64,000 nt of DNA, taken from Bacillota bacterium. GTDB taxonomy: Bacteria > Bacillota > UBA4882 > UBA8346. Position numbers and translations under genes: made by a program. Location: assembly GCA_029776205.1 (NCBI GenBank), contig JAKOTQ010000043.1, positions 62,001 to 126,000 of the forward strand, written 5' to 3'. Positions 1 to 64,000 of the stretch are shown here, in pieces (position 1 is the stretch's first letter; every line of letters starts with the position of its first letter). The notes under the pieces are model-generated. The model saw only the letters and a list, made by a program, of their open reading frames with translations. It searched no databases and had not been told where the DNA came from.

Positions 1-1
1 T

Positions 2-85
2 ATTTATAGCTTGCTCTTATTGACGCTTCCGATTTGGAATATTATCGCAGCACTATTTTGGGAAAGGAAAATAAAATCATGGTGA
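2..85 (+). CDS. C-terminal end of a small membrane protein, probably AtpI/AtpZ (partial)
   Basis: Only the last 27 codons are inside the window. They encode a hydrophobic helix (YSLLLLTLPIWNIIAALFW) followed by a short basic tail (ERKIKSW) and a TGA stop at 83-85. The stop overlaps the atpB start (ATGGTGA), the pattern of translationally coupled genes. In Firmicutes the gene before atpB is normally atpI or atpZ, small membrane proteins linked to c-ring assembly or ion supply of the ATP synthase. Identity therefore rests on position and hydrophobicity; too little sequence is visible for a family assignment. Confidence 0.5.
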   Translation: MYSLLLLTLPIWNIIAALFWERKIKSW

Positions 86-741
86 TTTCCCATTCCATTG
101 TAACTTGGCAGGGTTTAACCTTCGATCTATGGATCATCAGTATGATGGTCATCGTGATGCTGGTCATATCCTTAACGGCCTGGCTAATCTCTCGGAAGTT
201 ATGCTGGATACCCAAGAATTGGCAAAGTGTTTTGGAAATTATCGTTGAGTTTATAGAGAATTCGGTAAAAGATAGTTTAGGAAAATCCGGGGTGAAGTAC
301 AGTTATTTCTTTGGTTCGCTTTTTTTGTTTATCTTGGTCTCCAATATGTTAGGTTTGGTTCCGGGTTTCGCCTCGCCAACCCGGGATGTCAGTGTAACAT
401 TGGGTCTAGCATTTTTAGTGGTTATTTGGATGCAGTATATTGGTATTCGGGAAAACGGTTTTGTCAACTATTTAAAGCATTTCCTCAGTCCGACACCGCT
501 ATTTTTGCCTTTACATCTTATGGAGCTGGTTACCCGGCCGTTAACTTTGGCGTTGCGGTTGTTTGGAAATATTTATGCCGGCGAAATACTCATCGAGAAA
601 TTAACGGAAACTTTTTATATCGTGATTCCCAGCGTCTGGCTGCTGATGAGCGTAGCTATCGGAGCGATTCAGGCGTATATTTTCACGGTTCTAAGTCTTG
701 CTTATACAGGACTTTCAATAGAACATCAAAATGAGGAATAA
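79..741 (+). CDS. atpB: F-type ATP synthase subunit a
   Basis: Membrane stator subunit that forms the ion half-channels beside the c-ring. The protein (220 aa) has five or six hydrophobic segments and the family signature LALRLFGNIYAGE, containing the essential stator arginine (near residue 160). I start it at ATG 79, behind the purine-rich site GGAAAGGA, rather than at an upstream ATG at 34, because the extra 15 residues are polar and unlike the family. It is the first complete gene of the atpBEFHAGDC operon and overlaps the end of the preceding membrane protein. Confidence 0.93.
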   Translation: MVISHSIVTWQGLTFDLWIISMMVIVMLVISLTAWLISRKLCWIPKNWQSVLEIIVEFIENSVKDSLGKSGVKYSYFFGSLFLFILVSNMLGLVPGFASPTRDVSVTLGLAFLVVIWMQYIGIRENGFVNYLKHFLSPTPLFLPLHLMELVTRPLTLALRLFGNIYAGEILIEKLTETFYIVIPSVWLLMSVAIGAIQAYIFTVLSLAYTGLSIEHQNEE

Positions 742-760
742 ACGGCGGAGGAGATCAACG

Positions 761-1003
761 ATGGAAAACATTGATTTAAACACGTGGACTGTCATTGTGG
801 TTGGATTGATTTGTCTGGGAGCAAGTATCGCGGCAGCATTTTCCGATTCGAAAGTTGTTGCCACCGCCTTGGAGAGCATTGCGAGGCAGCCAGAGGTGGA
901 AGGCGGTTTGTTCCGGGCGATGCTGATCGGTATCGGTTTGGTGGAATCCATCCCGATTATCGCCATCGTCATTGCCTTTATGTTGTTAGGACGGTTGGGG
1001 TGA
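761..1003 (+). CDS. atpE: F-type ATP synthase subunit c (rotor ring)
   Basis: Proteolipid of 80 aa with two hydrophobic helices joined by the polar loop ARQPE, which contacts the gamma and epsilon subunits. The ion-binding carboxylate is Glu62 in GLVESIPII. Ser63 follows it, and the inner helix carries Asp29 at the position of E. coli Ile28 and Ilyobacter Gln32. This gives a possible Asp/Glu/Ser ion site (see findings). The usual inner-helix glycine repeat is largely replaced by Ala/Ser (GASIAAAFS). Start ATG 761 follows GGCGGAGGAG; the in-frame ATG at 731 would add ten charged residues and is rejected. Confidence 0.95.
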   Translation: MENIDLNTWTVIVVGLICLGASIAAAFSDSKVVATALESIARQPEVEGGLFRAMLIGIGLVESIPIIAIVIAFMLLGRLG

Positions 1004-1061
1004 CCGATGAGCCGTCATGGTTAAACCCTTGAACGGCTGAAATGGCGGGGAGGTGTGTTCG

Positions 1062-1580
1062 GTGCAAATTGAATTTCATTTGGGAACGTTTATTGCGATG
1101 ATGATTAACTTCATCATTCTCATGGTTGTTTTAGTTTGCCTCCTTTACCGTCCTATTCAGGGTATTTTGGAACAGCGGCGGCAAAAGATTATCAATGATT
1201 TAAATGAAGCCAATCAATCCAAAGAATTGGCTGAACGCCTTTATAAAGAGGCGCAAATCGCTTTGGAGGAAGCCCATGTGGAAGCCTATGAAATTGTTGA
1301 AAAGGCCCGTCAGGAAGCAGAAAGGCTTTCACAGGAACTGACCGATCAAACCCGTCGCGAACTTGATCAACTTCGGAAACGGGCGATTCAGGAAATCGAG
1401 CGGGCCAAGCTGAATGCCCGGGAGCAAATGCGGGAAGAAGCAGTGAACTTGGCTTTATTGGCGGTTAAAAAATTAATCAGCAGTAATATGTCTCCTCAAA
1501 TCAATGGAGATCTGATCCGGCGTGCTGTAGACGAGATCGCGAAAGGAGACAAACAGCATGATATCCCCGGTGGTGCATAA
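1062..1580 (+). CDS. atpF: F-type ATP synthase subunit b
   Basis: Peripheral stalk subunit of 172 aa: one N-terminal membrane helix (about residues 7-28) followed by a long charged amphipathic helix rich in Glu, Arg, Lys and Gln, as expected for the b-b stator coiled coil. GTG 1062 is chosen because GGGGAGG lies 8 nt before it; the in-frame GTG at 1053 overlaps that site. The gene overlaps atpH by 23 nt. Confidence 0.93.
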   Translation: MQIEFHLGTFIAMMINFIILMVVLVCLLYRPIQGILEQRRQKIINDLNEANQSKELAERLYKEAQIALEEAHVEAYEIVEKARQEAERLSQELTDQTRRELDQLRKRAIQEIERAKLNAREQMREEAVNLALLAVKKLISSNMSPQINGDLIRRAVDEIAKGDKQHDIPGGA

Positions 1581-2097
1581 TTATGCCTTGGCAATGGTTC
1601 AGCTGGCTTCTTCAAAAGGCAGTTTGAACCAGGTTAGGGAGTGTGCTGAAGTTCTTACTGAACATCTCGCTGTTGCAGACGTCAAGCTGTTTTTGGAGAG
1701 TCCTCGGGTCCGTGGGACAATCAAACGGGAGTTTCTTCAAAAGCTGCTTCCGGAAGAGTCTCCCCAAGAGTTTTTAAATTTTTTAAACCTGACTGTTGAC
1801 CGCGGTTATGGCGGGCTGTTACCGGATATCCTGGCGAAGGTGATCGATTACAGCATCGAAGCTGTTGGATATGAGATCATCACCGTCATTACATCGGAAC
1901 CATTGGAAGAAGCCGAACAGGAACAGATTAGATCAAGGTTGGAAGAGATGTGGGAAACCCGGTTGTTTCCAAGATACCGGGTAAATCCAGGTGTGATGGG
2001 CGGCCTAATCGTAATGCGTGGTGATAAGCTTTACGACGGTTCTTTGGCCGGCCAGTTGCAAAATCTGCGTCAAAAAATGTTAATGGCGACAGAGTAA
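1558..2097 (+). CDS. atpH: F-type ATP synthase subunit delta
   Basis: Connects the b stalk to the top of F1. Length 179 aa is typical. The N-terminal helical domain begins with the common pattern ([11 protein letters not shown]), and the C-terminal part contains [19 protein letters not shown], matching the conserved delta C-terminus (GG..i..gd...D.S..g.L). The start lies inside the end of atpF, with AAAGGAGA as ribosome binding site, suggesting coupled translation. Confidence 0.93.
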
Positions 2098-2113
2098 AGT
2101 TGAGGATAGAACC

Positions 2114-3628
2114 ATGCGATTGTTAACTGATGATGTTATTGCAGTTTTAAAAGAGCAAATCGATAAATATCATTTAGACATTGAGGCGAAGGAAACCGGT
2201 ACCGTTTTGGAAGTGGGAGATGGTATTGCCCGGGTGTATGGCCTTCGGGATGTGATGATGGGGGAGTTGATCACGTTCCCCAACGAAGTCTATGGATTAG
2301 CTCTTAATCTCGAAGAGGACAATGTTGGCTGTGTATTACTGGGGGATGAAACCTTAATAAAAGAGGGAGACCTGGTTTATCGGACTAAACGGGTTGTGGA
2401 AGTTCCGGTAGGTGAAGCCATGATCGGACGGGTGGTGAATGCCTTGGGTCAACCTATTGACGGTAAAGGGCCCATTCTCGCCAGTGAATTTCGTCCGGTG
2501 GAACGGGAAGCTCCCGGTATTGCAGCCCGCGAGCCGGTTAAAGTTCCGCTGCAAACCGGGATTAAAGCGATCGATGCGATGATTCCCATCGGAAGAGGCC
2601 AGCGGGAGCTGATTATCGGAGACCGGCAAACCGGAAAGACGGCCATTGCCATCGATACCATTCTCAATCAAAGCCATACCGGTGTGATCTGTATCTATGT
2701 TTGCATCGGCCAGAAGACATCCACATTGGCCCAGGTTGTCCGGATGTTGGAATCCAAGGGAGCCATGTTGTATTCGATCGTGGTGGCGGCAACGGCCAAT
2801 GAGGCAGCTTCCCTCCAATACTTAGCGCCTTTTGCCGGATGTGCCATCGGTGAGTACTTTATGGATCAAGGCAAAGATGTGCTGATCGTTTATGATGATC
2901 TTTCAAAACATGCCGTGGCTTACCGGACTATGTCGTTGCTGCTTAGGCGGCCGCCGGGGCGCGAAGCTTATCCCGGTGATGTTTTCTATCTACACTCGAG
3001 GCTCCTGGAACGGGCAGCCAAATTAAATGCAAGTTTCGGCGGAGGGTCACTGACTGCCCTTCCGATCGTTGAAACCCAAGCCGGGGATGTTTCCGCCTAT
3101 ATTCCGACCAACATTATTTCCATCACCGACGGGCAAATCATCTTAAGCAGCGAGCTGTTTTTCAGCGGTATCCGTCCAGCGATTAACGTTGGATTGTCCG
3201 TTTCGCGGGTTGGTGGAAGCGCTCAGATCAAAGCGATGAAACAAGTTGCCGGACGATTGCGGTTGGATTTGGCCCAATTTCGGGAATTGGAAGCCTTCGC
3301 CCAGTTTGGCGCCGAGTTGGATAAATCAACCCAGGCCCGTTTGAACCGGGGTTTTCGGACGGTGGAGTTGTTAAAACAGGAACAATACCAACCCATGTCC
3401 GTTTATGAACAGATCGTGTTGATTTTCTTGGTGACCAACGGGTATCTGGATGAAGTACCTGTGAATGAAGTTCGCCGTTTTGAAAAAGATTTTCTCCATT
3501 TTATGCAGATTGAGGGGCAAGCTTTTTATCAGAAGCTTAAAGAAGCCCAGATGTTATCAAAAGAGCTGACCGAAGAGTTGCATCGTTTAGCCGGTAGGTA
3601 TCGGGATCGGTTTACGGTGACGACCTAA
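2114..3628 (+). CDS. atpA: F-type ATP synthase subunit alpha
   Basis: Non-catalytic nucleotide-binding subunit of F1, 504 aa, normal length. The Walker A loop GDRQTGKT is at residues 169-176. The family signature [14 protein letters not shown] is present and includes the alpha arginine finger (SVSRVG). The N-terminal beta-barrel, the central nucleotide domain and the C-terminal helical domain are all covered. It lies 16 nt after atpH in the operon. Confidence 0.97.
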
Positions 3629-3649
3629 GTTGAAGGAAGGCGGAATGAG

Positions 3650-4519
3650 ATGGCGTCGATACGTGATATAAAGTTAAGGATTGCCAGCACTCAAAATATT
3701 GAGCATATTACGAAGGCCATGAAGATGGTCGCTGCTGCCCGCTTAAAGAAAGCCCAGGCTCGCCTGGAGGCGGTCCGGCCTTATGCACGTAAAATGGCTG
3801 AAGTGACACTGGATCTGGCAGCTCTGACGCCTTGGTCTTTCAATCCGCTCCTTCGCCCGCACCACCGATTGAACCGGGTGTTGATGGTGGTCTTTACTGG
3901 GGACAAAGGGTTGGCCGGAGGATTTCATAATAATATTGCCGACAAAGCCATGGAATTTGGCGATGGTTTAACAAGTGAAGTATCTTATTATGTGATTGGA
4001 AGGAAAGGATATCATCGGTTTATACAGCGCGGCCGGCCAGTGTATAAACGGTTTGAGCAAAATGTGGCCGGTGTTTCCTTTGCGGATGCTCAGGCGATGG
4101 CAGAAGAGTTGATTGACTATTATAAAGCGGAGAAGTTTGATATTATATATCTTTTTTATGCCAAGTTTTATTCGGCCATGAATCAAAAACCGCGGCCCTT
4201 TCAATTGCTGCCGATAGACCCGACCCAGGCTGATCATAAAGAGGAAAGCGGTTTGTTCATCTTTGAGCCTGGCCGAAGCCAAGTGTTGAACGGGATTTTG
4301 CCAAGGTATATCGAAAGCGAAATTTTCAGGGCATTCCTGGAGACCGAAGCCGGGGAACTGGGTTCGCGGATGAGTGCCATGTCAGCGGCAGCCGATAATG
4401 CGGCGGAAATTATCGCCGAATATCGATTGGAGTATAATCGGTTGCGTCAAGCGAAAATAACTAAGGAAATTACGGAGATTATCGGCGGGGCCGAAGCGCT
4501 AAAGGCAGATTTAGAGTAA
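3650..4519 (+). CDS. atpG: F-type ATP synthase subunit gamma
   Basis: Central rotor shaft, 289 aa. The N-terminal helix has the conserved IASTQNIEHITKAMKMVAAA, and the C-terminal helix contains the signature around SRMSAMSAAADNAAEII. These two helices form the antiparallel coiled coil inside the alpha3beta3 head. Start ATG 3650 follows GAAGGAGGCGG-like purine-rich sequence. It sits between atpA and atpD as usual. Confidence 0.96.
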   Translation: MASIRDIKLRIASTQNIEHITKAMKMVAAARLKKAQARLEAVRPYARKMAEVTLDLAALTPWSFNPLLRPHHRLNRVLMVVFTGDKGLAGGFHNNIADKAMEFGDGLTSEVSYYVIGRKGYHRFIQRGRPVYKRFEQNVAGVSFADAQAMAEELIDYYKAEKFDIIYLFYAKFYSAMNQKPRPFQLLPIDPTQADHKEESGLFIFEPGRSQVLNGILPRYIESEIFRAFLETEAGELGSRMSAMSAAADNAAEIIAEYRLEYNRLRQAKITKEITEIIGGAEALKADLE

Positions 4520-6396
<1,877 letters not shown>

Positions 6397-6398
<2 letters not shown>

Positions 6399-6505
6399 GT
6401 CCAAGAAAACCAACGCGAAGGAAATTTAAATCCAATTTCATGATATTATTTCTGTGATTATAGAGGATTTTTTTTCTTTTACACAGAATTTTATATGTTG
6501 GACTT
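6397..6505 (+). promoter_or_regulatory. Nested inverted repeats in the atpC-hppA intergenic region
   Basis: AAGTCCAA at 6397-6404 pairs with TTGGACTT at 6498-6505, enclosing a second perfect pair TTCTGTG (6450-6456) and CACAGAA (6482-6488). The inner loop carries a T-rich tract (6468-6480). This could be a folded leader or a weak attenuator before hppA. No function can be assigned from sequence. Confidence 0.35.
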
Positions 6506-6533
6506 TTATCAAAAAAAGGAGGAATTATAGTAG

Positions 6534-8678
6534 ATGTCTGAAAAGATGGTCGAGTACTTATTTTATCTGGTACCCCTGGGTTCCTTGATTGCTTTGTTTT
6601 ATGCGTTGTACTTATACGTATTTGTCAGTAAACAAGAACCGGGTACTGCCAAAATGCAGGAAATTTCTGCGGCAGTCCGTGAAGGGGCTATGGCGTATCT
6701 CAAACGCCAATATAAAGGGGTTTCTGTCTTCTTTGGTATTATGTTTGTTATTTTAATGATCATTTCCTTTATGGGATATCTCCCGGCAGTTGTGCCTTTT
6801 GCCTTTTTAACCGGTGGTTTCTTCTCAGCTTTAGCCGGATTTTTCGGGATGATGACTGCAACCAAGTCCAATGCCCGTACGGCCTGGGCAGCCAGCAAAA
6901 GCCTGAACACCGGATTGCAGGTCGCTTTCAAAAGCGGTGCAGTTATGGGTTTGGTCGTTGTCGGTTTAGGACTGCTGGACTTGAGCATTTGGTTCCTGAT
7001 TTTAAAATATGGATTTAACGCGAGCATTCAAGATATTACTTCCACCATGTTGAACTTCGGTATGGGCGCCAGCTCCATGGCATTGTTCGCCCGTGTGGGC
7101 GGCGGTATTTTCACCAAAGCTGCTGACGTTGGCGCTGACCTTGTGGGTAAAGTTGAAGCCGGTATCCCGGAAGACGATCCGCGGAATCCGGCCGTTATTG
7201 CGGACAACGTCGGTGACAACGTGGGTGACGTTGCCGGTATGGGTGCTGACCTGTATGAGTCCTATGTCGGTTCCATTGTGGCTACTTCCGCGCTGGCTGT
7301 TGCCGCAGGCCTTGGCCTCAAAGGCGTGATGATCCCGATGATCATGGCAGTTATCGGCGTTTTTGCCTCGATTATCGGAACCTGGTTTGTCCGCTCGGAT
7401 GAAAAAGCTGAACAAAAAGTATTGTTGGCTGCTTTGCGGAAAGGAACCTATACCAGTGCTATTTTGGTAGCTATTGCTTCCTATCCGTTAATCGGCATGG
7501 TTTTGGGCTGGGATAAAATCGGCGTTTACGGGGCTGTTTTAGCCGGTCTCATCGCCGGAGTATTGATTGGCGCAGTTACTGAGTATTATACCTCCGGTAC
7601 CTACAAACCGACCCAGGGCGTTGCTGATACGGCTACCACCGGTCCGGCGACCGTTATCATCGGCGGGATGGCTGTTGGTATGTATTCCACCTTCATTCCT
7701 GTAATTATTGTGGCTATCGCCATTATCGTCAGTTATTTCATGGCTGGCCGCGGCGACTTTAATATGGGTCTCTACGGTATTGCCATTTCTGCTGTTGGTA
7801 TGTTATCGACGTTGGGAATTACCTTGGCCACCGACGCTTATGGCCCGGTAGCTGACAATGCCGGTGGTATTGCTGAAATGTCCGGTTTGGGCAAAGAAGT
7901 CCGTCAACGGACTGATGCTTTGGATTCTCTCGGTAACACCACTGCTGCGACAGGTAAAGGTTTTGCCATCGGTTCCGCTGCGTTAACCGCATTGGCATTG
8001 ATCGTTTCCTTTACCGAGAAAGTCCAATACGAAAGTATTAAACTCGTCGAAAAAGCCGGCGAAAATGCGCCGAAATGGATGCATGAAGCCAGCAAGATCA
8101 ATGATTTCCTCGATTTAACCAACCCGCAGGTTCTGGTGGGATTGTTAATCGGTGCCATGTTGCCCTTCCTCTTCAGCGCCATGACCATGCAGGCTGTGGG
8201 TAGAGCAGCTCAGAGCATTGTCTTTGAGGTACGCCGTCAGTTTAAAGAGATCGCCGGATTGATGGAAGGCAATGCCAAACCGGATTATGCCAACTGCGTC
8301 GATATTTGTACGAAAGCTGCTCAAAAAGAAATGATTTTACCGGCAATTTCAGCTATTGTTGCTCCGGTAGCCGTTGGTTTGCTGGTCGGCGTGAAAGGCG
8401 TTGCCGGATTGCTTGCAGGTTCCACTGCGGCCGGTTTCGTATTGGCCGTTATGATGGCTAATGCCGGTGGTTCCTGGGATAATGCCAAAAAGTTCATTGA
8501 GGAAGGTAATCACGGCGGTAAAGGTTCCGATCCGCACAAAGCAGCCGTCGTCGGTGATACCGTTGGTGACCCGTTCAAAGATACTTCCGGACCGTCCTTG
8601 AACATCTTGATCAAATTAACCTCCATGGTTTCGGTGGTCTTTGCAACCTTCATCATGAATAATGCTTTATTCAAATAA
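6534..8678 (+). CDS. hppA: K+-dependent membrane-bound pyrophosphatase (Na+ or H+ pump)
   Basis: Integral membrane pump that couples PPi hydrolysis to cation transport; 714 aa with about 16 membrane helices. PPi/Mg2+-binding motifs are visible: [25 protein letters not shown] and the C-terminal [16 protein letters not shown]. In [17 protein letters not shown] the Ala in the GNTTAA motif marks the K+-dependent class (K+-independent enzymes have Lys there). The Glu of DLYESYVG is placed as in Thermotoga-type Na+ pumps rather than one helix turn later as in plant H+ pumps. A strong site AAAAAAGGAGG precedes ATG 6534, and a terminator follows. Its position beside the ATP synthase suggests shared ion cycling. 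Confidence 0.95.
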
Positions 8679-8694
8679 GAAATAGTCAAATGAA

Positions 8695-8732
8695 TAAAAA
8701 AAGCTGTCTCTCTTGGGAGGCAGCTTTTTTTA
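8695..8732 (+). terminator. Intrinsic terminator after hppA
   Basis: AAAAAAGCTG pairs with CAGCTTTTTT around a short imperfect CTC/GAG inner stem, followed by a T run. It ends the pyrophosphatase transcript. Confidence 0.88.
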
Positions 8733-8767
8733 ATTGCAAATTTAATAACTCGAAATGACAAGTAGAT

Positions 8768-8776
8768 TGCTATAAT
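8768..8776 (+). promoter_or_regulatory. Extended -10 promoter before the Nudix gene
   Basis: TTGCTATAAT contains a perfect TATAAT (8771-8776) preceded by TGC, the extended -10 form (TGnTATAAT). No good -35 is seen 17 bp upstream, which fits an extended -10 promoter. The next gene starts 80 nt downstream. Confidence 0.5.
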
Positions 8777-8855
8777 AATTAACTATCTTTTCATCGGCCA
8801 TAGAAGGGATTGGTGCACTTGGACTTGAATAGGTTAAATAAGGAGGATATGAAGG

Positions 8856-9287
8856 ATGAAATATGAAAAATCATGTGGTGCAGTTATTTATACCATTGAT
8901 AATGGAGAACTGAAATACCTCGCCATTCAAAGTAAAAAACATCAGGAATGGGGATTGGTGAAAGGCCATACGGAACCGGGGGAAACTGAACAGGAAACTG
9001 CGATACGAGAGGTTCGGGAAGAGACCGGCTTAAAAATCCAGATCCAGGATGATTTCCGGACGGTCATCAGTTATCAACCGGCGCCGAATGTCCATAAAGA
9101 TGTCGTATTTTTTCTGGCGGAAGTTGAAGCTGTCCCCATTCAAATGCAACGGGAAGAAGTGTCGGATTACCGGTGGGGTTCTTATGAAGAGATTTTGGAT
9201 TTATTGCCTTACGAAACCAATAAGCAGGTTTTGCAAACGGCCCATCAATATGTATTGACTGAAAAAAGAATATCCCTTCGCGGATGA
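8856..9287 (+). CDS. Nudix hydrolase, Ap4A-hydrolase-like
   Basis: 143 aa protein with a complete Nudix box, GHTEPGETEQETAIREVREE followed by TG, fitting GX5EX7REUXEEXGU, so the metal-binding glutamates are intact. The N-terminal SCGAVIYTIDNGELKYLAIQ and the WGLVKGH lead-in resemble bis(5'-nucleosyl)-tetraphosphatases, which cleave Ap4A or remove pyrophosphate from nucleotides. Substrate cannot be fixed from sequence. AAGGAGG lies about 9 nt before the ATG. Confidence 0.85.
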   Translation: MKYEKSCGAVIYTIDNGELKYLAIQSKKHQEWGLVKGHTEPGETEQETAIREVREETGLKIQIQDDFRTVISYQPAPNVHKDVVFFLAEVEAVPIQMQREEVSDYRWGSYEEILDLLPYETNKQVLQTAHQYVLTEKRISLRG

Positions 9288-9378
9288 ACGGAGAGGGGTT
9301 ATGAAACTTTCCTGCTTGAATGTCGTTTTAAAACTGGGAAGGGATAATAATTTGAAGAAATGAATCGGAGGAAATGTA

Positions 9379-9954
9379 ATGAATAAAACGATAATGATCG
9401 TATTAGGAGTCATCTTGGCTTTGGTGGTGCTGATTGGGATACCGGTCGGGATGTATATCCATTTTTATAATGATATCAAAGTAACTAGCAATGAAATTGA
9501 CGCCCAGATGAAACAGATCGATAATATCCTGCTCCGGCGTCATGATTTAATTCCGAATTTGGCGAATACGGTGAAGGGGTATGCTGCCCATGAAAAAGAG
9601 ATCTTTACCAATCTGAACAATGCCCGGAACCGTATGATGGAAGCGAATACAGTTCAAGAAAAAGCTAACGCCAGTGGTGAATTGTCAGCTGCGTTGAACC
9701 GGTTGTTGATGGTGGTAGAAAACTATCCGCAACTTAAAGCCAACGAGCAATTCAATCGATTAATGGACAGTCTCGAAGGAACGGAAAACCGGCTGGCAGT
9801 TGAACGTAAACGATATAATGATCTGGTCAAAACATATAACACAAAAATTGAACTTTTCCCCGGGAATATTTTTGCAGGAATGATGAGTCTAACCAAAAAA
9901 GACTACTTCAATGTGCCGGAGACCGCTAAAGAAAACCCCGGTGTCAACTTTTAG
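9379..9954 (+). CDS. LemA family protein
   Basis: 191 aa. One N-terminal membrane helix (about residues 5-27) is followed by an alpha-helical domain with the LemA hallmark: IDNILLRRHDLIPNLANTVK and later AVERKRYNDLVKTYNTKIE. LemA proteins are membrane-anchored coiled-coil proteins of poorly known function and often sit next to TPM-domain proteins, as here (12 nt gap). The start at ATG 9379 follows TCGGAGG. Confidence 0.88.
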   Translation: MNKTIMIVLGVILALVVLIGIPVGMYIHFYNDIKVTSNEIDAQMKQIDNILLRRHDLIPNLANTVKGYAAHEKEIFTNLNNARNRMMEANTVQEKANASGELSAALNRLLMVVENYPQLKANEQFNRLMDSLEGTENRLAVERKRYNDLVKTYNTKIELFPGNIFAGMMSLTKKDYFNVPETAKENPGVNF

Positions 9955-9966
9955 GAGGATAAATTT

Positions 9967-10743
9967 ATGATCTTTTCATTGCGTGGTTCTGTACGGGCTA
10001 GTATCACCTTAGTTGCCTGTTGTTGCTTGCTGTTGGCTTTTACAGCATCAGCCTGGGCTATCACCCCGTTTAAGGTAACGGAATATGTAACTGATAGGGC
10101 CGAGATTATCCCGACGGAACAACAACGGCAGTTGGAAGGGGTTTTACAGAAGTACAGTCAGGATACAGGGAATCAGTTGTTGGTGATTACCATCCCGTCA
10201 TTGGAAGGCGAGGAACTGGTTTCGTTTACGGAGGACTTATTTGAATTGAATAAACCGGGCCAGGCAGGGAAAGACAATGGCTTGATCCTGCTGGTTTCTC
10301 TGGAGGAGCGGGAAATCCGGATTGAAACCGGATACGGTTTGGAGGAAGTGGTTCCTGATGGCCGTGCCGGGGAGTTGATTCGTACGGAAATAGTTCCCAG
10401 ATTTAAGAGCGGTGATTACGCCGGAGGCATTACTGCGGCTGTTCTCCGGCTGATACAGTACATTACGCCGGATTATACTGTATCTATCGACCATCCGGCT
10501 CCGATATCTTCGGAAGAAGATTTTTCTTTGGCCGACCTTTTAGTGATCGCCATTGTTATTATACTGATAATTATGTTTAGTGGACGAAATCGTCATCGCC
10601 ATTATCGCGGAGGTTATCAGGGGCCCACGTATTTCGGGGGGTATGGCGGCGGCAGCGGGGGAGGTCGAAGTGGCAGCAGTGGCGGCGGTTTTCGCGGTGG
10701 CGGCGGAAGTTTCGGCGGCGGCGGCGCCAGCGGGAAATGGTGA
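9967..10743 (+). CDS. TPM domain (YgcG/Psb32-like) membrane protein with Gly-rich tail
   Basis: 258 aa. A signal peptide or anchor occupies residues 1-35, followed by a TPM domain (VTDRAEIIPTEQQRQLEGVL, IRIETGYGLEEVVPDG) of the type known from photosystem repair and phosphatase-like proteins. A second membrane helix (about residues 188-202) and a basic linker lead to a tail made almost only of Gly, Ser, Arg and Phe. Such tails are common in this family. Its pairing with LemA suggests a shared envelope role; no defined reaction is known. Confidence 0.85.
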   Translation: MIFSLRGSVRASITLVACCCLLLAFTASAWAITPFKVTEYVTDRAEIIPTEQQRQLEGVLQKYSQDTGNQLLVITIPSLEGEELVSFTEDLFELNKPGQAGKDNGLILLVSLEEREIRIETGYGLEEVVPDGRAGELIRTEIVPRFKSGDYAGGITAAVLRLIQYITPDYTVSIDHPAPISSEEDFSLADLLVIAIVIILIIMFSGRNRHRHYRGGYQGPTYFGGYGGGSGGGRSGSSGGGFRGGGGSFGGGGASGKW

Positions 10744-10908
10744 TCACGATAGTTGACAGTTCAGTGTACAGTGGACAGTCTCATAGTAACGCGGTTGACT
10801 GCTGGGACAGTTTATCAGTGAAAGGATAGAGGTTAAATCTCGGATTTCTTGTGAACTTTGTACTACCTTAACACAAGCGCCTGATTGTTTAACGTAACCT
10901 GTCAACTC
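10744..10908. other. Intergenic region with a CAGT-rich repeat-like segment
   Basis: No gene. Positions 10751-10779 are built from short CAGT/ACAG/GTAC words and resemble, partly in reverse complement, the segments at 32851-32880 and 33064-33092. No convincing terminator is seen between the convergent TPM and adenine deaminase genes. Confidence 0.4.
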
Positions 10909-12546
10909 TCATTCGGCTTCCAGTGGAATGAGTTGAAACCGGGTGCTGTCGAAGAGTCCGCGGTCACTCATTTTCAATTCGGGAATGACCAGCAAAGCCA
11001 TGAATGACATGGTCATAAAGGCATCCTTATGCGGGCAGCCTAGCTCTTTGGCGATGGCCGCCAGTTTCTCATAGTGAGCGGCTACAGTGTATCCGTCTTC
11101 GGTACTCATCAGCCCTGCCACAGGTAGCGAAAGTACTTCGCGATGCTGCTCTGATACCAGAGCCAGCCCTCCGCGGGAAGCGATAATCAGGTTAACAGCT
11201 TCGGCTATTGAACTGTCATCCACTCCGATAACTACAATATTATGGGAGTCGTGGGCGACGGACGATGCAATAGCGCCTTCCCGCAGGCCGAAGTTTTGGA
11301 TGAAACCGATGGCCGGAGGTTGCTCTCTATAACGGTTAACCACGGCGATCTTCAAAAGATCCCTGGAAACATCGGAGACGATCAAGTCTCCGTTTTTTGT
11401 TGCTTTCATTACCCGATGGCGGGTGATCAACTGATCGGGTATGGCCTCGATCACATGGATATGGTTGCTCTTAGAATGGACCTGAAAGTCGGCAGCTTTT
11501 TTAAATTGGATGCGGAAGTTGTTAATGGGCTCCGCTTTAGTGGCCGGGAAAAGACAACGGCCGTTTTCAGCTACTTTAGTCCCTTGGATATATGTTGCTA
11601 ACACGGTGAAGTTTTCGAAATTATCAATGATCAGGAAATCGGCCGGGTCTCCGATTTGGAGAAGGCCCACCTCCAAACGGTAATGATGCACCGGATTGAC
11701 AGAAGTGCATTGAAAGAGATCAAAGGGAGTATATCCTAACTGTAAAGCCTGTTTAACGACAGGGGTGAGATGGCCCTTGATTAACAGATCCGGGTGTTTG
11801 TCATCGCTACAAAGCATAACGTGAGCCGGATGTTGGCTGATCAACGGGTGAAGGTCTCCGAAATTTTTAGCTGCCGAGCCTTCGCGAATGATAATTTTCA
11901 TACCGGCTTCAATTTTGGCCAGGGCTTCATCAAGGGCGTAAGCTTCATGGTCGGTGGAAATCCCGGCTTGGATGTATTGCATCAGATCCGGACCGGTGAG
12001 TCCGGGTGCATGGCCGTCAATGGGTTTGCCGTACTTCCGGGCCAGGGCTAAACGAGCCAAAACTTCCGGATCGCCGCTGATGACACCGGGGTAATTCATC
12101 ATCTCGCCCATAAAGGCCAGATGATAATCTTTGAATAATCGCTCAATCTCATCGTTATTCAAAGCGGCTCCTGCCGTTTCATAGGGGGTTGCCGGAACAC
12201 AGGAAGGTACGCCGAAATAAGTCTTCAAAGGCGTTGTTTTGGCGTTTTCGATCATATAGATGATTCCATCGATTCCAAGAACATTGGCAATTTCGTGAGG
12301 ATCGGCCAACACAGCGACGGTTCCATGGGTGACGGCGATTCGGGCAAACTCCGAGGGAATAAGCATCGTACTTTCGATATGAAGGTGAGCATCTATCAAT
12401 CCCGGGGTAATATAGTGAGAAAATTGAGCATCTACAGGCGAGATATCGGTGATGATCCCGTCGGTAACGGTTATCACTCCTGGAAAGATTCGTTTTTGAA
12501 TTGGATCAAGAATATTACCGGAAATCTGAAATGATGCCGCCACCAT
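10909..12546 (-). CDS. ade: Adenine deaminase
   Basis: Amidohydrolase-superfamily enzyme of 545 aa converting adenine to hypoxanthine plus ammonia in purine salvage. Metal-binding DAHLHIESTM follows the first beta-sandwich part, then ADPHEIANVLG, DGHAPGL and SDDKHPD supply further ligand and catalytic residues. The C-terminal domain typical of Ade is present (FGLREGAIASSVAHDSHNI). AGGAGG is 5 nt before the ATG. It lies beside a LysR regulator and the FGAM synthase gene, so a purine theme is likely. Confidence 0.92.
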   Translation of the reverse strand: MVAASFQISGNILDPIQKRIFPGVITVTDGIITDISPVDAQFSHYITPGLIDAHLHIESTMLIPSEFARIAVTHGTVAVLADPHEIANVLGIDGIIYMIENAKTTPLKTYFGVPSCVPATPYETAGAALNNDEIERLFKDYHLAFMGEMMNYPGVISGDPEVLARLALARKYGKPIDGHAPGLTGPDLMQYIQAGISTDHEAYALDEALAKIEAGMKIIIREGSAAKNFGDLHPLISQHPAHVMLCSDDKHPDLLIKGHLTPVVKQALQLGYTPFDLFQCTSVNPVHHYRLEVGLLQIGDPADFLIIDNFENFTVLATYIQGTKVAENGRCLFPATKAEPINNFRIQFKKAADFQVHSKSNHIHVIEAIPDQLITRHRVMKATKNGDLIVSDVSRDLLKIAVVNRYREQPPAIGFIQNFGLREGAIASSVAHDSHNIVVIGVDDSSIAEAVNLIIASRGGLALVSEQHREVLSLPVAGLMSTEDGYTVAAHYEKLAAIAKELGCPHKDAFMTMSFMALLVIPELKMSDRGLFDSTRFQLIPLEAE

Positions 12547-12626
12547 GCCTACCTCCTGAATGGTTCAATTCCTTGATTTGCTTGAAAATCCGTGTTATTC
12601 CTATTATAATCCGGGATTTTCGTTTG

Positions 12627-13526
12627 TCAATGGACTGGTAGGCCCGGATTTATCAGGGTTTCAATAAATTGCTCTGCAGCCCGGGACAGGGGAACATTTT
12701 TAACGCAGGCCATTCCCAACTGCCGTGGCGGTAGAGAAGGGTGGCAGGTAATCTCCAACAGTTCGCCCCGGGCGATAAAGGGAACGGCGCTTTCCCGGAC
12801 TACATGGGCAATGCCCAGGCCGATTTTGGCGAATTCCAGCAACAGATCGACGCTCTCCAGTTCGATTTCGGGTGTGACCATGAGGCCTGCTTTTTCAAAG
12901 AAATGATCAAGATTTTGTCGGGTTGCGCTCTTTTTTTCCAATAATAACAGCGGTTCTTTCGCGAGCTCTGCCAAGGAAAGGGTTCGTCCGGCCAGATGGG
13001 CAAATTTTGGGGAGGCAACCCAAATATCTTCAACCTCGTCCAATGCGATGGTTTCAATGGCGTGGTGGCGAAGAGGCAGGGTGATGATGCCGCAGTCAAG
13101 GGAACCTTTCTCCAAGAGCTCTACAATCTGGGGTGAAGTCCTGTTGATTACCTGGATTTTGACATTAGGGAATTTACGATTAAATTCCCGCAGATACGGA
13201 ATGAGATAATATTTGCAAACCGTATCGCTGGCACCCACCCGGATTTCGCCGGTACCTAATTGGTGGAGTTCAGCCAGTTTTTTCTCTGCGGTTTTGATAT
13301 AGTTAAAGGCCTGACTGATATGGGAAAAAAGCAATTCCCCTTCCGGGGTGAGTTTAGCCCGGCGGCTGTTGCGGAAGAAAAGGGTGACTCCAAGCTTCCG
13401 TTCTAAATTTTTAATTCCCTGGCTGACAGCAGATTGGGTGATATACAGCTGGCGGGCAGCTTCAGAGAAGGTTTCGCACTGAACAGCATAATAAAAGATT
13501 TTATACCATTCAAAGTTAATGTCCAT
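12627..13526 (-). CDS. LysR family transcriptional regulator
   Basis: 299 aa: N-terminal winged helix-turn-helix (residues 1-60, with FSEAARQLYITQSAVSQGIK and LEKKLG-like FRNSRRAKLTPEG) and a C-terminal periplasmic-binding-protein-like effector domain (GEIRVGASDTVCKYYLIPYL). It resembles CysL/CysB-group regulators, but the effector cannot be read from sequence. It is divergent from purL, and a dyad with ATTAG/CTAAT words lies between them, so it probably controls its own promoter and possibly purL. Confidence 0.88.
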   Translation of the reverse strand: MDINFEWYKIFYYAVQCETFSEAARQLYITQSAVSQGIKNLERKLGVTLFFRNSRRAKLTPEGELLFSHISQAFNYIKTAEKKLAELHQLGTGEIRVGASDTVCKYYLIPYLREFNRKFPNVKIQVINRTSPQIVELLEKGSLDCGIITLPLRHHAIETIALDEVEDIWVASPKFAHLAGRTLSLAELAKEPLLLLEKKSATRQNLDHFFEKAGLMVTPEIELESVDLLLEFAKIGLGIAHVVRESAVPFIARGELLEITCHPSLPPRQLGMACVKNVPLSRAAEQFIETLINPGLPVH

Positions 13527-13559
13527 GGTTGGCTCCTTAATGATTAGTGTTTAGAATAA

Positions 13560-13576
13560 CTAATAGAATATATTAG
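13560..13576. promoter_or_regulatory. Candidate LysR operator
   Basis: CTAATA and TATTAG form a perfect dyad around GAATA, with further ATTAGT, ACTAAT and ATTAA words on both sides, in the 106-bp gap between the divergent lysR and purL genes. LysR proteins usually bind such dyads next to their own gene. The region is very AT-rich, so chance dyads are possible. Confidence 0.45.
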
Positions 13577-13586
13577 AATGATTAAT

Positions 13587-13615
13587 TTTACTAATTAATT
13601 ATACCATATTATAAT
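13587..13615 (+). promoter_or_regulatory. Sigma-A type promoter for purL
   Basis: TTTACT (13587-13592), 17-bp spacer, TATAAT (13610-13615). Transcription would start near 13622, giving a 5' leader of about 23 nt that contains the GGAGG site. Confidence 0.6.
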
Positions 13616-13644
13616 ATAAGTATCTTAGAAAATTGGAGGTCGTG

Positions 13645-16600
13645 ATGGACCAGATGGTACGGCGAATATTTGTGGAGAAGAAACCCGGCTTTGACATTGA
13701 AGCGCAGAGTTTATACAAGGAATTGAAATATAATTTGGGAATTGGCGGTCTGGAAGGGGTTCGGATCGTCAATCGGTATGACATCGAGGGTATCAGCGAA
13801 ACTGAATACAATCAAGCCCGTCAGATTATCTTTGCGGAGCCTCCGGTGGATCAAGTCTATGACGAGAAGTTTCCCTTTTCTGAGCACGAACGGGTCTTAG
13901 CCGTCGAATACTTACCGGGGCAATATGATCAACGAGCCGACTCGGCTGCCCAATGTATACAGATTTTATCCCAACGGGAGCGGCCAGAAGTCAGAGTAGC
14001 CCGGCTGATTGTTTTATCCGGCCGGCTTACAGAGGATGAATATCAACGGATCAAAGCCTATTGCATCAATCCCCTGGAGTCCCATGAGGCCTCTCTCGAA
14101 AAACCCCAGACGCTAAAGGTCCAGTTAGAGTATCCTTCTGATGTGAAAGTTTTAGAGGGTTTTATCGGATACACCCGGGATGAAGCGGAGGCCCTTCGTC
14201 AAGACTTGGGCCTAGCCATGTCTTTAGATGATCTTCTGTTTTGCCAGGCTTATTTCAAAGATACGGAACGCCGGGATCCGACCCTGACCGAGATCCGGGT
14301 TCTGGATACTTATTGGTCTGACCATTGCCGTCATACTACTTTTTTAACCCGGATAGAATCGGTACAGATCGAGGACGGACCATATACAACGACGATCAAA
14401 GATGCATATCGGATGTATCTTGCATCCAGGGATTATGTCGATCCGACCCAATCAAAAGAGATGACATTGATGAATTTGGCGACCATCGCCATGAAAGAGT
14501 TTCGAAAACGGGGCCTTCTCAATGATTTGGAAGAATCAGATGAGATTAATGCCTGCAGTATTGTGGTACCGGTCGAGGTTGACGGAAAAACAGAAGAGTG
14601 GTTGATTATGTTTAAAAACGAGACCCATAACCATCCGACGGAGATTGAGCCTTTTGGCGGCGCTGCAACCTGTTTGGGTGGTGCGATTCGGGATCCGTTA
14701 TCTGGGCGTTCCTATGTTTATCAAGCTCTTCGGGTCACAGGCAGCGGCGATCCCCGCCAGGCCATTGAGGATACGCTCCCGGGTAAACTACCTCAACGGA
14801 AAATCACAACTGGCGCAGCGGCAGGGTTTAGTTCCTATGGTAATCAGATCGGTTTAGCGACCGGACAAGTTGCTGAGATTTATGATGACGGCTATATTGC
14901 GAAAAGGCTGGAGATCGGCGCTGTCATCGGAGCAGCTCCCCGGGTCAATGTGATTCGAGAGAAGCCCCAACCTGGGGACGTCATCATTTTGCTGGGCGGC
15001 CGGACCGGCCGGGACGGCTGCGGCGGTGCCACCGGTTCCTCCAAGGAACACACCGAAGATTCCTTGCATACCTGCGGTGCCGAAGTGCAGAAAGGAAATC
15101 CTCCAACGGAACGGAAAATCCAACGGCTCTTCCGCCAACCTGAAGTCAGCCGGATGATCAAAAAATGTAATGATTTCGGTGCGGGTGGCGTATCCGTGGC
15201 CATCGGCGAATTGGCTGCCGGTTTGGAGATCGATTTGGATGCGGTCCCCAAAAAATATGAAGGGTTGGATGGCACGGAACTGGCCATCTCCGAATCTCAG
15301 GAACGGATGGCCGTTATGGTGGATCCTTCGAATGTGGAAGCTTTTTGCCGGGCGGCTGCATTGGAAAATCTGGAGGCAACCATCGTGGCCAAGGTTACGG
15401 CTGAACCGCGTCTGAAAATGTTCTGGCGTAACCAGGCTATTGTCGATATCAGCCGTAGCTTCCTGGATACCAACGGTGTTCAACAGAAAGCGAATGTCCG
15501 GATTATCCCGCCTTCTGCCCCAGATTATTTTGAGGTTTCAACGGTTTCTGCTAAGGACAAGCTCAAAGAGGCCTGGCTGGCAAATCTCAGCGCCCTCAAT
15601 CACTGCAGTCAGAAGGGGTTGGTGGAGCGGTTCGACAGCACCATCGGGGCTGGAACGGTATTGATGCCCTTTGGCGGCAAACATCAACTCACGCCGATTC
15701 AGGCCATGGCTGCCAAGGTTCCGGTATTGGACGGGGAGACCACTACCGGAACGCTGATGTCCTTTGGTTACAACCCGCGCCTTTCAACGTGGAGCCCGTT
15801 CCATGGCGCGTTATATGCTGTCCTTGAGTCAGTGGCAAAGATCGTGGCAACAGGCGGTGACTACCGGTCAATCCGCTTGACCTTGCAGGAATACTTTGAA
15901 AAACTGGGAACCGATGAAGTAAAATGGGGGAAACCCTTTGCGGCGTTGTTGGGTGCTTACTATGCTCAAAGCAAACTGGGGATCCCGGCTATTGGCGGTA
16001 AAGACAGTATGTCAGGGACCTTTAAGGATATGGGAGTCCCGCCGACGCTGGTATCTTTTGCAGTCGCTCCGGTGGATGTGCGGACTGTCCTTTCGCCTGA
16101 ATTTAAAGAAGCCGGAAGCAGGGTGATTCGAATTCCGGTTGTCTGTGATGAAGAACGGATTCCTGATTTCGACGGGCTTACCCGAAACTATCAGCGAATC
16201 TTCGATATGATCCAAAAGGGTTTGGTGAAAGCAGCTTATGCCGTTGGCAGTGGCGGTGTGGCTGAAGCCATCAGCAAAATGACGTTCGGTAATGGGATTG
16301 GATTCCAGTTTGCCCAAGATGTTGAAAGCGAACTCTTATTCCGTCCCGGATACGGCGATATTTTACTGGAATTGTCCGCTGCAGCGGATCCGGGAGCCGT
16401 TTTTGGGGAAACCGGTTATGAACTTCTCGGACAGACCATCGAAGAGCCGGTAATTATATTTGCGGATACCCGGATCCTCCTTCAAGAGGCTTTGAATGCC
16501 TGGATGGAGCCACTTGAAACGGTGTTCCCAACCCGGGTTGAAGCCAAACCGGAGCTGGTGAAAGGTTTTACCTATCCAACCCCAGGGTCGTCTAAGAGCC

Positions 16601-17412
16601 GCTTTAAAGTGGCTAAACCCCGGGTCTTTATTCCGGTATTTCCGGGAACCAACTGTGAATACGATACCCAGCGGGCTTTTGAAAAGGCCGGGGCAGAGGT
16701 GTCCACCTTGGTTTTCCGCAATCTAACTCCGAAGGATATTGAGGAAACCATCGAACAATTCGTTCGGCAGATCGATAAAGCCCAGATTGTGATGCTTCCG
16801 GGTGGATTCAGTGCCGGTGATGAACCGGACGGTTCCGGTAAATTTATTGCGACGGCTTTTCGCAATCCCCGGATCAAAGATGCTGTGATGCGGTTGTTGA
16901 AAGAACGGGATGGTTTGATGCTGGGCATCTGTAATGGGTTCCAGGCTTTGATCAAACTGGGGTTGGTTCCCTATGGCGAAATTGTGGATTTAAAGCCAAA
17001 TTCGCCAACGTTAACCTATAATAACCTGGGACGCCATGTCTCCTGTTTGGTTCAGACGCGGATTGCATCGAAAAAATCACCGTGGCTATCCCGGGTTGAA
17101 TTAGGCGATATTCATACCATTGCCGTATCCCATGGGGAAGGCCGTTTTGTGGCGGATGCCGCCCTTGTGGAGGAGTTGGCCAGGAACGGGCAGATCGCGA
17201 CCCAATATGTTGATATAAACGGAGAACCTAGTATGGATATTCGATACAATCCCAATGGTTCGGTAGCTGCCATTGAAGGTATCACCAGTCCGGACGGGCG
17301 GGTATTCGGAAAAATGGGCCATTCGGAACGTTATGGACCTCATCTGTACCGGAATGTACCTGGTGAGAAGGATCAACTGATATTCCGGGCGGGCGTTGAA
17401 TATTTTCTCTAG
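13645..17412 (+). CDS. purL: Phosphoribosylformylglycinamidine synthase, single-chain form
   Basis: De novo purine biosynthesis: FGAR + glutamine + ATP to FGAM. At 1255 aa it combines the PurS-like N-terminus, the two AIRS-type synthetase halves (TYWSDHCRHTTF; NETHNHPTEIEPFGGAATC; IGGKDSMSG) and a C-terminal class I glutamine amidotransferase starting near residue 994 (VFPGTNCEYD). The nucleophile Cys of LGICNGFQ is near residue 1095 and the HGEGRF histidine follows. This is the large PurL form, not the split PurS/L/Q of Bacillus. Start ATG 13645 has GGAGG 5 nt upstream. It stands alone, ending in a strong terminator. Confidence 0.96.
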   Translation: MDQMVRRIFVEKKPGFDIEAQSLYKELKYNLGIGGLEGVRIVNRYDIEGISETEYNQARQIIFAEPPVDQVYDEKFPFSEHERVLAVEYLPGQYDQRADSAAQCIQILSQRERPEVRVARLIVLSGRLTEDEYQRIKAYCINPLESHEASLEKPQTLKVQLEYPSDVKVLEGFIGYTRDEAEALRQDLGLAMSLDDLLFCQAYFKDTERRDPTLTEIRVLDTYWSDHCRHTTFLTRIESVQIEDGPYTTTIKDAYRMYLASRDYVDPTQSKEMTLMNLATIAMKEFRKRGLLNDLEESDEINACSIVVPVEVDGKTEEWLIMFKNETHNHPTEIEPFGGAATCLGGAIRDPLSGRSYVYQALRVTGSGDPRQAIEDTLPGKLPQRKITTGAAAGFSSYGNQIGLATGQVAEIYDDGYIAKRLEIGAVIGAAPRVNVIREKPQPGDVIILLGGRTGRDGCGGATGSSKEHTEDSLHTCGAEVQKGNPPTERKIQRLFRQPEVSRMIKKCNDFGAGGVSVAIGELAAGLEIDLDAVPKKYEGLDGTELAISESQERMAVMVDPSNVEAFCRAAALENLEATIVAKVTAEPRLKMFWRNQAIVDISRSFLDTNGVQQKANVRIIPPSAPDYFEVSTVSAKDKLKEAWLANLSALNHCSQKGLVERFDSTIGAGTVLMPFGGKHQLTPIQAMAAKVPVLDGETTTGTLMSFGYNPRLSTWSPFHGALYAVLESVAKIVATGGDYRSIRLTLQEYFEKLGTDEVKWGKPFAALLGAYYAQSKLGIPAIGGKDSMSGTFKDMGVPPTLVSFAVAPVDVRTVLSPEFKEAGSRVIRIPVVCDEERIPDFDGLTRNYQRIFDMIQKGLVKAAYAVGSGGVAEAISKMTFGNGIGFQFAQDVESELLFRPGYGDILLELSAAADPGAVFGETGYELLGQTIEEPVIIFADTRILLQEALNAWMEPLETVFPTRVEAKPELVKGFTYPTPGSSKSRFKVAKPRVFIPVFPGTNCEYDTQRAFEKAGAEVSTLVFRNLTPKDIEETIEQFVRQIDKAQIVMLPGGFSAGDEPDGSGKFIATAFRNPRIKDAVMRLLKERDGLMLGICNGFQALIKLGLVPYGEIVDLKPNSPTLTYNNLGRHVSCLVQTRIASKKSPWLSRVELGDIHTIAVSHGEGRFVADAALVEELARNGQIATQYVDINGEPSMDIRYNPNGSVAAIEGITSPDGRVFGKMGHSERYGPHLYRNVPGEKDQLIFRAGVEYFL

Positions 17413-17431
17413 AATATTAGATTCCCTTTTT

Positions 17432-17463
17432 AAAAAAACTGAAGCTGAAGCTTCAGTTTTTTT
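17432..17463 (+). terminator. Intrinsic terminator after purL
   Basis: AAAAAACTGAAGC and GCTTCAGTTTTTT form a perfect stem around the loop TGAA. Because both ends are A/T runs it could act in both directions. Confidence 0.92.
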
Positions 17464-17606
17464 ATGACTGCGGATGGCAGGACAACACAACCGGGCCGCG
17501 AAATAAATAGAAAATGCCGAGAAAGTGGGTGTCAAGCGGTTTACCCGGCTTGTGAATAGGCAAGAGAGAGTTTTACATACTTTACATACGGAATAGGAGA
17601 ATGAAG

Positions 17607-18641
17607 ATGAAACAGTTGAATATTGCCTTTATTGGTTGCAGTCAGATCGCCCGTACGCATTTGATGGCGCTCAAAGAGATTCCGGAAGCGAATATTTGCG
17701 GGGTGTGGAATCGAACCCCTGAGCGGATGGCGGAGTTTGCCGATAAATATCAGGTGAAAACCTATCCCGATTATCAAGCGGTACTGGACGATCCGATGGT
17801 GGATGCCGTTTTGATCACTTTAGCGCCGGGGCTCCATGTGGATTATGCGTTGCAAGCGGCTGCTGCAGGTAAACATATTATCCTCGAAAAACCGATGGAT
17901 ATCGATGTAGCGAAATGTCTCTGCCTCATTGAGGCCTGTCGCAAGAATGGCCTGGGATTGGCGGTGATCTATCAAAATCGCTATACAGCTGCTGCACGAA
18001 AGGTTAAAGAAGCACTGGACCAAGGTATGCTGGGAAAGGTGTTTTTAGCCGATGCGTATGTGAAATGGTACCGGAGTCCAGAGTATTACAAATCCGGCCA
18101 GTGGCGGGGAACCTGGGAGATGGAAGGCGGAGGAGCCTTGATCAATCAGGCGATTCATACCATTGATTTGGTGCAATGGTTTATGGGCGGAGCTGTCAGC
18201 GTCCAGGGGATAATTCGGACGGCCATCCATGCCATCCAAACCGAAGACTTGGGAATTGCGACGGTGGAATATGCCAATGGAGCCATTGGTGTCATCGAAG
18301 GATCGACGGCCATTACCCCCGGTTATAAAGCGCGGGTGGAGATCCATGGAAGCAAAGGCAGTATCATTTTTGAAGACGGAAACATTCGGGAATGGAAAGT
18401 GGAGGGTTGCCGTGAAGAAGAGTGGGTCACGCCTGAAAAAGTCTCCTATGGTGATACCAAATCTCCGGCCATATCCTATGTCAATCATAAGGCACAGCTC
18501 GAAGAGATTGTCCGGGCATTTATCGAAGGCCGGGACCCGCAGGTTACCGGAGAAGAAGGGGTCAAATCCTTACAGATCGTTTGCGGCATTTATGAATCAT
18601 CCCGGACTGGTCAGCGCATTTGGTTGGGAGGAACGGAGTAA
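17607..18641 (+). CDS. Gfo/Idh/MocA family NAD(P)-dependent oxidoreductase
   Basis: 344 aa with an N-terminal Rossmann fold (IAFIGCSQIARTHLMALKEI), the EKPMDIDV motif whose Lys is catalytic in this family, and GGGALINQAIHTIDLVQWF containing the conserved His/Asp pair. Substrates are usually sugars, inositols or related polyols; the exact one cannot be read. ATG 17607 is favoured over ATG 17601 because AGGAG ends only 1 nt before the latter. The gene stands alone between the purL terminator and the SPOR gene. Confidence 0.88.
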   Translation: MKQLNIAFIGCSQIARTHLMALKEIPEANICGVWNRTPERMAEFADKYQVKTYPDYQAVLDDPMVDAVLITLAPGLHVDYALQAAAAGKHIILEKPMDIDVAKCLCLIEACRKNGLGLAVIYQNRYTAAARKVKEALDQGMLGKVFLADAYVKWYRSPEYYKSGQWRGTWEMEGGGALINQAIHTIDLVQWFMGGAVSVQGIIRTAIHAIQTEDLGIATVEYANGAIGVIEGSTAITPGYKARVEIHGSKGSIIFEDGNIREWKVEGCREEEWVTPEKVSYGDTKSPAISYVNHKAQLEEIVRAFIEGRDPQVTGEEGVKSLQIVCGIYESSRTGQRIWLGGTE

Positions 18642-18686
18642 CCTGGAGTTCATAAAAATAGGAATATTTTAGATGGACGAACGATA

Positions 18687-18722
18687 TCCTTTAATGAGGA
18701 AAGCATTGCCCATTAAAGGAGG
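18687..18722 (+). promoter_or_regulatory. Hairpin covering the ribosome binding site of the SPOR gene
   Basis: TCCTTTAATG (18687-18696) pairs perfectly with CATTAAAGGA (18711-18720) across a 14-nt loop. The 3' arm contains most of the site AAAGGAGG (18715-18722). In RNA the site would be buried, a layout used by translational switches and RNA thermometers. Confidence 0.55.
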
Positions 18723-18730
18723 TTATGGTA

Positions 18731-19213
18731 GTGGAAGCGAAAGGATTGAAAACTATCACCAATTTATTGTCAAAAACAGCCGGCTTGGTCTTTTTCTCCT
18801 TTTTAGCCATTTCATTAGGCGTAGTATTCGGGCTTTTATTTGAAGGATGGGTTAAAGATCAACCGGGGACACCGGTGGGTACGGACAGTACCACATTGGA
18901 AACGGTAGATTTGCCGATTGAAACCATTGATGATTCGGCTTCCGGCAATAAGACTCTGGGTAAAGTGGAAACTCTACCAACGCAACCGACAGCGCCCGTA
19001 GTTCATTATAAGGTAAGGGTCGGTCCTTATACCAATCGTAATGAAGCGATGACGGTTTCCAAGGAATTGCAAAACTTGGGCTATCCGGTTTATGTTGCCC
19101 CGAATCCGCCCTATGCGGTCCAAGTCGGAGCCTTTGGTACGCAAAGCAATGCGGAGCGTTTGCAAAAGGATCTGACCAAAGCGGGGTACAAAGTATATAT
19201 CGAAAAAGAATAA
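18731..19213 (+). CDS. SPOR domain membrane protein
   Basis: 160 aa: a short cytoplasmic start, one membrane helix (LVFFSFLAISLGVVFGLLF), a Pro/Thr-rich linker, and a C-terminal SPOR domain (about residues 93-160) made of two similar halves, VRVGPYTNRNEAMTVSKELQ and VQVGAFGTQSNAERLQKDL. SPOR domains bind peptidoglycan lacking stem peptides at division or spore septa. GTG 18731 has AAAGGAGG 8 nt upstream; the ATG at 18725 is too close to it. Confidence 0.85.
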   Translation: MEAKGLKTITNLLSKTAGLVFFSFLAISLGVVFGLLFEGWVKDQPGTPVGTDSTTLETVDLPIETIDDSASGNKTLGKVETLPTQPTAPVVHYKVRVGPYTNRNEAMTVSKELQNLGYPVYVAPNPPYAVQVGAFGTQSNAERLQKDLTKAGYKVYIEKE

Positions 19214-19247
19214 AAGGAAGTATTTAACTAAAATGTAATGATTGTCA

Positions 19248-19272
19248 ATCGGCCGTTAAGGCCGGTTTTTTT
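19248..19272 (+). terminator. Intrinsic terminator after the SPOR gene
   Basis: CGGCC and GGCCG pair around GTTAA, followed by TTTTTTT. Confidence 0.8.
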
Positions 19273-19464
19273 ATCGGAATGCTGTTTCCATATTTTTAAT
19301 AAATATTAAATAACTTGTAAAATATGAAGATAAATGTTATCTTTAAAAAAGAGAAATTATACCATTTATTGATCGGACAGATGGGGTGTATCGGAAACCC
19401 TTCTATATTCTTGTCAGGCAGTTTTCTATCTGAAACTATATCGTCAGTTCAGAGGAGGAGAATC

Positions 19465-19974
19465 ATGGCGTGTCATTGTCAATGCGACTCTTCATCTCAG
19501 CACGATGAACGGTATCAAAAACTCAATCAAGTGATTGCCAATTATCGAGGTAAGCCTGGAGCGCTGATCCCGGTGCTTCATCAAGCGCAACAAATCTTCG
19601 GTTATCTTCCGAAAGATGTTCAAATCATGATTGCTGACGGACTCAATCTGCCTCTTAGTGAAGTTTATGGAGTGCTTACATTTTATTCTCTATTTACAAC
19701 GAAACCCCGGGGAAAATACACCATTGGCGTATGTATGGGAACAGCCTGTTATGTCAAAGGGGCTGCTCAAATCCTTCAGGAACTGCAAAAACAGTTAGAT
19801 GTGGAAGTGGGAGGAACGACCCGGGACGGATTGTTCTCGTTAACGGTCACCCGTTGTCTGGGGGCCTGTGGTTTGGCTCCGGTATTGACTATCGGGGATG
19901 ATGTCTATGGGCGGTTAACGGTTGAAAAGATCGAGGGTATTTTGGATAATTATCGTCCTGGAGAAGAACATTAA
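19465..19974 (+). CDS. NuoE-like [2Fe-2S] subunit of an NAD-linked (bifurcating) hydrogenase
   Basis: 169 aa thioredoxin-like ferredoxin of the NuoE/HydC/HndA family. The four cluster ligands are in CMGTACYVKGA and CLGACGLAPV. The N-terminus carries an unusual Cys/His stretch (ACHCQC). ATG 19465 follows AGAGGAGGAG and is preferred over upstream in-frame starts that add 47 atypical residues. It is 127 nt upstream of a NuoF-like subunit. Together they match the electron-input part of HydABC-type hydrogenases, which oxidise NADH and ferredoxin to make H2, but no catalytic subunit follows. Confidence 0.88.
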   Translation: MACHCQCDSSSQHDERYQKLNQVIANYRGKPGALIPVLHQAQQIFGYLPKDVQIMIADGLNLPLSEVYGVLTFYSLFTTKPRGKYTIGVCMGTACYVKGAAQILQELQKQLDVEVGGTTRDGLFSLTVTRCLGACGLAPVLTIGDDVYGRLTVEKIEGILDNYRPGEEH

Positions 19975-20101
19975 TTTTTTAAGGTTACTTTGTGACTGAA
20001 AGTACAATCTCGTCAAAAACTCATGTCATCCTTGATTTGTAAGTTATTTCGGGATCATTTCGTTGTGGATGAGATGACCCAATGCGAGGAGGACTGAAAC
20101 T

Positions 20102-21895
20102 ATGGGAGAATACCCGACGCATGTATTGGTTTGTGCTGGAGCAGGTTGCATCTCCTCCAGTTGTAAAGAAGTTGAACAGGCGCTCATTGATGAATTGAAA
20201 AAGCATCAATTGAATGAAAAAATAAAGGTGGTCGAGACTGGCTGTATTGGGAGTTGTGATTTAGGGCCGGTGCTTGTCACTTATCCGGAACGGATTTTCT
20301 ATCAAAAGGTTCAGCCGAAAGATGTCAAGGCCATCGTCGAAGAGCATTTGCTTCAGGGACAACCGGTGGAGCGATTGTTTTATCAGGATGCTGTTACCGG
20401 AAAAACCATGGCAAAATATGACGATATTCCTTTCTTCAGTAAACAAGTTCGAATCGCTCTGCGGAATGTGGGGCTAATCAATCCGGTAAACATTGAAGAG
20501 TATGTAGCTCGGGATGGATATGGCGCTTTGGCCAAAGTATTGACGGAGATGACACCGGAACAAGTGATCGAACAGATCAAAAACTCTGGGCTGCGGGGCC
20601 GGGGAGGCGCCGGGTTTTCAACCGGTTTGAAATGGGAGTTTACCAAGAAGGCTCAAAGTGACGCAAAATATGTGGTATGTAATGCGGACGAGGGCGACCC
20701 TGGAGCTTTTATGGATCGGAGTATTTTGGAAGGAGATCCTCATTCGGTTTTGGAAGCTATGGCCATCGCCGGTTATGCGGTAGGTGCATCTCAGGGATAT
20801 GTGTATGTCCGGGCTGAGTATCCTCTGGCTGTAGAACGGCTGGGCGTAGCCATTGAACAAGCCCGAAAGATGGGGTTTTTAGGCGAAAATATTTACAATA
20901 CCGGCTTTGCCTTTGATGTGGAGATAAGGGTTGGTGCCGGCGCGTTTGTCTGTGGTGAGGAAACCGCGTTGATTGCCTCTATTGAGGGAAAACGGGGCGA
21001 ACCCAGTCCTAAGCCTCCATTTCCGGCACAAAAAGGGGTTTGGGGAAAACCTACGCTCATCAACAATGTGGAGACCTTTGCGAATATTCCGCCGATCATT
21101 TTAAAAGGAGCCGAATGGTTTGCCCAGATTGGAACCGAAAAAAGTAAAGGCACAAAAGTTTTTGCCATTGCCGGTAAAATTACCAACACCGGGTTGGTTG
21201 AAGTTCCGATGGGGATGACCTTGAGGGAAGTTATTTTCGATCTGGGTGGCGGAATTCACGGCGGTAAACGGTTTAAAGCAGCTCAAACCGGTGGACCTTC
21301 GGGCGGCTGTCTGACAACGGAACACTTGGATCTGCCGATGGACTATGAATCCTTAACGGCGGCCGGTTCGATGATGGGGTCCGGCGGGTTGATTGTCATG
21401 GATGAGGATACATGCATGGTGGATGTGGCCCGTTTCTTCCTCGAATTTACCCAGGATGAATCCTGCGGGAAATGTACGCCGTGCCGGATCGGAACCAAAC
21501 GGATGCTGGATATTCTAAATCGAATTACGGAAGGAAAAGGCGTTCCGGAAGATTTGGAGACTTTGGAAACCTTGGCGAATACGATTAAGATGTCCTCCCT
21601 TTGTGGTTTGGGGCAATCGGCTCCGAATCCGGTGTTGTCCACGCTCAAATATTTCCGTGATGAATATGAAGCTCATATTTATCAAAAGACTTGCCCGGCC
21701 GGCGTCTGTCAGTCACTCCTAAGGTATCAGGTGAAAAGCAACGTATGTAAGGGATGCGGCCTCTGTGCTAAGAATTGTCCGGTGGGCGCTATTTCCGGAA
21801 AACCTAAAAATCCATATGTGATTATTCAAAATATCTGTGTGAAATGTGGCTTGTGTATGCAAAAATGTCCCTTTAATGCCATTGAATTTTGTTAA
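20102..21895 (+). CDS. NuoF-like flavoprotein subunit (HydB/HndC type)
   Basis: 597 aa. Domain order: N-terminal thioredoxin-like 2Fe-2S domain (CAGAGCISSSC; ETGCIGSCDLG), NADH/FMN-binding core (GLRGRGGAGFSTGLKW; NADEGDPGAFMDRS), SLBB-like part, 4Fe-4S N3 site (SCGKCTPCRIG with a later Cys), and a C-terminal two-cluster ferredoxin (CKGCGLCAKNCP; CVKCGLCMQKCP). This is the HydB layout of electron-bifurcating [FeFe]-hydrogenases and also of some NADH-linked formate dehydrogenases. GCGAGGAGG precedes ATG 20102. The following gene is nrdJ, so the partner must be encoded elsewhere. Confidence 0.9.
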   Translation: MGEYPTHVLVCAGAGCISSSCKEVEQALIDELKKHQLNEKIKVVETGCIGSCDLGPVLVTYPERIFYQKVQPKDVKAIVEEHLLQGQPVERLFYQDAVTGKTMAKYDDIPFFSKQVRIALRNVGLINPVNIEEYVARDGYGALAKVLTEMTPEQVIEQIKNSGLRGRGGAGFSTGLKWEFTKKAQSDAKYVVCNADEGDPGAFMDRSILEGDPHSVLEAMAIAGYAVGASQGYVYVRAEYPLAVERLGVAIEQARKMGFLGENIYNTGFAFDVEIRVGAGAFVCGEETALIASIEGKRGEPSPKPPFPAQKGVWGKPTLINNVETFANIPPIILKGAEWFAQIGTEKSKGTKVFAIAGKITNTGLVEVPMGMTLREVIFDLGGGIHGGKRFKAAQTGGPSGGCLTTEHLDLPMDYESLTAAGSMMGSGGLIVMDEDTCMVDVARFFLEFTQDESCGKCTPCRIGTKRMLDILNRITEGKGVPEDLETLETLANTIKMSSLCGLGQSAPNPVLSTLKYFRDEYEAHIYQKTCPAGVCQSLLRYQVKSNVCKGCGLCAKNCPVGAISGKPKNPYVIIQNICVKCGLCMQKCPFNAIEFC

Positions 21896-21940
21896 ATTGC
21901 ATTTATCTCAAGTTTTATCCAATTTACCGTTTTAAATCAG

Positions 21941-21968
21941 AAAGTACCGGATGATTCCGGTACTTTTA
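21941..21968 (+). terminator. Intrinsic terminator after the NuoF-like gene
   Basis: AAAGTACCGGA and TCCGGTACTTT form a perfect 11-bp stem around TGAT, followed by a short T tract. Confidence 0.8.
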
Positions 21969-22086
21969 TAGTGGATACCGGATTGTGCCGAAAAATTTTT
22001 CAAATTTGCCAAAATTACCAGGATTTATCGGATTGACGGGCAAATTAATAATATTAACCGGAAAAAATCCCAGATTTCCGTTGGAC

Positions 22087-22102
22087 AAACCATATATTGT
22101 GT
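22087..22102 (+). promoter_or_regulatory. NrdR box 1
   Basis: AAACCATATATTGTGT matches 14 of 16 positions of the NrdR consensus ACACWATATATWGTGT. NrdR is the zinc-finger/ATP-cone repressor of ribonucleotide reductase genes. It lies 80 nt before the nrdJ start. Confidence 0.78.
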
Positions 22103-22117
22103 TATAAATAGGAATGG

Positions 22118-22133
22118 CAACAATATATAGTGT
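22118..22133 (+). promoter_or_regulatory. NrdR box 2
   Basis: CAACAATATATAGTGT matches 14 of 16 consensus positions. Its centre is 31 bp from that of box 1, three helical turns, which is the spacing typical of paired NrdR sites. Confidence 0.8.
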
Positions 22134-22181
22134 TGGTGCCAAGAGTTCGTTATATGGATTTATCGATACGGAGGGATAGGG

Positions 22182-24503
22182 ATGGAATGTTCACCTAATG
22201 CCAGGGCAGTATTGGAGCGACGGTATCTTCGGAAGGAAAACGGTCAGTTGGTTGAAACTCCGGAGGACATGCTCCGACGGGTTGCAAACAGCATTGCAGC
22301 AGTCGAAGAGTCTGCCTTTGGTGCAACTAAAGCTGAAGCCATGGAGTGGGCTGAGAAGTTTTTCCGGATGATGGATGAGAAGAAGTTTATGCCAAATTCT
22401 CCGACGTTAATGAATGCCGGGCGGGAATTGGGGCAATTATCGGCCTGCTTTGTATTGCCGATTGACGATTCCATGGAGAGTATTTTTGAATCGTTGAAAA
22501 TTGCAGCCTTGATACATAAAAGCGGTGGCGGCACAGGTTTTAGCTTTTCGCGTTTACGTCCTAAAAATGACCAGGTTGGCAGTACCGGCGGCGTTGCCAG
22601 CGGTCCGATTTCGTTCTTAAAAGTCTACAATGCAAGTACGGAGGCTGTCAAGCAAGGTGGAACCCGCCGCGGGGCCAATATGGGCATTTTGCGAGTAGAT
22701 CATCCTGATATCCTGGAATTTATCGATGCTAAGCGGGTTAAAGGGGAGATTACCAACTTCAATTTGTCGGTTGCCTTGACGGATGCATTCATGGAGGCTT
22801 TGGAAAAAGGGGAAGATTATTTCCTGATTAACCCCAGAACTAAGCAACCGGTGGGTAAACTATCCGCCCGGGAAGTGTTTGAAAAAATTGTATTTTCAGC
22901 CTGGGAAACGGGAGATCCGGGGATTGTATTTATCGATCGCATGAATGAAGCCAATCCTACGCCTCATATCGGTGAGTTTGAAAGTACCAATCCTTGTGGT
23001 GAACAACCCTTATTGCCTTATGAATCATGTAATTTGGGATCTCTCAATCTGTCGCTCATGGTTAAATCGACAGATGGGAAAGTGGAGATCGATTGGAACG
23101 AATTAAAGCGGGTAACCTATTTGGCTGTCCGGTTTTTAGATAATGTAATCGAAGCCAATCGTTTCCCCATCCCTGAAATTGAAAAGAATACCAAAGCCAA
23201 TCGGAAGATCGGATTGGGAGTCATGGGATGGGCTGATTTGCTTTTAAAATTGAAGATTTCCTATGCTTCGGAAGAGGCAATTCAGTTAGCTGAAACGGTG
23301 ATGAAGTTCATCGATGAGCAGTCGAAAGCAGCATCAGCGGAACTGGCCGAGACCCGGGGAACATTTCCAAACTTTAAAGGGAGTATTTATGATCGAAAAA
23401 AAGGCGGCATAAAGTTAAGAAACGCAACGACCACTACGATTGCTCCCACGGGAACCATCAGTATTATCTGCGATACCAGCGGCGGGATCGAACCTTTGTT
23501 CAGTTTGGCGTTTACCCGCCAGATTATGGATAATGATCGCTTGATCGAGGTCAACCCGGTGTTTGAAAGCATTGCCAAGGAAGTCGGTTTTTACAGCAAG
23601 GAACTTATCGAAAAGATAGCGATGGAAGGAACGGCTGCTCATTGTGAGGAAATACCGGTCGAATGGCGTTCGATATTTGTGACTGCTCATGATATTGCTC
23701 CGGAATGGCATATTCGGATGCAGGCGGCATTTCAAAAATATACGGATAATGCGGTTTCAAAAACCATCAATTTCCCTCATAATGCTACGCCTGACCAGGT
23801 GGCGGAAGCTTACCGAACGGCGTACCGGTTAGGATGCAAGGGGATTACGGTTTATCGTGACGGAAGTTTGGACAATCAGCCGATGCAACGGGGTCTGGAT
23901 AATAAGAAAGAAGAGCCTGCGGCACCTCAGGCTCATGCCCATATCAGCTGCGGCGAGTGGGGGAAAATCTTACCCATCAAGCGCCCCAAACGTTTAACGG
24001 GAATCACCGATGCTCGACAGACGCCGGAAGGGAATCTTTACTTAACGTTGAATTTGAATGAGGGACATCCCTTTGAACTTTTTGCGCAAATCGGCAAAGC
24101 CGGAAGTGATATTTCCGCTTTTACGGAAGCCATTGCCCGATTGATTTCATTAGCCTTCCGCTGCGGAGTACAGCCAGATGCGGTAGCTGAGGAACTTATC
24201 GGGATCGGCGGAAGCCGTTTTGTCGGGTTTGGGCCCAATCGGGTTCGGTCGGTACCGGATGCTATCGGTCAATTTTTAAACGAATATCTCCAAAAGATGA
24301 ATGAAGAAGCTACGGCCAATGAAGTCCCTCCTCAATTGGAGTTGGGTTTGACCGAGACGGCCACGAGCGGCCTTTATGAAACGGCGCCATCCATAAAGAA
24401 AGAGAAGATTCGTTTCAACCTTTGTCCGTCGTGCGGCATGTATACCTTCGGTTATGTCGAAGGTTGTGCCAAATGTTTATCCTGCGGCCATTCGGAATGC
24501 TGA
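22182..24503 (+). CDS. nrdJ: Adenosylcobalamin-dependent (class II) ribonucleotide reductase
   Basis: Reduces ribonucleotides to deoxyribonucleotides using B12 as radical source; 773 aa. Core motifs: GGTGFSFSRLRP, GTRRGANMGILR, and NPCGEQPLLPYESCNLGSL with the radical-site Cys and Glu, near residue 270. TTTIAPTGTISIICDTSGGIEP is split by the usual phosphate-binding loop (APTGTIS). The C-terminus ends in a four-Cys zinc-ribbon-like element (CPSCGMY, CAKCLSCGHSEC) that also supplies the re-reducing cysteines in this family. ATG 22182 follows GGAGGG. Control by NrdR is indicated by two upstream boxes. Confidence 0.95.
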   Translation: MECSPNARAVLERRYLRKENGQLVETPEDMLRRVANSIAAVEESAFGATKAEAMEWAEKFFRMMDEKKFMPNSPTLMNAGRELGQLSACFVLPIDDSMESIFESLKIAALIHKSGGGTGFSFSRLRPKNDQVGSTGGVASGPISFLKVYNASTEAVKQGGTRRGANMGILRVDHPDILEFIDAKRVKGEITNFNLSVALTDAFMEALEKGEDYFLINPRTKQPVGKLSAREVFEKIVFSAWETGDPGIVFIDRMNEANPTPHIGEFESTNPCGEQPLLPYESCNLGSLNLSLMVKSTDGKVEIDWNELKRVTYLAVRFLDNVIEANRFPIPEIEKNTKANRKIGLGVMGWADLLLKLKISYASEEAIQLAETVMKFIDEQSKAASAELAETRGTFPNFKGSIYDRKKGGIKLRNATTTTIAPTGTISIICDTSGGIEPLFSLAFTRQIMDNDRLIEVNPVFESIAKEVGFYSKELIEKIAMEGTAAHCEEIPVEWRSIFVTAHDIAPEWHIRMQAAFQKYTDNAVSKTINFPHNATPDQVAEAYRTAYRLGCKGITVYRDGSLDNQPMQRGLDNKKEEPAAPQAHAHISCGEWGKILPIKRPKRLTGITDARQTPEGNLYLTLNLNEGHPFELFAQIGKAGSDISAFTEAIARLISLAFRCGVQPDAVAEELIGIGGSRFVGFGPNRVRSVPDAIGQFLNEYLQKMNEEATANEVPPQLELGLTETATSGLYETAPSIKKEKIRFNLCPSCGMYTFGYVEGCAKCLSCGHSEC

Positions 24504-24569
24504 AAAATTGTTGGGAATACTCATAAGATCTCTGGGCAATATGTAAAATAAACTGATTGATCATAGAAT

Positions 24570-24603
24570 GTGCACTGGGCACTTTATACTGTGCAAAGTG
24601 CAC
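24570..24603 (+). promoter_or_regulatory. 34-bp interrupted palindrome upstream of ldh
   Basis: Arms GTGCACT and AGTGCAC, then a GG/AA mismatch, then GCAC and GTGC around an 8-nt centre TTTATACT. It ends 26 nt before the ldh start and could be an operator or an RNA hairpin. It also resembles the CAGT/GTGCAC-rich intergenic segments elsewhere in the window, so it may be a repeat remnant. Confidence 0.45.
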
Positions 24604-24629
24604 TTAAATATGGAAATGGAGGGGTTCCA

Positions 24630-25577
24630 ATGCGGGAACGCGGCAGCCGAGTGGTGATTATTGGAGCCGGTCTGGTGGGATCAACCTTTGCCTATGCGCT
24701 GATGATCAATGGGATTGCTTCGGAGATCATCCTGATTGACCGGAATCCGGATCGTCTCGAAGGAGAGGTCATGGATCTCAATCATGGGATTTCGTTTGTC
24801 CGGCCGACCTTGGTTCGAAGCGGCAATTACGAAGATTGTAAAGATGCTGATGTGATCGTCATCAGTGCCGGAGCCAATCAACGGCCGGGTGAGACCCGTC
24901 TTGATCTCCTGGGCCGGAACACGGAGATCTTCCGGTCGATTATCGACCAAATCAAAGCAACTGGCACAAATGCCATTATCTTGGTGGCGACCAATCCGGT
25001 GGACATTATGACCTATGTTACATATAAGTTGAGCGGATATGATGCGTCCCGGGTGATTGGTTCGGGGACAGTTCTGGATTCAGCCCGTTTCCGTTATTTA
25101 ATCAGTAAGCATTGCCGAGTGGATCCTTCCAATGTCCACGCCTATATCATCGGCGAGCATGGGGATACGGAAGTTCCGATCTGGAGCATGGCAAATATTG
25201 TCGGTCTTCGTTTTAGCGAATATTGTCCGGTATGCGGTAAAAATTGCGGCCCTTTTCCCAAAGAAGATATTGTTCACGAGGTGAAGAACTCAGCTTATCG
25301 CATCATTAAAGGAAAAGGGGCAACCTATTATGCCATCGGATTGGCATTGGTTCATATCGTGGAGAGTATTCTCCGGGATGAATATTCGGTATTGACCGTA
25401 TCTTCGCTTTTAAACGGCGAATATGGACTAAATGATGTCTGTCTCAGCCTTCCGACTGTCGTTGCCCGGCGCGGCGTGATCAAAAAGGTTCCGGTGGAAT
25501 TGTCCGCAGAGGAAGAGGCCGGGCTAATTCATTCAGCGACTGTATTGAAAGATTTTCAACGCCAACTGAAAATATGA
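24630..25577 (+). CDS. ldh: L-lactate dehydrogenase
   Basis: Reduces pyruvate to lactate with NADH; 315 aa. Rossmann motif VVIIGAGLVGSTFAYAL, the specificity loop AGANQRPGETR (Gln, as in LDH, where malate enzymes have Arg), NPVDIMTYV, and IGEHGDTEVPIWS with the catalytic His. A four-residue cysteine cluster sits in EYCPVCGKNCGPFP, an insert that could bind metal or be a lineage trait. ATG 24630 follows TGGAGGGG; a longer reading from 24570 would include the palindrome and is rejected. Fermentative NADH sink, matching adhE further on. Confidence 0.9.
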   Translation: MRERGSRVVIIGAGLVGSTFAYALMINGIASEIILIDRNPDRLEGEVMDLNHGISFVRPTLVRSGNYEDCKDADVIVISAGANQRPGETRLDLLGRNTEIFRSIIDQIKATGTNAIILVATNPVDIMTYVTYKLSGYDASRVIGSGTVLDSARFRYLISKHCRVDPSNVHAYIIGEHGDTEVPIWSMANIVGLRFSEYCPVCGKNCGPFPKEDIVHEVKNSAYRIIKGKGATYYAIGLALVHIVESILRDEYSVLTVSSLLNGEYGLNDVCLSLPTVVARRGVIKKVPVELSAEEEAGLIHSATVLKDFQRQLKI

Positions 25578-25632
25578 TGATGCGCCGAATGGTTGGAACT
25601 ATGATGGAAATCTAGCGTTTTAAGGAGTAAGG

Positions 25633-26247
25633 ATGAAATATCAACGATTTATCATTGGTGAGATTCAAACCAATTGCTATCTTGTTTATTCGGATAAAGC
25701 TGCCGGGATTATTGATCCCGGCGGTCCGGTGAATGTGATCATTGATTTTTTAGAAAAACACCAGCTCAAACCGGAATGGATCGTCAATACCCATGGCCAT
25801 TTTGATCATATTGCCGGTAATGCCGAGTTGGTAAAACATTATGGGATACCCCTTTATATTCATCCGGCTGACCGTTCCATGTTAATCTCGGCGGAGGACA
25901 ATCTCTCTCGTTCATTACAACAATTCGTGGTCAGTCCGGATGCCACCGGGACCATCGTTGAAGGAGATGAACTGGTGCTGGGTGGGGAAAGGTTTCGGGT
26001 GTTGGAAACGCCGGGACATACTCCGGGAGGGATTTCCCTGTATACTCAAGGCATGGTGTTTTCAGGAGATGCTTTGTTTTTTGAAAGTATTGGGCGAACT
26101 GATTTACCGGGAGGGGATTATCCAACATTAGTATCAGCCATCCAGGCTAAACTATTAACATTGCCTGATGATACGTTGGTGTTCCCCGGACATGGACCGA
26201 GCACTACGATTCGGCATGAACGACAGAACAATCCATATCTGGTGTAA
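25633..26247 (+). CDS. MBL-fold metal hydrolase, glyoxalase II-like
   Basis: 204 aa. The metal motif THGHFDHIAGN (HxHxDH) is followed by TPGHTPGGI and FPGHGPSTT, giving all expected metal-binding His and Asp residues. These small single-domain proteins are usually annotated as hydroxyacylglutathione hydrolase-like; the natural substrate in anaerobes lacking glutathione is unknown. AAGGAGTAAGG precedes the ATG. Its stop is 2 nt from the hemZ start, so they are co-expressed. Confidence 0.88.
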   Translation: MKYQRFIIGEIQTNCYLVYSDKAAGIIDPGGPVNVIIDFLEKHQLKPEWIVNTHGHFDHIAGNAELVKHYGIPLYIHPADRSMLISAEDNLSRSLQQFVVSPDATGTIVEGDELVLGGERFRVLETPGHTPGGISLYTQGMVFSGDALFFESIGRTDLPGGDYPTLVSAIQAKLLTLPDDTLVFPGHGPSTTIRHERQNNPYLV

Positions 26248-26249
26248 CG

Positions 26250-27713
26250 ATGAAATATATTATTGAGACTCAGGATAGTCGTTATTTGCCCAATATTGAA
26301 GCAGCCCTTAAAATTGTTGACCCAAAAGCGGAGATTGTCCAGGATGGCCAGGGAGTTCGATTGATCATTCAGGTTGAAGGCGTTCATGTTTCTGTGACAG
26401 CGCCGGACTTATCGGAAACCGGTCGCAGCTGGGAGTATTACGACAAAGATATTCTTGATCCGCGATATTCAACGGCTGATCGGCTACGCCGGATGAAAGA
26501 ATTAGTCCGTTTAGGTATTATCAAGCTTTTAGGAGATTTTCTGGGTAAAACCCCACCCTGGGGCATATTAAGCAGCGTCCGGCCGACGAAGATTTATCAT
26601 TATCTCAGAGAAAAAGGCTTTACCCAGTCTGAAATTTATGATAAATTGCTTTCGATTTATGGGATATCAACTGATAAAGCAGAACTTTTAGTGAATGTCG
26701 GATCATTTCAGGAACGGTTTTTTAAACCTCAGGAATATATCAGCGTTTATGTTGGAATCCCCTTTTGCCCGTCTCGTTGCCACTATTGTTCATTTCCGGC
26801 AGTTTCTTTACAAACCCATCATCATTGGGTGGCCCGTTATTTGGAAGGGCTGCGGATAGAGACGGAAGCTATCGGGGAGTTATGCCGTTCTCTGGGTTTT
26901 AAGATTGAATCGATTTATATAGGAGGTGGAACCCCGACCAGCCTGGAGTTGGAGGATTTTGCCCGGGTACTACAATGGACTGTATCTGCCTTTAAAACCG
27001 GAGATACTATAGAATTTACCGTGGAAGCAGGCCGGCCGGAGACGGTCACCCGTGAAAAATTGGAAGCCATGCGCCATTTTGGCGTAACTCGGATGAGCAT
27101 CAATCCCCAAACGATGCATGACCGGACTTTGGCGCTGATTGGCCGGAATCATACAGCGGCTCAAGTTGAAGCGGCAATGGACAAAGCCAAAAAATTTGAT
27201 GGTTTGCTGTTAAATATGGATCTGATTTTGGGATTGCCCGGTGAAGCGCCGGAGGATTTTTTGGATTCTCTTGAACAAGTGATCGCCTTAAATCCGGATA
27301 ATATCACCATTCATACACTGGCACCGAAACGTGCCGCGAAGTGGGGAAGAGAGTTTTCGGAGCTCAACCTTTTGGATGATGACAGTTTGGCGGAGGTAAG
27401 CGATACGGTCGTCTGCCGGTTGAGCCGGGCTGGGTTTCATCCCTATTATCTATACCGACAGCGACGGATTTTGGCAGATTTAGAGAATATTGGTTATGCC
27501 AGGCCTGGCAGTGAAAGTGTCTATAACATTCAAATGATGGAAGAACGCCAAACCATTATAGGAGTGGGTGCCGGTGCCATCACCAAATGGGTGGTAGGGA
27601 CGGAACCGCAAATTTCCCGCTATCAAAATCCCAAATGTCCGGCAACATATGCTTCGCGAATCGTTGCAGATATTGCTAAAAAAGCCCATCAAACCCGGAT
27701 ACTTCTTGGTTGA
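26250..27713 (+). CDS. hemZ: HemZ-like radical SAM coproporphyrinogen III dehydrogenase
   Basis: 487 aa. After an N-terminal domain of about 165 residues comes the radical SAM motif IPFCPSRCHYCSF (CX3CX2C), then YIGGGTPTSLE, FTVEAGRPETV and MSINPQTMHDRTLALIGRNH, as in the HemN/HemZ group. HemZ-type proteins carry this long N-terminal extension. The predicted reaction is oxygen-independent oxidative decarboxylation of coproporphyrinogen III; some homologs instead insert or traffic heme, so the activity is inferred. A promoter for the next gene overlaps its 3' end. Confidence 0.85.
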   Translation: MKYIIETQDSRYLPNIEAALKIVDPKAEIVQDGQGVRLIIQVEGVHVSVTAPDLSETGRSWEYYDKDILDPRYSTADRLRRMKELVRLGIIKLLGDFLGKTPPWGILSSVRPTKIYHYLREKGFTQSEIYDKLLSIYGISTDKAELLVNVGSFQERFFKPQEYISVYVGIPFCPSRCHYCSFPAVSLQTHHHWVARYLEGLRIETEAIGELCRSLGFKIESIYIGGGTPTSLELEDFARVLQWTVSAFKTGDTIEFTVEAGRPETVTREKLEAMRHFGVTRMSINPQTMHDRTLALIGRNHTAAQVEAAMDKAKKFDGLLLNMDLILGLPGEAPEDFLDSLEQVIALNPDNITIHTLAPKRAAKWGREFSELNLLDDDSLAEVSDTVVCRLSRAGFHPYYLYRQRRILADLENIGYARPGSESVYNIQMMEERQTIIGVGAGAITKWVVGTEPQISRYQNPKCPATYASRIVADIAKKAHQTRILLG

Positions 27714-27738
27714 CAATTGGAACTGTATTCGGTAAAAT
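27710..27738 (+). promoter_or_regulatory. Consensus sigma-A promoter for the parvulin gene
   Basis: TTGACA (27710-27715), 17-bp spacer, TAAAAT (27733-27738). The -35 overlaps the hemZ stop codon. The leader is about 90 nt and includes a run of T residues. Confidence 0.8.
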
Positions 27739-27833
27739 ATTAAGCAGCATCTTCCCAAGGTATCAAGGTTTTTTCATGGGTTTAAACTCATTTTTTTTTT
27801 GTAATTTAGTAAAGGTTAAAGGGAGGAATTCAC

Positions 27834-29339
27834 GTGGGGATTATGTCAATCCGTAAAGTGGCCCAGAAAATTTTAGCACCTGTCATTATTGCCTTGGTTG
27901 TGGCTTTAACAGTCGGTATGTTTTATATCGGGATTCCCGCTTTCAGTAAAGAAGTCTATTCTTATCGGGGAAAAGCAGTTAAGTTAGGGAATAAAGTCGT
28001 TAAAGACAATGAATTTCAGAGTTACTTGGAACGGGCCTATTTGGAAGCAAGTCAGCTTCAACAATGGGGTCAGGATACGCCGGATGCCCAGATTCGGGAT
28101 AATGCATTGAAATATGCTGTCTATAATCTGGCTTTCCAAAATGAAATGGATAAAGTGAAAGATCAGCTTAAAGTGACCAATAAAGAAGCGGAAGAGTTGG
28201 TTAAAAAGGCTTTTCCGACTGAGGAAGAATTGAAAACCTTTATGTCTCAGAGAGGTTTAAACAGTAAAAAAGAAGTCGTAAAGTTAGCCAAAAATGATCT
28301 TCGCTATACCAAGTTTGTTCAACTGAAGGGAAAAGAGTTAAAAGTTAAAGTTTCCAAAGATGAAGTTTTGGAACAGATTGAACAGTTGACATTAAGCCAA
28401 ATCGTCGTTGGTTTATATGACAGTGAAGACAAGCCTCGTAATGATGCTGAAGTATTGGCTCGTGCTAATGAAGTATATACCAAAGCAACCAGCGGTAGTG
28501 ATTTTGCTGAATTGGCTAAGCAATATTCAGATGACACCAGTACCAAAGAGAAGAACGGTTCTTTAGGCACTTTGTCCGTAAGCCAGTTTAAGGCGATGAT
28601 GCAAGGCCAAAATATGGAGCAGAAAGTTATCGATACCGTTTTGGCCCTTAAAGAAGGCGAAATTTCTAAACCGATCAAAACTTCGTATGGTTATTATATC
28701 ATCCGGTTAGATAAACGGGAGATGCCGACCGGAAATGATTACAAAACTAAATATAAAGAAGCCGAAGAAAATCTGCTTTACAACAAAACGCTGCAGAATG
28801 ATGATTATCAAAAATGGCTGAATAAAGTCTTTGATGACGCTGAGTCCAAAATGGAAATCTTGGATCCGGCACTGCGTGCCTATCGGTTAAGCATTAAAGA
28901 AAAATGGGCTGAAGCAGCTAGTGCTTACGAAAAAGCCTTTAAATTGAAATACTACAAGAAAAACTGGTCTCTCTATATTGAGACGTCGAATATTTACGTC
29001 AAACTGAAACAATATGATCAAGCTTTGGCGGTACTGAAGAAGGTTTCCGCTGAAGGTCAGGATAGCATTGATTATCAAATTGCTTTAGCAACGGTTTATA
29101 AAGAAAACGGCAAACCGAAGAAAGCTGAAGAAATCTTAACGGCTTATGGGAACAAATATCCGAACGATAAACTTATCCATCAACAGTTGCAGGCGCAATT
29201 TACCACCTGGGACATGACCAAGGCCGCTAAAAAAGAAGCTGAAATCGTCTCTAAACTTGAGCAGAAAGAGCAACAAGAGTTGGAAGATTATGAAAAGCAA
29301 TTAAACAGCAACAATAATACTCAAACCGAATCGAAATAA
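27834..29339 (+). CDS. Membrane-anchored parvulin-type peptidyl-prolyl isomerase with TPR-like tail
   Basis: 501 aa extracytoplasmic folding factor of the SurA/PrsA kind. Residues about 13-36 form a membrane anchor without a lipobox Cys. A helical chaperone segment follows. The PpiC/parvulin domain spans about residues 185-305 (LSQIVVGLYD, FAELAKQYSDD, GSLGTLSVSQF, SYGYYIIRLDKRE). The C-terminal third contains TPR-like helical repeats (KWAEAASAYEKAFKL, QYDQALAVLKKV). GTG 27834 follows GGGAGG with 7-nt spacing. The fusion of parvulin and TPR is less common than plain PrsA. Confidence 0.87.
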   Translation: MGIMSIRKVAQKILAPVIIALVVALTVGMFYIGIPAFSKEVYSYRGKAVKLGNKVVKDNEFQSYLERAYLEASQLQQWGQDTPDAQIRDNALKYAVYNLAFQNEMDKVKDQLKVTNKEAEELVKKAFPTEEELKTFMSQRGLNSKKEVVKLAKNDLRYTKFVQLKGKELKVKVSKDEVLEQIEQLTLSQIVVGLYDSEDKPRNDAEVLARANEVYTKATSGSDFAELAKQYSDDTSTKEKNGSLGTLSVSQFKAMMQGQNMEQKVIDTVLALKEGEISKPIKTSYGYYIIRLDKREMPTGNDYKTKYKEAEENLLYNKTLQNDDYQKWLNKVFDDAESKMEILDPALRAYRLSIKEKWAEAASAYEKAFKLKYYKKNWSLYIETSNIYVKLKQYDQALAVLKKVSAEGQDSIDYQIALATVYKENGKPKKAEEILTAYGNKYPNDKLIHQQLQAQFTTWDMTKAAKKEAEIVSKLEQKEQQELEDYEKQLNSNNNTQTESK

Positions 29340-29372
29340 GGATGTTTCGAGGAGGTTCAGTGCGGTTGAAAA

Positions 29373-29403
29373 ACGCGGAAGGCGCTTGTTATGCCTTCCG
29401 CGT
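29373..29403 (+). other. GC-rich hairpin in the hisS leader
   Basis: ACGCGGAAGGC and GCCTTCCGCGT form a perfect 11-bp stem with a 9-nt loop. No T run follows, so it is a weak terminator candidate. It may instead mark the parvulin transcript end or be a leader structure before hisS. Confidence 0.5.
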
Positions 29404-29441
29404 AACCATATCAAATTCATTAAGAATAGGCGGTTAGAACG

Positions 29442-30710
29442 ATGAAAACTCATGCACCGAAAGGTACATATGATCTGTTGCCGCAAAATGCATCGCGTTG
29501 GCGGTATCTTGAGGAAAAAATTCACAAAATATTTCGGGAGTATGGATTTGGAGAGGTAAGGACGCCCATATTCGAACATACGGAGTTATTTCAGCGGGGA
29601 ATCGGAGAAACTACGGACATCGTCGAAAAAGAGATGTTTACTTTTTCGGATCGTGGCGATCGTAGTATTACGCTGCGGCCCGAAGGTACTGCGTCCATTG
29701 TAAGAGCTTTTATTGAACATAATATGGCAGGGCCCGGTGCTATGGCAAAATTATATTACTTAGGTCCGATGTTTCGGTGTGAAGCGCCACAAGCCGGGAG
29801 GTATCGCCAATTTGTGCAGTTTGGTGCCGAAGCTCTCGGAAGCAACGATCCGCGGGTCGATGCGGAAATCATCGCGCTGGTGGTGAACTTCTATCGCCGT
29901 TTGGGCATTGATGATTTAGATGTTAATTTGAATTCGATCGGATGTCCTGAGTGCCGTCCGGCTTATCGGGAGCGGTTAATTGAGCATCTTAAACCCAAAG
30001 CCTCCCAGATGTGCCCTAATTGTCAACGCCGGTTGGAACGCAATCCTTTACGGTTGTTGGACTGTAAAAATGCAACGTGTCAGCAATTGACGGCCGATAT
30101 TCCGTTGATTACCGAGACTTTGTGTGATGATTGCGGTAGTCACTTTGAAAAACTCCGTCAATTATTGGATTTATCGGGGATCCATTACCGGATCAACCCA
30201 CGATTGGTCCGCGGTTTCGATTATTATACAAAAACTGTATTTGAAGTATTGGCTGGAGATCTGGGTGCCCAGAATGCTTTGTGCGGTGGCGGGCGTTATG
30301 ACGGATTGGTTGAAATGTGCGGCGGTAAGCCTACGCCAGGGATCGGTTTTGCAGCCGGTATGGAGCGGTTGATGATGGTATTGGAAGCCAGACAGCTCAT
30401 GCCGGAGATCGATGAACGTCCTCATCTGTATTTGGCACCCCTAGGGGAAGAAGCGCAAAAGATCATCTTTCCGTTATGTATCCGCCTTCGGGAGTCCGGC
30501 TGGATCGTAGAGACGGATTTGCAGGGGAAAAGTTTGAAAGCTCAGATGAAAGCCGCTGATAAATTGGGAGCACGGTTAACCGGAGTCATCGGAGAAGATG
30601 AATGCCGCGTAGGGAAGATTTTAATGCGCAATATGGAAACCGGTGAACAGGAATTGATTGACGTTGCGGCGCTGAGTGAATATTTGCAGACTGTATTGAG
30701 GGGGAGTTAA
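29442..30710 (+). CDS. hisS: Histidyl-tRNA synthetase
   Basis: Class II synthetase of 422 aa. Motif 2 region LRPEGTASIVRAFIEH, histidine-binding RGFDYYTKTVFEV, motif 3 GIGFAAGMERLMMVLE, and a C-terminal anticodon-binding domain (LYLAPLGEEAQKI). It contains two Cys pairs in an insert (CPECRPAY, CPNCQRR, CQQL, CDDC) typical of many bacterial HisRS. It forms an operon with aspS (1-nt gap), as in Bacillus. Confidence 0.96.
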   Translation: MKTHAPKGTYDLLPQNASRWRYLEEKIHKIFREYGFGEVRTPIFEHTELFQRGIGETTDIVEKEMFTFSDRGDRSITLRPEGTASIVRAFIEHNMAGPGAMAKLYYLGPMFRCEAPQAGRYRQFVQFGAEALGSNDPRVDAEIIALVVNFYRRLGIDDLDVNLNSIGCPECRPAYRERLIEHLKPKASQMCPNCQRRLERNPLRLLDCKNATCQQLTADIPLITETLCDDCGSHFEKLRQLLDLSGIHYRINPRLVRGFDYYTKTVFEVLAGDLGAQNALCGGGRYDGLVEMCGGKPTPGIGFAAGMERLMMVLEARQLMPEIDERPHLYLAPLGEEAQKIIFPLCIRLRESGWIVETDLQGKSLKAQMKAADKLGARLTGVIGEDECRVGKILMRNMETGEQELIDVAALSEYLQTVLRGS

Positions 30711-30711
30711 T

Positions 30712-32478
30712 TTGATTTATTCGCATAAAACCATTTCATGCGGTGAACTACGTTCATCTCATGTAGGACAGGAAGTTGTATTAAACGGCTGGGTCCAACG
30801 TCGCCGTGATCATGGCGGTCTGATCTTTGTTGATCTACGGGATCGTTCCGGTTTAGTTCAAGTCGTGTTTAATGCGGAAATTGATGCTGAGGCCTTTACC
30901 AAAGCGGAAGAGTTACGCAGTGAATATGTGATCGCTGTCAAAGGGAAGGTGGCCCTTCGTCCGGAGGGAACGATCAATTCGGCGTTACCAACCGGGACGG
31001 TGGAAGTCTATGCTACAGTTCTGGAGATTTTAAACGAAGCCAAAACGCCCCCGATTTACATCAATGATAACTTGGATGTCGACGAAACGCTGCGCTTAAA
31101 GTACCGGTATCTTGATTTGCGTCGGCCCATCATGCAACGAAATCTCATGTTGAGACACCGGGTGGCGAAAACTGTCCGGGATTTTCTGGATGAAAACGGC
31201 TTTCTGGAAATTGAAACGCCGATGTTGACAAAGAGTACACCGGAAGGAGCTAGGGACTTTTTGGTACCGAGCCGCGTCAATCCGGGAAAATTTTTCGCGT
31301 TGCCCCAGTCGCCGCAAATATTTAAGCAATTGTTGATGGTCAGCGGTTACGAACGGTATTTTCAGATCGTCCGGTGTTTCCGGGATGAGGATTTGCGGGC
31401 GGATCGGCAACCGGAGTTCACCCAGATCGATTTGGAAACTTCGTTTATTGACAGGGATACTTTGTTATCGCTAATGGAAGCGATGATGGCCCGGGTATTT
31501 AAAGAATGTCTCGGTATCGAACTGGAGCTGCCTTTCCCAAGGATGGAATATAGCGAAGCCATGCGTCGTTTTGGTTCCGATAAGCCTGATACCCGTTTTG
31601 GTCTTGAGTTGAATGATCTGTCAGAGGTTTTTGCCGAAAGTGCCTTTAAGGTGTTTGCGACGGCAGTTGCCACCGGGGGAATGGTGGTTGGACTGACCGT
31701 ACCGGGATGTGCTAATTATACCCGGAGCCAGCTGGATGAGTTGTCAAATTTGGCAGTAATTTTCGGTGCCAAAGGGTTGGCTTATGTTGCTCTGACAAAT
31801 GATGGACCCAAATCGCCGATTGCTAAATTTTTGAGTGAATCTGAATTACAGCAATTGGTCGAAAAATCCAATGCCAAAACCGGCGATCTGATTTTATTGA
31901 TTGCAGATAAACGGTCGGTGGCGCAGACGGCCATGGGCCAAATCCGATTGGAATTTGGTAAACGGCTCAAACTGATTCCGGATAATCAATTTAATTTCTT
32001 GTGGGTTATCAATTTCCCGCTGCTGGAATTCGATGAACTTGAACAACGGTTTGTGGCCGTACACCATCCGTTTACTTCGCCGTTGCCTGAAGATCTTTCG
32101 TTGTTGGATACAGCACCTGGAGAAGTTCGAGCCAATGCTTACGATTTGGTTTTAAACGGCGTCGAATTGGGCGGAGGTAGTATGCGAATCTTTCAACGGT
32201 CTATTCAGGAAAAGATGTTTAAATTACTTGGATTTTCCGATGAAGAAGCCTATGAAAAATTTGGTTTCCTGATGGACGCTTTTGAATATGGAACGCCTCC
32301 TCACGGTGGAATTGCTTTCGGTTTGGACAGAATGGTCATGTTGCTCTCTGGCTCATCGTCCATCCGGGATGTGATCGCATTTCCCAAAACAACCAGTGCT
32401 ATGTGTTTGATGACCGGTGCACCGTCGGAAGTTGCACCGCGTCAATTACGGGAATTGTCGATTAAGACCATTGACTAA
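30712..32478 (+). CDS. aspS: Aspartyl-tRNA synthetase, probably non-discriminating
   Basis: Class IIb bacterial-type enzyme of 588 aa with an N-terminal OB fold, catalytic core split by a GAD insert, and motif 3 FGLDRMVMLLSG. Motif 2 is FRDEDLRADRQPEFTQID. His34 (RRRDHGG) and Gly86 (RPEGTIN) are the residues seen in non-discriminating enzymes that charge both tRNA-Asp and tRNA-Asn; discriminating enzymes such as E. coli have Leu and Lys. A TTG start at 30712 is used, with GAGGGGGAG 5 nt upstream. Confidence 0.95.
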   Translation: MIYSHKTISCGELRSSHVGQEVVLNGWVQRRRDHGGLIFVDLRDRSGLVQVVFNAEIDAEAFTKAEELRSEYVIAVKGKVALRPEGTINSALPTGTVEVYATVLEILNEAKTPPIYINDNLDVDETLRLKYRYLDLRRPIMQRNLMLRHRVAKTVRDFLDENGFLEIETPMLTKSTPEGARDFLVPSRVNPGKFFALPQSPQIFKQLLMVSGYERYFQIVRCFRDEDLRADRQPEFTQIDLETSFIDRDTLLSLMEAMMARVFKECLGIELELPFPRMEYSEAMRRFGSDKPDTRFGLELNDLSEVFAESAFKVFATAVATGGMVVGLTVPGCANYTRSQLDELSNLAVIFGAKGLAYVALTNDGPKSPIAKFLSESELQQLVEKSNAKTGDLILLIADKRSVAQTAMGQIRLEFGKRLKLIPDNQFNFLWVINFPLLEFDELEQRFVAVHHPFTSPLPEDLSLLDTAPGEVRANAYDLVLNGVELGGGSMRIFQRSIQEKMFKLLGFSDEEAYEKFGFLMDAFEYGTPPHGGIAFGLDRMVMLLSGSSSIRDVIAFPKTTSAMCLMTGAPSEVAPRQLRELSIKTID

Positions 32479-32497
32479 ATTTTCCTTTCTTTGGCAG

Positions 32498-32526
32498 TTG
32501 AAGGCTAAAGTTTGCTGTGCTATGAT
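32498..32526 (+). promoter_or_regulatory. Sigma-A type promoter upstream of 6S RNA
   Basis: TTGAAG (32498-32503), 17-bp spacer, TATGAT (32521-32526). Transcription would start near 32533, about 57 nt before the mature 6S stem, so a processed precursor is expected unless another start exists. Confidence 0.6.
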
Positions 32527-32589
32527 CGGGATAGGATAAGGTTTTGCTGGTATCAGCCTTTCTTGCGCATTCCAATGGATGGTCATTTA

Positions 32590-32781
32590 AGTGCCCTGCT
32601 TTGTGCGTGTTCAAGCTGAAATTGTTATGAACCAACACCTATACCTAGGGAGTCTGGACTCCGTTGATGGTGTGTAGGCCGTCTTCGCCACGGAACACTA
32701 AAGTCGACGGGAGGACACCCACCTGCCTGCGCAGGTTCAGGTAACTTTCAGCATAACGGCAAAGTGGGGTGCTTTTTTTAT
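32590..32781 (+). ncRNA. ssrS: 6S RNA
   Basis: A long rod-like RNA. The closing stem is 10 bp including G-U pairs (32590-32599 with 32764-32773) and is followed directly by a T run. Internal segments match what I remember of clostridial 6S RNAs: GAACCAACACCTATACC, AGGACACCCACCTGC, GCAGGTTCAGG and CATAACGGCAAAGTGGGG. 6S RNA mimics an open promoter and binds sigma-A RNA polymerase in stationary phase. Context supports it: in B. subtilis the 6S-1 gene follows hisS-aspS, and in E. coli ssrS precedes a 5-formyl-THF cyclo-ligase gene; both neighbours are present here. Confidence 0.85.
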
Positions 32782-33111
32782 TTTTTAGGAGATAGGAGTT
32801 AGGAGAGAGGAGACAGAATATAAAAGAAAGAACTTCCGGTTCTGGGTAAAAGTACACAGTACATGGTTCACAGTTGACTTGACCCCGATAATCTGCGGTT
32901 TGGAATGCCGATTTAAACTGCTTTCATGTTCTCTCCAAAAGGAGAGGAATGTCAGAGATTAAGACTATAGCTTTAGCTTTCTGTGAACTTTCACTGGCAG
33001 TATGAAAGCGTGGACGGGAAACCAAGAATTTATCAACCGGAACCTGGAAATTTGACTTGATGCCGTTAACCGTGCACTGTGAACTGTCTTACTTTAAGAG
33101 GGGATTTCCAA
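32782..33111. other. Intergenic region with repeat-like segments
   Basis: No gene of its own. It holds a purine-rich GGAG-repeat stretch (32788-32818) and two CAGT/GTAC-type segments (32851-32880 and 33064-33092). The second is close to a reverse complement of the segment at 10751-10779. No clear promoter for the next gene is visible. Confidence 0.4.
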
Positions 33112-33699
33112 ATGACTACTGATATTATTCAACAAGCCAAACGGGACTTACGGAAGGAAATGAAAGGGCGTTTAAAGGGGTTAACTGCAGGTGAACGGGA
33201 ATCCCTCAATCGACGGATCCATGAGTTTTTCTTTCGTTTGGATGCTGTAAAAAAGGCAAAGACGGTCATGATTTATTACGGCATCGGTACGGAGATCGAT
33301 ACGGTTCCCTTGATCGAAGGGTTGCTGGCTGAAGGGAAAAGGGTGGGTTTACCGATATGCCGGGCGGATTTGAGCCTGGATATTGGCGAAATTGAATCGT
33401 TGAATCAAGTGAAAGAACGTTATTTTAAGCACTTTACTTTGATGGAACCGTGGGATACTCCGCTCCTGGATCCGGCTGTTTTGGATTTGGTGATCATTCC
33501 TGGAATCGCCTTCGATATGAAGGGAAACCGACTCGGACATGGAGCTGGTTATTATGATCGGTTTTTGAGCCGTGTCCCCCAAACTGCCTATAAGTTGGGA
33601 TTGGCATATGATATTCAGGTGACCAGCGAAGTACCGGTTACCGATCGTGATCAACCTTTGAACGGATTGCTGACGCCGACCCGCTTCTTTCAGTTCTGA
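33112..33699 (+). CDS. 5-formyltetrahydrofolate cyclo-ligase
   Basis: 195 aa enzyme converting 5-formyl-THF to 5,10-methenyl-THF with ATP. Motifs: KRDLRKEMKGRL at the N-terminus, YYGIGTEIDTVPLIE, and the ATP/folate loop DLVIIPGIAFDMKGNRLGHG followed by GAGYYDRFL. ATG 33112 follows AAGAGGGG; the track-style longer start at 33079 lacks a binding site. Downstream of 6S RNA, as in proteobacteria, hinting at shared transcription. Confidence 0.92.
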   Translation: MTTDIIQQAKRDLRKEMKGRLKGLTAGERESLNRRIHEFFFRLDAVKKAKTVMIYYGIGTEIDTVPLIEGLLAEGKRVGLPICRADLSLDIGEIESLNQVKERYFKHFTLMEPWDTPLLDPAVLDLVIIPGIAFDMKGNRLGHGAGYYDRFLSRVPQTAYKLGLAYDIQVTSEVPVTDRDQPLNGLLTPTRFFQF

Positions 33700-33717
33700 G
33701 AACGCTTTAAGGAAGAT

Positions 33718-34431
33718 TCAGAGAGTAATATTGTGACGGAAATGTTTGGTGTATTTTTCGATGGCATTCATGATCAATTCCTTATATTTGGAACTGGGGT
33801 CTAAAAAATTGATGCCGATGGCAAACTGGTGATGGGAACGATGAGCGGGAGCGCTGCGACGAACGATGCCGGCCAGGGCGATGTCCTCGTTATCCAGGGT
33901 GAATTCAACAATTAAAATCAAGCCAACCGGAAGTTTTAAGTCCGTAAGGAGCGTCATGCCGCCTTCGGACAGGTCCTGACTTTCGCCGATACCGATTTTA
34001 GTTTAAAGGTGGTCTAAGTTTTGATCCCGATAACTAATCACCCGATAAATAACAGGGACAGTATAAGGCACCCGCGGTTTTCGCCGCCGTTCTGTATTGG
34101 CAAGGATTTTAGGACTTTCTAGGTATAGAGTGCCTTCGGAAATGTTTTTGGAAATAATTTTACTCTTAAAGGTAAACATACCGTTAGAACGCCCGGTTTC
34201 AATGGTGATCACCCGGCCGTTACGAAACAAGCCAAAGTCAACTTCGGAATGGGGGAGGAACCCCAGAACCAGTTGATGATTTTCGCTCCCGATGATCTGC
34301 GCACTAAACGAATATTGCTCTATTTCGCCGTTGTCCATGGCTGGTTGGTTGATGATAACAACCACTTGTTGATTGGGCTGAAAGACACGAATTAAATCGG
34401 CAGGGTTGAGACGAAGGTATGTGCTGCCCAT
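33718..34431 (-). pseudogene. YcgR-like PilZ domain protein split by one in-frame stop
   Basis: Read from 34431 down to 33718 in one frame, the product is an N-terminal YcgR/YpfA-type barrel followed by a PilZ domain. The PilZ c-di-GMP loop (RRRKPRVPYTVPVIYR) is encoded before a single TAA at 34003-34005. The second half (DLSEGGMTLL, then a beta strand AGIVRRS) continues in the same frame behind it. Removing that stop restores about 237 codons. PilZ/YcgR proteins slow flagella or control exopolysaccharide in response to c-di-GMP. Either a recent nonsense mutation or a sequencing error. Confidence 0.8.
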
Positions 34432-34552
34432 CGAATCCCTTCTTTCACATACTTCATAATTCTTTCAATAATTCCAAAATAGATTTATAATTTCGACATT
34501 CGAGGTAAAATTTCCTACCGCAACCAGAAATTTATGGAAAAAATAGTTGGAT

Positions 34553-34581
34553 TTGTTTTTAGATCATTCCGGTGGTATAAT
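34553..34581 (+). promoter_or_regulatory. Sigma-A type promoter for secA
   Basis: TTGTTT (34553-34558), 17-bp spacer, TATAAT (34576-34581), in the gap between the divergent PilZ gene and secA. The predicted leader is about 108 nt. Confidence 0.65.
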
Positions 34582-34696
34582 ATTACGGTAAATTAACGGC
34601 ACTTTTACCAAATTTGTACGTTATATTTAATGAGAGATAGTTGGTTATAGAAGCTATCATCAATGACTTTCGAAACAGAAGTGATGGGGTGGAAAA

Positions 34697-37339
34697 ATGC
34701 TTAAATTCTTAAGCGAACTGTGGGATACCAATTTGCGTGAAATTAAGCGCCTGCGTGAAAAAGTGCAGGTGATTAATGCTTTGGAACCTGATTTTGAGCG
34801 GCTCAGCGATGCAGAACTTCGGGCTAAAACCGATGAATTTAAGGCACGGCTTGCCAATGGGGAAACGCTGGATGATTTGCTTCCGGAAGCCTTTGCAACG
34901 GTTCGAGAAGCAGCCAAACGGACCATCGGCCAACGGGCTTTTGATGTCCAGTTAATTGGGGCGATGGTTCTTCATGAAGGTAAAATTGCCGAAATGAAAA
35001 CCGGGGAAGGGAAAACCCTGACGGCTATTTTTGCTGCTTATTTAAATGCCTTGACCGGAAAAGGCGTCCATGTGGTGACGGTCAACGATTATTTAGCCCG
35101 TTTCCAAGGGGAGTGGATGGGCCGGGTCTATCGATTTTTAGGAATGTCTGTCGGATGTATTCTCCATGATCTCAATGCAGAAGAACGCCGGGCAGCTTAT
35201 AATGCGGATATTACTTATGGGACCAATAATGAGTTCGGGTTTGATTACCTTCGGGATAATATGGCTTTTGATGTCTCCGATATGGTACAGCGGGAGTTGA
35301 ATTTCGCCATTGTAGACGAAGTGGACAGCATTTTAATTGATGAAGCCCGGACGCCGCTCATCATCTCAGGACAAGCCGAAGAGTCGAATGATCTCTATTA
35401 CCGGTTTGCCAAGATTGTAACGAAGCTCCGCTTGGAAGAAGACTATACGGTGGATGAAAAAGCCAAGACGGTAGCTGTGACCGAAGCTGGTGTGGCTAAG
35501 GTCGAACAAATGCTCAATGTCGAAAATTTATACGATGATGAAAATACCGAATTGGTCCACCATCTTCAACAGGCGTTAAAAGCCAAGGAATTGATGAAAC
35601 GGGATCGGGACTATGTGGTGAAAGACGGTGCTGTCATCATCGTTGACGAGTTTACCGGACGGTTAATGTTTGGCCGTCGCTACAGTGATGGACTCCATCA
35701 GGCCATCGAAGCAAAAGAGGGCGTTAAGATCGAGCGGGAAAGCCAGACCTTAGCCACAATTACCTTCCAAAATTATTTCCGGATGTATAACAAGTTGGCC
35801 GGAATGACCGGTACGGCGGAAACGGAAGAAGCCGAGTTCCGGAAGATTTACAATCTGGAAGTCGTCGTAATTCCTACTAATGAGCCGATGATCCGAGTCG
35901 ATCATCCGGATGTGATTTACAAGACGGAGAAGGCTAAATTCGCAGCCGTGGTAGAAGAGATTGCCACGATTCATAAAACAGGACGGCCGATCTTGGTTGG
36001 AACTGTGTCTATCGAAAAGTCGGAAATGCTCAGCAATATGCTGAAACGGAAAGGGATTCCCCATAAAGTTCTTAATGCCAAATACCATGAACAGGAAGCC
36101 GAGATCATTGCCCAGGCCGGAAGGTCATTTGCCGTAACGATTGCCACTAACATGGCAGGCCGCGGTACCGATATTATTCTCGGTGGAAACCCGGAGTTCC
36201 TGGCCAAGGATATGTTGCGTTCCCAGGGGATTAATCCGGCGGAGGCTACTTTTGACCAATATAATCAGGTATATCAAGAAGCTCTCCAATCGACGAAAGA
36301 GGATCATGAAAAAGTCGTTCAGCTTGGCGGGTTGCATATTATTGGAACGGAACGTCATGAAAGCCGTCGTATTGACAATCAGCTTCGGGGCCGGGCCGGT
36401 CGTCAGGGAGACCCGGGGTCGTCCCGTTTCTTTGTGTCAATGGAAGATGACTTGATGCGTTTGTTTGGCGGTGAGATGATCTCTAGCCTCATGGAACGGT
36501 TGGGCTGGGAAGAAGATATGCCCATCGAACATCCGACCATTGCTAAACGGATTGAAGCGGCCCAGCGAAAAGTGGAAAACCGAAACTTTGAAATCCGGAA
36601 ACAAGTCTTGGAATATGACGATGTGTTGAATAAACAACGGGAAATCATCTATGCTCTCCGGAAACAACTTCTGTTTGGGGAGGATGTTCATTCCAAAGTC
36701 TTAGAAATGTTCCATGATGTTGTCATCAATATGCTGGAGTACTATACCAATCCCAAGATTCACCAGGATGAATGGGATTTGGAAGGATTGGTGCAGGCTG
36801 TTCATCATACCTTATTGCCTCAAGAAGCGATTACCCTGGAAGAACTTGAAGATTTGACCTATAACGAATTGAAAGAGATAATTCTCGGCCGGTCCTTGGA
36901 GCATTTTGAGAGCAAGGAGAGAGCGGTCGGTTCAGAGCGTTTGCGCCAGTTTGAACGGTTTATCATGTTACGGACCATCGACATCAAGTGGATGGAGCAT
37001 CTTCAGGCCATGGACGATCTAAAAGAAGGTATCGGGCTTCGGGCCTATGGTCAAAACGATCCGTTGGTTGCTTATAAAACCGAAGCTTTCATGATGTTCA
37101 AAGAAATGCGGGATAGTATTAATGAGGAAGTCGTTCGGGAACTGGCGAAGATTCCGGTAGTTACTGAAGTTGAGTTAGTGCATAAACCTCGCATTAAAAA
37201 TGTAGTGACTAACCTGGATGCTGATGGTCAGGGGGCTGTCCGCCAGCGGGTGGTTGGCCAGAAAGTCGGCAGAAATGATCCTTGTCCTTGCGGCAGCGGC
37301 AAAAAGTATAAAAAATGCTGTGGCCAGGCTGCCGGATAA
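34697..37339 (+). CDS. secA: Preprotein translocase ATPase SecA
   Basis: Motor of the Sec export pathway at the inner membrane; 880 aa. Walker A GEGKTLTA near residues 102-110, Walker [28 protein letters not shown], and the second RecA fold NMAGRGTDI and [17 protein letters not shown]. The C-terminal zinc-binding SEC-C motif [16 protein letters not shown] binds SecB or ribosomes in other species. It is upstream of prfB, the usual Firmicutes order, but the hpf gene that commonly precedes secA is missing. Confidence 0.97.
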
Positions 37340-37487
37340 TGACTGGTCAAAAGCTTGCATTTATTTTATAATATGGTATGATTTTCAGATGAAACTGGAT
37401 CGCTGGTCATAGTCTATTTGCACTGTGATAATGCGGCATAAACCTTTCGATTCGATATCTGAATGAATTTATTGATGGGGTGATGAG

Positions 37488-38601
37488 ATGATTGAACCAA
37501 GTGAATTACGGAGTGCTTTAAGTGATTTGAGGAAAAGGTTGTCCGAATTGAGGGAGTATCTTTAAGTTAGATCAGAAAAGTGAACGCGTCAGTGAACTTG
37601 AGGATCTATCGGCCGCACCGAACTTTTGGGATAATCCTGCGGAGGCTCAAAAAACTCTTCAAGAATTGACTACGCTTAAAGATCAGATCGAAAAAGTTGA
37701 AAAGATGGCAGCCCAGGAATCTGAATTATCCGGCTTGCTGGAAATGGCCGTGGAAGAAAATGAGGAAGAATTGCTGGAAGAGATTCAGTCCGGTGTGGCT
37801 GCTCTCGAAAAAGGCGTCGATGAACTAGAGCTAACTACGATGCTTTGTGGTGAATATGATAATAGCAATGTGTATCTCACGATTCATCCGGGAGCGGGAG
37901 GAACCGAATCTCAGGACTGGGCGGAAATGCTCCTTCGGATGTACGTCCGGTGGGCGGAGCGCCATGGTTTCAAGGTGGAATTTATGGAATATCAGGAGGG
38001 CGACGAAGCCGGGATCAAAAGTGCGACGCTCTATATTAGCGGTGAGAACGCTTTTGGATATTTACGGAGCGAAAAGGGAGTGCACCGTTTAGTGAGAATT
38101 TCTCCCTTCGATGCCTCGGGCCGTCGGCATACGTCCTTTGTTTCCGTTGACATTGTTCCTGATATCGAAGACCAAATTGAAGTCGAAATCCGTCCGGAAG
38201 ATTTAAAAATAGACACGTACCGTTCCAGTGGTGCCGGCGGGCAGCATGTTAACAAAACCGAGTCGGCCGTGCGGATCACCCATATTCCTACCGGCATCGT
38301 GGTTGCCTGTCAAAATGAACGCTCCCAGTTCCAAAATAGGGATCGGGCCATGAATATGTTGAAAGCGAAATTATATGAATATCAACGCCAGCAACAGGAA
38401 GCGAAAATGGCTCAGATTAAGGGAGAATATAGCGAAATTGCCTGGGGCAACCAGATCCGGTCTTATGTGTTCTGCCCCTATACGATGGTGAAAGACCATC
38501 GGACCGAGGCGGAAACCGGTAATGTCCAAGCAGTAATGGACGGAGAGATTGATTTATTTATCGAAGCTTATTTAAAATCCGACTTAAATAAGGTATCTTA
38601 A
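37488..38601 (+). CDS. prfB: Peptide chain release factor 2, programmed +1 frameshift
   Basis: Zero frame: ATG 37488 and 25 codons ending REYL, then TAA at 37563-37565. Skipping one T after CTT (37560-37562) opens the second frame from 37564 to 38601, giving 370 aa in total. The site has the canonical parts: an SD-like AGGGAG, spacer TAT, slippery CTT, stop. RF2 features are SPF (anticodon-like tripeptide, in VRISPFDASG) and the catalytic GGQ in SGAGGQHVNKTESAV. The stop is UAA instead of the usual UGA (see findings). Located behind secA as in most Firmicutes. Confidence 0.93.
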
Positions 38602-38620
38602 ATTACATTATAAGGATGGA

Positions 38621-38656
38621 AAACCCTGGTTACACTAGTAACCGGGGTTTTTAATT
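38621..38656 (+). terminator. Intrinsic terminator after prfB
   Basis: AAACCC-GGTTAC pairs with GTAACC-GGGTTT around ACTA, with a T/G bulge pair, followed by a T-rich tract. It separates prfB from the PBP gene. Confidence 0.88.
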
Positions 38657-38675
38657 TTTTATCGGGGGTTGAACC

Positions 38676-40316
38676 ATGGAACATGAGACGATACGCTATC
38701 GTCGGTTGTTCATATTATTCGGCGTCGTTTGTGTGGGTTGCTTAATATTAATCATTCAATTGATCCGGATTCAACTGATTCATCATCTCTCCTTTACCGA
38801 AGCATCTGTCAAGCAACGGCAGAAAATCTATTTTAACCAAAAAGTCCAAGGTTCGTTTTATGATCGGAATCTTCGTTTGCTGCGGGGTCTGGTAACTGCC
38901 CGTTATTTGATGGTTATCCCGGGAGAATATCCATCAGGATTGACGAAGAAGGTTTTGAAAATCATGTCGCCGGATTTTCAACGGGCTTTTATGAAAAAAA
39001 AGGGAAAGGACCTTTGGATCTATCATAGGGAGCTTTCCCAGGCGCAACAAGATGCCATTTGCCGGTTACGGTCTCCCTATTTCCAGGTGGTTGAAGGCTT
39101 GACCACCCGGCAGTCCACCGGAAACCTCGCCTGGCATATATTGGGAATGAACCGATCTAACGCCAATCTTTCAGGTCTGGAAGCCAGTTTCAAATCCTTT
39201 TTGCACCATCGGTATTCGGTCCAGACTGTATTTTCAGTGGTTGACGGCTTACAATCCCCCATTCCAGGATTAGGGTTGCGTTTGCGCAGTTCTGTAGCAC
39301 GACACGGTGTCGTATTGACTTTGGATGCCCGTTATCAACAAGTGATCGAAAATATTATGGACCGGGAAAAAGTGAACGGAGCAGTAGTGATGCTGGATGT
39401 AAAAAACGGGCAGATTTTGGCCATGGCTAGTCGGCCTGTAGTTCAATTGGATCGGATCGCCGATAGTTTAGGGAGTTCGGAAAAACCATTTTTAAATCGG
39501 GCCATTGCCGCTTATTATCCGGGCTCCGTTTTCAAGCTGGTCATTCTTTGTGCCGGGTTAGATAGTGGTTTCATAACCGGTCAGGAGGAGTATGATGATC
39601 CCGGCTATTTTCAGGCGGGTGAACGCAAATGGCCGTGTACGACTTCCAAGGGCGGAGGTCATGGGCGAATTAGCTTGACCGATGCTTTGGCATACTCGTG
39701 TAATCCGGTATTTATCCAATTAGTTATCGATATGAAACCGGAGCGGGTATTGGATTATGCAGAAAAGCTGGGGATGGGTTTGCCGGCAAATATCGGGCTG
39801 CAGAATGAATCCTATGGCCATCTACCGTCTGGTATCGGGCTTACCTTGGGAGAACAAGCCAATCTGGCATTGGGACAACAATGTATTTCGACGACGCCTC
39901 TCCAAATCGCGTCGATGATTCAAACCATCGCTAATGACGGGCTTCGAATCAAACCGACTTTAGTTCAAGGTGTAATCGATAATGACGGATCAGTCCAGGT
40001 ATTCGAGAAACCTCAAGCCGAACGGGTACTTAGTGAGGAAACGGCGCGAAAGATCCAACAGATGATGGCTGCTGTCACCCGGTATGGAACTGGAACTGAA
40101 GCTCAGATTTCCGAAGGTGCTGCCGGAAAAACCGGAACCGCCCAGGTTGGTAATGACCAACGTTTGCCCGATCATGCCTGGTTTGCAGGGTTTGCCCCTT
40201 TAAAAAATCCCCGATATGCAGTGGTCGTCTTTTGCGAAAAAGGGGGATTCGGGGGAAAAACCGCTGCGCCGCTTTTCAAAGAGATTATGGAAAATGTTAA
40301 CAAGATAGCAGACTAG
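38676..40316 (+). CDS. Class B penicillin-binding protein (transpeptidase)
   Basis: 546 aa, one N-terminal membrane anchor (about residues 12-33), a dimerisation-type N-terminal domain and a transpeptidase domain. Active-site motifs are SVFK (near residue 284), SCN (near 341) and KTG (GKTGTAQ, near 485). No PASTA domains are present. It cross-links peptidoglycan. The gene precedes sigK by about 75 nt, so a sporulation-related role is possible, but it could equally be a general elongation or division PBP. Confidence 0.88.
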
Positions 40317-40393
40317 CACGAAAGATGCCATCCGCACATACTTTAATACTATTATGGAGAACCCGTAATTACGTATTAGAGGAGGCAAAAAGG

Positions 40394-41119
40394 ATGGCGA
40401 TTCCTTTATTAGGGCCGCTCTTGGAACTATTGATAGCCGGATTTATGTATGTGTTCGGCTATATCTCCAACAACAATGTGTTTCCTTTGCCTTTATCCGA
40501 AAAAGAAGAAAGTGAACTCTTGATCCGGCTTGAGAAGGGAGATGAAGAAGCCCGAAACATTCTCATCGAACGTAATTTGCGGTTGGTTGCCCATATTGTC
40601 AAAAAGTTTGATACCACCGGAGAAGATATCGATGATCTCATTTCCATCGGAACGATTGGGTTGATCAAAGGCATCAGTACGTTTAACAGGAATCGTAACA
40701 CCCGCTTGGCTACGTATGCAGCACGGTGTATCGAAAATGAAATTTTAATGCATTTGCGGTCCATCAAAAAAAATAAGAATGACTTGTTGTTGTATGATCC
40801 GATTGGAGCGGATAAAGAAGGGAATGAGATCACACTTTTGGATATTTTGGATACCGGTGCGGAGGTTGTGGCCGAAGAAGTGGAGATGCTTCTGGAAGAG
40901 GAGAAACTTCGGGAACGCATCGCCCAATTGAGCAAACGGGAAAAAAAGGTGATCGAACTTCGATACGGATTAATTGACGGAATCAACAAAACCCAGCGCG
41001 AAATCTCAAAAATGTTGGGAATTTCCCGTTCCTATGTCTCCCGAATCGAAAAGAAAGCCTTGCGAAAACTATTTTCGGATCTTAACACGCCCGGAGACAA
41101 TAAGGTTGAACCGAAATAA
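40394..41119 (+). CDS. sigK: Sporulation sigma factor SigK
   Basis: 241 aa sigma-70 family factor for late mother-cell sporulation genes. It closely follows B. subtilis SigK: hydrophobic N-terminal pro-sequence ([19 protein letters not shown]), region 2 [12 protein letters not shown] and [32 protein letters not shown], and region 4 [20 protein letters not shown]. The gene is continuous, with no skin-type insertion. ATG 40394 has GGAGG 8 nt upstream. Control would be by processing of the pro-sequence, as in Bacillus (family knowledge). Confidence 0.93.
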
Positions 41120-41124
41120 TTTTA

Positions 41125-41153
41125 TTGATAGCAAAATATTCCATGAGTATAGA
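41125..41153 (+). promoter_or_regulatory. Candidate promoter after sigK
   Basis: TTGATA (41125-41130), 17-bp spacer, TATAGA (41148-41153). It would start a transcript near 41160, 30 nt before the structured element at 41190-41336. Confidence 0.45.
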
Positions 41154-41189
41154 ATGTATATTTAGAAGATAAATGGTCAATCTATAGAT

Positions 41190-41336
41190 AGAGATTTGTA
41201 ATAGCCGCAGTGCTCGATAATGGCTTTGCCTTATTGCATCCGTCATTATCGGCGATGAACAGATCGTTATGGAAATAGTGGTTCCTTTGATCCATCCTGA
41301 TCTGAACAGAATCTTTTATGGCTATTGCAAATCTCT
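41190..41336 (+). ncRNA. Candidate three-way-junction RNA (or MITE-like element)
   Basis: A 17-bp closing stem (41190-41206 with 41320-41336; all pairs Watson-Crick except one G-U) encloses two further stems: CGATAATG (41215-41222) with CATTATCG (41244-41251), and CAGATC (41260-41265) with GATCTG (41299-41304), the latter continued by ATGGA/TCCAT. No open reading frame of note. I do not recognise an RNA family. The terminal repeats could also be those of a small non-autonomous mobile element; no target duplication is evident. Confidence 0.5.
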
Positions 41337-41433
41337 CATCTTTTAATTGCTTGGAAGATAAAGTATATGCGTTCTATCGACAAATAATTACATATAATTC
41401 TCAGTTTTGACAAAATATCGCCCTATTGGGAAT

Positions 41434-41462
41434 TTTACACTTATATTTGATAAGGGTATAAT
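41434..41462 (+). promoter_or_regulatory. Sigma-A type promoter of the 41469-41674 RNA
   Basis: TTTACA (41434-41439), 17-bp spacer, TATAAT (41457-41462). The start site would be near 41469, exactly where the first hairpin of the predicted RNA begins. Confidence 0.7.
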
Positions 41463-41468
41463 CTTTTA

Positions 41469-41674
41469 TAGAGTCCCTGTTGTTTGTGCGGGAATCTAAC
41501 GAGGGACTTATAGAGCATTATTCAGACACAGGCGCCGGTGGACTTAATAATGCTCGCCCCACGGTTGGCGATCGCCGGCAGCCAAACGTGGGTTTCGTTT
41601 TTAAAGTTTTCTTTAGTTATCTTAAAGTTATTTTTAATGTTCGTAAACCACCTGACTGGTGGTTACTTTTTTTT
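41469..41674 (+). ncRNA. Candidate independent structured ncRNA upstream of guaB
   Basis: Starts at a good promoter and ends at an intrinsic terminator. Stems: AGTCCCT/AGGGACT (41472-41478, 41502-41508); GAGCATTATT/AATAATGCTC (41513-41522, 41546-41555), perfect 10 bp; CCCACG/CGTGGG (41558-41563, 41587-41592) enclosing TTGGC/GCCAA, followed by a T-rich stretch that could be a first terminator. A short in-frame ORF across it looks like chance. It is about 120 nt before guaB, which has its own promoter, so it is probably a free RNA; a riboswitch-like leader is the alternative. No family recognised. Confidence 0.55.
41646..41674 (+). terminator. Intrinsic terminator of the candidate ncRNA
   Basis: AACCACC and GGTGGTT pair around TGACT, followed by AC and eight T residues. 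Confidence 0.85.
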
Positions 41675-41733
41675 AAAACAACACCATATTATGGATAATT
41701 GGTTTTCTTTTTTTTAAACCTTTGAGAAAGCTC

Positions 41734-41762
41734 TTGACTTTCGTCAAAAATAACTATAGAAT
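41734..41762 (+). promoter_or_regulatory. Sigma-A type promoter for guaB
   Basis: TTGACT (41734-41739), 17-bp spacer, TAGAAT (41757-41762). It gives a short leader of about 30 nt before the gene and makes guaB independent of the upstream RNA. Confidence 0.65.
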
Positions 41763-41797
41763 AAACCAAATTTAAAACTTCAAGGAGGGTTTATTCC

Positions 41798-43303
41798 GTG
41801 GCCATCTACTACAATGAGCCCAGCCGAACTTTTAGTGAATACTTACTTATACCTAACTTAACGACGAAAGAATGTATTCCGGATAATGTCAGCCTGCGTA
41901 CGCCAATTACCAAATTCAAAGAAAACGGGGCAAAACCGTTGTATATCAATCTTCCGTTCGCTTCAGCGATTATGCAGTCTGTATCCGATCATAATATGGC
42001 GATTGCTTTGGCTCGCTGCGGTGGCATTTCATTTATCTATGGATCTCAATCCATTGAAGATCAAGCGGAAATGGTACGGAAAGTTAAGAGCTACAAAGCG
42101 GGATTTGTGCCCAGTGATTCTAATTTAAAACCGGACGATACCTTGGCTGATGTTATTGCATTAACCAAGAGAACCGGCCATTCAACCATTGCTATTACTG
42201 AAGACGGATCTCCCAACGGTAAACTTCTCGGTATTGTCACCAGCCGGGATTATCGGGTCAGCAAGTATCCAATGACCATGAAGATTCACGAGTTCATGAC
42301 CCCGTTGTCTCATTTGATCTGCGGCAAAGAAGGAATTACTCTTTCTGAAGCCAACGACCTGATTTGGCAACATAAACTCAACTGTCTACCCATCGTAAAT
42401 GACGAAGGGAACCTGCGTTATCTCGTATTCCGCAAAGATTATACTTCCCATAAAGAAAACCCTCTTGAGCTTTTGGATGAACATAAACGTTTAGTCGTCG
42501 GTGCCGGTATCAATACCCGGGATTATAAAGAACGGGTACCGGTGTTGTTGGATGCTGGCGTTGATGTTCTTTGTATCGACTCTTCCGACGGTTTTAGCGA
42601 ATGGCAAGGGGAGACCCTCCAATGGGTTAAAAAGACCTATGGCGATGATGTTAAAATCGGCGGCGGGAATGTGGTCGATGCAGAAGGATTCCGTTATTTA
42701 GTGGAGAGTGGCGCTGATTTTGTCAAAGTTGGCATCGGTGGTGGATCGATCTGCATCACCCGGGAGCAAAAAGGTATCGGCCGTGGACAAGCAACGGCTG
42801 TCATCGAAGTGGCTAAAGCCCGGGATGAATATTATAAAGAAACCGGAATTTATGTGCCGATTTGCTCCGATGGCGGCATTGTTCATGATTATCATATCGT
42901 GTTGGCATTGGCCATGGGCGCTGATTTTGTGATGTTAGGCCGTTATTTTGCTCGGTTTGACGAAAGTCCGGGACGGAAAGTGAAAAAGGGAATGACCTAT
43001 GTGAAAGAGTACTGGGGTGAAGGTTCCAACCGGGCCCGCAACTGGCAACGTTATGATATGGGCGGCGACAGTAAATTATCCTTTGAAGAAGGCGTTGATT
43101 CCTATGTGCCGTATGCAGGAAGCCTTAAGGATAATTTGGATTTAACCGTCAGCAAAATCAAATCGACCATGTGCAACTGCGGAGCTCTTTCTATTGCCGA
43201 ACTTCAGAAAAAAGCCCGGATCACATTGGTATCCGCCATTGGAATCCGTGAGGGTAGTGCCCATGATGTTATTCTCAAGCAAGAAGATGAATCCATCGAT
43301 TGA
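41798..43303 (+). CDS. guaB: IMP dehydrogenase, Tritrichomonas-like type
   Basis: Oxidises IMP to XMP with NAD+, the committed step to GMP; 501 aa. TIM-barrel core with a CBS pair inserted at about residues 105-220. The catalytic Cys lies in [18 protein letters not shown] near residue 318. The mobile flap has the Arg-Tyr dyad in ARNWQRYD. Ordinary bacterial GuaB has GPGSICTTR at the catalytic loop; the form seen here, with the N-terminal [16 protein letters not shown] and the C-terminal STMCNCGAL, is very close to my memory of the Tritrichomonas foetus enzyme (503 aa, Cys319). CAAGGAGGG precedes the GTG start. Confidence 0.95.
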
Positions 43304-43323
43304 ACGATGGGACGATGAAACAG

Positions 43324-43356
43324 ACCGTCACTTTCTGTGGCGGTTTTTTATTTTTG
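43324..43356 (+). terminator. Intrinsic terminator after guaB
   Basis: ACCGTCAC pairs with GTGGCGGT (one T-G position) around TTTCT, followed by a T-rich tract. Confidence 0.82.
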
Positions 43357-43434
43357 TTTAGTTTTTGTAAAAAGAAAGGAAATCTTGGAATGATTGCGAA
43401 TAAACAATGAAGAAATAAAAATTGAGGTGGCACT

Positions 43435-43968
43435 GTGACATTAGCCTGTTGGATTACGTCAATCCGGTTTGTATTGGCACCATTTATTTATGTGCATCTT
43501 TCAGCGGGAACCCGTGAGGGATTGGCCATTTCCTCATTATTGTTGGCTCTGGCTGGACTCAGCGATGTGTTGGACGGCTGGGTGGCACGTTCCCGCAGTG
43601 AAGTTTCGGAATTAGGGAAAATTTTAGATCCGTTAACGGATAAGATGACCATTTTCTCTATGTTGTTGGGGATGAATCAAAGTTGGAAGTTGCCTTTATG
43701 GATACTTTTGGCCTATTTTGTGAAGGAAGTCTTGCAAATTGCATCCGGTGTTTATCTCTTTAAAAATTTCCGCCAATTGATTCCCGCCAATCGGTGGGGG
43801 AAATCTTCAACGTTAGGCTTTTTCCTGGGATTCTTGCTTTTCTTCATAAATACTGCTGTTGGAATCACCATTATTTCCGTTGCGTTTTTGGTTTCGGTTT
43901 ATGCTTTTTATACATATTATCGGGAATATTTGGTTTTAAAAAGTCATGGAGCCCTTAAGCAACGCTAG
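43435..43968 (+). CDS. CDP-alcohol phosphatidyltransferase (PgsA-like)
   Basis: 177 aa membrane enzyme with several hydrophobic segments. The family signature D-X2-DG-X2-AR-X8-G-X3-D-X3-D is complete in SDVLDGWVARSRSEVSELGK followed by ILDPLTDK. It transfers a phosphatidyl group from CDP-diacylglycerol to an alcohol, most likely glycerol-3-phosphate. Cardiolipin synthase activity is an alternative. GTG start at 43435 with GAGGTGG upstream. Confidence 0.87.
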   Translation: MTLACWITSIRFVLAPFIYVHLSAGTREGLAISSLLLALAGLSDVLDGWVARSRSEVSELGKILDPLTDKMTIFSMLLGMNQSWKLPLWILLAYFVKEVLQIASGVYLFKNFRQLIPANRWGKSSTLGFFLGFLLFFINTAVGITIISVAFLVSVYAFYTYYREYLVLKSHGALKQR

Positions 43969-44022
43969 CAATGAAGCTTTTATTTAGTAAATTTTCTTAT
44001 TCGGCAAGATGTATGAAGTCAA

Positions 44023-44066
44023 CTTCCATTCTGGCATAATAATTCAAACAGAATGGAGGTTTTTTT
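44023..44066 (+). terminator. Terminator-like hairpin that contains the prsW ribosome binding site
   Basis: CTTCCATTCTG (44023-44033) pairs with CAGAATGGAGG (44049-44059), 11 bp with one G-U, loop 15 nt, followed by TTTTTTT (44060-44066) and then the ATG at 44067. It has the form of an intrinsic terminator, yet its 3' arm is the GGAGG site of prsW. Confidence 0.6.
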
Positions 44067-44753
44067 ATGCTTAATACGCTTTTGTTATTGTTGGCTTCGA
44101 TTGGACCGGGGCTTTTATGGTTATGGTATTTTTATCGGATGGATCATTATGAACCGGAGCCGCCGAAACTCGTCTTCAAACTTTTTTTTGCGGGTATCTT
44201 ATTGGTGATTCCAGCCGGACTGTTAGAGCAAATTTGGAAACCTCAGCTTATTTCGTCAATTAATGATGGAGCTTGGCGGGATTTTTTAGTGATGGCGTTT
44301 TTTGTGGTTGCCTTGATCGAGGAGGGTTTAAAAACTTGGTTTTTATGGTGGATCGTCGGGCGCAATCAAGAGTTGGATGAACCGGTTGACGGTATTATTT
44401 ATGGGATAACCCTGGGATTGGGTTTTGCTTCACTGGAAAATCTCCTATGGGCCAGCATGTATGGATATGGGGTTGCTTTGCTTCGGGCGGTGGTAACTAC
44501 ACTAGCTCATGCTTCCTTCACCGGTTGGGCAGGCTATTATATTTCTAAATATAAATTGGAAACACCCCATAACAGCTCAAGAGTTTTCGGGGGATTTTTG
44601 CTGGCATGGGCCAGCCATGGTTTTTATGATTTTTTACTGTTTATGCAAAATACGATGGCTTCGATTATCGCTTTTGCTTTAGTTATCATTCTTTTGTTCC
44701 GTTTGTATCAACAGATTCAGAACCAAGTCGAACAGTCTCCTTTTGCTAAGTAG
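44067..44753 (+). CDS. PrsW family intramembrane metalloprotease
   Basis: 228 aa, about seven membrane helices. The family's motifs are present: ALIEEGLKTW (EExxK), GFASLENLLW, and THAHAS-like LAHASFTGWAGYY and ASHGFYDFLLF with the conserved His residues. PrsW performs site-1 cleavage of the anti-sigma factor RsiW in B. subtilis; homologs cleave other membrane proteins. No anti-sigma gene is adjacent. The start is embedded in the U tract of the preceding hairpin. Confidence 0.85.
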   Translation: MLNTLLLLLASIGPGLLWLWYFYRMDHYEPEPPKLVFKLFFAGILLVIPAGLLEQIWKPQLISSINDGAWRDFLVMAFFVVALIEEGLKTWFLWWIVGRNQELDEPVDGIIYGITLGLGFASLENLLWASMYGYGVALLRAVVTTLAHASFTGWAGYYISKYKLETPHNSSRVFGGFLLAWASHGFYDFLLFMQNTMASIIAFALVIILLFRLYQQIQNQVEQSPFAK

Positions 44754-44841
44754 AATTTCGGAATCACTGTACTCCCGACTTGCTTTCTTGCTGCTCTTCT
44801 AGTATACTTTTTAAGGAAATTGAGATAGGGGAGTGCTATGA

Positions 44842-45585
44842 ATGTCAGGTCATTCCAAGTGGTCGACGATTAAACGGAAGAAAGAAAAAACGGATGCGCA
44901 GAAGGCAAGTGCTTTTACTAAAGTGACCCGTGAAATTATCGTGGCTGTCAAAGCGGGGGGCGGAGATCCCGAGCATAACTTCAGGTTGCGGATGGCGATT
45001 GCGAAAGCGAAGGAAGTCAATATGCCTAATGATAATATTCAACGGGCGATTAAGCGGGGAATCGGCCAATCGGAGTCGGATAACTATGAAGAGACCTATT
45101 ATGAAGGCTACGGCCCGGGCGGTGTGGCGTTGCTGGTGCGAATTTTAACGGACAATCGGAACCGGACAGCCAGTGACATGCGGTACATATTCTCCCGAAA
45201 CAACGGAAATCTGGGTGAGGCCGGATGTGTCGCCTGGATGTTCTCATCGAAAGGGTTGATTACGATTCCGGTGGAAACCGCCGGAAAAACTGAAGAAGAA
45301 ATGTTTGAAATGATCATCGAAGCCGGTGCGGAAGATTTGCAGAGCAACGATGAGTTTTTTGAGGTATATACCGAACCTTCCGAATTGGAATCAGTCCGTC
45401 AGTATCTTGAGTCGCAAAAAATACCGATTAAAGCTGCAGAATTGACTCAGGTTCCGCAGAATACCATCGCAGTCTCAGGAGATCAGGCGGAACAGGTGAT
45501 GCGACTAATTGAAGCCCTTGAAGACAATGACGATGTCCAAGATGTATATACCAATGCCGATTTTACGGATGCTGAGTCAGCCTAA
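44842..45585 (+). CDS. YebC/PmpR family protein
   Basis: 247 aa with the hallmark N-terminus MSGHSKWSTIKRKKEKTDAQ and the central GYGPGGVALLVRILTDNRNRT. YebC proteins bind DNA as regulators, and recent work links members to ribosome rescue at proline stretches. The start at 44842 gives the exact family N-terminus. Flanked by terminators, so probably monocistronic. Confidence 0.95.
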   Translation: MSGHSKWSTIKRKKEKTDAQKASAFTKVTREIIVAVKAGGGDPEHNFRLRMAIAKAKEVNMPNDNIQRAIKRGIGQSESDNYEETYYEGYGPGGVALLVRILTDNRNRTASDMRYIFSRNNGNLGEAGCVAWMFSSKGLITIPVETAGKTEEEMFEMIIEAGAEDLQSNDEFFEVYTEPSELESVRQYLESQKIPIKAAELTQVPQNTIAVSGDQAEQVMRLIEALEDNDDVQDVYTNADFTDAESA

Positions 45586-45612
45586 TTTCTCATTTGGAAT
45601 TATCATCATACC

Positions 45613-45655
45613 AAAACACCCCATATTCATCGTGAACATGGGGTGTTTTCTTTTT
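45613..45655. terminator. Bidirectional terminator between yebC and the hisI-like gene
   Basis: AAAACACCCCAT pairs with ATGGGGTGTTTT, with further TTCA/TGAA pairing inside. A and T runs flank both sides, so it can serve both convergent genes. Confidence 0.88.
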
Positions 45656-45657
45656 CA

Positions 45658-46068
45658 TTAAGGATTGAGATTTTCCAACTCCCAGCTTTCAAAGTTTAAC
45701 CGTCGGTAATAACAGTTCCGCGGCTCTCCTTTTTGATTTTTGGTGTGGCAAATGCCTCCGCCACGGGGCCGAACCAGATAGACCAAGGAGTTTTGCTCAC
45801 AGTTGACCAACACCTCGATCAAATCAAAGGTGGCTCCGGAACTTTTACCTTTGATCCATAATTCATTTCGGGAAGTTGACCAAAAAACGGCCGTCCGGGT
45901 GGAGACGGCAGTTTCCAGCGCTTCTCGATTGACATAGGCGATGAGGATAACCTCCCGGGTATCGATATTTTGGACAGCTACCGGAATGACGTGGCAGCCG
46001 CTGGCTGCGATTTTAGCTATTTTTTCGAAATCCAGCATAAGTTCTTTTCCTTCTTCAAGTTGCTCCAT
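45658..46068 (-). CDS. Phosphoribosyl-AMP cyclohydrolase-like protein (HisI family)
   Basis: 136 aa. HisI features: VILIAYVNREALETAV, FWSTSRNELWIKGKSSG, and three zinc-type cysteines (in VNCEQN, ICHTKN and NCYYRR). The Mg2+-binding DCDxD triad of canonical HisI is replaced by NCEQN, so two acidic ligands are lost and one Asp is Glu. No other his gene is near. It is downstream of an MFS transporter on the same strand (40-nt gap, likely one operon). It may be a paralog with a changed reaction. GGAGG precedes the ATG. Confidence 0.78.
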   Translation of the reverse strand: MEQLEEGKELMLDFEKIAKIAASGCHVIPVAVQNIDTREVILIAYVNREALETAVSTRTAVFWSTSRNELWIKGKSSGATFDLIEVLVNCEQNSLVYLVRPRGGGICHTKNQKGEPRNCYYRRLNFESWELENLNP

Positions 46069-46108
46069 AAGAAAGATACCTCCGTTGTGTCGATGAATTT
46101 AAGAAAAG

Positions 46109-47380
46109 TCAGAATGTTCCGCGTTTAGTTAAGACCGCTGAAAATAAAGCTCCGGCGAACATAATGGTCGCTGCTGCCATTAAAGAACCCTCAATGTTTA
46201 GCCAAGGGATTTTGACCAGGAATAGTCCGAGAATGGGCCCTAAACCACCGGCGAGGTTTCCGATGACCGTATTCATGGCCACAAAGCGGGAAGGATTGGT
46301 TCGCGGCGCAACGGCCAACACCATGAAGGTGAAACATATCATATAGGCGCTGCCAGTAAAACCCCATAACATTGAGGCTGTTACCAATATGGCGAATTGG
46401 GTGGATGTTGCCCAGATCAGTGGCGGAAGAATCGACAGTAAGGTACTGAAAAATAATACATAACGAAAGCCCCACCGGTCAGCGGCGCGGCCGCTCAGAT
46501 AGGAGCCTAAAAAGGCTGTCAATCCGGAAACATTGGCAATGATTGCGATGAGTGAATTGTTCCAGGCCAATTGATTAACCTGCCGGAGCGTGAATAAGGG
46601 AACTGCCATCGAGTATCCAATGTGAAAGATGAAAATGGCTAGGCAGCTGAGGCTGAAGATCGAACCGTATTGGGGATCGGTAAAAGGTTGTAGGTTGGGA
46701 CGGATATCCAGTTCGAAGATACGGCTGTTGTCACTTCGGATGGTCTTTTTGGACTCTCCGGCTTCCGGAACGACTGGCTCGATATGACGGGCTAAAAAAA
46801 ACATGGAAACCATTACTGAGATGAACCCGACGGCAAAAAGTCCGGAAAAAGCCATGTCAAACGGATATTTTGTCAGGACAACACCGGTGATGAAGGTACC
46901 GATTAAAGTGGTGACGCCTGTTAATGCATTGCGGGTTCCAAAAAAACGACCCCGTTGCTCCTCCGGGATAATATGGTTCATCATCGGTGCCCAGGAAAGA
47001 TTACAAAAGGCCCATGGAATATTCATGATCGCCCAGATCAGGAAAAAGCTCCAGGCACGGTAGGTATGGGGAAGTAATGGGATAAAGGCAAACAGTAGGA
47101 CGAACATCCGCATCAAAATACTGTGCGGGATCAACAAGGCCTTTTTCTTCTGGAAACTGCTTGCATAGGAAGCACCAAATAAAGATACGGTTGCAAGAAC
47201 TATTGGTTGAACGGAAGTGATCAGGCTGACCAGCTCCTGCGGACCTCCAAACCGTAAGATGTAGATCCCAAGATAAGGATTGGCGATACCCAGCATAAAG
47301 CAGAAGGCCATGCCGTCGATATAGGAATACCAGATATTTTTGGATAAGAGCCGTAATTGAAGTTTACGGTTGATGATCAT
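46109..47380 (-). CDS. Major facilitator superfamily transporter
   Basis: 423 aa with about 12 membrane helices and a charged central loop (VVPEAGESKKTIRSDNSR) dividing two six-helix halves. The conserved MFS loop-like GRAADRWGFRYVLF and EEQRGRFFGTRNALTG are visible. The substrate cannot be inferred; exporters of this type are often drug or metabolite transporters. It is divergent from aroE and probably co-transcribed with the HisI-like gene. Confidence 0.85.
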   Translation of the reverse strand: MIINRKLQLRLLSKNIWYSYIDGMAFCFMLGIANPYLGIYILRFGGPQELVSLITSVQPIVLATVSLFGASYASSFQKKKALLIPHSILMRMFVLLFAFIPLLPHTYRAWSFFLIWAIMNIPWAFCNLSWAPMMNHIIPEEQRGRFFGTRNALTGVTTLIGTFITGVVLTKYPFDMAFSGLFAVGFISVMVSMFFLARHIEPVVPEAGESKKTIRSDNSRIFELDIRPNLQPFTDPQYGSIFSLSCLAIFIFHIGYSMAVPLFTLRQVNQLAWNNSLIAIIANVSGLTAFLGSYLSGRAADRWGFRYVLFFSTLLSILPPLIWATSTQFAILVTASMLWGFTGSAYMICFTFMVLAVAPRTNPSRFVAMNTVIGNLAGGLGPILGLFLVKIPWLNIEGSLMAAATIMFAGALFSAVLTKRGTF

Positions 47381-47535
47381 AGGGATACTCCCGAAGAGAT
47401 GATAACATCATAATGTATTTATTCGAAAAAAATCCCAAAATACCTTCTATTTCTGGAAGATTTAACCTGGATAACGACATTCTTTTATCGACTCATGGCA
47501 GGAGAAAACCGATAATATCCCGAATTATAAATAAT

Positions 47536-48390
47536 ATGAGTCGAATTAACGGTAAAACAGAAATATTGGCTGTTTTTGGCGATCCGATCGCCCATAGTTT
47601 GTCGCCGGTGATGCATAATGCGGCGTTTCAGGCATTGGGGTGGAATGCGGTTTATATACCGTGCCGGGTGCTCCCTGAATATCTGCCCCAAGCTGTTGAA
47701 GGTATTCGGGCAATGGGTTATCGCGGGGCAAATATTACTATTCCCCATAAGCAATCGGTAATCTCCTGTTTGGATGAAGTGGTCGGCGATGCGGTATTGA
47801 GCGGATCGGTCAACACCATCATTCACCGTGACGGTAAACTCCTGGGGACCAGCACTGATGGTATCGGTCTGATCCGTTCATTGCAGGAGGATGGCGCATG
47901 TGAGGTGGCAGGTAAAAATGTGTTATTGTTAGGAGCCGGAGGATCAGCAGCAGCTTTGGTTTTCCGATTGATACAGTCGGGGATTGGTTCATTAACCCTT
48001 GTCAACCGCGATCCGGAACGGGCCCTCCGATTAAAAGCCAAACTGCAGGAAACTACCGGATTTCAAGTACATATAGCCTCCCTTGCGGAACTGGAACGTT
48101 TGGAGTGGGGCGGTTATGACCTATTGATCAATACGACGTCTGTTGGGCTTCATGACGATCAGACCTTGGTGTCGCCCCGGTTTTTAAACCCGTCTATGCT
48201 GGTCTATGATATTGTCTATAAACCAGGGGATACCCGGTTGATTCGTGATGCCCGGGAGCGAGGATGCCGGACGGTAAATGGTTTATCGTTACTTCTCTAT
48301 CAAGGGGCAGAAAGTTTCCGGTGGTGGTTCGGCGAGGAACCGCCCCTAGCGGTAATGCGTGAAGCCTTGAATATAGGGGTTAGTCGGTAA
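47536..48390 (+). CDS. aroE: Shikimate dehydrogenase
   Basis: 284 aa, shikimate pathway: 3-dehydroshikimate + NADPH to shikimate. Substrate motif FGDPIAHSLSPVMHNAAF, catalytic Lys in NITIPHKQSV, Asp in GTSTDGIG, and NADP loop LLLGAGGSAAALVFRL. ATG 47536 puts the first motif about 12 residues in, as in relatives; no strong ribosome binding site precedes it. An open frame reaches 47413 upstream, but those 41 residues look non-native. A terminator follows. Confidence 0.92.
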   Translation: MSRINGKTEILAVFGDPIAHSLSPVMHNAAFQALGWNAVYIPCRVLPEYLPQAVEGIRAMGYRGANITIPHKQSVISCLDEVVGDAVLSGSVNTIIHRDGKLLGTSTDGIGLIRSLQEDGACEVAGKNVLLLGAGGSAAALVFRLIQSGIGSLTLVNRDPERALRLKAKLQETTGFQVHIASLAELERLEWGGYDLLINTTSVGLHDDQTLVSPRFLNPSMLVYDIVYKPGDTRLIRDARERGCRTVNGLSLLLYQGAESFRWWFGEEPPLAVMREALNIGVSR

Positions 48391-48425
48391 GCATTTATTG
48401 ACGTTTAACTATTTTTAACTTTACG

Positions 48426-48473
48426 AATAGCGGGGTTTTCACATATAATAAAAGTGAACCTCGTTATTTTTTT
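48426..48473 (+). terminator. Terminator after aroE
   Basis: AATAGCGGGG...TTCAC pairs with GTGAACCTCGTTATT (15 bp, a two-T bulge, two G-T pairs), followed by a run of T. A TATAAT lies in its loop (48444-48449) and may be chance or the -10 of the next operon. Confidence 0.75.
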
Positions 48474-48481
48474 AACTAACA

Positions 48482-48499
48482 TTGTTAAACTTTTAACAA
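48482..48499 (+). promoter_or_regulatory. Rex operator
   Basis: TTGTTAA-ACTT-TTAACAA is a perfect match to the clostridial Rex palindrome TTGTTAANNNNTTAACAA. Rex binds it when NADH is low and leaves when NADH is high. It lies 14 nt before the first gene of an operon that contains rex itself, so feedback control is expected. Confidence 0.92.
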
Positions 48500-48512
48500 A
48501 AAGGCGGAGAAA

Positions 48513-48761
48513 ATGAAGAATATTACGGTTTGTATTGGAAGCGGGTGTCATGTCAAAGGTTCCCGTCAAATCATAGAGATACTGCAGCGATTGATCGTTG
48601 AAGAGCAGTTGGAGACCGAGGTGGAACTGGAAGCCTGTTTTTGCCGAAATAAATGCACCGAAGGCGTCGTGGTTCATATTGACGGCCAGGTGTTTACCGG
48701 TGTTTCGCCTGAAAACGCCGATGAGCTGTTCCGAGAGACGATCGGAGGTAAGGGCCGATGA
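48513..48761 (+). CDS. Small thioredoxin-like [2Fe-2S] ferredoxin (NuoE C-domain type)
   Basis: 82 aa. The four cluster cysteines fit CIGSGCHVKGS and CFCRNKC, as in the isolated 2Fe-2S domain of NuoE/HydC. It likely passes electrons to or from the sensory hydrogenase-like protein encoded next; the two genes overlap by 4 nt (ATGA). AAAGGCGGAG precedes the ATG. First gene of the Rex-controlled operon. Confidence 0.85.
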   Translation: MKNITVCIGSGCHVKGSRQIIEILQRLIVEEQLETEVELEACFCRNKCTEGVVVHIDGQVFTGVSPENADELFRETIGGKGR

Positions 48762-50452
48762 AGACGATACAAACCAGTGAAGCTCGTTGCCGAGATTGCT
48801 ATAAATGTATCCGGCATTGTCCGGTAAAGGCCATCGGATTAAAAAACGGTCAGGCCTGGGTCTCGGAAGATAAATGCGTATTTTGCGGCCAATGTATCAA
48901 GGCCTGCCCTCAAAATGCCAAAAGCACTGTTTCACAGGTGGAGATCTTTGACAGGATGTTGCGGGAAGGTCTTCCGGTAACAGTTTCAATTGCACCATCC
49001 TATTTAGCAAATTCGATCTATGATTCACCGTGGCAGTTGATTGCCGGATTGTATCAAATCGGCGTGAGAAGGGTAGAAGAAACAGCTGTTGCTGCCGAAT
49101 GGGTGGCTGCCCGGTACAGCCAGCGGGTTAAAGGGCAGAATCAGAAGACGGTTATATCCAGTTGTTGTCCGGTGATCGTGGATTTGATTGAAAAATATTA
49201 TCCCCAGTTGTTGGAATGTCTCCCCGGGATCGCTTCACCGATGGCGGTTCATGCCCGACAGATCAAACAGTCTGACGGTGAAGGAATGAAAGTCGTTTTT
49301 ATCGGACCCTGTTATGCAAAAAAAGCGGAAGCTCTTAAAGAAAAAGGCTTGATCGACTGTGTGTTGACCTTTCAGGAACTGGCAGATTATTTAAAAGTCC
49401 GGAATATTTCTTGCAATGCATTGGATGGGCGCTTTCCGGAACGAATGAGTCATCATGCCCGGCTGTTTCCGCTCCACCAGGGAATTTTACATACTGCCGG
49501 TATCGAACAGAAACTAAAAAGTGACATTATAACTGTGTCCGGGATTGATGATTGCTTAGAAACTTTAGAGGCTTTAAGAGAGGGAACGATCCAACCCCGA
49601 TTTGTTGAAGCCTTGGCTTGCAAAGGCGGTTGCATCGGCGGTCCGGCGCTTGGCAACCCTCAGGGAATACCGGCCCGGCGGGAGCGACTGATCCGTTGGG
49701 CGGAGCAGGCTCAATCCACATTCCGGGAGGAGAACCGGGTATGGGCGGTGGATGATGGACGACGGCATCAGGCAGCTCCCTTGAAATTGCCGATGCCAAC
49801 CGATAAAGAACTGGCGGAAATTCTGGCTCAGACCGGTAAATATACTCCTGAGGATGAAACGAATTGCGGTGGTTGCGGATATTCCAGTTGTCGTGAGAAA
49901 GCGATCGCGGTTTATCAGGGATTGGCAGAAGTGGAAATGTGTATTCCATACATGAAAAACAAAGCTGAATCCTTCTCTAATGTGATTGTTGACACGAGCG
50001 TGAACGGGATTATCGTGGTTGATGCCGATCTGGTCATTCAAAAGTACAATCCGACAGCTGCCCGGATGTTCCATATGCCTTTGCATACAGCTGAAGGCCA
50101 TAAACTTGAAACATATCTGGATCCTGCCGATTTCAGGGAGGTTTTTGGTAGTCAGAAATTGAGCGTAGTGATGCGTAGTTACCCTCAATGGGGATTATAT
50201 ACCCGTCAGGTCATTTACCCACTGTCAAAGTATAACGTAGTTATTGGGATTATTTCCGATTTAACGGAAGAAGAAGCCCAAAAGCAAAAATTCGCCAGCA
50301 TGAAGCGGGAAGCGTTTGACCGGGCTTCCAAAGTTATTCATCAACAAATGCGTATTGCTCAGGAGATTGCCGGTTTGCTGGGAGAAAGTACATCTGACAC
50401 TAAAGCAACATTGTTGGAGCTGATGGAGATTATGGAAGGTGAAGTCCAGTGA
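48758..50452 (+). CDS. Sensory [FeFe]-hydrogenase-like protein with PAS domain (HydS type)
   Basis: 564 aa. Order: two [4Fe-4S] sites (CRDCYKCIRHCP, CVFCGQCIKACP); an [FeFe]-hydrogenase large-subunit domain whose H-cluster Cys ligands are all kept (SSCCPVI near 133, GPCYAKK near 184, ACKGGCIGGP near 287); a further Fe-S site (CGGCGYSSC and EMCIPYM, about 369-397); a PAS domain (about 405-510); and a short helical end. This is the layout of group C, putatively H2/redox-sensing hydrogenases. The overlap with a PP2C phosphatase gene suggests it signals through that protein. Confidence 0.88.
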   Translation: MKTIQTSEARCRDCYKCIRHCPVKAIGLKNGQAWVSEDKCVFCGQCIKACPQNAKSTVSQVEIFDRMLREGLPVTVSIAPSYLANSIYDSPWQLIAGLYQIGVRRVEETAVAAEWVAARYSQRVKGQNQKTVISSCCPVIVDLIEKYYPQLLECLPGIASPMAVHARQIKQSDGEGMKVVFIGPCYAKKAEALKEKGLIDCVLTFQELADYLKVRNISCNALDGRFPERMSHHARLFPLHQGILHTAGIEQKLKSDIITVSGIDDCLETLEALREGTIQPRFVEALACKGGCIGGPALGNPQGIPARRERLIRWAEQAQSTFREENRVWAVDDGRRHQAAPLKLPMPTDKELAEILAQTGKYTPEDETNCGGCGYSSCREKAIAVYQGLAEVEMCIPYMKNKAESFSNVIVDTSVNGIIVVDADLVIQKYNPTAARMFHMPLHTAEGHKLETYLDPADFREVFGSQKLSVVMRSYPQWGLYTRQVIYPLSKYNVVIGIISDLTEEEAQKQKFASMKREAFDRASKVIHQQMRIAQEIAGLLGESTSDTKATLLELMEIMEGEVQ

Positions 50453-51606
50453 TCCCATTTAAACTGGATGTGGCCAGTTCCAGTCTGTCAAAACACCATG
50501 AAGAAGTATGTGGAGACACTCATTGTGTGATTCATAGTCCGGAAGGAACGACCATTATTTTATCTGACGGCCTTGGCAGTGGTATTAAAGCCAGTATTTT
50601 ATCGATTTTGACTACTCGCATTGCTGCCGGGCTCCTTAAACGAAAAGTCAGTTTGGAACAGGTCTTTGAAACTATTGCTGAAACGCTTCCAATCTGCAAA
50701 ACCCGGCAATTAGCGTATTCGACATTATCCATTTTACATATATCCCAGTCCGGAGCAGCCCATTTAATCGAATATGACAATCCGGAACTGATGTTGATTC
50801 GGGACGGCGGGGTTTACCCCCTCGAAAGGCATCAACGGATGATCGCTTCCAAGCTGACCCAGGAGTCATTTTTTCAGGTTCAAATCGGTGATATTCTCCT
50901 CATGATGAGTGATGGGGCGGTTAATGCCGGCGTCGGCGGTATATACCGGTTAGGTTTGGGCAATAAAGGCATCGCTGAGTATTTTTCGAAGTATCGTTTA
51001 TGGTCCCATCCGGTTATGGAGATCACCCATCAATTACTCAATCTGGTGGATGCTTGTTACTTATGTGAGCCGGGCGATGATGCTACGGTGATCGCTGTTA
51101 GTGTCCGAGAGCCACGGAAGGCGGTAGTGTTTACCGGCCCACCTTTATCGGCAGCGGATGATCGAACGGTTTGTCACCGGTTTATGAGAGAAAAAGCTGC
51201 CGTGCGAGTTGTCTGTGGCGGAGCCACTGGCAATCTGATCGCCCGGGAACTGAATAAGCCGATAAAAACCAGTCTGGTGTATGAAGATCCCAGCGTGCCT
51301 CCGACAGCCTCTATCGAGGGTATTGATTTGGTTACCGAGGGCATTTTAACGTTGAATAAATGTCTGGAACGATTAAATGCAGTGGCTCACGGAGGGAAGT
51401 TAACTTCCGGACAGGATGGGGCGACATTGTTGGCTCAAAAACTATTGGATGCCGATGAAATTCTCTTTTTGACCGGTGCCGCAATTAATCCTGCTCATGA
51501 ACAGTTTATGCAGTCGTTGCAATTACTCACTCGCTCAGAAGTCGTGATGGCAATAAGTCAGGTTTTAACTGGCCTTGGCAAGGAGGTTACCATTGAAACG
51601 TGTTAA
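50449..51606 (+). CDS. SpoIIE-type PP2C phosphatase with extra C-terminal domain
   Basis: 385 aa. Residues 1-220 form a PP2C/SpoIIE phosphatase domain with metal-binding aspartates in IILSDGLGSG, LMMSDGAVNAG and GDDATVIAV. Residues about 225-385 form a second domain (VVFTGPP, VRVVCGGATGNLIA, DEILFLTGAA) that I cannot assign; the Gly-rich loop could bind a nucleotide. It overlaps the hydrogenase-like gene by 4 nt. Its substrate, presumably a phosphoprotein, is unknown. Similar phosphatase genes accompany sensory hydrogenases in other clostridia. Confidence 0.82.
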   Translation: MIPFKLDVASSSLSKHHEEVCGDTHCVIHSPEGTTIILSDGLGSGIKASILSILTTRIAAGLLKRKVSLEQVFETIAETLPICKTRQLAYSTLSILHISQSGAAHLIEYDNPELMLIRDGGVYPLERHQRMIASKLTQESFFQVQIGDILLMMSDGAVNAGVGGIYRLGLGNKGIAEYFSKYRLWSHPVMEITHQLLNLVDACYLCEPGDDATVIAVSVREPRKAVVFTGPPLSAADDRTVCHRFMREKAAVRVVCGGATGNLIARELNKPIKTSLVYEDPSVPPTASIEGIDLVTEGILTLNKCLERLNAVAHGGKLTSGQDGATLLAQKLLDADEILFLTGAAINPAHEQFMQSLQLLTRSEVVMAISQVLTGLGKEVTIETC

Positions 51607-51641
51607 GGCATTTGGTGTATCTAAGAGAAAGAGGAAAGGGG

Positions 51642-52328
51642 ATGAGAAAAATGGGGCATGAATCCGGTAATATAAATCAACGGCGCCATCAGCAAATACC
51701 ATTGGCTGTTATTAAACGGCTCCCGATATATCACCGGTATCTGAGTGATCTACACCAGAAAGAGGTGGCTCGGATATCTTCTTCGGAGTTAGCGGCTAAA
51801 ATCGGAATTACAGCTTCTCAACTGCGGCAAGATTTGAGTTGGTTCGGTTCCTTTGGCCAACAAGGTTACGGCTATCGGGTAGATGAGCTTCTCCAGGAAG
51901 TTAGCCGTATTTTAGGGCTCAATCAAAATATCGGCATGGTCTTAATAGGGGCCGGGCGCCTGGGGCGTGCGATTATCCATTATGCGAATTTTAAACGGCG
52001 CGGGTTCCATACCAAAGCCATTTTTGATAATAATCCTGACATTGTCGGGGAAATTATCGATGAAATCCCAGTCTATAACATCTCAGAATTGGAAAATTAC
52101 TTGAAGAGCCATGCTATTCAAATTGGAGTGATTACGACACCGGCTTCAGCTGCCCAGGAAGTGGCTGATCGTCTGGTTCGTTGTGGCATTAAAGGGATTT
52201 GGAATTTTGCACCTGTGTCTTTAAAAGTCCCTGATGATGTCATAGTTGAGCATGTACATATCGGTGAAAGCCTGATGGTGCTCTCCATGAAGCTGCAACA
52301 ACGAAAAGAGCAAGCATCAGATGATTGA
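51642..52328 (+). CDS. rex: Redox-sensing transcriptional repressor Rex
   Basis: 228 aa. N-terminal winged helix (AVIKRLPIYHRYLSDL, SSELAAKIGITASQLRQDLSWFGSFGQQGYGY) and a Rossmann domain that reads the NADH/NAD+ ratio (VLIGAGRLGRAIIHYANF), then a C-terminal swapped helix. ATG 51642 has GAGG 7 nt upstream; ATG 51651 is also possible. It follows the phosphatase gene closely and precedes adhE by about 40 nt. A perfect Rex site heads the operon. Confidence 0.94.
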   Translation: MRKMGHESGNINQRRHQQIPLAVIKRLPIYHRYLSDLHQKEVARISSSELAAKIGITASQLRQDLSWFGSFGQQGYGYRVDELLQEVSRILGLNQNIGMVLIGAGRLGRAIIHYANFKRRGFHTKAIFDNNPDIVGEIIDEIPVYNISELENYLKSHAIQIGVITTPASAAQEVADRLVRCGIKGIWNFAPVSLKVPDDVIVEHVHIGESLMVLSMKLQQRKEQASDD

Positions 52329-52369
52329 AAGGAAATCTAAACCATTGATATAAAAAAGGAGGTAATCAC

Positions 52370-55012
52370 ATGGAAAAAACAGCAGAATTGAAAGGTTCGT
52401 CTGAATTAGAAAAGATGATTGATAGCTTGGTTAAAAAGGCCAACCAAGCCCAGACCCGGATGATGGCTTTAAATCAGGAGCAGGTTGACGCTATTGTCAA
52501 GGCAATGGCGTTGGCCGGGATCGAAAAGCATATGGAATTGGCCAGAATGGCATATGAAGAAACACAGATGGGCGTCTATGAAGATAAGGTAACTAAAAAT
52601 CTCTTTGCTACCGAGTATGTTTATCATGATATCAAGTATGAGAAGACCGTAGGGGTCATCGAGGAGAATTGGGAAGAAGGGTATATGAAGGTGGCCGAAC
52701 CCATCGGGGTCATTGCTGGGGTGACACCGGTGACCAATCCGACGTCAACGACGATGTTTAAATGTTTAATCTCCATGAAAACCCGGAACCCGATTATTTT
52801 CAGTTTTCATCCCAAAGCCATCAAGTGTAGCATTGCAGCAGCCAAGATCATGCGGGATGCGGCGATTGCCGCCGGGGCTCCGGAGAACTGTATCAGCTGG
52901 GTGGAAGAACCTTCGGTTGAAGCTACCAATTTGCTGATGAAACATCCGGGTGTCAGTTTGATTTTGGCCACCGGTGGTGCCGGCATGGTTGGAGCCGCTT
53001 ACTCCAGCGGAAAACCGGCGTTAGGCGTTGGCCCGGGCAATGTGCCGGCTTATATCGAAAAAACCGCCAATCTGCGCCGGGCTGTTGCAGATTTGATTTT
53101 GAGCAAAACCTTTGACAATGGCATGATCTGTGCTTCGGAACAGGCGGTCATCATTGACAGGGATGTAGCTGATCAGGTCAAAGCGATCATGGAGGAATAC
53201 GGGTGTTACTTTTTAAAACCTCAGGAAATTGCGGCTCTTTCCAAACTTGCTATTGATGAAAAACGCTGCGCCATGAGTCCGGCGGTGGTAGGCCAACCGG
53301 CGACAAAAATAGCCGAGTTAGCCGGTATTCAGGTTCCGCCGGATACCAAGATTTTAGTTGCCGAGTTAGAGGGCGTCGGCCCGGAATATCCATTGTCCCG
53401 GGAAAAACTCAGTCCGATTCTTGCGTGCTATATTGTTTCTGATTATCGGGAAGGAATCCGGAGGTGCGAGGAGATGACGGAGTTTGGCGGTTTAGGCCAT
53501 TCGGCAGTGATTCATTCTGAAGATCAGCACGTGATTGACGAGTTTGCCCGTCAAGTTCGTACCGGGCGTTTGCTGGTTAATTCTCCGTCAGCTCATGGGG
53601 CCATCGGCGATCTTTATAATAGCAATACACCCTCGTTGACGCTGGGATGTGGATCGATGGGCGGTAATTCGACGACGGACAATGTGAGCGTTACAAACTT
53701 AATCAATATTAAAAGGGTAGCCATTCGGAAAGATCGGATGAAATGGTTTAAGATTCCCCAAAAAATCTACTTCGAATATGGATCCTTGCAGTATCTTTCG
53801 AAAATGAAAGGGAAGAAAGCTTTCATTGTGACGGATCCGTTCATGGTAAAATTGGGTTTTGTGGATAAAGTGATTTATCAGTTGGAAAAGGTTCCGTTGG
53901 AATATGAGATCTTCTCCGATGTGGAACCGGATCCATCGGTGGATACTGTCATGGCCGGATGCCAAGAGATGAACCGGTTCCAGCCGGACATCATTATTGC
54001 CTTGGGCGGCGGTTCGGCTATCGATGCAGCTAAAGGCATGTGGCTCTTCTATGAGAATCCGGAAACCGAATTTGAAACCTTGCGGCTTAAATTTGCCGAT
54101 ATTCGGAAACGGGCCTTCAAATTCCCTCAACTTGGGAAACGGGCCACTTTCGTAGCCATTCCCACCACCTCCGGAACCGGTTCGGAAGTGACGGCTTTTG
54201 CTGTGATTACCGATAAGAAAAAGAACATTAAGTATCCCTTGGCCGACTATGAATTAACGCCGGATATCGCCATTATCGATCCGGAACTGGTCTTAACCGT
54301 TCCTCCATCGGTAACTGCAGATACCGGTATGGATGTGCTGACGCATGCTATTGAAGCCTATGTGTCGGTCATGGCTTCCGATTATACCGATGCGCTGGCG
54401 GAAAAAGCCATTAAGATCGTTTTCGAATACTTGCCGAAAGCCTATAAAAACGGCCAGGATAAAGTGGCCCGGGAGAAGATGCATAATGCATCTTGTATTG
54501 CAGGAATGGCCTTTACCAATGCTTTCTTAGGACTCAATCACAGTATGGCTCATATTCTTGGCGGAAAATTCCATATCCCGCACGGCCGGGCCAATGCCAT
54601 CTTATTGCCGCATGTGATTCACTATAACGCGCAGAAACCGACCAAATTTGCGGCGTTCCCTCAGTATGAATACCCCATAGCGGGAGAACGTTATGCGGAA
54701 ATCGCCCGATTCTTAGGTCTGCCGGCCAATACTCCGGAAGAAGGGGTTGCCAGCTTGATCAAAGCCATTCGGGAACTGATGGCACAGTTGGATATTCCGA
54801 TGACGCTGGCTGATGCCGGAGTGGATCGGGAACGGTTTGAACGGGAACTTCGGGAGATGTCGGACATCGCCTTCAATGATCAGTGCACCGGAACCAATCC
54901 GCGAATGCCATTGGTGGCCGAAATCGAAAAGATTTACTGTGAGGCTTATGGTGATACGGTAGTCGATGAAAAAAACAAGAAAACCAAGAATACGGTAGTC
55001 AAAGAAAAATAA
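52370..55012 (+). CDS. adhE: Bifunctional acetaldehyde-CoA/alcohol dehydrogenase
   Basis: Converts acetyl-CoA to ethanol with two NADH; 880 aa. The N-terminal aldehyde dehydrogenase domain has its catalytic Cys in GMICASEQAV near residue 252. The C-terminal iron alcohol dehydrogenase domain has GGGSAIDAAKGMW near 545, and iron ligands in GMDVLTHAIEA and HSMAHILGGKFHIPHG. AdhE forms filaments (spirosomes) in other bacteria. AAAAGGAGG precedes the ATG. It is probably read through from the Rex-controlled operon, since no separate promoter is evident in the 41-nt gap. Confidence 0.96.
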   Translation: MEKTAELKGSSELEKMIDSLVKKANQAQTRMMALNQEQVDAIVKAMALAGIEKHMELARMAYEETQMGVYEDKVTKNLFATEYVYHDIKYEKTVGVIEENWEEGYMKVAEPIGVIAGVTPVTNPTSTTMFKCLISMKTRNPIIFSFHPKAIKCSIAAAKIMRDAAIAAGAPENCISWVEEPSVEATNLLMKHPGVSLILATGGAGMVGAAYSSGKPALGVGPGNVPAYIEKTANLRRAVADLILSKTFDNGMICASEQAVIIDRDVADQVKAIMEEYGCYFLKPQEIAALSKLAIDEKRCAMSPAVVGQPATKIAELAGIQVPPDTKILVAELEGVGPEYPLSREKLSPILACYIVSDYREGIRRCEEMTEFGGLGHSAVIHSEDQHVIDEFARQVRTGRLLVNSPSAHGAIGDLYNSNTPSLTLGCGSMGGNSTTDNVSVTNLINIKRVAIRKDRMKWFKIPQKIYFEYGSLQYLSKMKGKKAFIVTDPFMVKLGFVDKVIYQLEKVPLEYEIFSDVEPDPSVDTVMAGCQEMNRFQPDIIIALGGGSAIDAAKGMWLFYENPETEFETLRLKFADIRKRAFKFPQLGKRATFVAIPTTSGTGSEVTAFAVITDKKKNIKYPLADYELTPDIAIIDPELVLTVPPSVTADTGMDVLTHAIEAYVSVMASDYTDALAEKAIKIVFEYLPKAYKNGQDKVAREKMHNASCIAGMAFTNAFLGLNHSMAHILGGKFHIPHGRANAILLPHVIHYNAQKPTKFAAFPQYEYPIAGERYAEIARFLGLPANTPEEGVASLIKAIRELMAQLDIPMTLADAGVDRERFERELREMSDIAFNDQCTGTNPRMPLVAEIEKIYCEAYGDTVVDEKNKKTKNTVVKEK

Positions 55013-55017
55013 AAGAG

Positions 55018-55053
55018 TAAAAAAAGCCTCCCTGCCCCAGGGAGGCTTTTTTA
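55018..55053 (+). terminator. Intrinsic terminator after adhE
   Basis: AAAAAGCCTCCCTG and CAGGGAGGCTTTTTT pair perfectly around CCC. It ends the rex-adhE unit. Confidence 0.93.
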
Positions 55054-55116
55054 TGCTGTAAGAAAATAAGTTAAAATATAGTAAAAAATGGTAGGGTCGT
55101 TGGAGGTGTCGGCACG

Positions 55117-57078
55117 ATGAGCTCCAAAAGAGTAGGTTTTTTAGTTATCGTCGTTTTTTGTCTGTGCGGGTTACTGGGGGCGGTGAGCATACTTGCACAG
55201 ACCGAAATGCCAGAGAAAACTTCTGTCTTGAACACGGGTGAAGCCCGTCATAATTATGGCGAGGCCCTTCAAAAAGCCATTTTCTTCTATGAAGTTCAAC
55301 GTTCGGGGAAACTCCCCAAAAATATGCGGCTCAATTGGCGTGGCGATTCAGGGTTAAATGACGGGGCCGATAATGGAGTGGATTTAACCGGCGGGTGGTA
55401 TGATGCAGGAGACCATGTCAAGTTCAATCTACCGATGGCCTATTCGGTGACGATGTTGAATTGGGCCATTTACGAAAATAAAGCGGCATTGGAAAAAAGC
55501 GGCCAGCTCACGTTTTTAATGGATAACATTAAATGGGCCGCCGATTATCTGATGAAATGCCATACGGCTCCGAATGAGTTTTATTATCAAGTGGGTGATG
55601 GCAGTGCGGATCATGCATGGTGGGGTCCTGCTGAAGTTATGCCGATGGACCGGCCATCATATAAAGTTACAGAAAAACTTCCCGGTTCAACAGTAGTGGG
55701 GGAAGCGGCTGCGGCATTGGCAACGACGGCTATAACTTTTCGGCCGTTGGATCCGGTTTATGCCGACCGTTGTTTAAAGCATGCAAAGGAACTTTTCCTC
55801 TTTGCCGATACCACCAAAAGCGATGAGGGTTATATTTTTGCCGAAGGATTTTATAAATCCTGGAGCGGCTTTTATGATGAGTTATCCTGGGCAGCTGCTT
55901 GGCTGTATTTAGCCACCGGAGATGCAAAATATTTGGAGAAAGCCGAAAGTTATGTATCCCAATGGCAACGGGATCTGGACGGTCAGACGATTTATTATAA
56001 ATGGGCCCATTGCTGGGATGACAAGCATTATGGGGCAGCCTTGTTGTTAGCCAGGATTACCGGGAAAGAGATTTACAAATCTCTGATGGAAGACCATTTA
56101 GACTGGTGGACCGTTGGATGCCGGGGCGATCGCATCACGTATATAGATGGGTTGGCCTGGCTCAGTCAGTGGGGCAGTCTGCGTTATGCCACGACAACGG
56201 CTTTTATCGCCAGTATTTATGCAAACTGGTCGGGCTGCACTCCGGAAAAAGCAGATATTTATCGGAAGTTTGCCAAGGCGCAGGTGGATTATGCGTTGGG
56301 GAGCAATCCGTATCAGCGTAGTTTTGTGGTAGGTTATGGCCAAAACCCGCCTCAACATCCCCATCATCGGACCGCTCACGGTTCATGGGCAAATAATATG
56401 GAAGTACCCGCTGAGAACCGGCACATTATTTATGGCGCGTTGGTGGGTGGTCCGGCTGCAGCCGGGATTTATGTGGATAAAATCAATAATTATGTCTGCA
56501 ATGAGGTGGCTTGCGATTATAATGCCGGATTTGTCGGGGTGTTGGCTGAAATGTACAGGTTATACGGTGGAGAGCCCCTGCCCGATTTTAACGGAATTGA
56601 GCCTATTCATGATGATGAAATTTTTGCGGAAGCGAAGATAGCGGCTACTGGTCCTAACTTTACTGCGGTCTCGGTTTTGATAAACAATAGGTCGGGTTGG
56701 CCAGCACGCAAAACCGACCAATTAGCCTTCAGGTATTACCTGGATCTTTCGGAATACATCAAGACAGGAGGGAAACCGGGTGCCATCAAAGTGACCGTTA
56801 AAGGGGATCATACGGTTAAGGTGAGAACTTCTTCACTCAAGCGGTTACGGGAAAATATCTACTATGTGGTAGTTGATCTGGCAGGTACTCCCATATTCCC
56901 GGGTGGTATGCAATATTGCCGCAAAGAAGTTGAGCTACGTTTTACTGTACCGTCAAAGATTTCATGGGATCCTCAAAACGATCCGTCCTATCACGGGCTG
57001 AATCAGGACGCTTTCATAAAAACGACGTCAATACCTGTTTATGATCGCGGCAAATTAGTCTTTGGTAATGAACCGTGA
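55117..57078 (+). CDS. GH9 endoglucanase with CBM3c (secreted cellulase)
   Basis: 653 aa. A signal peptide covers about residues 1-28. The GH9 domain begins [20 protein letters not shown]. Catalytic parts: [12 protein letters not shown] near residues 91-101 (Asp base), [11 protein letters not shown] near 413, and [12 protein letters not shown] near 460 containing the acid Glu. Residues about 505-653 form a CBM3c module typical of processive theme-B GH9 enzymes. There is no dockerin or cell-wall anchor, so a free enzyme. Standing alone between adhE and rqcH, it may have been gained separately. TTGGAGG precedes the start. Confidence 0.92.
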
Positions 57079-57100
57079 AAAATCGAAGAATAAATAAAAG

Positions 57101-57137
57101 ATAGAAGAAGAGCAAGCTATGCTTGCTCTTCTTCTAT
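57101..57137 (-). terminator. Perfect hairpin overlapping the rqcH stop
   Basis: Seventeen bp on each side (57101-57117 and 57121-57137) around TAT. On the minus strand it includes the last codons and the stop of rqcH and is followed by a T-rich stretch, so it terminates rqcH. On the plus strand no T run follows, but it still may stabilise the GH9 mRNA end. Confidence 0.75.
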
Positions 57138-58901
57138 GCCTAATGTATTTAACAGATAAGGATCCGGCGTGATGATCGCCGTTTTAAAATCATCGTAAAT
57201 AACAAATCCGGGTTTAGATGCAGGCGGCTTTTTCACGTGTTTTCGCTGGGTATAATCTACCGCTACTTTGGTTGAGTGGCGGGCTTTACTGAAAAAAACT
57301 GCCAATTGACAAGCATAGTTTAGGGTTTCGTCGTCTACTTCCGTCCCGGGAAGCAATTTTAATATCACATGGGAACCGGGAATCTTTTGAGTATGGAACC
57401 ACCAGTCATTAGGACCGGCGATTTTAAAGGTGAGCCGATCATTTTGAATATTATTGCGTCCCACGAGCAAAGTGTGGCCTGCCGGTGTCACATATTGACG
57501 GGGTTTGGCGGGAGCCTCTGTTTTGCCAGGTTTGGTTCCCGGTTTCTTTTTTAATGGGGTGTCCGTTTTTTCTTCGAGTTCTTCTTGGATTAAAGCCAAG
57601 TCTTCAAGGGTAGAGCCGGTTTCAGCCATGGCCTCCAAGCTTTCAAGATAATCGAGAGTTTCCTGGGTTTTGGCGATTTGTTCGGCGATAGCGATTTGGC
57701 CCTTTTTAGCTTTTTGATATTTTTTAAAATAGACCTGTGCATTTTCCTGAGCCGACAGCGCGGGATTGAGGGGGATGAGGATGGTGTTCCCCTCCGGGTC
57801 ATAATAATTGACTACAGAAGTTTCCGTAGCTCCTTTAGGAATCTGGTAACCATAGGTCGTCAAAAGTTCGCCTATGATTCGCCAGTGGTCGCTCTGCTCA
57901 GCTGCAGCGGCTTCCTGTTTTTGCTTTTCCAGTTTTTTAGCGTTCTTTTCAATTAAATTTCGAATCTTTCGCAACAGGTTGCTTTTGGCCTCCATTAAAC
58001 GGGCCAGATCGTGACGGAAATTGATGGTGGCAACCACTGCCGCATTGAGGGACGGAAGGGGCCGGACAGAATAACCCGACAATGGGTAGTGGGGTGTAAA
58101 CGCCATAAAATCCTGCAATTTGCCTTGTTCATCATAGAGACCTGATGGTTGATATTTCCCGGCTGCCAAAGCGTCGGCCCAATCGGAAAAGGAACGGTAT
58201 AGTGCTTCCGCCTGCTCTGGCAACAGCTCATCACATCGACTTTTTTGGTCCAAACCCGATGTGTGAAGGATTTCACGGAGGGATGGTGATGATAATCCAT
58301 ACCAGTGTTTTAGGAGAAAACTTTCGACACTGGTTTCGGAAGGGACTTGCGCCATCAGATGGGTAAACTCAGGGGCGGAGATAGTTACAGGCTTCCAGCG
58401 CCCACCGGTTGGTGGCAATTCGTAGGGTGAACCTGCGCTTAAATCTCGATCGCCGGAATCCTTTGGATAAGAACGCCGCCAGCAATCAATGATCCGGTTT
58501 TGCTCATTGGTGACGATCAAATTGGCGGTTTTTCCGGTAAATTCAATCCAAATATATTTTTGGCTCAATCCTTCAAGGGGATCATAAACCTCAAAGGATA
58601 ATTTCAAAATGCGTTCAAAAGGAATGGCCTGGATAGCTGTTAATTTGGAACCGCCAAAATATTTGCGGAGCAACATGCAAAAGGATGACGGTTGAAGCGG
58701 GTTGACTTTGGTGTCGTCACATCGGTGAAAACGGGCATATTTGGGGTTGAGGGAGATCAGTAATTTAAACGCTTCACCCCCTCCGTAGCAGGAGAAAAGA
58801 AATTCATCTTTTAAAGGTTGATAAATTTTATCGATTTTAACGGGTAGAAGACGATCGATCTCTTGCGCCAGGCAAGCGACGACCGGTGCATCAAAAGGCA
58901 T
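57117..58901 (-). CDS. rqcH: NFACT protein, ribosome quality control factor RqcH
   Basis: 594 aa. N-terminal NFACT-N domain (MPFDAPVVACLAQEIDRLL; ISLNPKYARFHRC), HhH-like segment, a long charged coiled coil (about residues 285-420), and the NFACT-R domain (HTLLVGRNNIQNDRLTF; DWWFHTQKIPGSHVIL). RqcH recruits tRNA-Ala to stalled 50S subunits and adds Ala tails; older names are fibronectin-binding protein A/FbpA. ATG 58901 has GGAGG 8 nt upstream; the first ATG six codons earlier lies over this site and is rejected. Confidence 0.93.
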   Translation of the reverse strand: MPFDAPVVACLAQEIDRLLPVKIDKIYQPLKDEFLFSCYGGGEAFKLLISLNPKYARFHRCDDTKVNPLQPSSFCMLLRKYFGGSKLTAIQAIPFERILKLSFEVYDPLEGLSQKYIWIEFTGKTANLIVTNEQNRIIDCWRRSYPKDSGDRDLSAGSPYELPPTGGRWKPVTISAPEFTHLMAQVPSETSVESFLLKHWYGLSSPSLREILHTSGLDQKSRCDELLPEQAEALYRSFSDWADALAAGKYQPSGLYDEQGKLQDFMAFTPHYPLSGYSVRPLPSLNAAVVATINFRHDLARLMEAKSNLLRKIRNLIEKNAKKLEKQKQEAAAAEQSDHWRIIGELLTTYGYQIPKGATETSVVNYYDPEGNTILIPLNPALSAQENAQVYFKKYQKAKKGQIAIAEQIAKTQETLDYLESLEAMAETGSTLEDLALIQEELEEKTDTPLKKKPGTKPGKTEAPAKPRQYVTPAGHTLLVGRNNIQNDRLTFKIAGPNDWWFHTQKIPGSHVILKLLPGTEVDDETLNYACQLAVFFSKARHSTKVAVDYTQRKHVKKPPASKPGFVIYDDFKTAIITPDPYLLNTLGIEEEQA

Positions 58902-59086
58902 GAAAAAAACCTCCATCATCCCGGAATTGGTTCAAATTATAAAATCATTGTTTTATTATATCAGAGATTTTCAATAAGCGACAATGATTCTTCATGACCG
59001 GGCAATGGGTGGCTTCGATTGGTCTGAGTCTTTTTTGCGCTGCATAATATTCAAGGAAAGCACCATAGCCGTTTGGGGGTAAAACG

Positions 59087-61768
59087 ATGTCGAACTGGTT
59101 TAATCGAGAAGCCGCCGATGTAATCCGGTCTTTCAACAGCCATTGGTATCATGGTCTGAAAAGTCGCGAGGCCGGCGCCAGACTTGAGAAATATGGATTC
59201 AACCAATTACAACAAAGCAAAAAAATTTCTCCGTGGCAGATCTTTAGTGCTCAATTTCTCGACTTTATGGTTTTGGTTTTATTGGGTGCTGCGATCCTTT
59301 CAGGTATTTTGGGAGAACGTGTGGATGCCATTACAATTATTGCGATTGTGGTATTAAATGCGATTTTAGGGTTCATCCAGGAATTTCGGGCTGAAAAATC
59401 ATTGGAAGCTTTGAAAGAACTTTCAGCACCGCAGGCCAGTGTGATTCGAGATGGGAAAATGCAGCGCATTGCCGCAAAATTGTTGGTACCGGGCGATATT
59501 TTGGTGTTGGAAAGCGGTGATCGGATTGCAGCGGACGGCCGACTGTTTGAAGAAGTTGACCTGGAAGTCAATGAAGCGACTTTAACAGGTGAATCGTTAG
59601 CGGTTTCAAAAAATACTGCCATAATTCGGGATCCCCGTGCGGGTTTGGGCGACCAAAAAAATATGGTTTTTGCAGGTACCGTAGTTGCAAACGGCCGGGG
59701 AAAAGCGGTTGTGACAGCCACAGGAATGGATACGGAAATCGGGAAAATTGCCGGGATGATCAGTTCAGCTGAAGATGAGGAAACACCTTTACAGAGACGG
59801 TTAGATCAATTGGGCCGGGTTTTAGTTGTTATTTGTCTGGGCGTCTGTGCAGCCGTTGCAACGATGGGTATTTTACGAGGCGAACCGCCGCGACAAATGT
59901 TTTTATCAGCGGTTAGTCTGGCGGTGGCTGCCATTCCTGAAGGGCTTCCTGCCATTGTTACCATTGCTTTGGCCATCGGTGTACAGCGGATGATTCGCCG
60001 TAATGCGATCATCCGTAAACTGCCGGCTGTTGAAACCCTGGGCTGTGCGACAGTGATCTGTTCGGACAAAACCGGAACACTGACTCAAAATAAACTCTCC
60101 GTTACCCGTTTATGGACGCCAGTTAACGAATACCGCAGTGAAAGTCTTTCCTCTAATACAGCAGGACATTCACCCGATTTGGCTCAACTGCTGGAAATCG
60201 GAGCTCTTTGTAACAATGCCCAGTTGGAAGAGGAGAAACGGGGGCAATGCAGAGTTATCGGTGATCCGACGGAGGGTGCCTTGCTGAAGGCAGCCGAAGA
60301 AGCCGGGATGAACTTACGGGAACTTTCCAAAGACCATCGTCGATTGGGAGAGATTCCGTTTTCGTCTGAACGAAAACGGATGAGCGTGTGGGTTCAGGAT
60401 CGGCACGGTCAGATCCGGTTATATGTAAAGGGAGCCGCCGATGTTATCCTGGAACGGTGTTCGCGGGTAATGACTAAATCTGGTATACAGCCGATGAATG
60501 CCGCGATGAAAGAGCTGATTCGAAGCCGGGTAGAAGCTTGGGGTGCCGATGCCTTGCGGGTATTGGCCTTTGCCTGGAGAGAAGGAGAACGAAGCGAAAT
60601 CGGAGTCAAGAAAGCCGATCCGGAAAAAGGCTTGATCTTTCAGGGATTGATGGGCATGACCGACCCACCTCGCCCGGAATCCCAGATGGCAGTGGCCAAA
60701 TGCCGCCAAGCAGGTATTCAGGTGAAAATGATCACCGGGGATTATCCTCGGACCGCAGCGGCCATTGGAAAGATGATCGGGCTTCTCCGATCAAATGGCA
60801 AGATAGTCACCGGTCAGGAGTTGGACCAGATGACCGATGAGCAATTGGCGAAAGTCGTCGGAGATATTGATATTTTCGCCCGGGTTGCCCCTCATCATAA
60901 ACTTCGAGTGGTGAAAGCGTTAAAAGAAAAAGGCGAAATTGTTGCTATGACCGGAGACGGGGTCAATGATGCACCAGCCATTAAAGAAGCAGATATCGGA
61001 GTGGCCATGGGGGTCAGTGGTACCGATGTTTCAAAAGAAGCTTCTGCCATGGTCATTGCCGATGATAATTTTGCAACCATAGTGGCTGCCGTGGAAGAAG
61101 GACGTATGATATATGACAATATTCGAAAGTTTATCCGGTATTTACTTAGCTGCAACATCGGGGAAATCTTGACCATGTTCGGCGGTATTATCATGGGGTT
61201 GCCGGTACCTCTGTTGCCCCTGCAGATTCTGTGGATTAATCTGGTGACCGATGGATTACCTGCCATCGCCCTGGGGATGGATCCGGCGGAACCCGGAATT
61301 ATGAAACGGCGACCCCGTCCTGCCAATGAAGGTATTTTCGGACGAGGCTTAGGAAAGAAAATCGTTTTTCAGGGGTTGATGATTGGAATTGCCACGTTGA
61401 CCATATTTCTTCTGAAATTGAAGAATGGTGATTTGATACTGGCCAGAACAGCTGCCTTTAATGCGTTGGTATTTTCGCAATTGCTCTTTGTTTTTCGCTG
61501 CCGGTCCGAATATCGCTCCATCTTCCAGATTAACTTGTTGGAGAACCGGTATCTGGTTGGAGCTGTAATGATTTCAACCACGATGCAACTGTTGGTTACG
61601 TATCTTCCGGCTTTGCAACCGATCTTTGGTACTCGCAGTTTATCTCCACAGGATTGGATGATCATCGGCAGTATCTTGTTATCCCTTACGTATTTCAGTG
61701 ATCTGGTTTATCAATTCCGGGCGTCTCTTCGGAAACATTTGAGTGTCTTTCGGTTTAAAAACGCATAG
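59087..61768 (+). CDS. P2A-type cation ATPase, probably Ca2+ exporter
   Basis: 893 aa P-type pump. Phosphorylation motif CSDKTGTLTQNK (Asp near residue 325), TGES actuator loop (NEATLTGES), TGDGVNDAPAIK hinge, and PEGLPAIVTIALA in M4. M5 contains NIGEILTMFGG and M6 NLVTDGLPAIALGMDP, so the Asn/Glu and Asn/Thr/Asp residues of both SERCA calcium sites appear kept, unlike PMR1-type pumps that have one. It removes Ca2+ from the cytoplasm. Divergent from rqcH, with about 185 bp between them. Confidence 0.9.
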   Translation: MSNWFNREAADVIRSFNSHWYHGLKSREAGARLEKYGFNQLQQSKKISPWQIFSAQFLDFMVLVLLGAAILSGILGERVDAITIIAIVVLNAILGFIQEFRAEKSLEALKELSAPQASVIRDGKMQRIAAKLLVPGDILVLESGDRIAADGRLFEEVDLEVNEATLTGESLAVSKNTAIIRDPRAGLGDQKNMVFAGTVVANGRGKAVVTATGMDTEIGKIAGMISSAEDEETPLQRRLDQLGRVLVVICLGVCAAVATMGILRGEPPRQMFLSAVSLAVAAIPEGLPAIVTIALAIGVQRMIRRNAIIRKLPAVETLGCATVICSDKTGTLTQNKLSVTRLWTPVNEYRSESLSSNTAGHSPDLAQLLEIGALCNNAQLEEEKRGQCRVIGDPTEGALLKAAEEAGMNLRELSKDHRRLGEIPFSSERKRMSVWVQDRHGQIRLYVKGAADVILERCSRVMTKSGIQPMNAAMKELIRSRVEAWGADALRVLAFAWREGERSEIGVKKADPEKGLIFQGLMGMTDPPRPESQMAVAKCRQAGIQVKMITGDYPRTAAAIGKMIGLLRSNGKIVTGQELDQMTDEQLAKVVGDIDIFARVAPHHKLRVVKALKEKGEIVAMTGDGVNDAPAIKEADIGVAMGVSGTDVSKEASAMVIADDNFATIVAAVEEGRMIYDNIRKFIRYLLSCNIGEILTMFGGIIMGLPVPLLPLQILWINLVTDGLPAIALGMDPAEPGIMKRRPRPANEGIFGRGLGKKIVFQGLMIGIATLTIFLLKLKNGDLILARTAAFNALVFSQLLFVFRCRSEYRSIFQINLLENRYLVGAVMISTTMQLLVTYLPALQPIFGTRSLSPQDWMIIGSILLSLTYFSDLVYQFRASLRKHLSVFRFKNA

Positions 61769-61823
61769 CTCCCGGCATATAGTGAGAAAATAGCCACAGA
61801 CTGGAAAATTTTGAGGTGGGTCT

Positions 61824-62513
61824 GTGGCCGTTTTCCTTTATTTAATCCCAATTTGCTTGCTTTTTTTTATACCGGTTCAGTTCCGTCTTTTTTATAAACG
61901 AGTAGCTGAAGATGACCATCTTCTGTTTGAAATGAGTTTCCTCGGCGGCCTGCTTAAAAGATCATGGGAAGCCAGTCTTTTGGAACTGGCGATGAACGGA
62001 GTCAAAAGAAAAGTTACCAAACAGGGTAAATGGTTTTGGTTAAAACGGAAAACTTCCGTCGATGAAATTAGCCCGCTGTTTGGAAATAACTCCTCTCGGG
62101 GATGGGGGGAGTTTTTTCGCCGTTATTACCAATTGGGTTTAGGGATGACGTTATTCACCTATTTTTTACCGGCCAAATATCAAAATTGGCTGTTGATTGC
62201 TGACAGGTTGGAAAACCGGGGCAAATTTTACCGGTTGGTATGGAAAACCGCTTTAGGTACAGGCGACGGGGCTTTGGATGCAATATGCTATGGAATCCTT
62301 TGGGCCCTTAAAGCGACTTTGATAGCTTCCATCAGTCATCGATACCGTTTTGCCCGTCCTCCCGAGATTTCCGTGTTCCCTGATTTTCAGAGGGTCCGGT
62401 TTGACACGGTTTTTGACTGTATATTCCGAGTTAAACTCGGCTATATTATTATTGCTGCTTTGATCACGCGGCTTCGTTATCGCTTGGCGAAAGGAGGTGT
62501 CAGCCTTGAATGA
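61824..62513 (+). CDS. DUF2953 membrane protein (YtfI-like)
   Basis: 229 aa. One membrane helix at the N-terminus, then a basic soluble part and a hydrophobic stretch near the end (LGYIIIAALITRL). In Bacillus and clostridia DUF2953 proteins are encoded directly before ytfJ/gerW and are linked to sporulation; the same order and a short overlap are seen here. GTG 61824 follows GAGGTGG. Function beyond this context is unknown. Confidence 0.75.
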   Translation: MAVFLYLIPICLLFFIPVQFRLFYKRVAEDDHLLFEMSFLGGLLKRSWEASLLELAMNGVKRKVTKQGKWFWLKRKTSVDEISPLFGNNSSRGWGEFFRRYYQLGLGMTLFTYFLPAKYQNWLLIADRLENRGKFYRLVWKTALGTGDGALDAICYGILWALKATLIASISHRYRFARPPEISVFPDFQRVRFDTVFDCIFRVKLGYIIIAALITRLRYRLAKGGVSLE

Positions 62514-62928
62514 ACATCCGATTGAAGGCTTGATGAAAACGTCGATGCAAAACATCAAAGAGATGGTCGATGTCAATACCATTTTGGGAGACCCGGTTGA
62601 AACTCCGGATGGAAATGTCATTATCCCTATTTCACGGGTAACGTTTGGCTTCGCAGCTGGAGGAAGTCAATTCGAAAGTCAAAAGAAAGGGAAAGAGAAA
62701 GACAAAGGCAACCAGGAAGGAGGCAACGGGGAGCAGCTACCATTTGGCGGAGGAAGTGGCGCTGGTATCACCATCAATCCGGTAGCTTTTTTGGTGGTTG
62801 GAAAAGAACAGACAAAGTTATTACCGGTGGAGAGCAATGTGTTAGTGGACCGGATCCTCGACTCGGCTCCTAAATTATTAGATAAAGTTCAGGAAATGAT
62901 AGGTTCCAATAAAAGTGAAATTCATTAA
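62506..62928 (+). CDS. ytfJ: GerW/YtfJ family sporulation protein
   Basis: 140 aa. Family pattern: HPIEGLMKTSMQNIKEMVD, GDPVETPDGNVIIPISRVTF, and a Gly-rich middle before AGITINPVAFLVVGKE. In B. subtilis GerW is needed for germination in response to nutrient receptors. TTG 62506 has AAAGGAGG 8 nt upstream; the GTG at 62497 overlaps that site. It overlaps the end of the DUF2953 gene by 8 nt, so translation is coupled. Confidence 0.88.
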   Translation: MNEHPIEGLMKTSMQNIKEMVDVNTILGDPVETPDGNVIIPISRVTFGFAAGGSQFESQKKGKEKDKGNQEGGNGEQLPFGGGSGAGITINPVAFLVVGKEQTKLLPVESNVLVDRILDSAPKLLDKVQEMIGSNKSEIH

Positions 62929-62939
62929 GGTATGAATTG

Positions 62940-62963
62940 AAACCGCGATACTCGCGGTTTTCC
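62940..62963 (+). terminator. Weak terminator after ytfJ
   Basis: AAACCGCGA and TCGCGGTTT pair perfectly around TAC. Only four T residues follow, so read-through into the carboxypeptidase gene is possible. Confidence 0.55.
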
Positions 62964-63077
62964 AATTGATCATCGACATTTTTACAATGATTTTCTGATT
63001 CCACGAGAGGTTTTTTGGTGTTGAGCTTGAATAATTATTTTCATTGAATTTTTATGGCTTGGAAGCAGGAGAACAAG

Positions 63078-64000
63078 ATGAAACGCATATTATGGATATT
63101 CGGATTTTTACTGCTCAGTCTTTCATTACCGGTCAACGCTGCTGTACCATTGGATCTGGCAGCTGAATCAGCAATTTTAATGGATTATACGACCGGGGAG
63201 ATACTGTATCAAAAAAATGCGACAATCCGTAAAGCGCCGGCGAGTACTACTAAGATCGTAACGGCATTGGTGGCTTTGGAACGAGGAGATCTACATCAAA
63301 CCATCCTCGTCAGTCCAACCGCTTCCAAAACGGAAGGATCATCGATTTGGCTGACAAGCGGCGAAAAACATACGTTGGAAGATATGCTATATGGGATTTT
63401 ACTGAGCTCCGGAAATGATGCGGCCGTGGCTGTCGCTGAAAATCTGGCCGGAACTGAAGAACAATTTGCGGAATGGATGACTGAAAAAGCCAGAGAGTTA
63501 GGAGCGACGTCAAGTACATTTAAAAACAGCAGCGGTTTGCCGGCGGAAGGCCATCTTACTACAGCCAGAGATTTAGCTTTGATTACCCGTTATGCACTGC
63601 ATAATCCGGTATTTAATGCCATTGTGAAAACGAAGCAAAAAGCGATCGCTGGGCCTAATCATGATGGAAACCGGAATTTGATCAATCATAATAAGCTCCT
63701 GTGGCGGTATGAATATACGGATGGTGTAAAAACGGGTTATACCCGGGAAGCCGGCCGGTGTTTGGTGGCTTCAGCGACACGTAATGGTCACCGGCTGATA
63801 ACGGTGGTATTGAACAGCAAGAAGATGTATGAAGATACGGAAGCCTTATTTGAATATGGATTTAATAATTTTCAACTGTTAAATCTCATTTCTCTCCAGG
63901 AGAAAGTGGCCGAAGTCGAGGTTAGCTCCGGAATCATGTCGAGCGTTCCGGTATTGGCGAACCGGCCGTTGACGCTGTTGCTTCCTAAAGGGGTGGAATC
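63078..64000 (+). CDS. D-alanyl-D-alanine carboxypeptidase, DacF-like (partial, runs off the end)
   Basis: About 307 codons are visible and no stop occurs before the edge. A signal peptide covers residues 1-22. Penicillin-binding motifs: STTK (in PASTTKI, near residue 55), SGN (SSGNDAAV, near 114) and KTG (DGVKTGYT, near 218), so this is a type 5 low-molecular-weight PBP that trims stem peptides. The C-terminal domain begins just before the end (EVEVSSGIMSSVPV). Its position after ytfJ fits the sporulation carboxypeptidase DacF/DacB order in clostridia. GCAGGAG precedes ATG 63078. Confidence 0.92.
   Translation, partial: MKRILWIFGFLLLSLSLPVNAAVPLDLAAESAILMDYTTGEILYQKNATIRKAPASTTKIVTALVALERGDLHQTILVSPTASKTEGSSIWLTSGEKHTLEDMLYGILLSSGNDAAVAVAENLAGTEEQFAEWMTEKARELGATSSTFKNSSGLPAEGHLTTARDLALITRYALHNPVFNAIVKTKQKAIAGPNHDGNRNLINHNKLLWRYEYTDGVKTGYTREAGRCLVASATRNGHRLITVVLNSKKMYEDTEALFEYGFNNFQLLNLISLQEKVAEVEVSSGIMSSVPVLANRPLTLLLPKGVE

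Follow-up and report, generated by a model that had tools for sequence, protein, structure and literature searches.

A covarying stand-alone RNA with palindromic hairpin loops from an uncultured class of Bacillota: a candidate kissing homodimer

In the window (the whole 64,000-nucleotide stretch of DNA analysed here, from a 2.7-Mb draft genome that comprises 124 contigs), a compact structured segment lies between a sigK-like sporulation gene and guaB. This locus raises the question of whether the segment is a control element of guaB or the product of a gene of its own and, in the latter case, in what form that product might act.

The transcript and its hairpins

The elements of the segment and its upstream neighbour are as follows (window coordinates):

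40325-41119, + strand: gene of a sigK-like sporulation sigma factor, located upstream of the ncRNA, a neighbourhood kept in family f1
41434-41462, + strand: promoter, with -35 box TTTACA, 17-nt spacer and -10 box TATAAT (11 of 12 consensus positions)
41469-41674, + strand: predicted ncRNA transcript of ~205 nt, its ends placed from the promoter and terminator, with covariance-model matches in relatives
41472-41508, + strand: hairpin P1, AGTCCCT/AGGGACT (both-side changes in 7 of 7 modelled pairs; 94.6% of cells paired)
41513-41555, + strand: hairpin P2, GAGCATTATT..AATAATGCTC, with an asymmetric 2-nt bulge (both-side changes in 13 of 16 pairs)
41558-41592, + strand: hairpin P3, CCCACG..CGTGGG, inner TGGC/GCCA (both-side changes in 9 of 10 pairs of the two helices)
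41646-41674, + strand: intrinsic terminator, with stem AACCACC/GGTGGTT at 41646-41664 and T's up to 41674

A preliminary description had pointed to a near-consensus promoter opening a transcript at the first of three stable hairpins and to a strong terminator about 205 nt downstream, and our mapping bears out each of these elements: the start predicted from the promoter falls at ~41469, P1 begins at 41472, and the three hairpins occupy 41472-41592, between the promoter and the terminator. The folding energy of the ncRNA lies 3.3 standard deviations below that of shuffled sequences (z -3.3; as good in 1 of 200). The same promoter spacing, hairpins and terminator are also present in relatives, with the -10 box 6-9 nt 5' of P1 in 35 of 40 homologues and, by a scan, a terminator 31-75 nt 3' of P3/core in 36 of 40. 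As a separate observation, the letters CCACC/GGTGG of the terminator stem (41646-41664 in the window, and in the homologues) are near-constant across copies, beyond what termination needs; on this sequence pattern, an extra role for the stem is possible.

Distribution, covariation and novelty of the family

A DNA search recovered the ncRNA in three further genomes of the window's family; in the alignment of these four sequences the promoter, hairpins, loops and terminator are all conserved and, although it was made without a model, it already contains 7 pairs with both-side changes. A covariance model built from these sequences (R1) was positive in 23 of 149 genomes, all within the window's class. 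A second model (R2), built from those 23 genomes, was positive in 26 of the 29 class genomes and yielded 40 copies in total, often two per genome, with a second paralogue (copy 2) in families f2 and f4. A third (R3), built from all 40 copies, returned the same 26 genomes plus one chance match inside a coding gene. Two of the class genomes without a copy are incomplete (72% and 89%), and the third belongs to f3. Beyond the class, evenly drawn samples of ~400 Bacillota genomes (two draws with a large overlap) gave just two weak, chance-like matches. Weak matches that lay beyond the class or would have been additional copies (G190, G307, G008, the second in G006, G029 and others) were rejected, being without the loops or in apparent coding sequences. 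Within Bacillota, the family occupies one uncultured class, nearly all sequenced members of which carry it. The carriers include four 'Bacillota bacterium' MAGs (JPMR_maxbin.032, AS08sgBPME_427, AS06rmzACSIP_96 and AS09scLD_416), and the code AS08sgBPME appears in a biogas-reactor genome paper (PMC7038595).

The comparative covariation confirms that the structure is conserved in these relatives: in the 40-sequence alignment, which was fitted to the covariance model and is hence biased towards the modelled structure, 92.4% of the cells are paired and 29 of 33 pairs are changed on both sides. The double-changed cells number 274, whereas shuffles give 80 and sliding the partners gives no more than 56, and the covariation score is 0.598 as against 0.236 in shuffles, with none of 500 shuffles reaching the observed value, although shuffle tests of this kind are inflated by the relatedness of the sequences. 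In P1 the letters are free to change while pairing is retained, and the sequences of both P1 and P3 differ widely between members, as with GTTTCTTCATT/AATGGAGAAAC in G002.

These patterns bear on whether the conserved entity is RNA at all. P2 has the form of an inverted repeat around a palindromic centre, as would be expected of DNA-level inverted repeats, either a protein-binding palindrome or a mobile element; however, its bulge is asymmetric, P1 and P3 covary while their sequences change freely, G-U pairs are used without restriction, a promoter and a terminator are attached, and each carrier genome has one or two copies, whose positions are stable. We regard a DNA-level explanation as barely credible. 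A peptide-coding gene was likewise rejected, because the core ranges between 99 and 140 nt in length and its stops fall in different frames, which leaves no shared reading frame.

A different local fold is predicted in copy 1 of f2 (e.g. L108, L110 and L111), where the 5' half of P2 can form a hairpin GCxTCA..TGAx'GC. This alternative competes with P2 and itself covaries, x-x' being G-C in 10, T-A in 3 and A-T in 2; judging by these sequences, it may act as a switch, serve as an intermediate of folding or be coincidental.

Searches of Rfam 15 down to an E-value of 10 gave no relevant match to the ncRNA, the best chance scores being far below the gathering thresholds, and none to 8 divergent homologues. 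The covariance models of OLE, GOLLD and ROOL matched neither the ncRNA nor these homologues, and that of raiA (RF03072) did not match the ncRNA and exceeded the cut-off in none of the 29 class genomes. Rfam families, raiA, 6S and T-box among them, are thereby ruled out as its identity, in agreement with the earlier failure to fit it to known patterns. The sole Rfam 15 match in the window is a 6S RNA elsewhere (32590-32774, + strand; RF00013, 97 bits, E 3e-18), which is likewise a free-standing structured RNA but has an unrelated fold, and whose model the ncRNA does not match. A partial T-box leader match, under the gathering score at 53.8 bits, was also seen at a contig end (L104, 1782-1899, + strand). 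We found no prior description of the ncRNA in the open-licence literature.

The ncRNA has the features of stand-alone structured bacterial ncRNAs, namely its own promoter and terminator and a covarying structure in relatives. Given the both-side base-pair changes and the conserved promoter and terminator, we hold it to be almost certainly real and the founding case of a new family. The initial suggestion of a new small RNA is thus sustained: Rfam gives no match, the RNA has a promoter and terminator to itself, and its structure covaries strongly throughout one bacterial class.

Gene context and mode of action

The downstream neighbour in the window and its promoter are as follows:

41734-41762, + strand: guaB's own promoter, TTGACT-17-TAGAAT, also found in the sister genome (L002)
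41798-43303, + strand: guaB, downstream of the ncRNA in the window's genus only

The separate promoter that had been proposed for guaB is therefore repeated in a second genome. In every f1 genome seen, the ncRNA lies 3' of sigK and is co-oriented with it, and the gene that follows the ncRNA differs. It is guaB in only two of the 26 carrier genomes, those of the window and its sister G001, both from f1, whereas another f1 genome (G005) has the order sigK-RNA-nrdR-nrdD. The order in f2 is SAH hydrolase-mtaD-RNA-(FAD oxidoreductase)-nrdR-nrdD, and in f5 the ncRNA is also upstream of nrdR-nrdD. Since G005 combines the f1 and f2 contexts, copy 1 can be regarded as one locus by descent. Copy 2 is upstream of a PHP-domain gene in 11 genomes and of ribD in one, and in three genomes a convergent hydrogenase-subunit gene lies opposite it.

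The preliminary description had also entertained a riboswitch-like attenuator tied to GMP synthesis. On synteny, we reject a guanine/guaB attenuator: closely related guaB genes have no copy of the ncRNA nearby, and in the 24 other carrier genomes it sits beside unrelated genes, some of them convergent. A more general version, in which the RNA is a cis-acting leader (riboswitch or attenuator) of whichever gene comes next, be it guaB here or nrdR or the PHP gene elsewhere, would account for the co-oriented gene often found 3' of it, namely nrdR-nrdD in f2, f5 and the one f1 genome, and PHP after copy 2. However, the terminator closes the ncRNA in nearly all copies, guaB is served by its own promoter, the next gene is lineage-dependent, several genera have an extra gene intervening before nrdR, and a convergent gene lies opposite three copies. 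The absence of a constant downstream gene argues against a cis-acting leader, which we consider very improbable, and in favor of a stand-alone gene. We are highly confident that the ncRNA acts in trans rather than on guaB.

A second element was observed in the spacer between sigK and the ncRNA. The window has a shrunken copy of it at 41187-41340, whereas full copies are found elsewhere:

L002:1740-2170, minus strand: full copy of the spacer element, with further full copies in L197, L198 and L199

The element is ~390 nt long, with long nested hairpins and a terminal closing helix of ~17 bp, and folds at -202 kcal/mol (z -16). Its four full copies keep 94% of the pairs; 26 pairs contain 55 double-changed cells between them, as against at most 13 when slid. 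Five f1 genomes each contain one to four matches to it, and no Rfam family matches it. A gapless repeat search of the window's spacer detected just the terminal inverted repeat, while folding revealed far more. Two readings fit it, a mobile palindromic repeat and a large ornate RNA.

Palindromic loops and a predicted homodimer

Two of the hairpin loops carry six-letter palindromes:

41531-41536, + strand: P2 loop palindrome GGCGCC, a predicted symmetric kissing contact (palindromic in 39 of 40 copies)
41574-41579, + strand: P3 loop palindrome GCCGGC, invariant (the same in 40 of 40 copies, in both paralogues)

The P2 hexamer is GGCGCC in 26 copies, GGGCCC in 9, GACGTC in 3 and the wobble form GGTGCC in 1, so that in RNA letters there are four palindromic types (GGCGCC, GGGCCC, GACGUC and the wobble GGUGCC); the single copy with a broken palindrome, GACGCC, is that of L169. 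Treated as a symmetric self-complement, the hexamer pairs in 99.2% of cells and has 12 double-changed cells, which possibly reflect just two evolutionary events (copy 2 of g8/g14 and copy 1 of g3/g5/g6); neither its pairing percentage nor its covariation score was equalled in any of 500 shuffles. In all 40 copies P2 is self-complementary over 6 nt or more, while as a control a 6-nt palindrome inside P1 is found in just 6 of 40. Adjacent central letters cannot pair within one loop, and the covariation of the P2 loop therefore points to pairing between two molecules. The P3 loop provides no such covariation test, because GCCGGC never varies.

A loop of this type, a hairpin loop with a 6-nt palindrome of which alternative palindromic versions exist, is found in the HIV-1 dimerisation initiation site; this is an element of a viral genome, and we claim no homology with it. 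The closer parallels are the stand-alone bacterial RNAs OLE, GOLLD and ROOL, whose symmetric palindromic kissing loops are likewise backed by palindrome-preserving covariation. Covariation from palindrome to palindrome is seen in OLE L9.3 (GGCC/GAUC/AGCU) and GOLLD L21a (GC/CG), and that of adjacent loop letters supported the kissing bridges of OLE and GOLLD in the cryo-EM paper (PMC12286853 section 8). P2 displays the sequence mark of homo-oligomers of this kind, a symmetric loop with palindrome-preserving covariation (PMC12286853 section 8). However, those homo-oligomeric RNAs are ornate, whereas the ncRNA is ~205 nt long with three simple hairpins, and its oligomerisation is a prediction. 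In being a structured non-coding RNA of ~200 nt in Bacillota it resembles raiA RNA (RF03072), which differs in having been resolved as a monomer and in having a model that does not match the ncRNA.

The two palindromes might alternatively meet within one molecule, the P2 loop pairing with the P3 loop as a pseudoknot in a compact, trans-acting monomer. Such pairing over 6-8 bp can be drawn in the window and in many copy-1 sequences; yet no more than 4 bp are available to it in 17 of the 40 copies, among them all nine GGGCCC copies, in which P3 stays GCCGGC, so that it cannot be the conserved interaction and is excluded as a general feature. P2 self-complementarity, in contrast, is retained throughout. 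We consider the monomer improbable.

A trans-acting sRNA that pairs with mRNA targets through seeds in its loops or its A/U-rich 3' linker, the palindromes being incidental or serving target contacts, is also unlikely in our estimation, if somewhat less so than the monomer. A stand-alone gene with a strong promoter and an intrinsic terminator, the invariance of the P3 loop and the different P2 loops of the paralogues would all suit it; but target seeds offer no reason for palindromic symmetry to be kept through letter changes, all the hairpins are strongly structured, and the linker is poorly conserved.

We favor, with moderate confidence, a stand-alone gene for a trans-acting structured RNA of ~205 nt that dimerises through kissing loops. 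In this dimer the P2 loop would pair with its counterpart on a second molecule, a contact to which, given the covariation, we attach the same moderate confidence. The invariant P3 palindrome would probably add a second symmetric contact, generating a closed dimer or a chain. The two paralogues of genus g8 have palindromes that do not match each other (GGCGCC in copy 1, GGGCCC in copy 2), and cross-pairing between them would be prevented. The fuller arrangement, with two palindromic kissing contacts and self-recognition by the paralogues, is a more tentative proposal that we rate below even chances from the sequences at hand. The dimer would be the working form, and our best inference for its cellular role is a housekeeping scaffold or a protein-binding RNA.

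To our knowledge, natural RNA-only homo-oligomers are few and large. The present family adds a covarying ncRNA that is found in nearly every genome of a class and yet is missing from Rfam. If the proposed dimer is true, it would stand out by its small size among natural bacterial RNA-only homo-oligomers and would have evolutionary support: an RNA of 205 nt with a loop that remains palindromic despite letter changes would offer a compact and easily tested case, in which the paralogues constitute a natural experiment in self-recognition.
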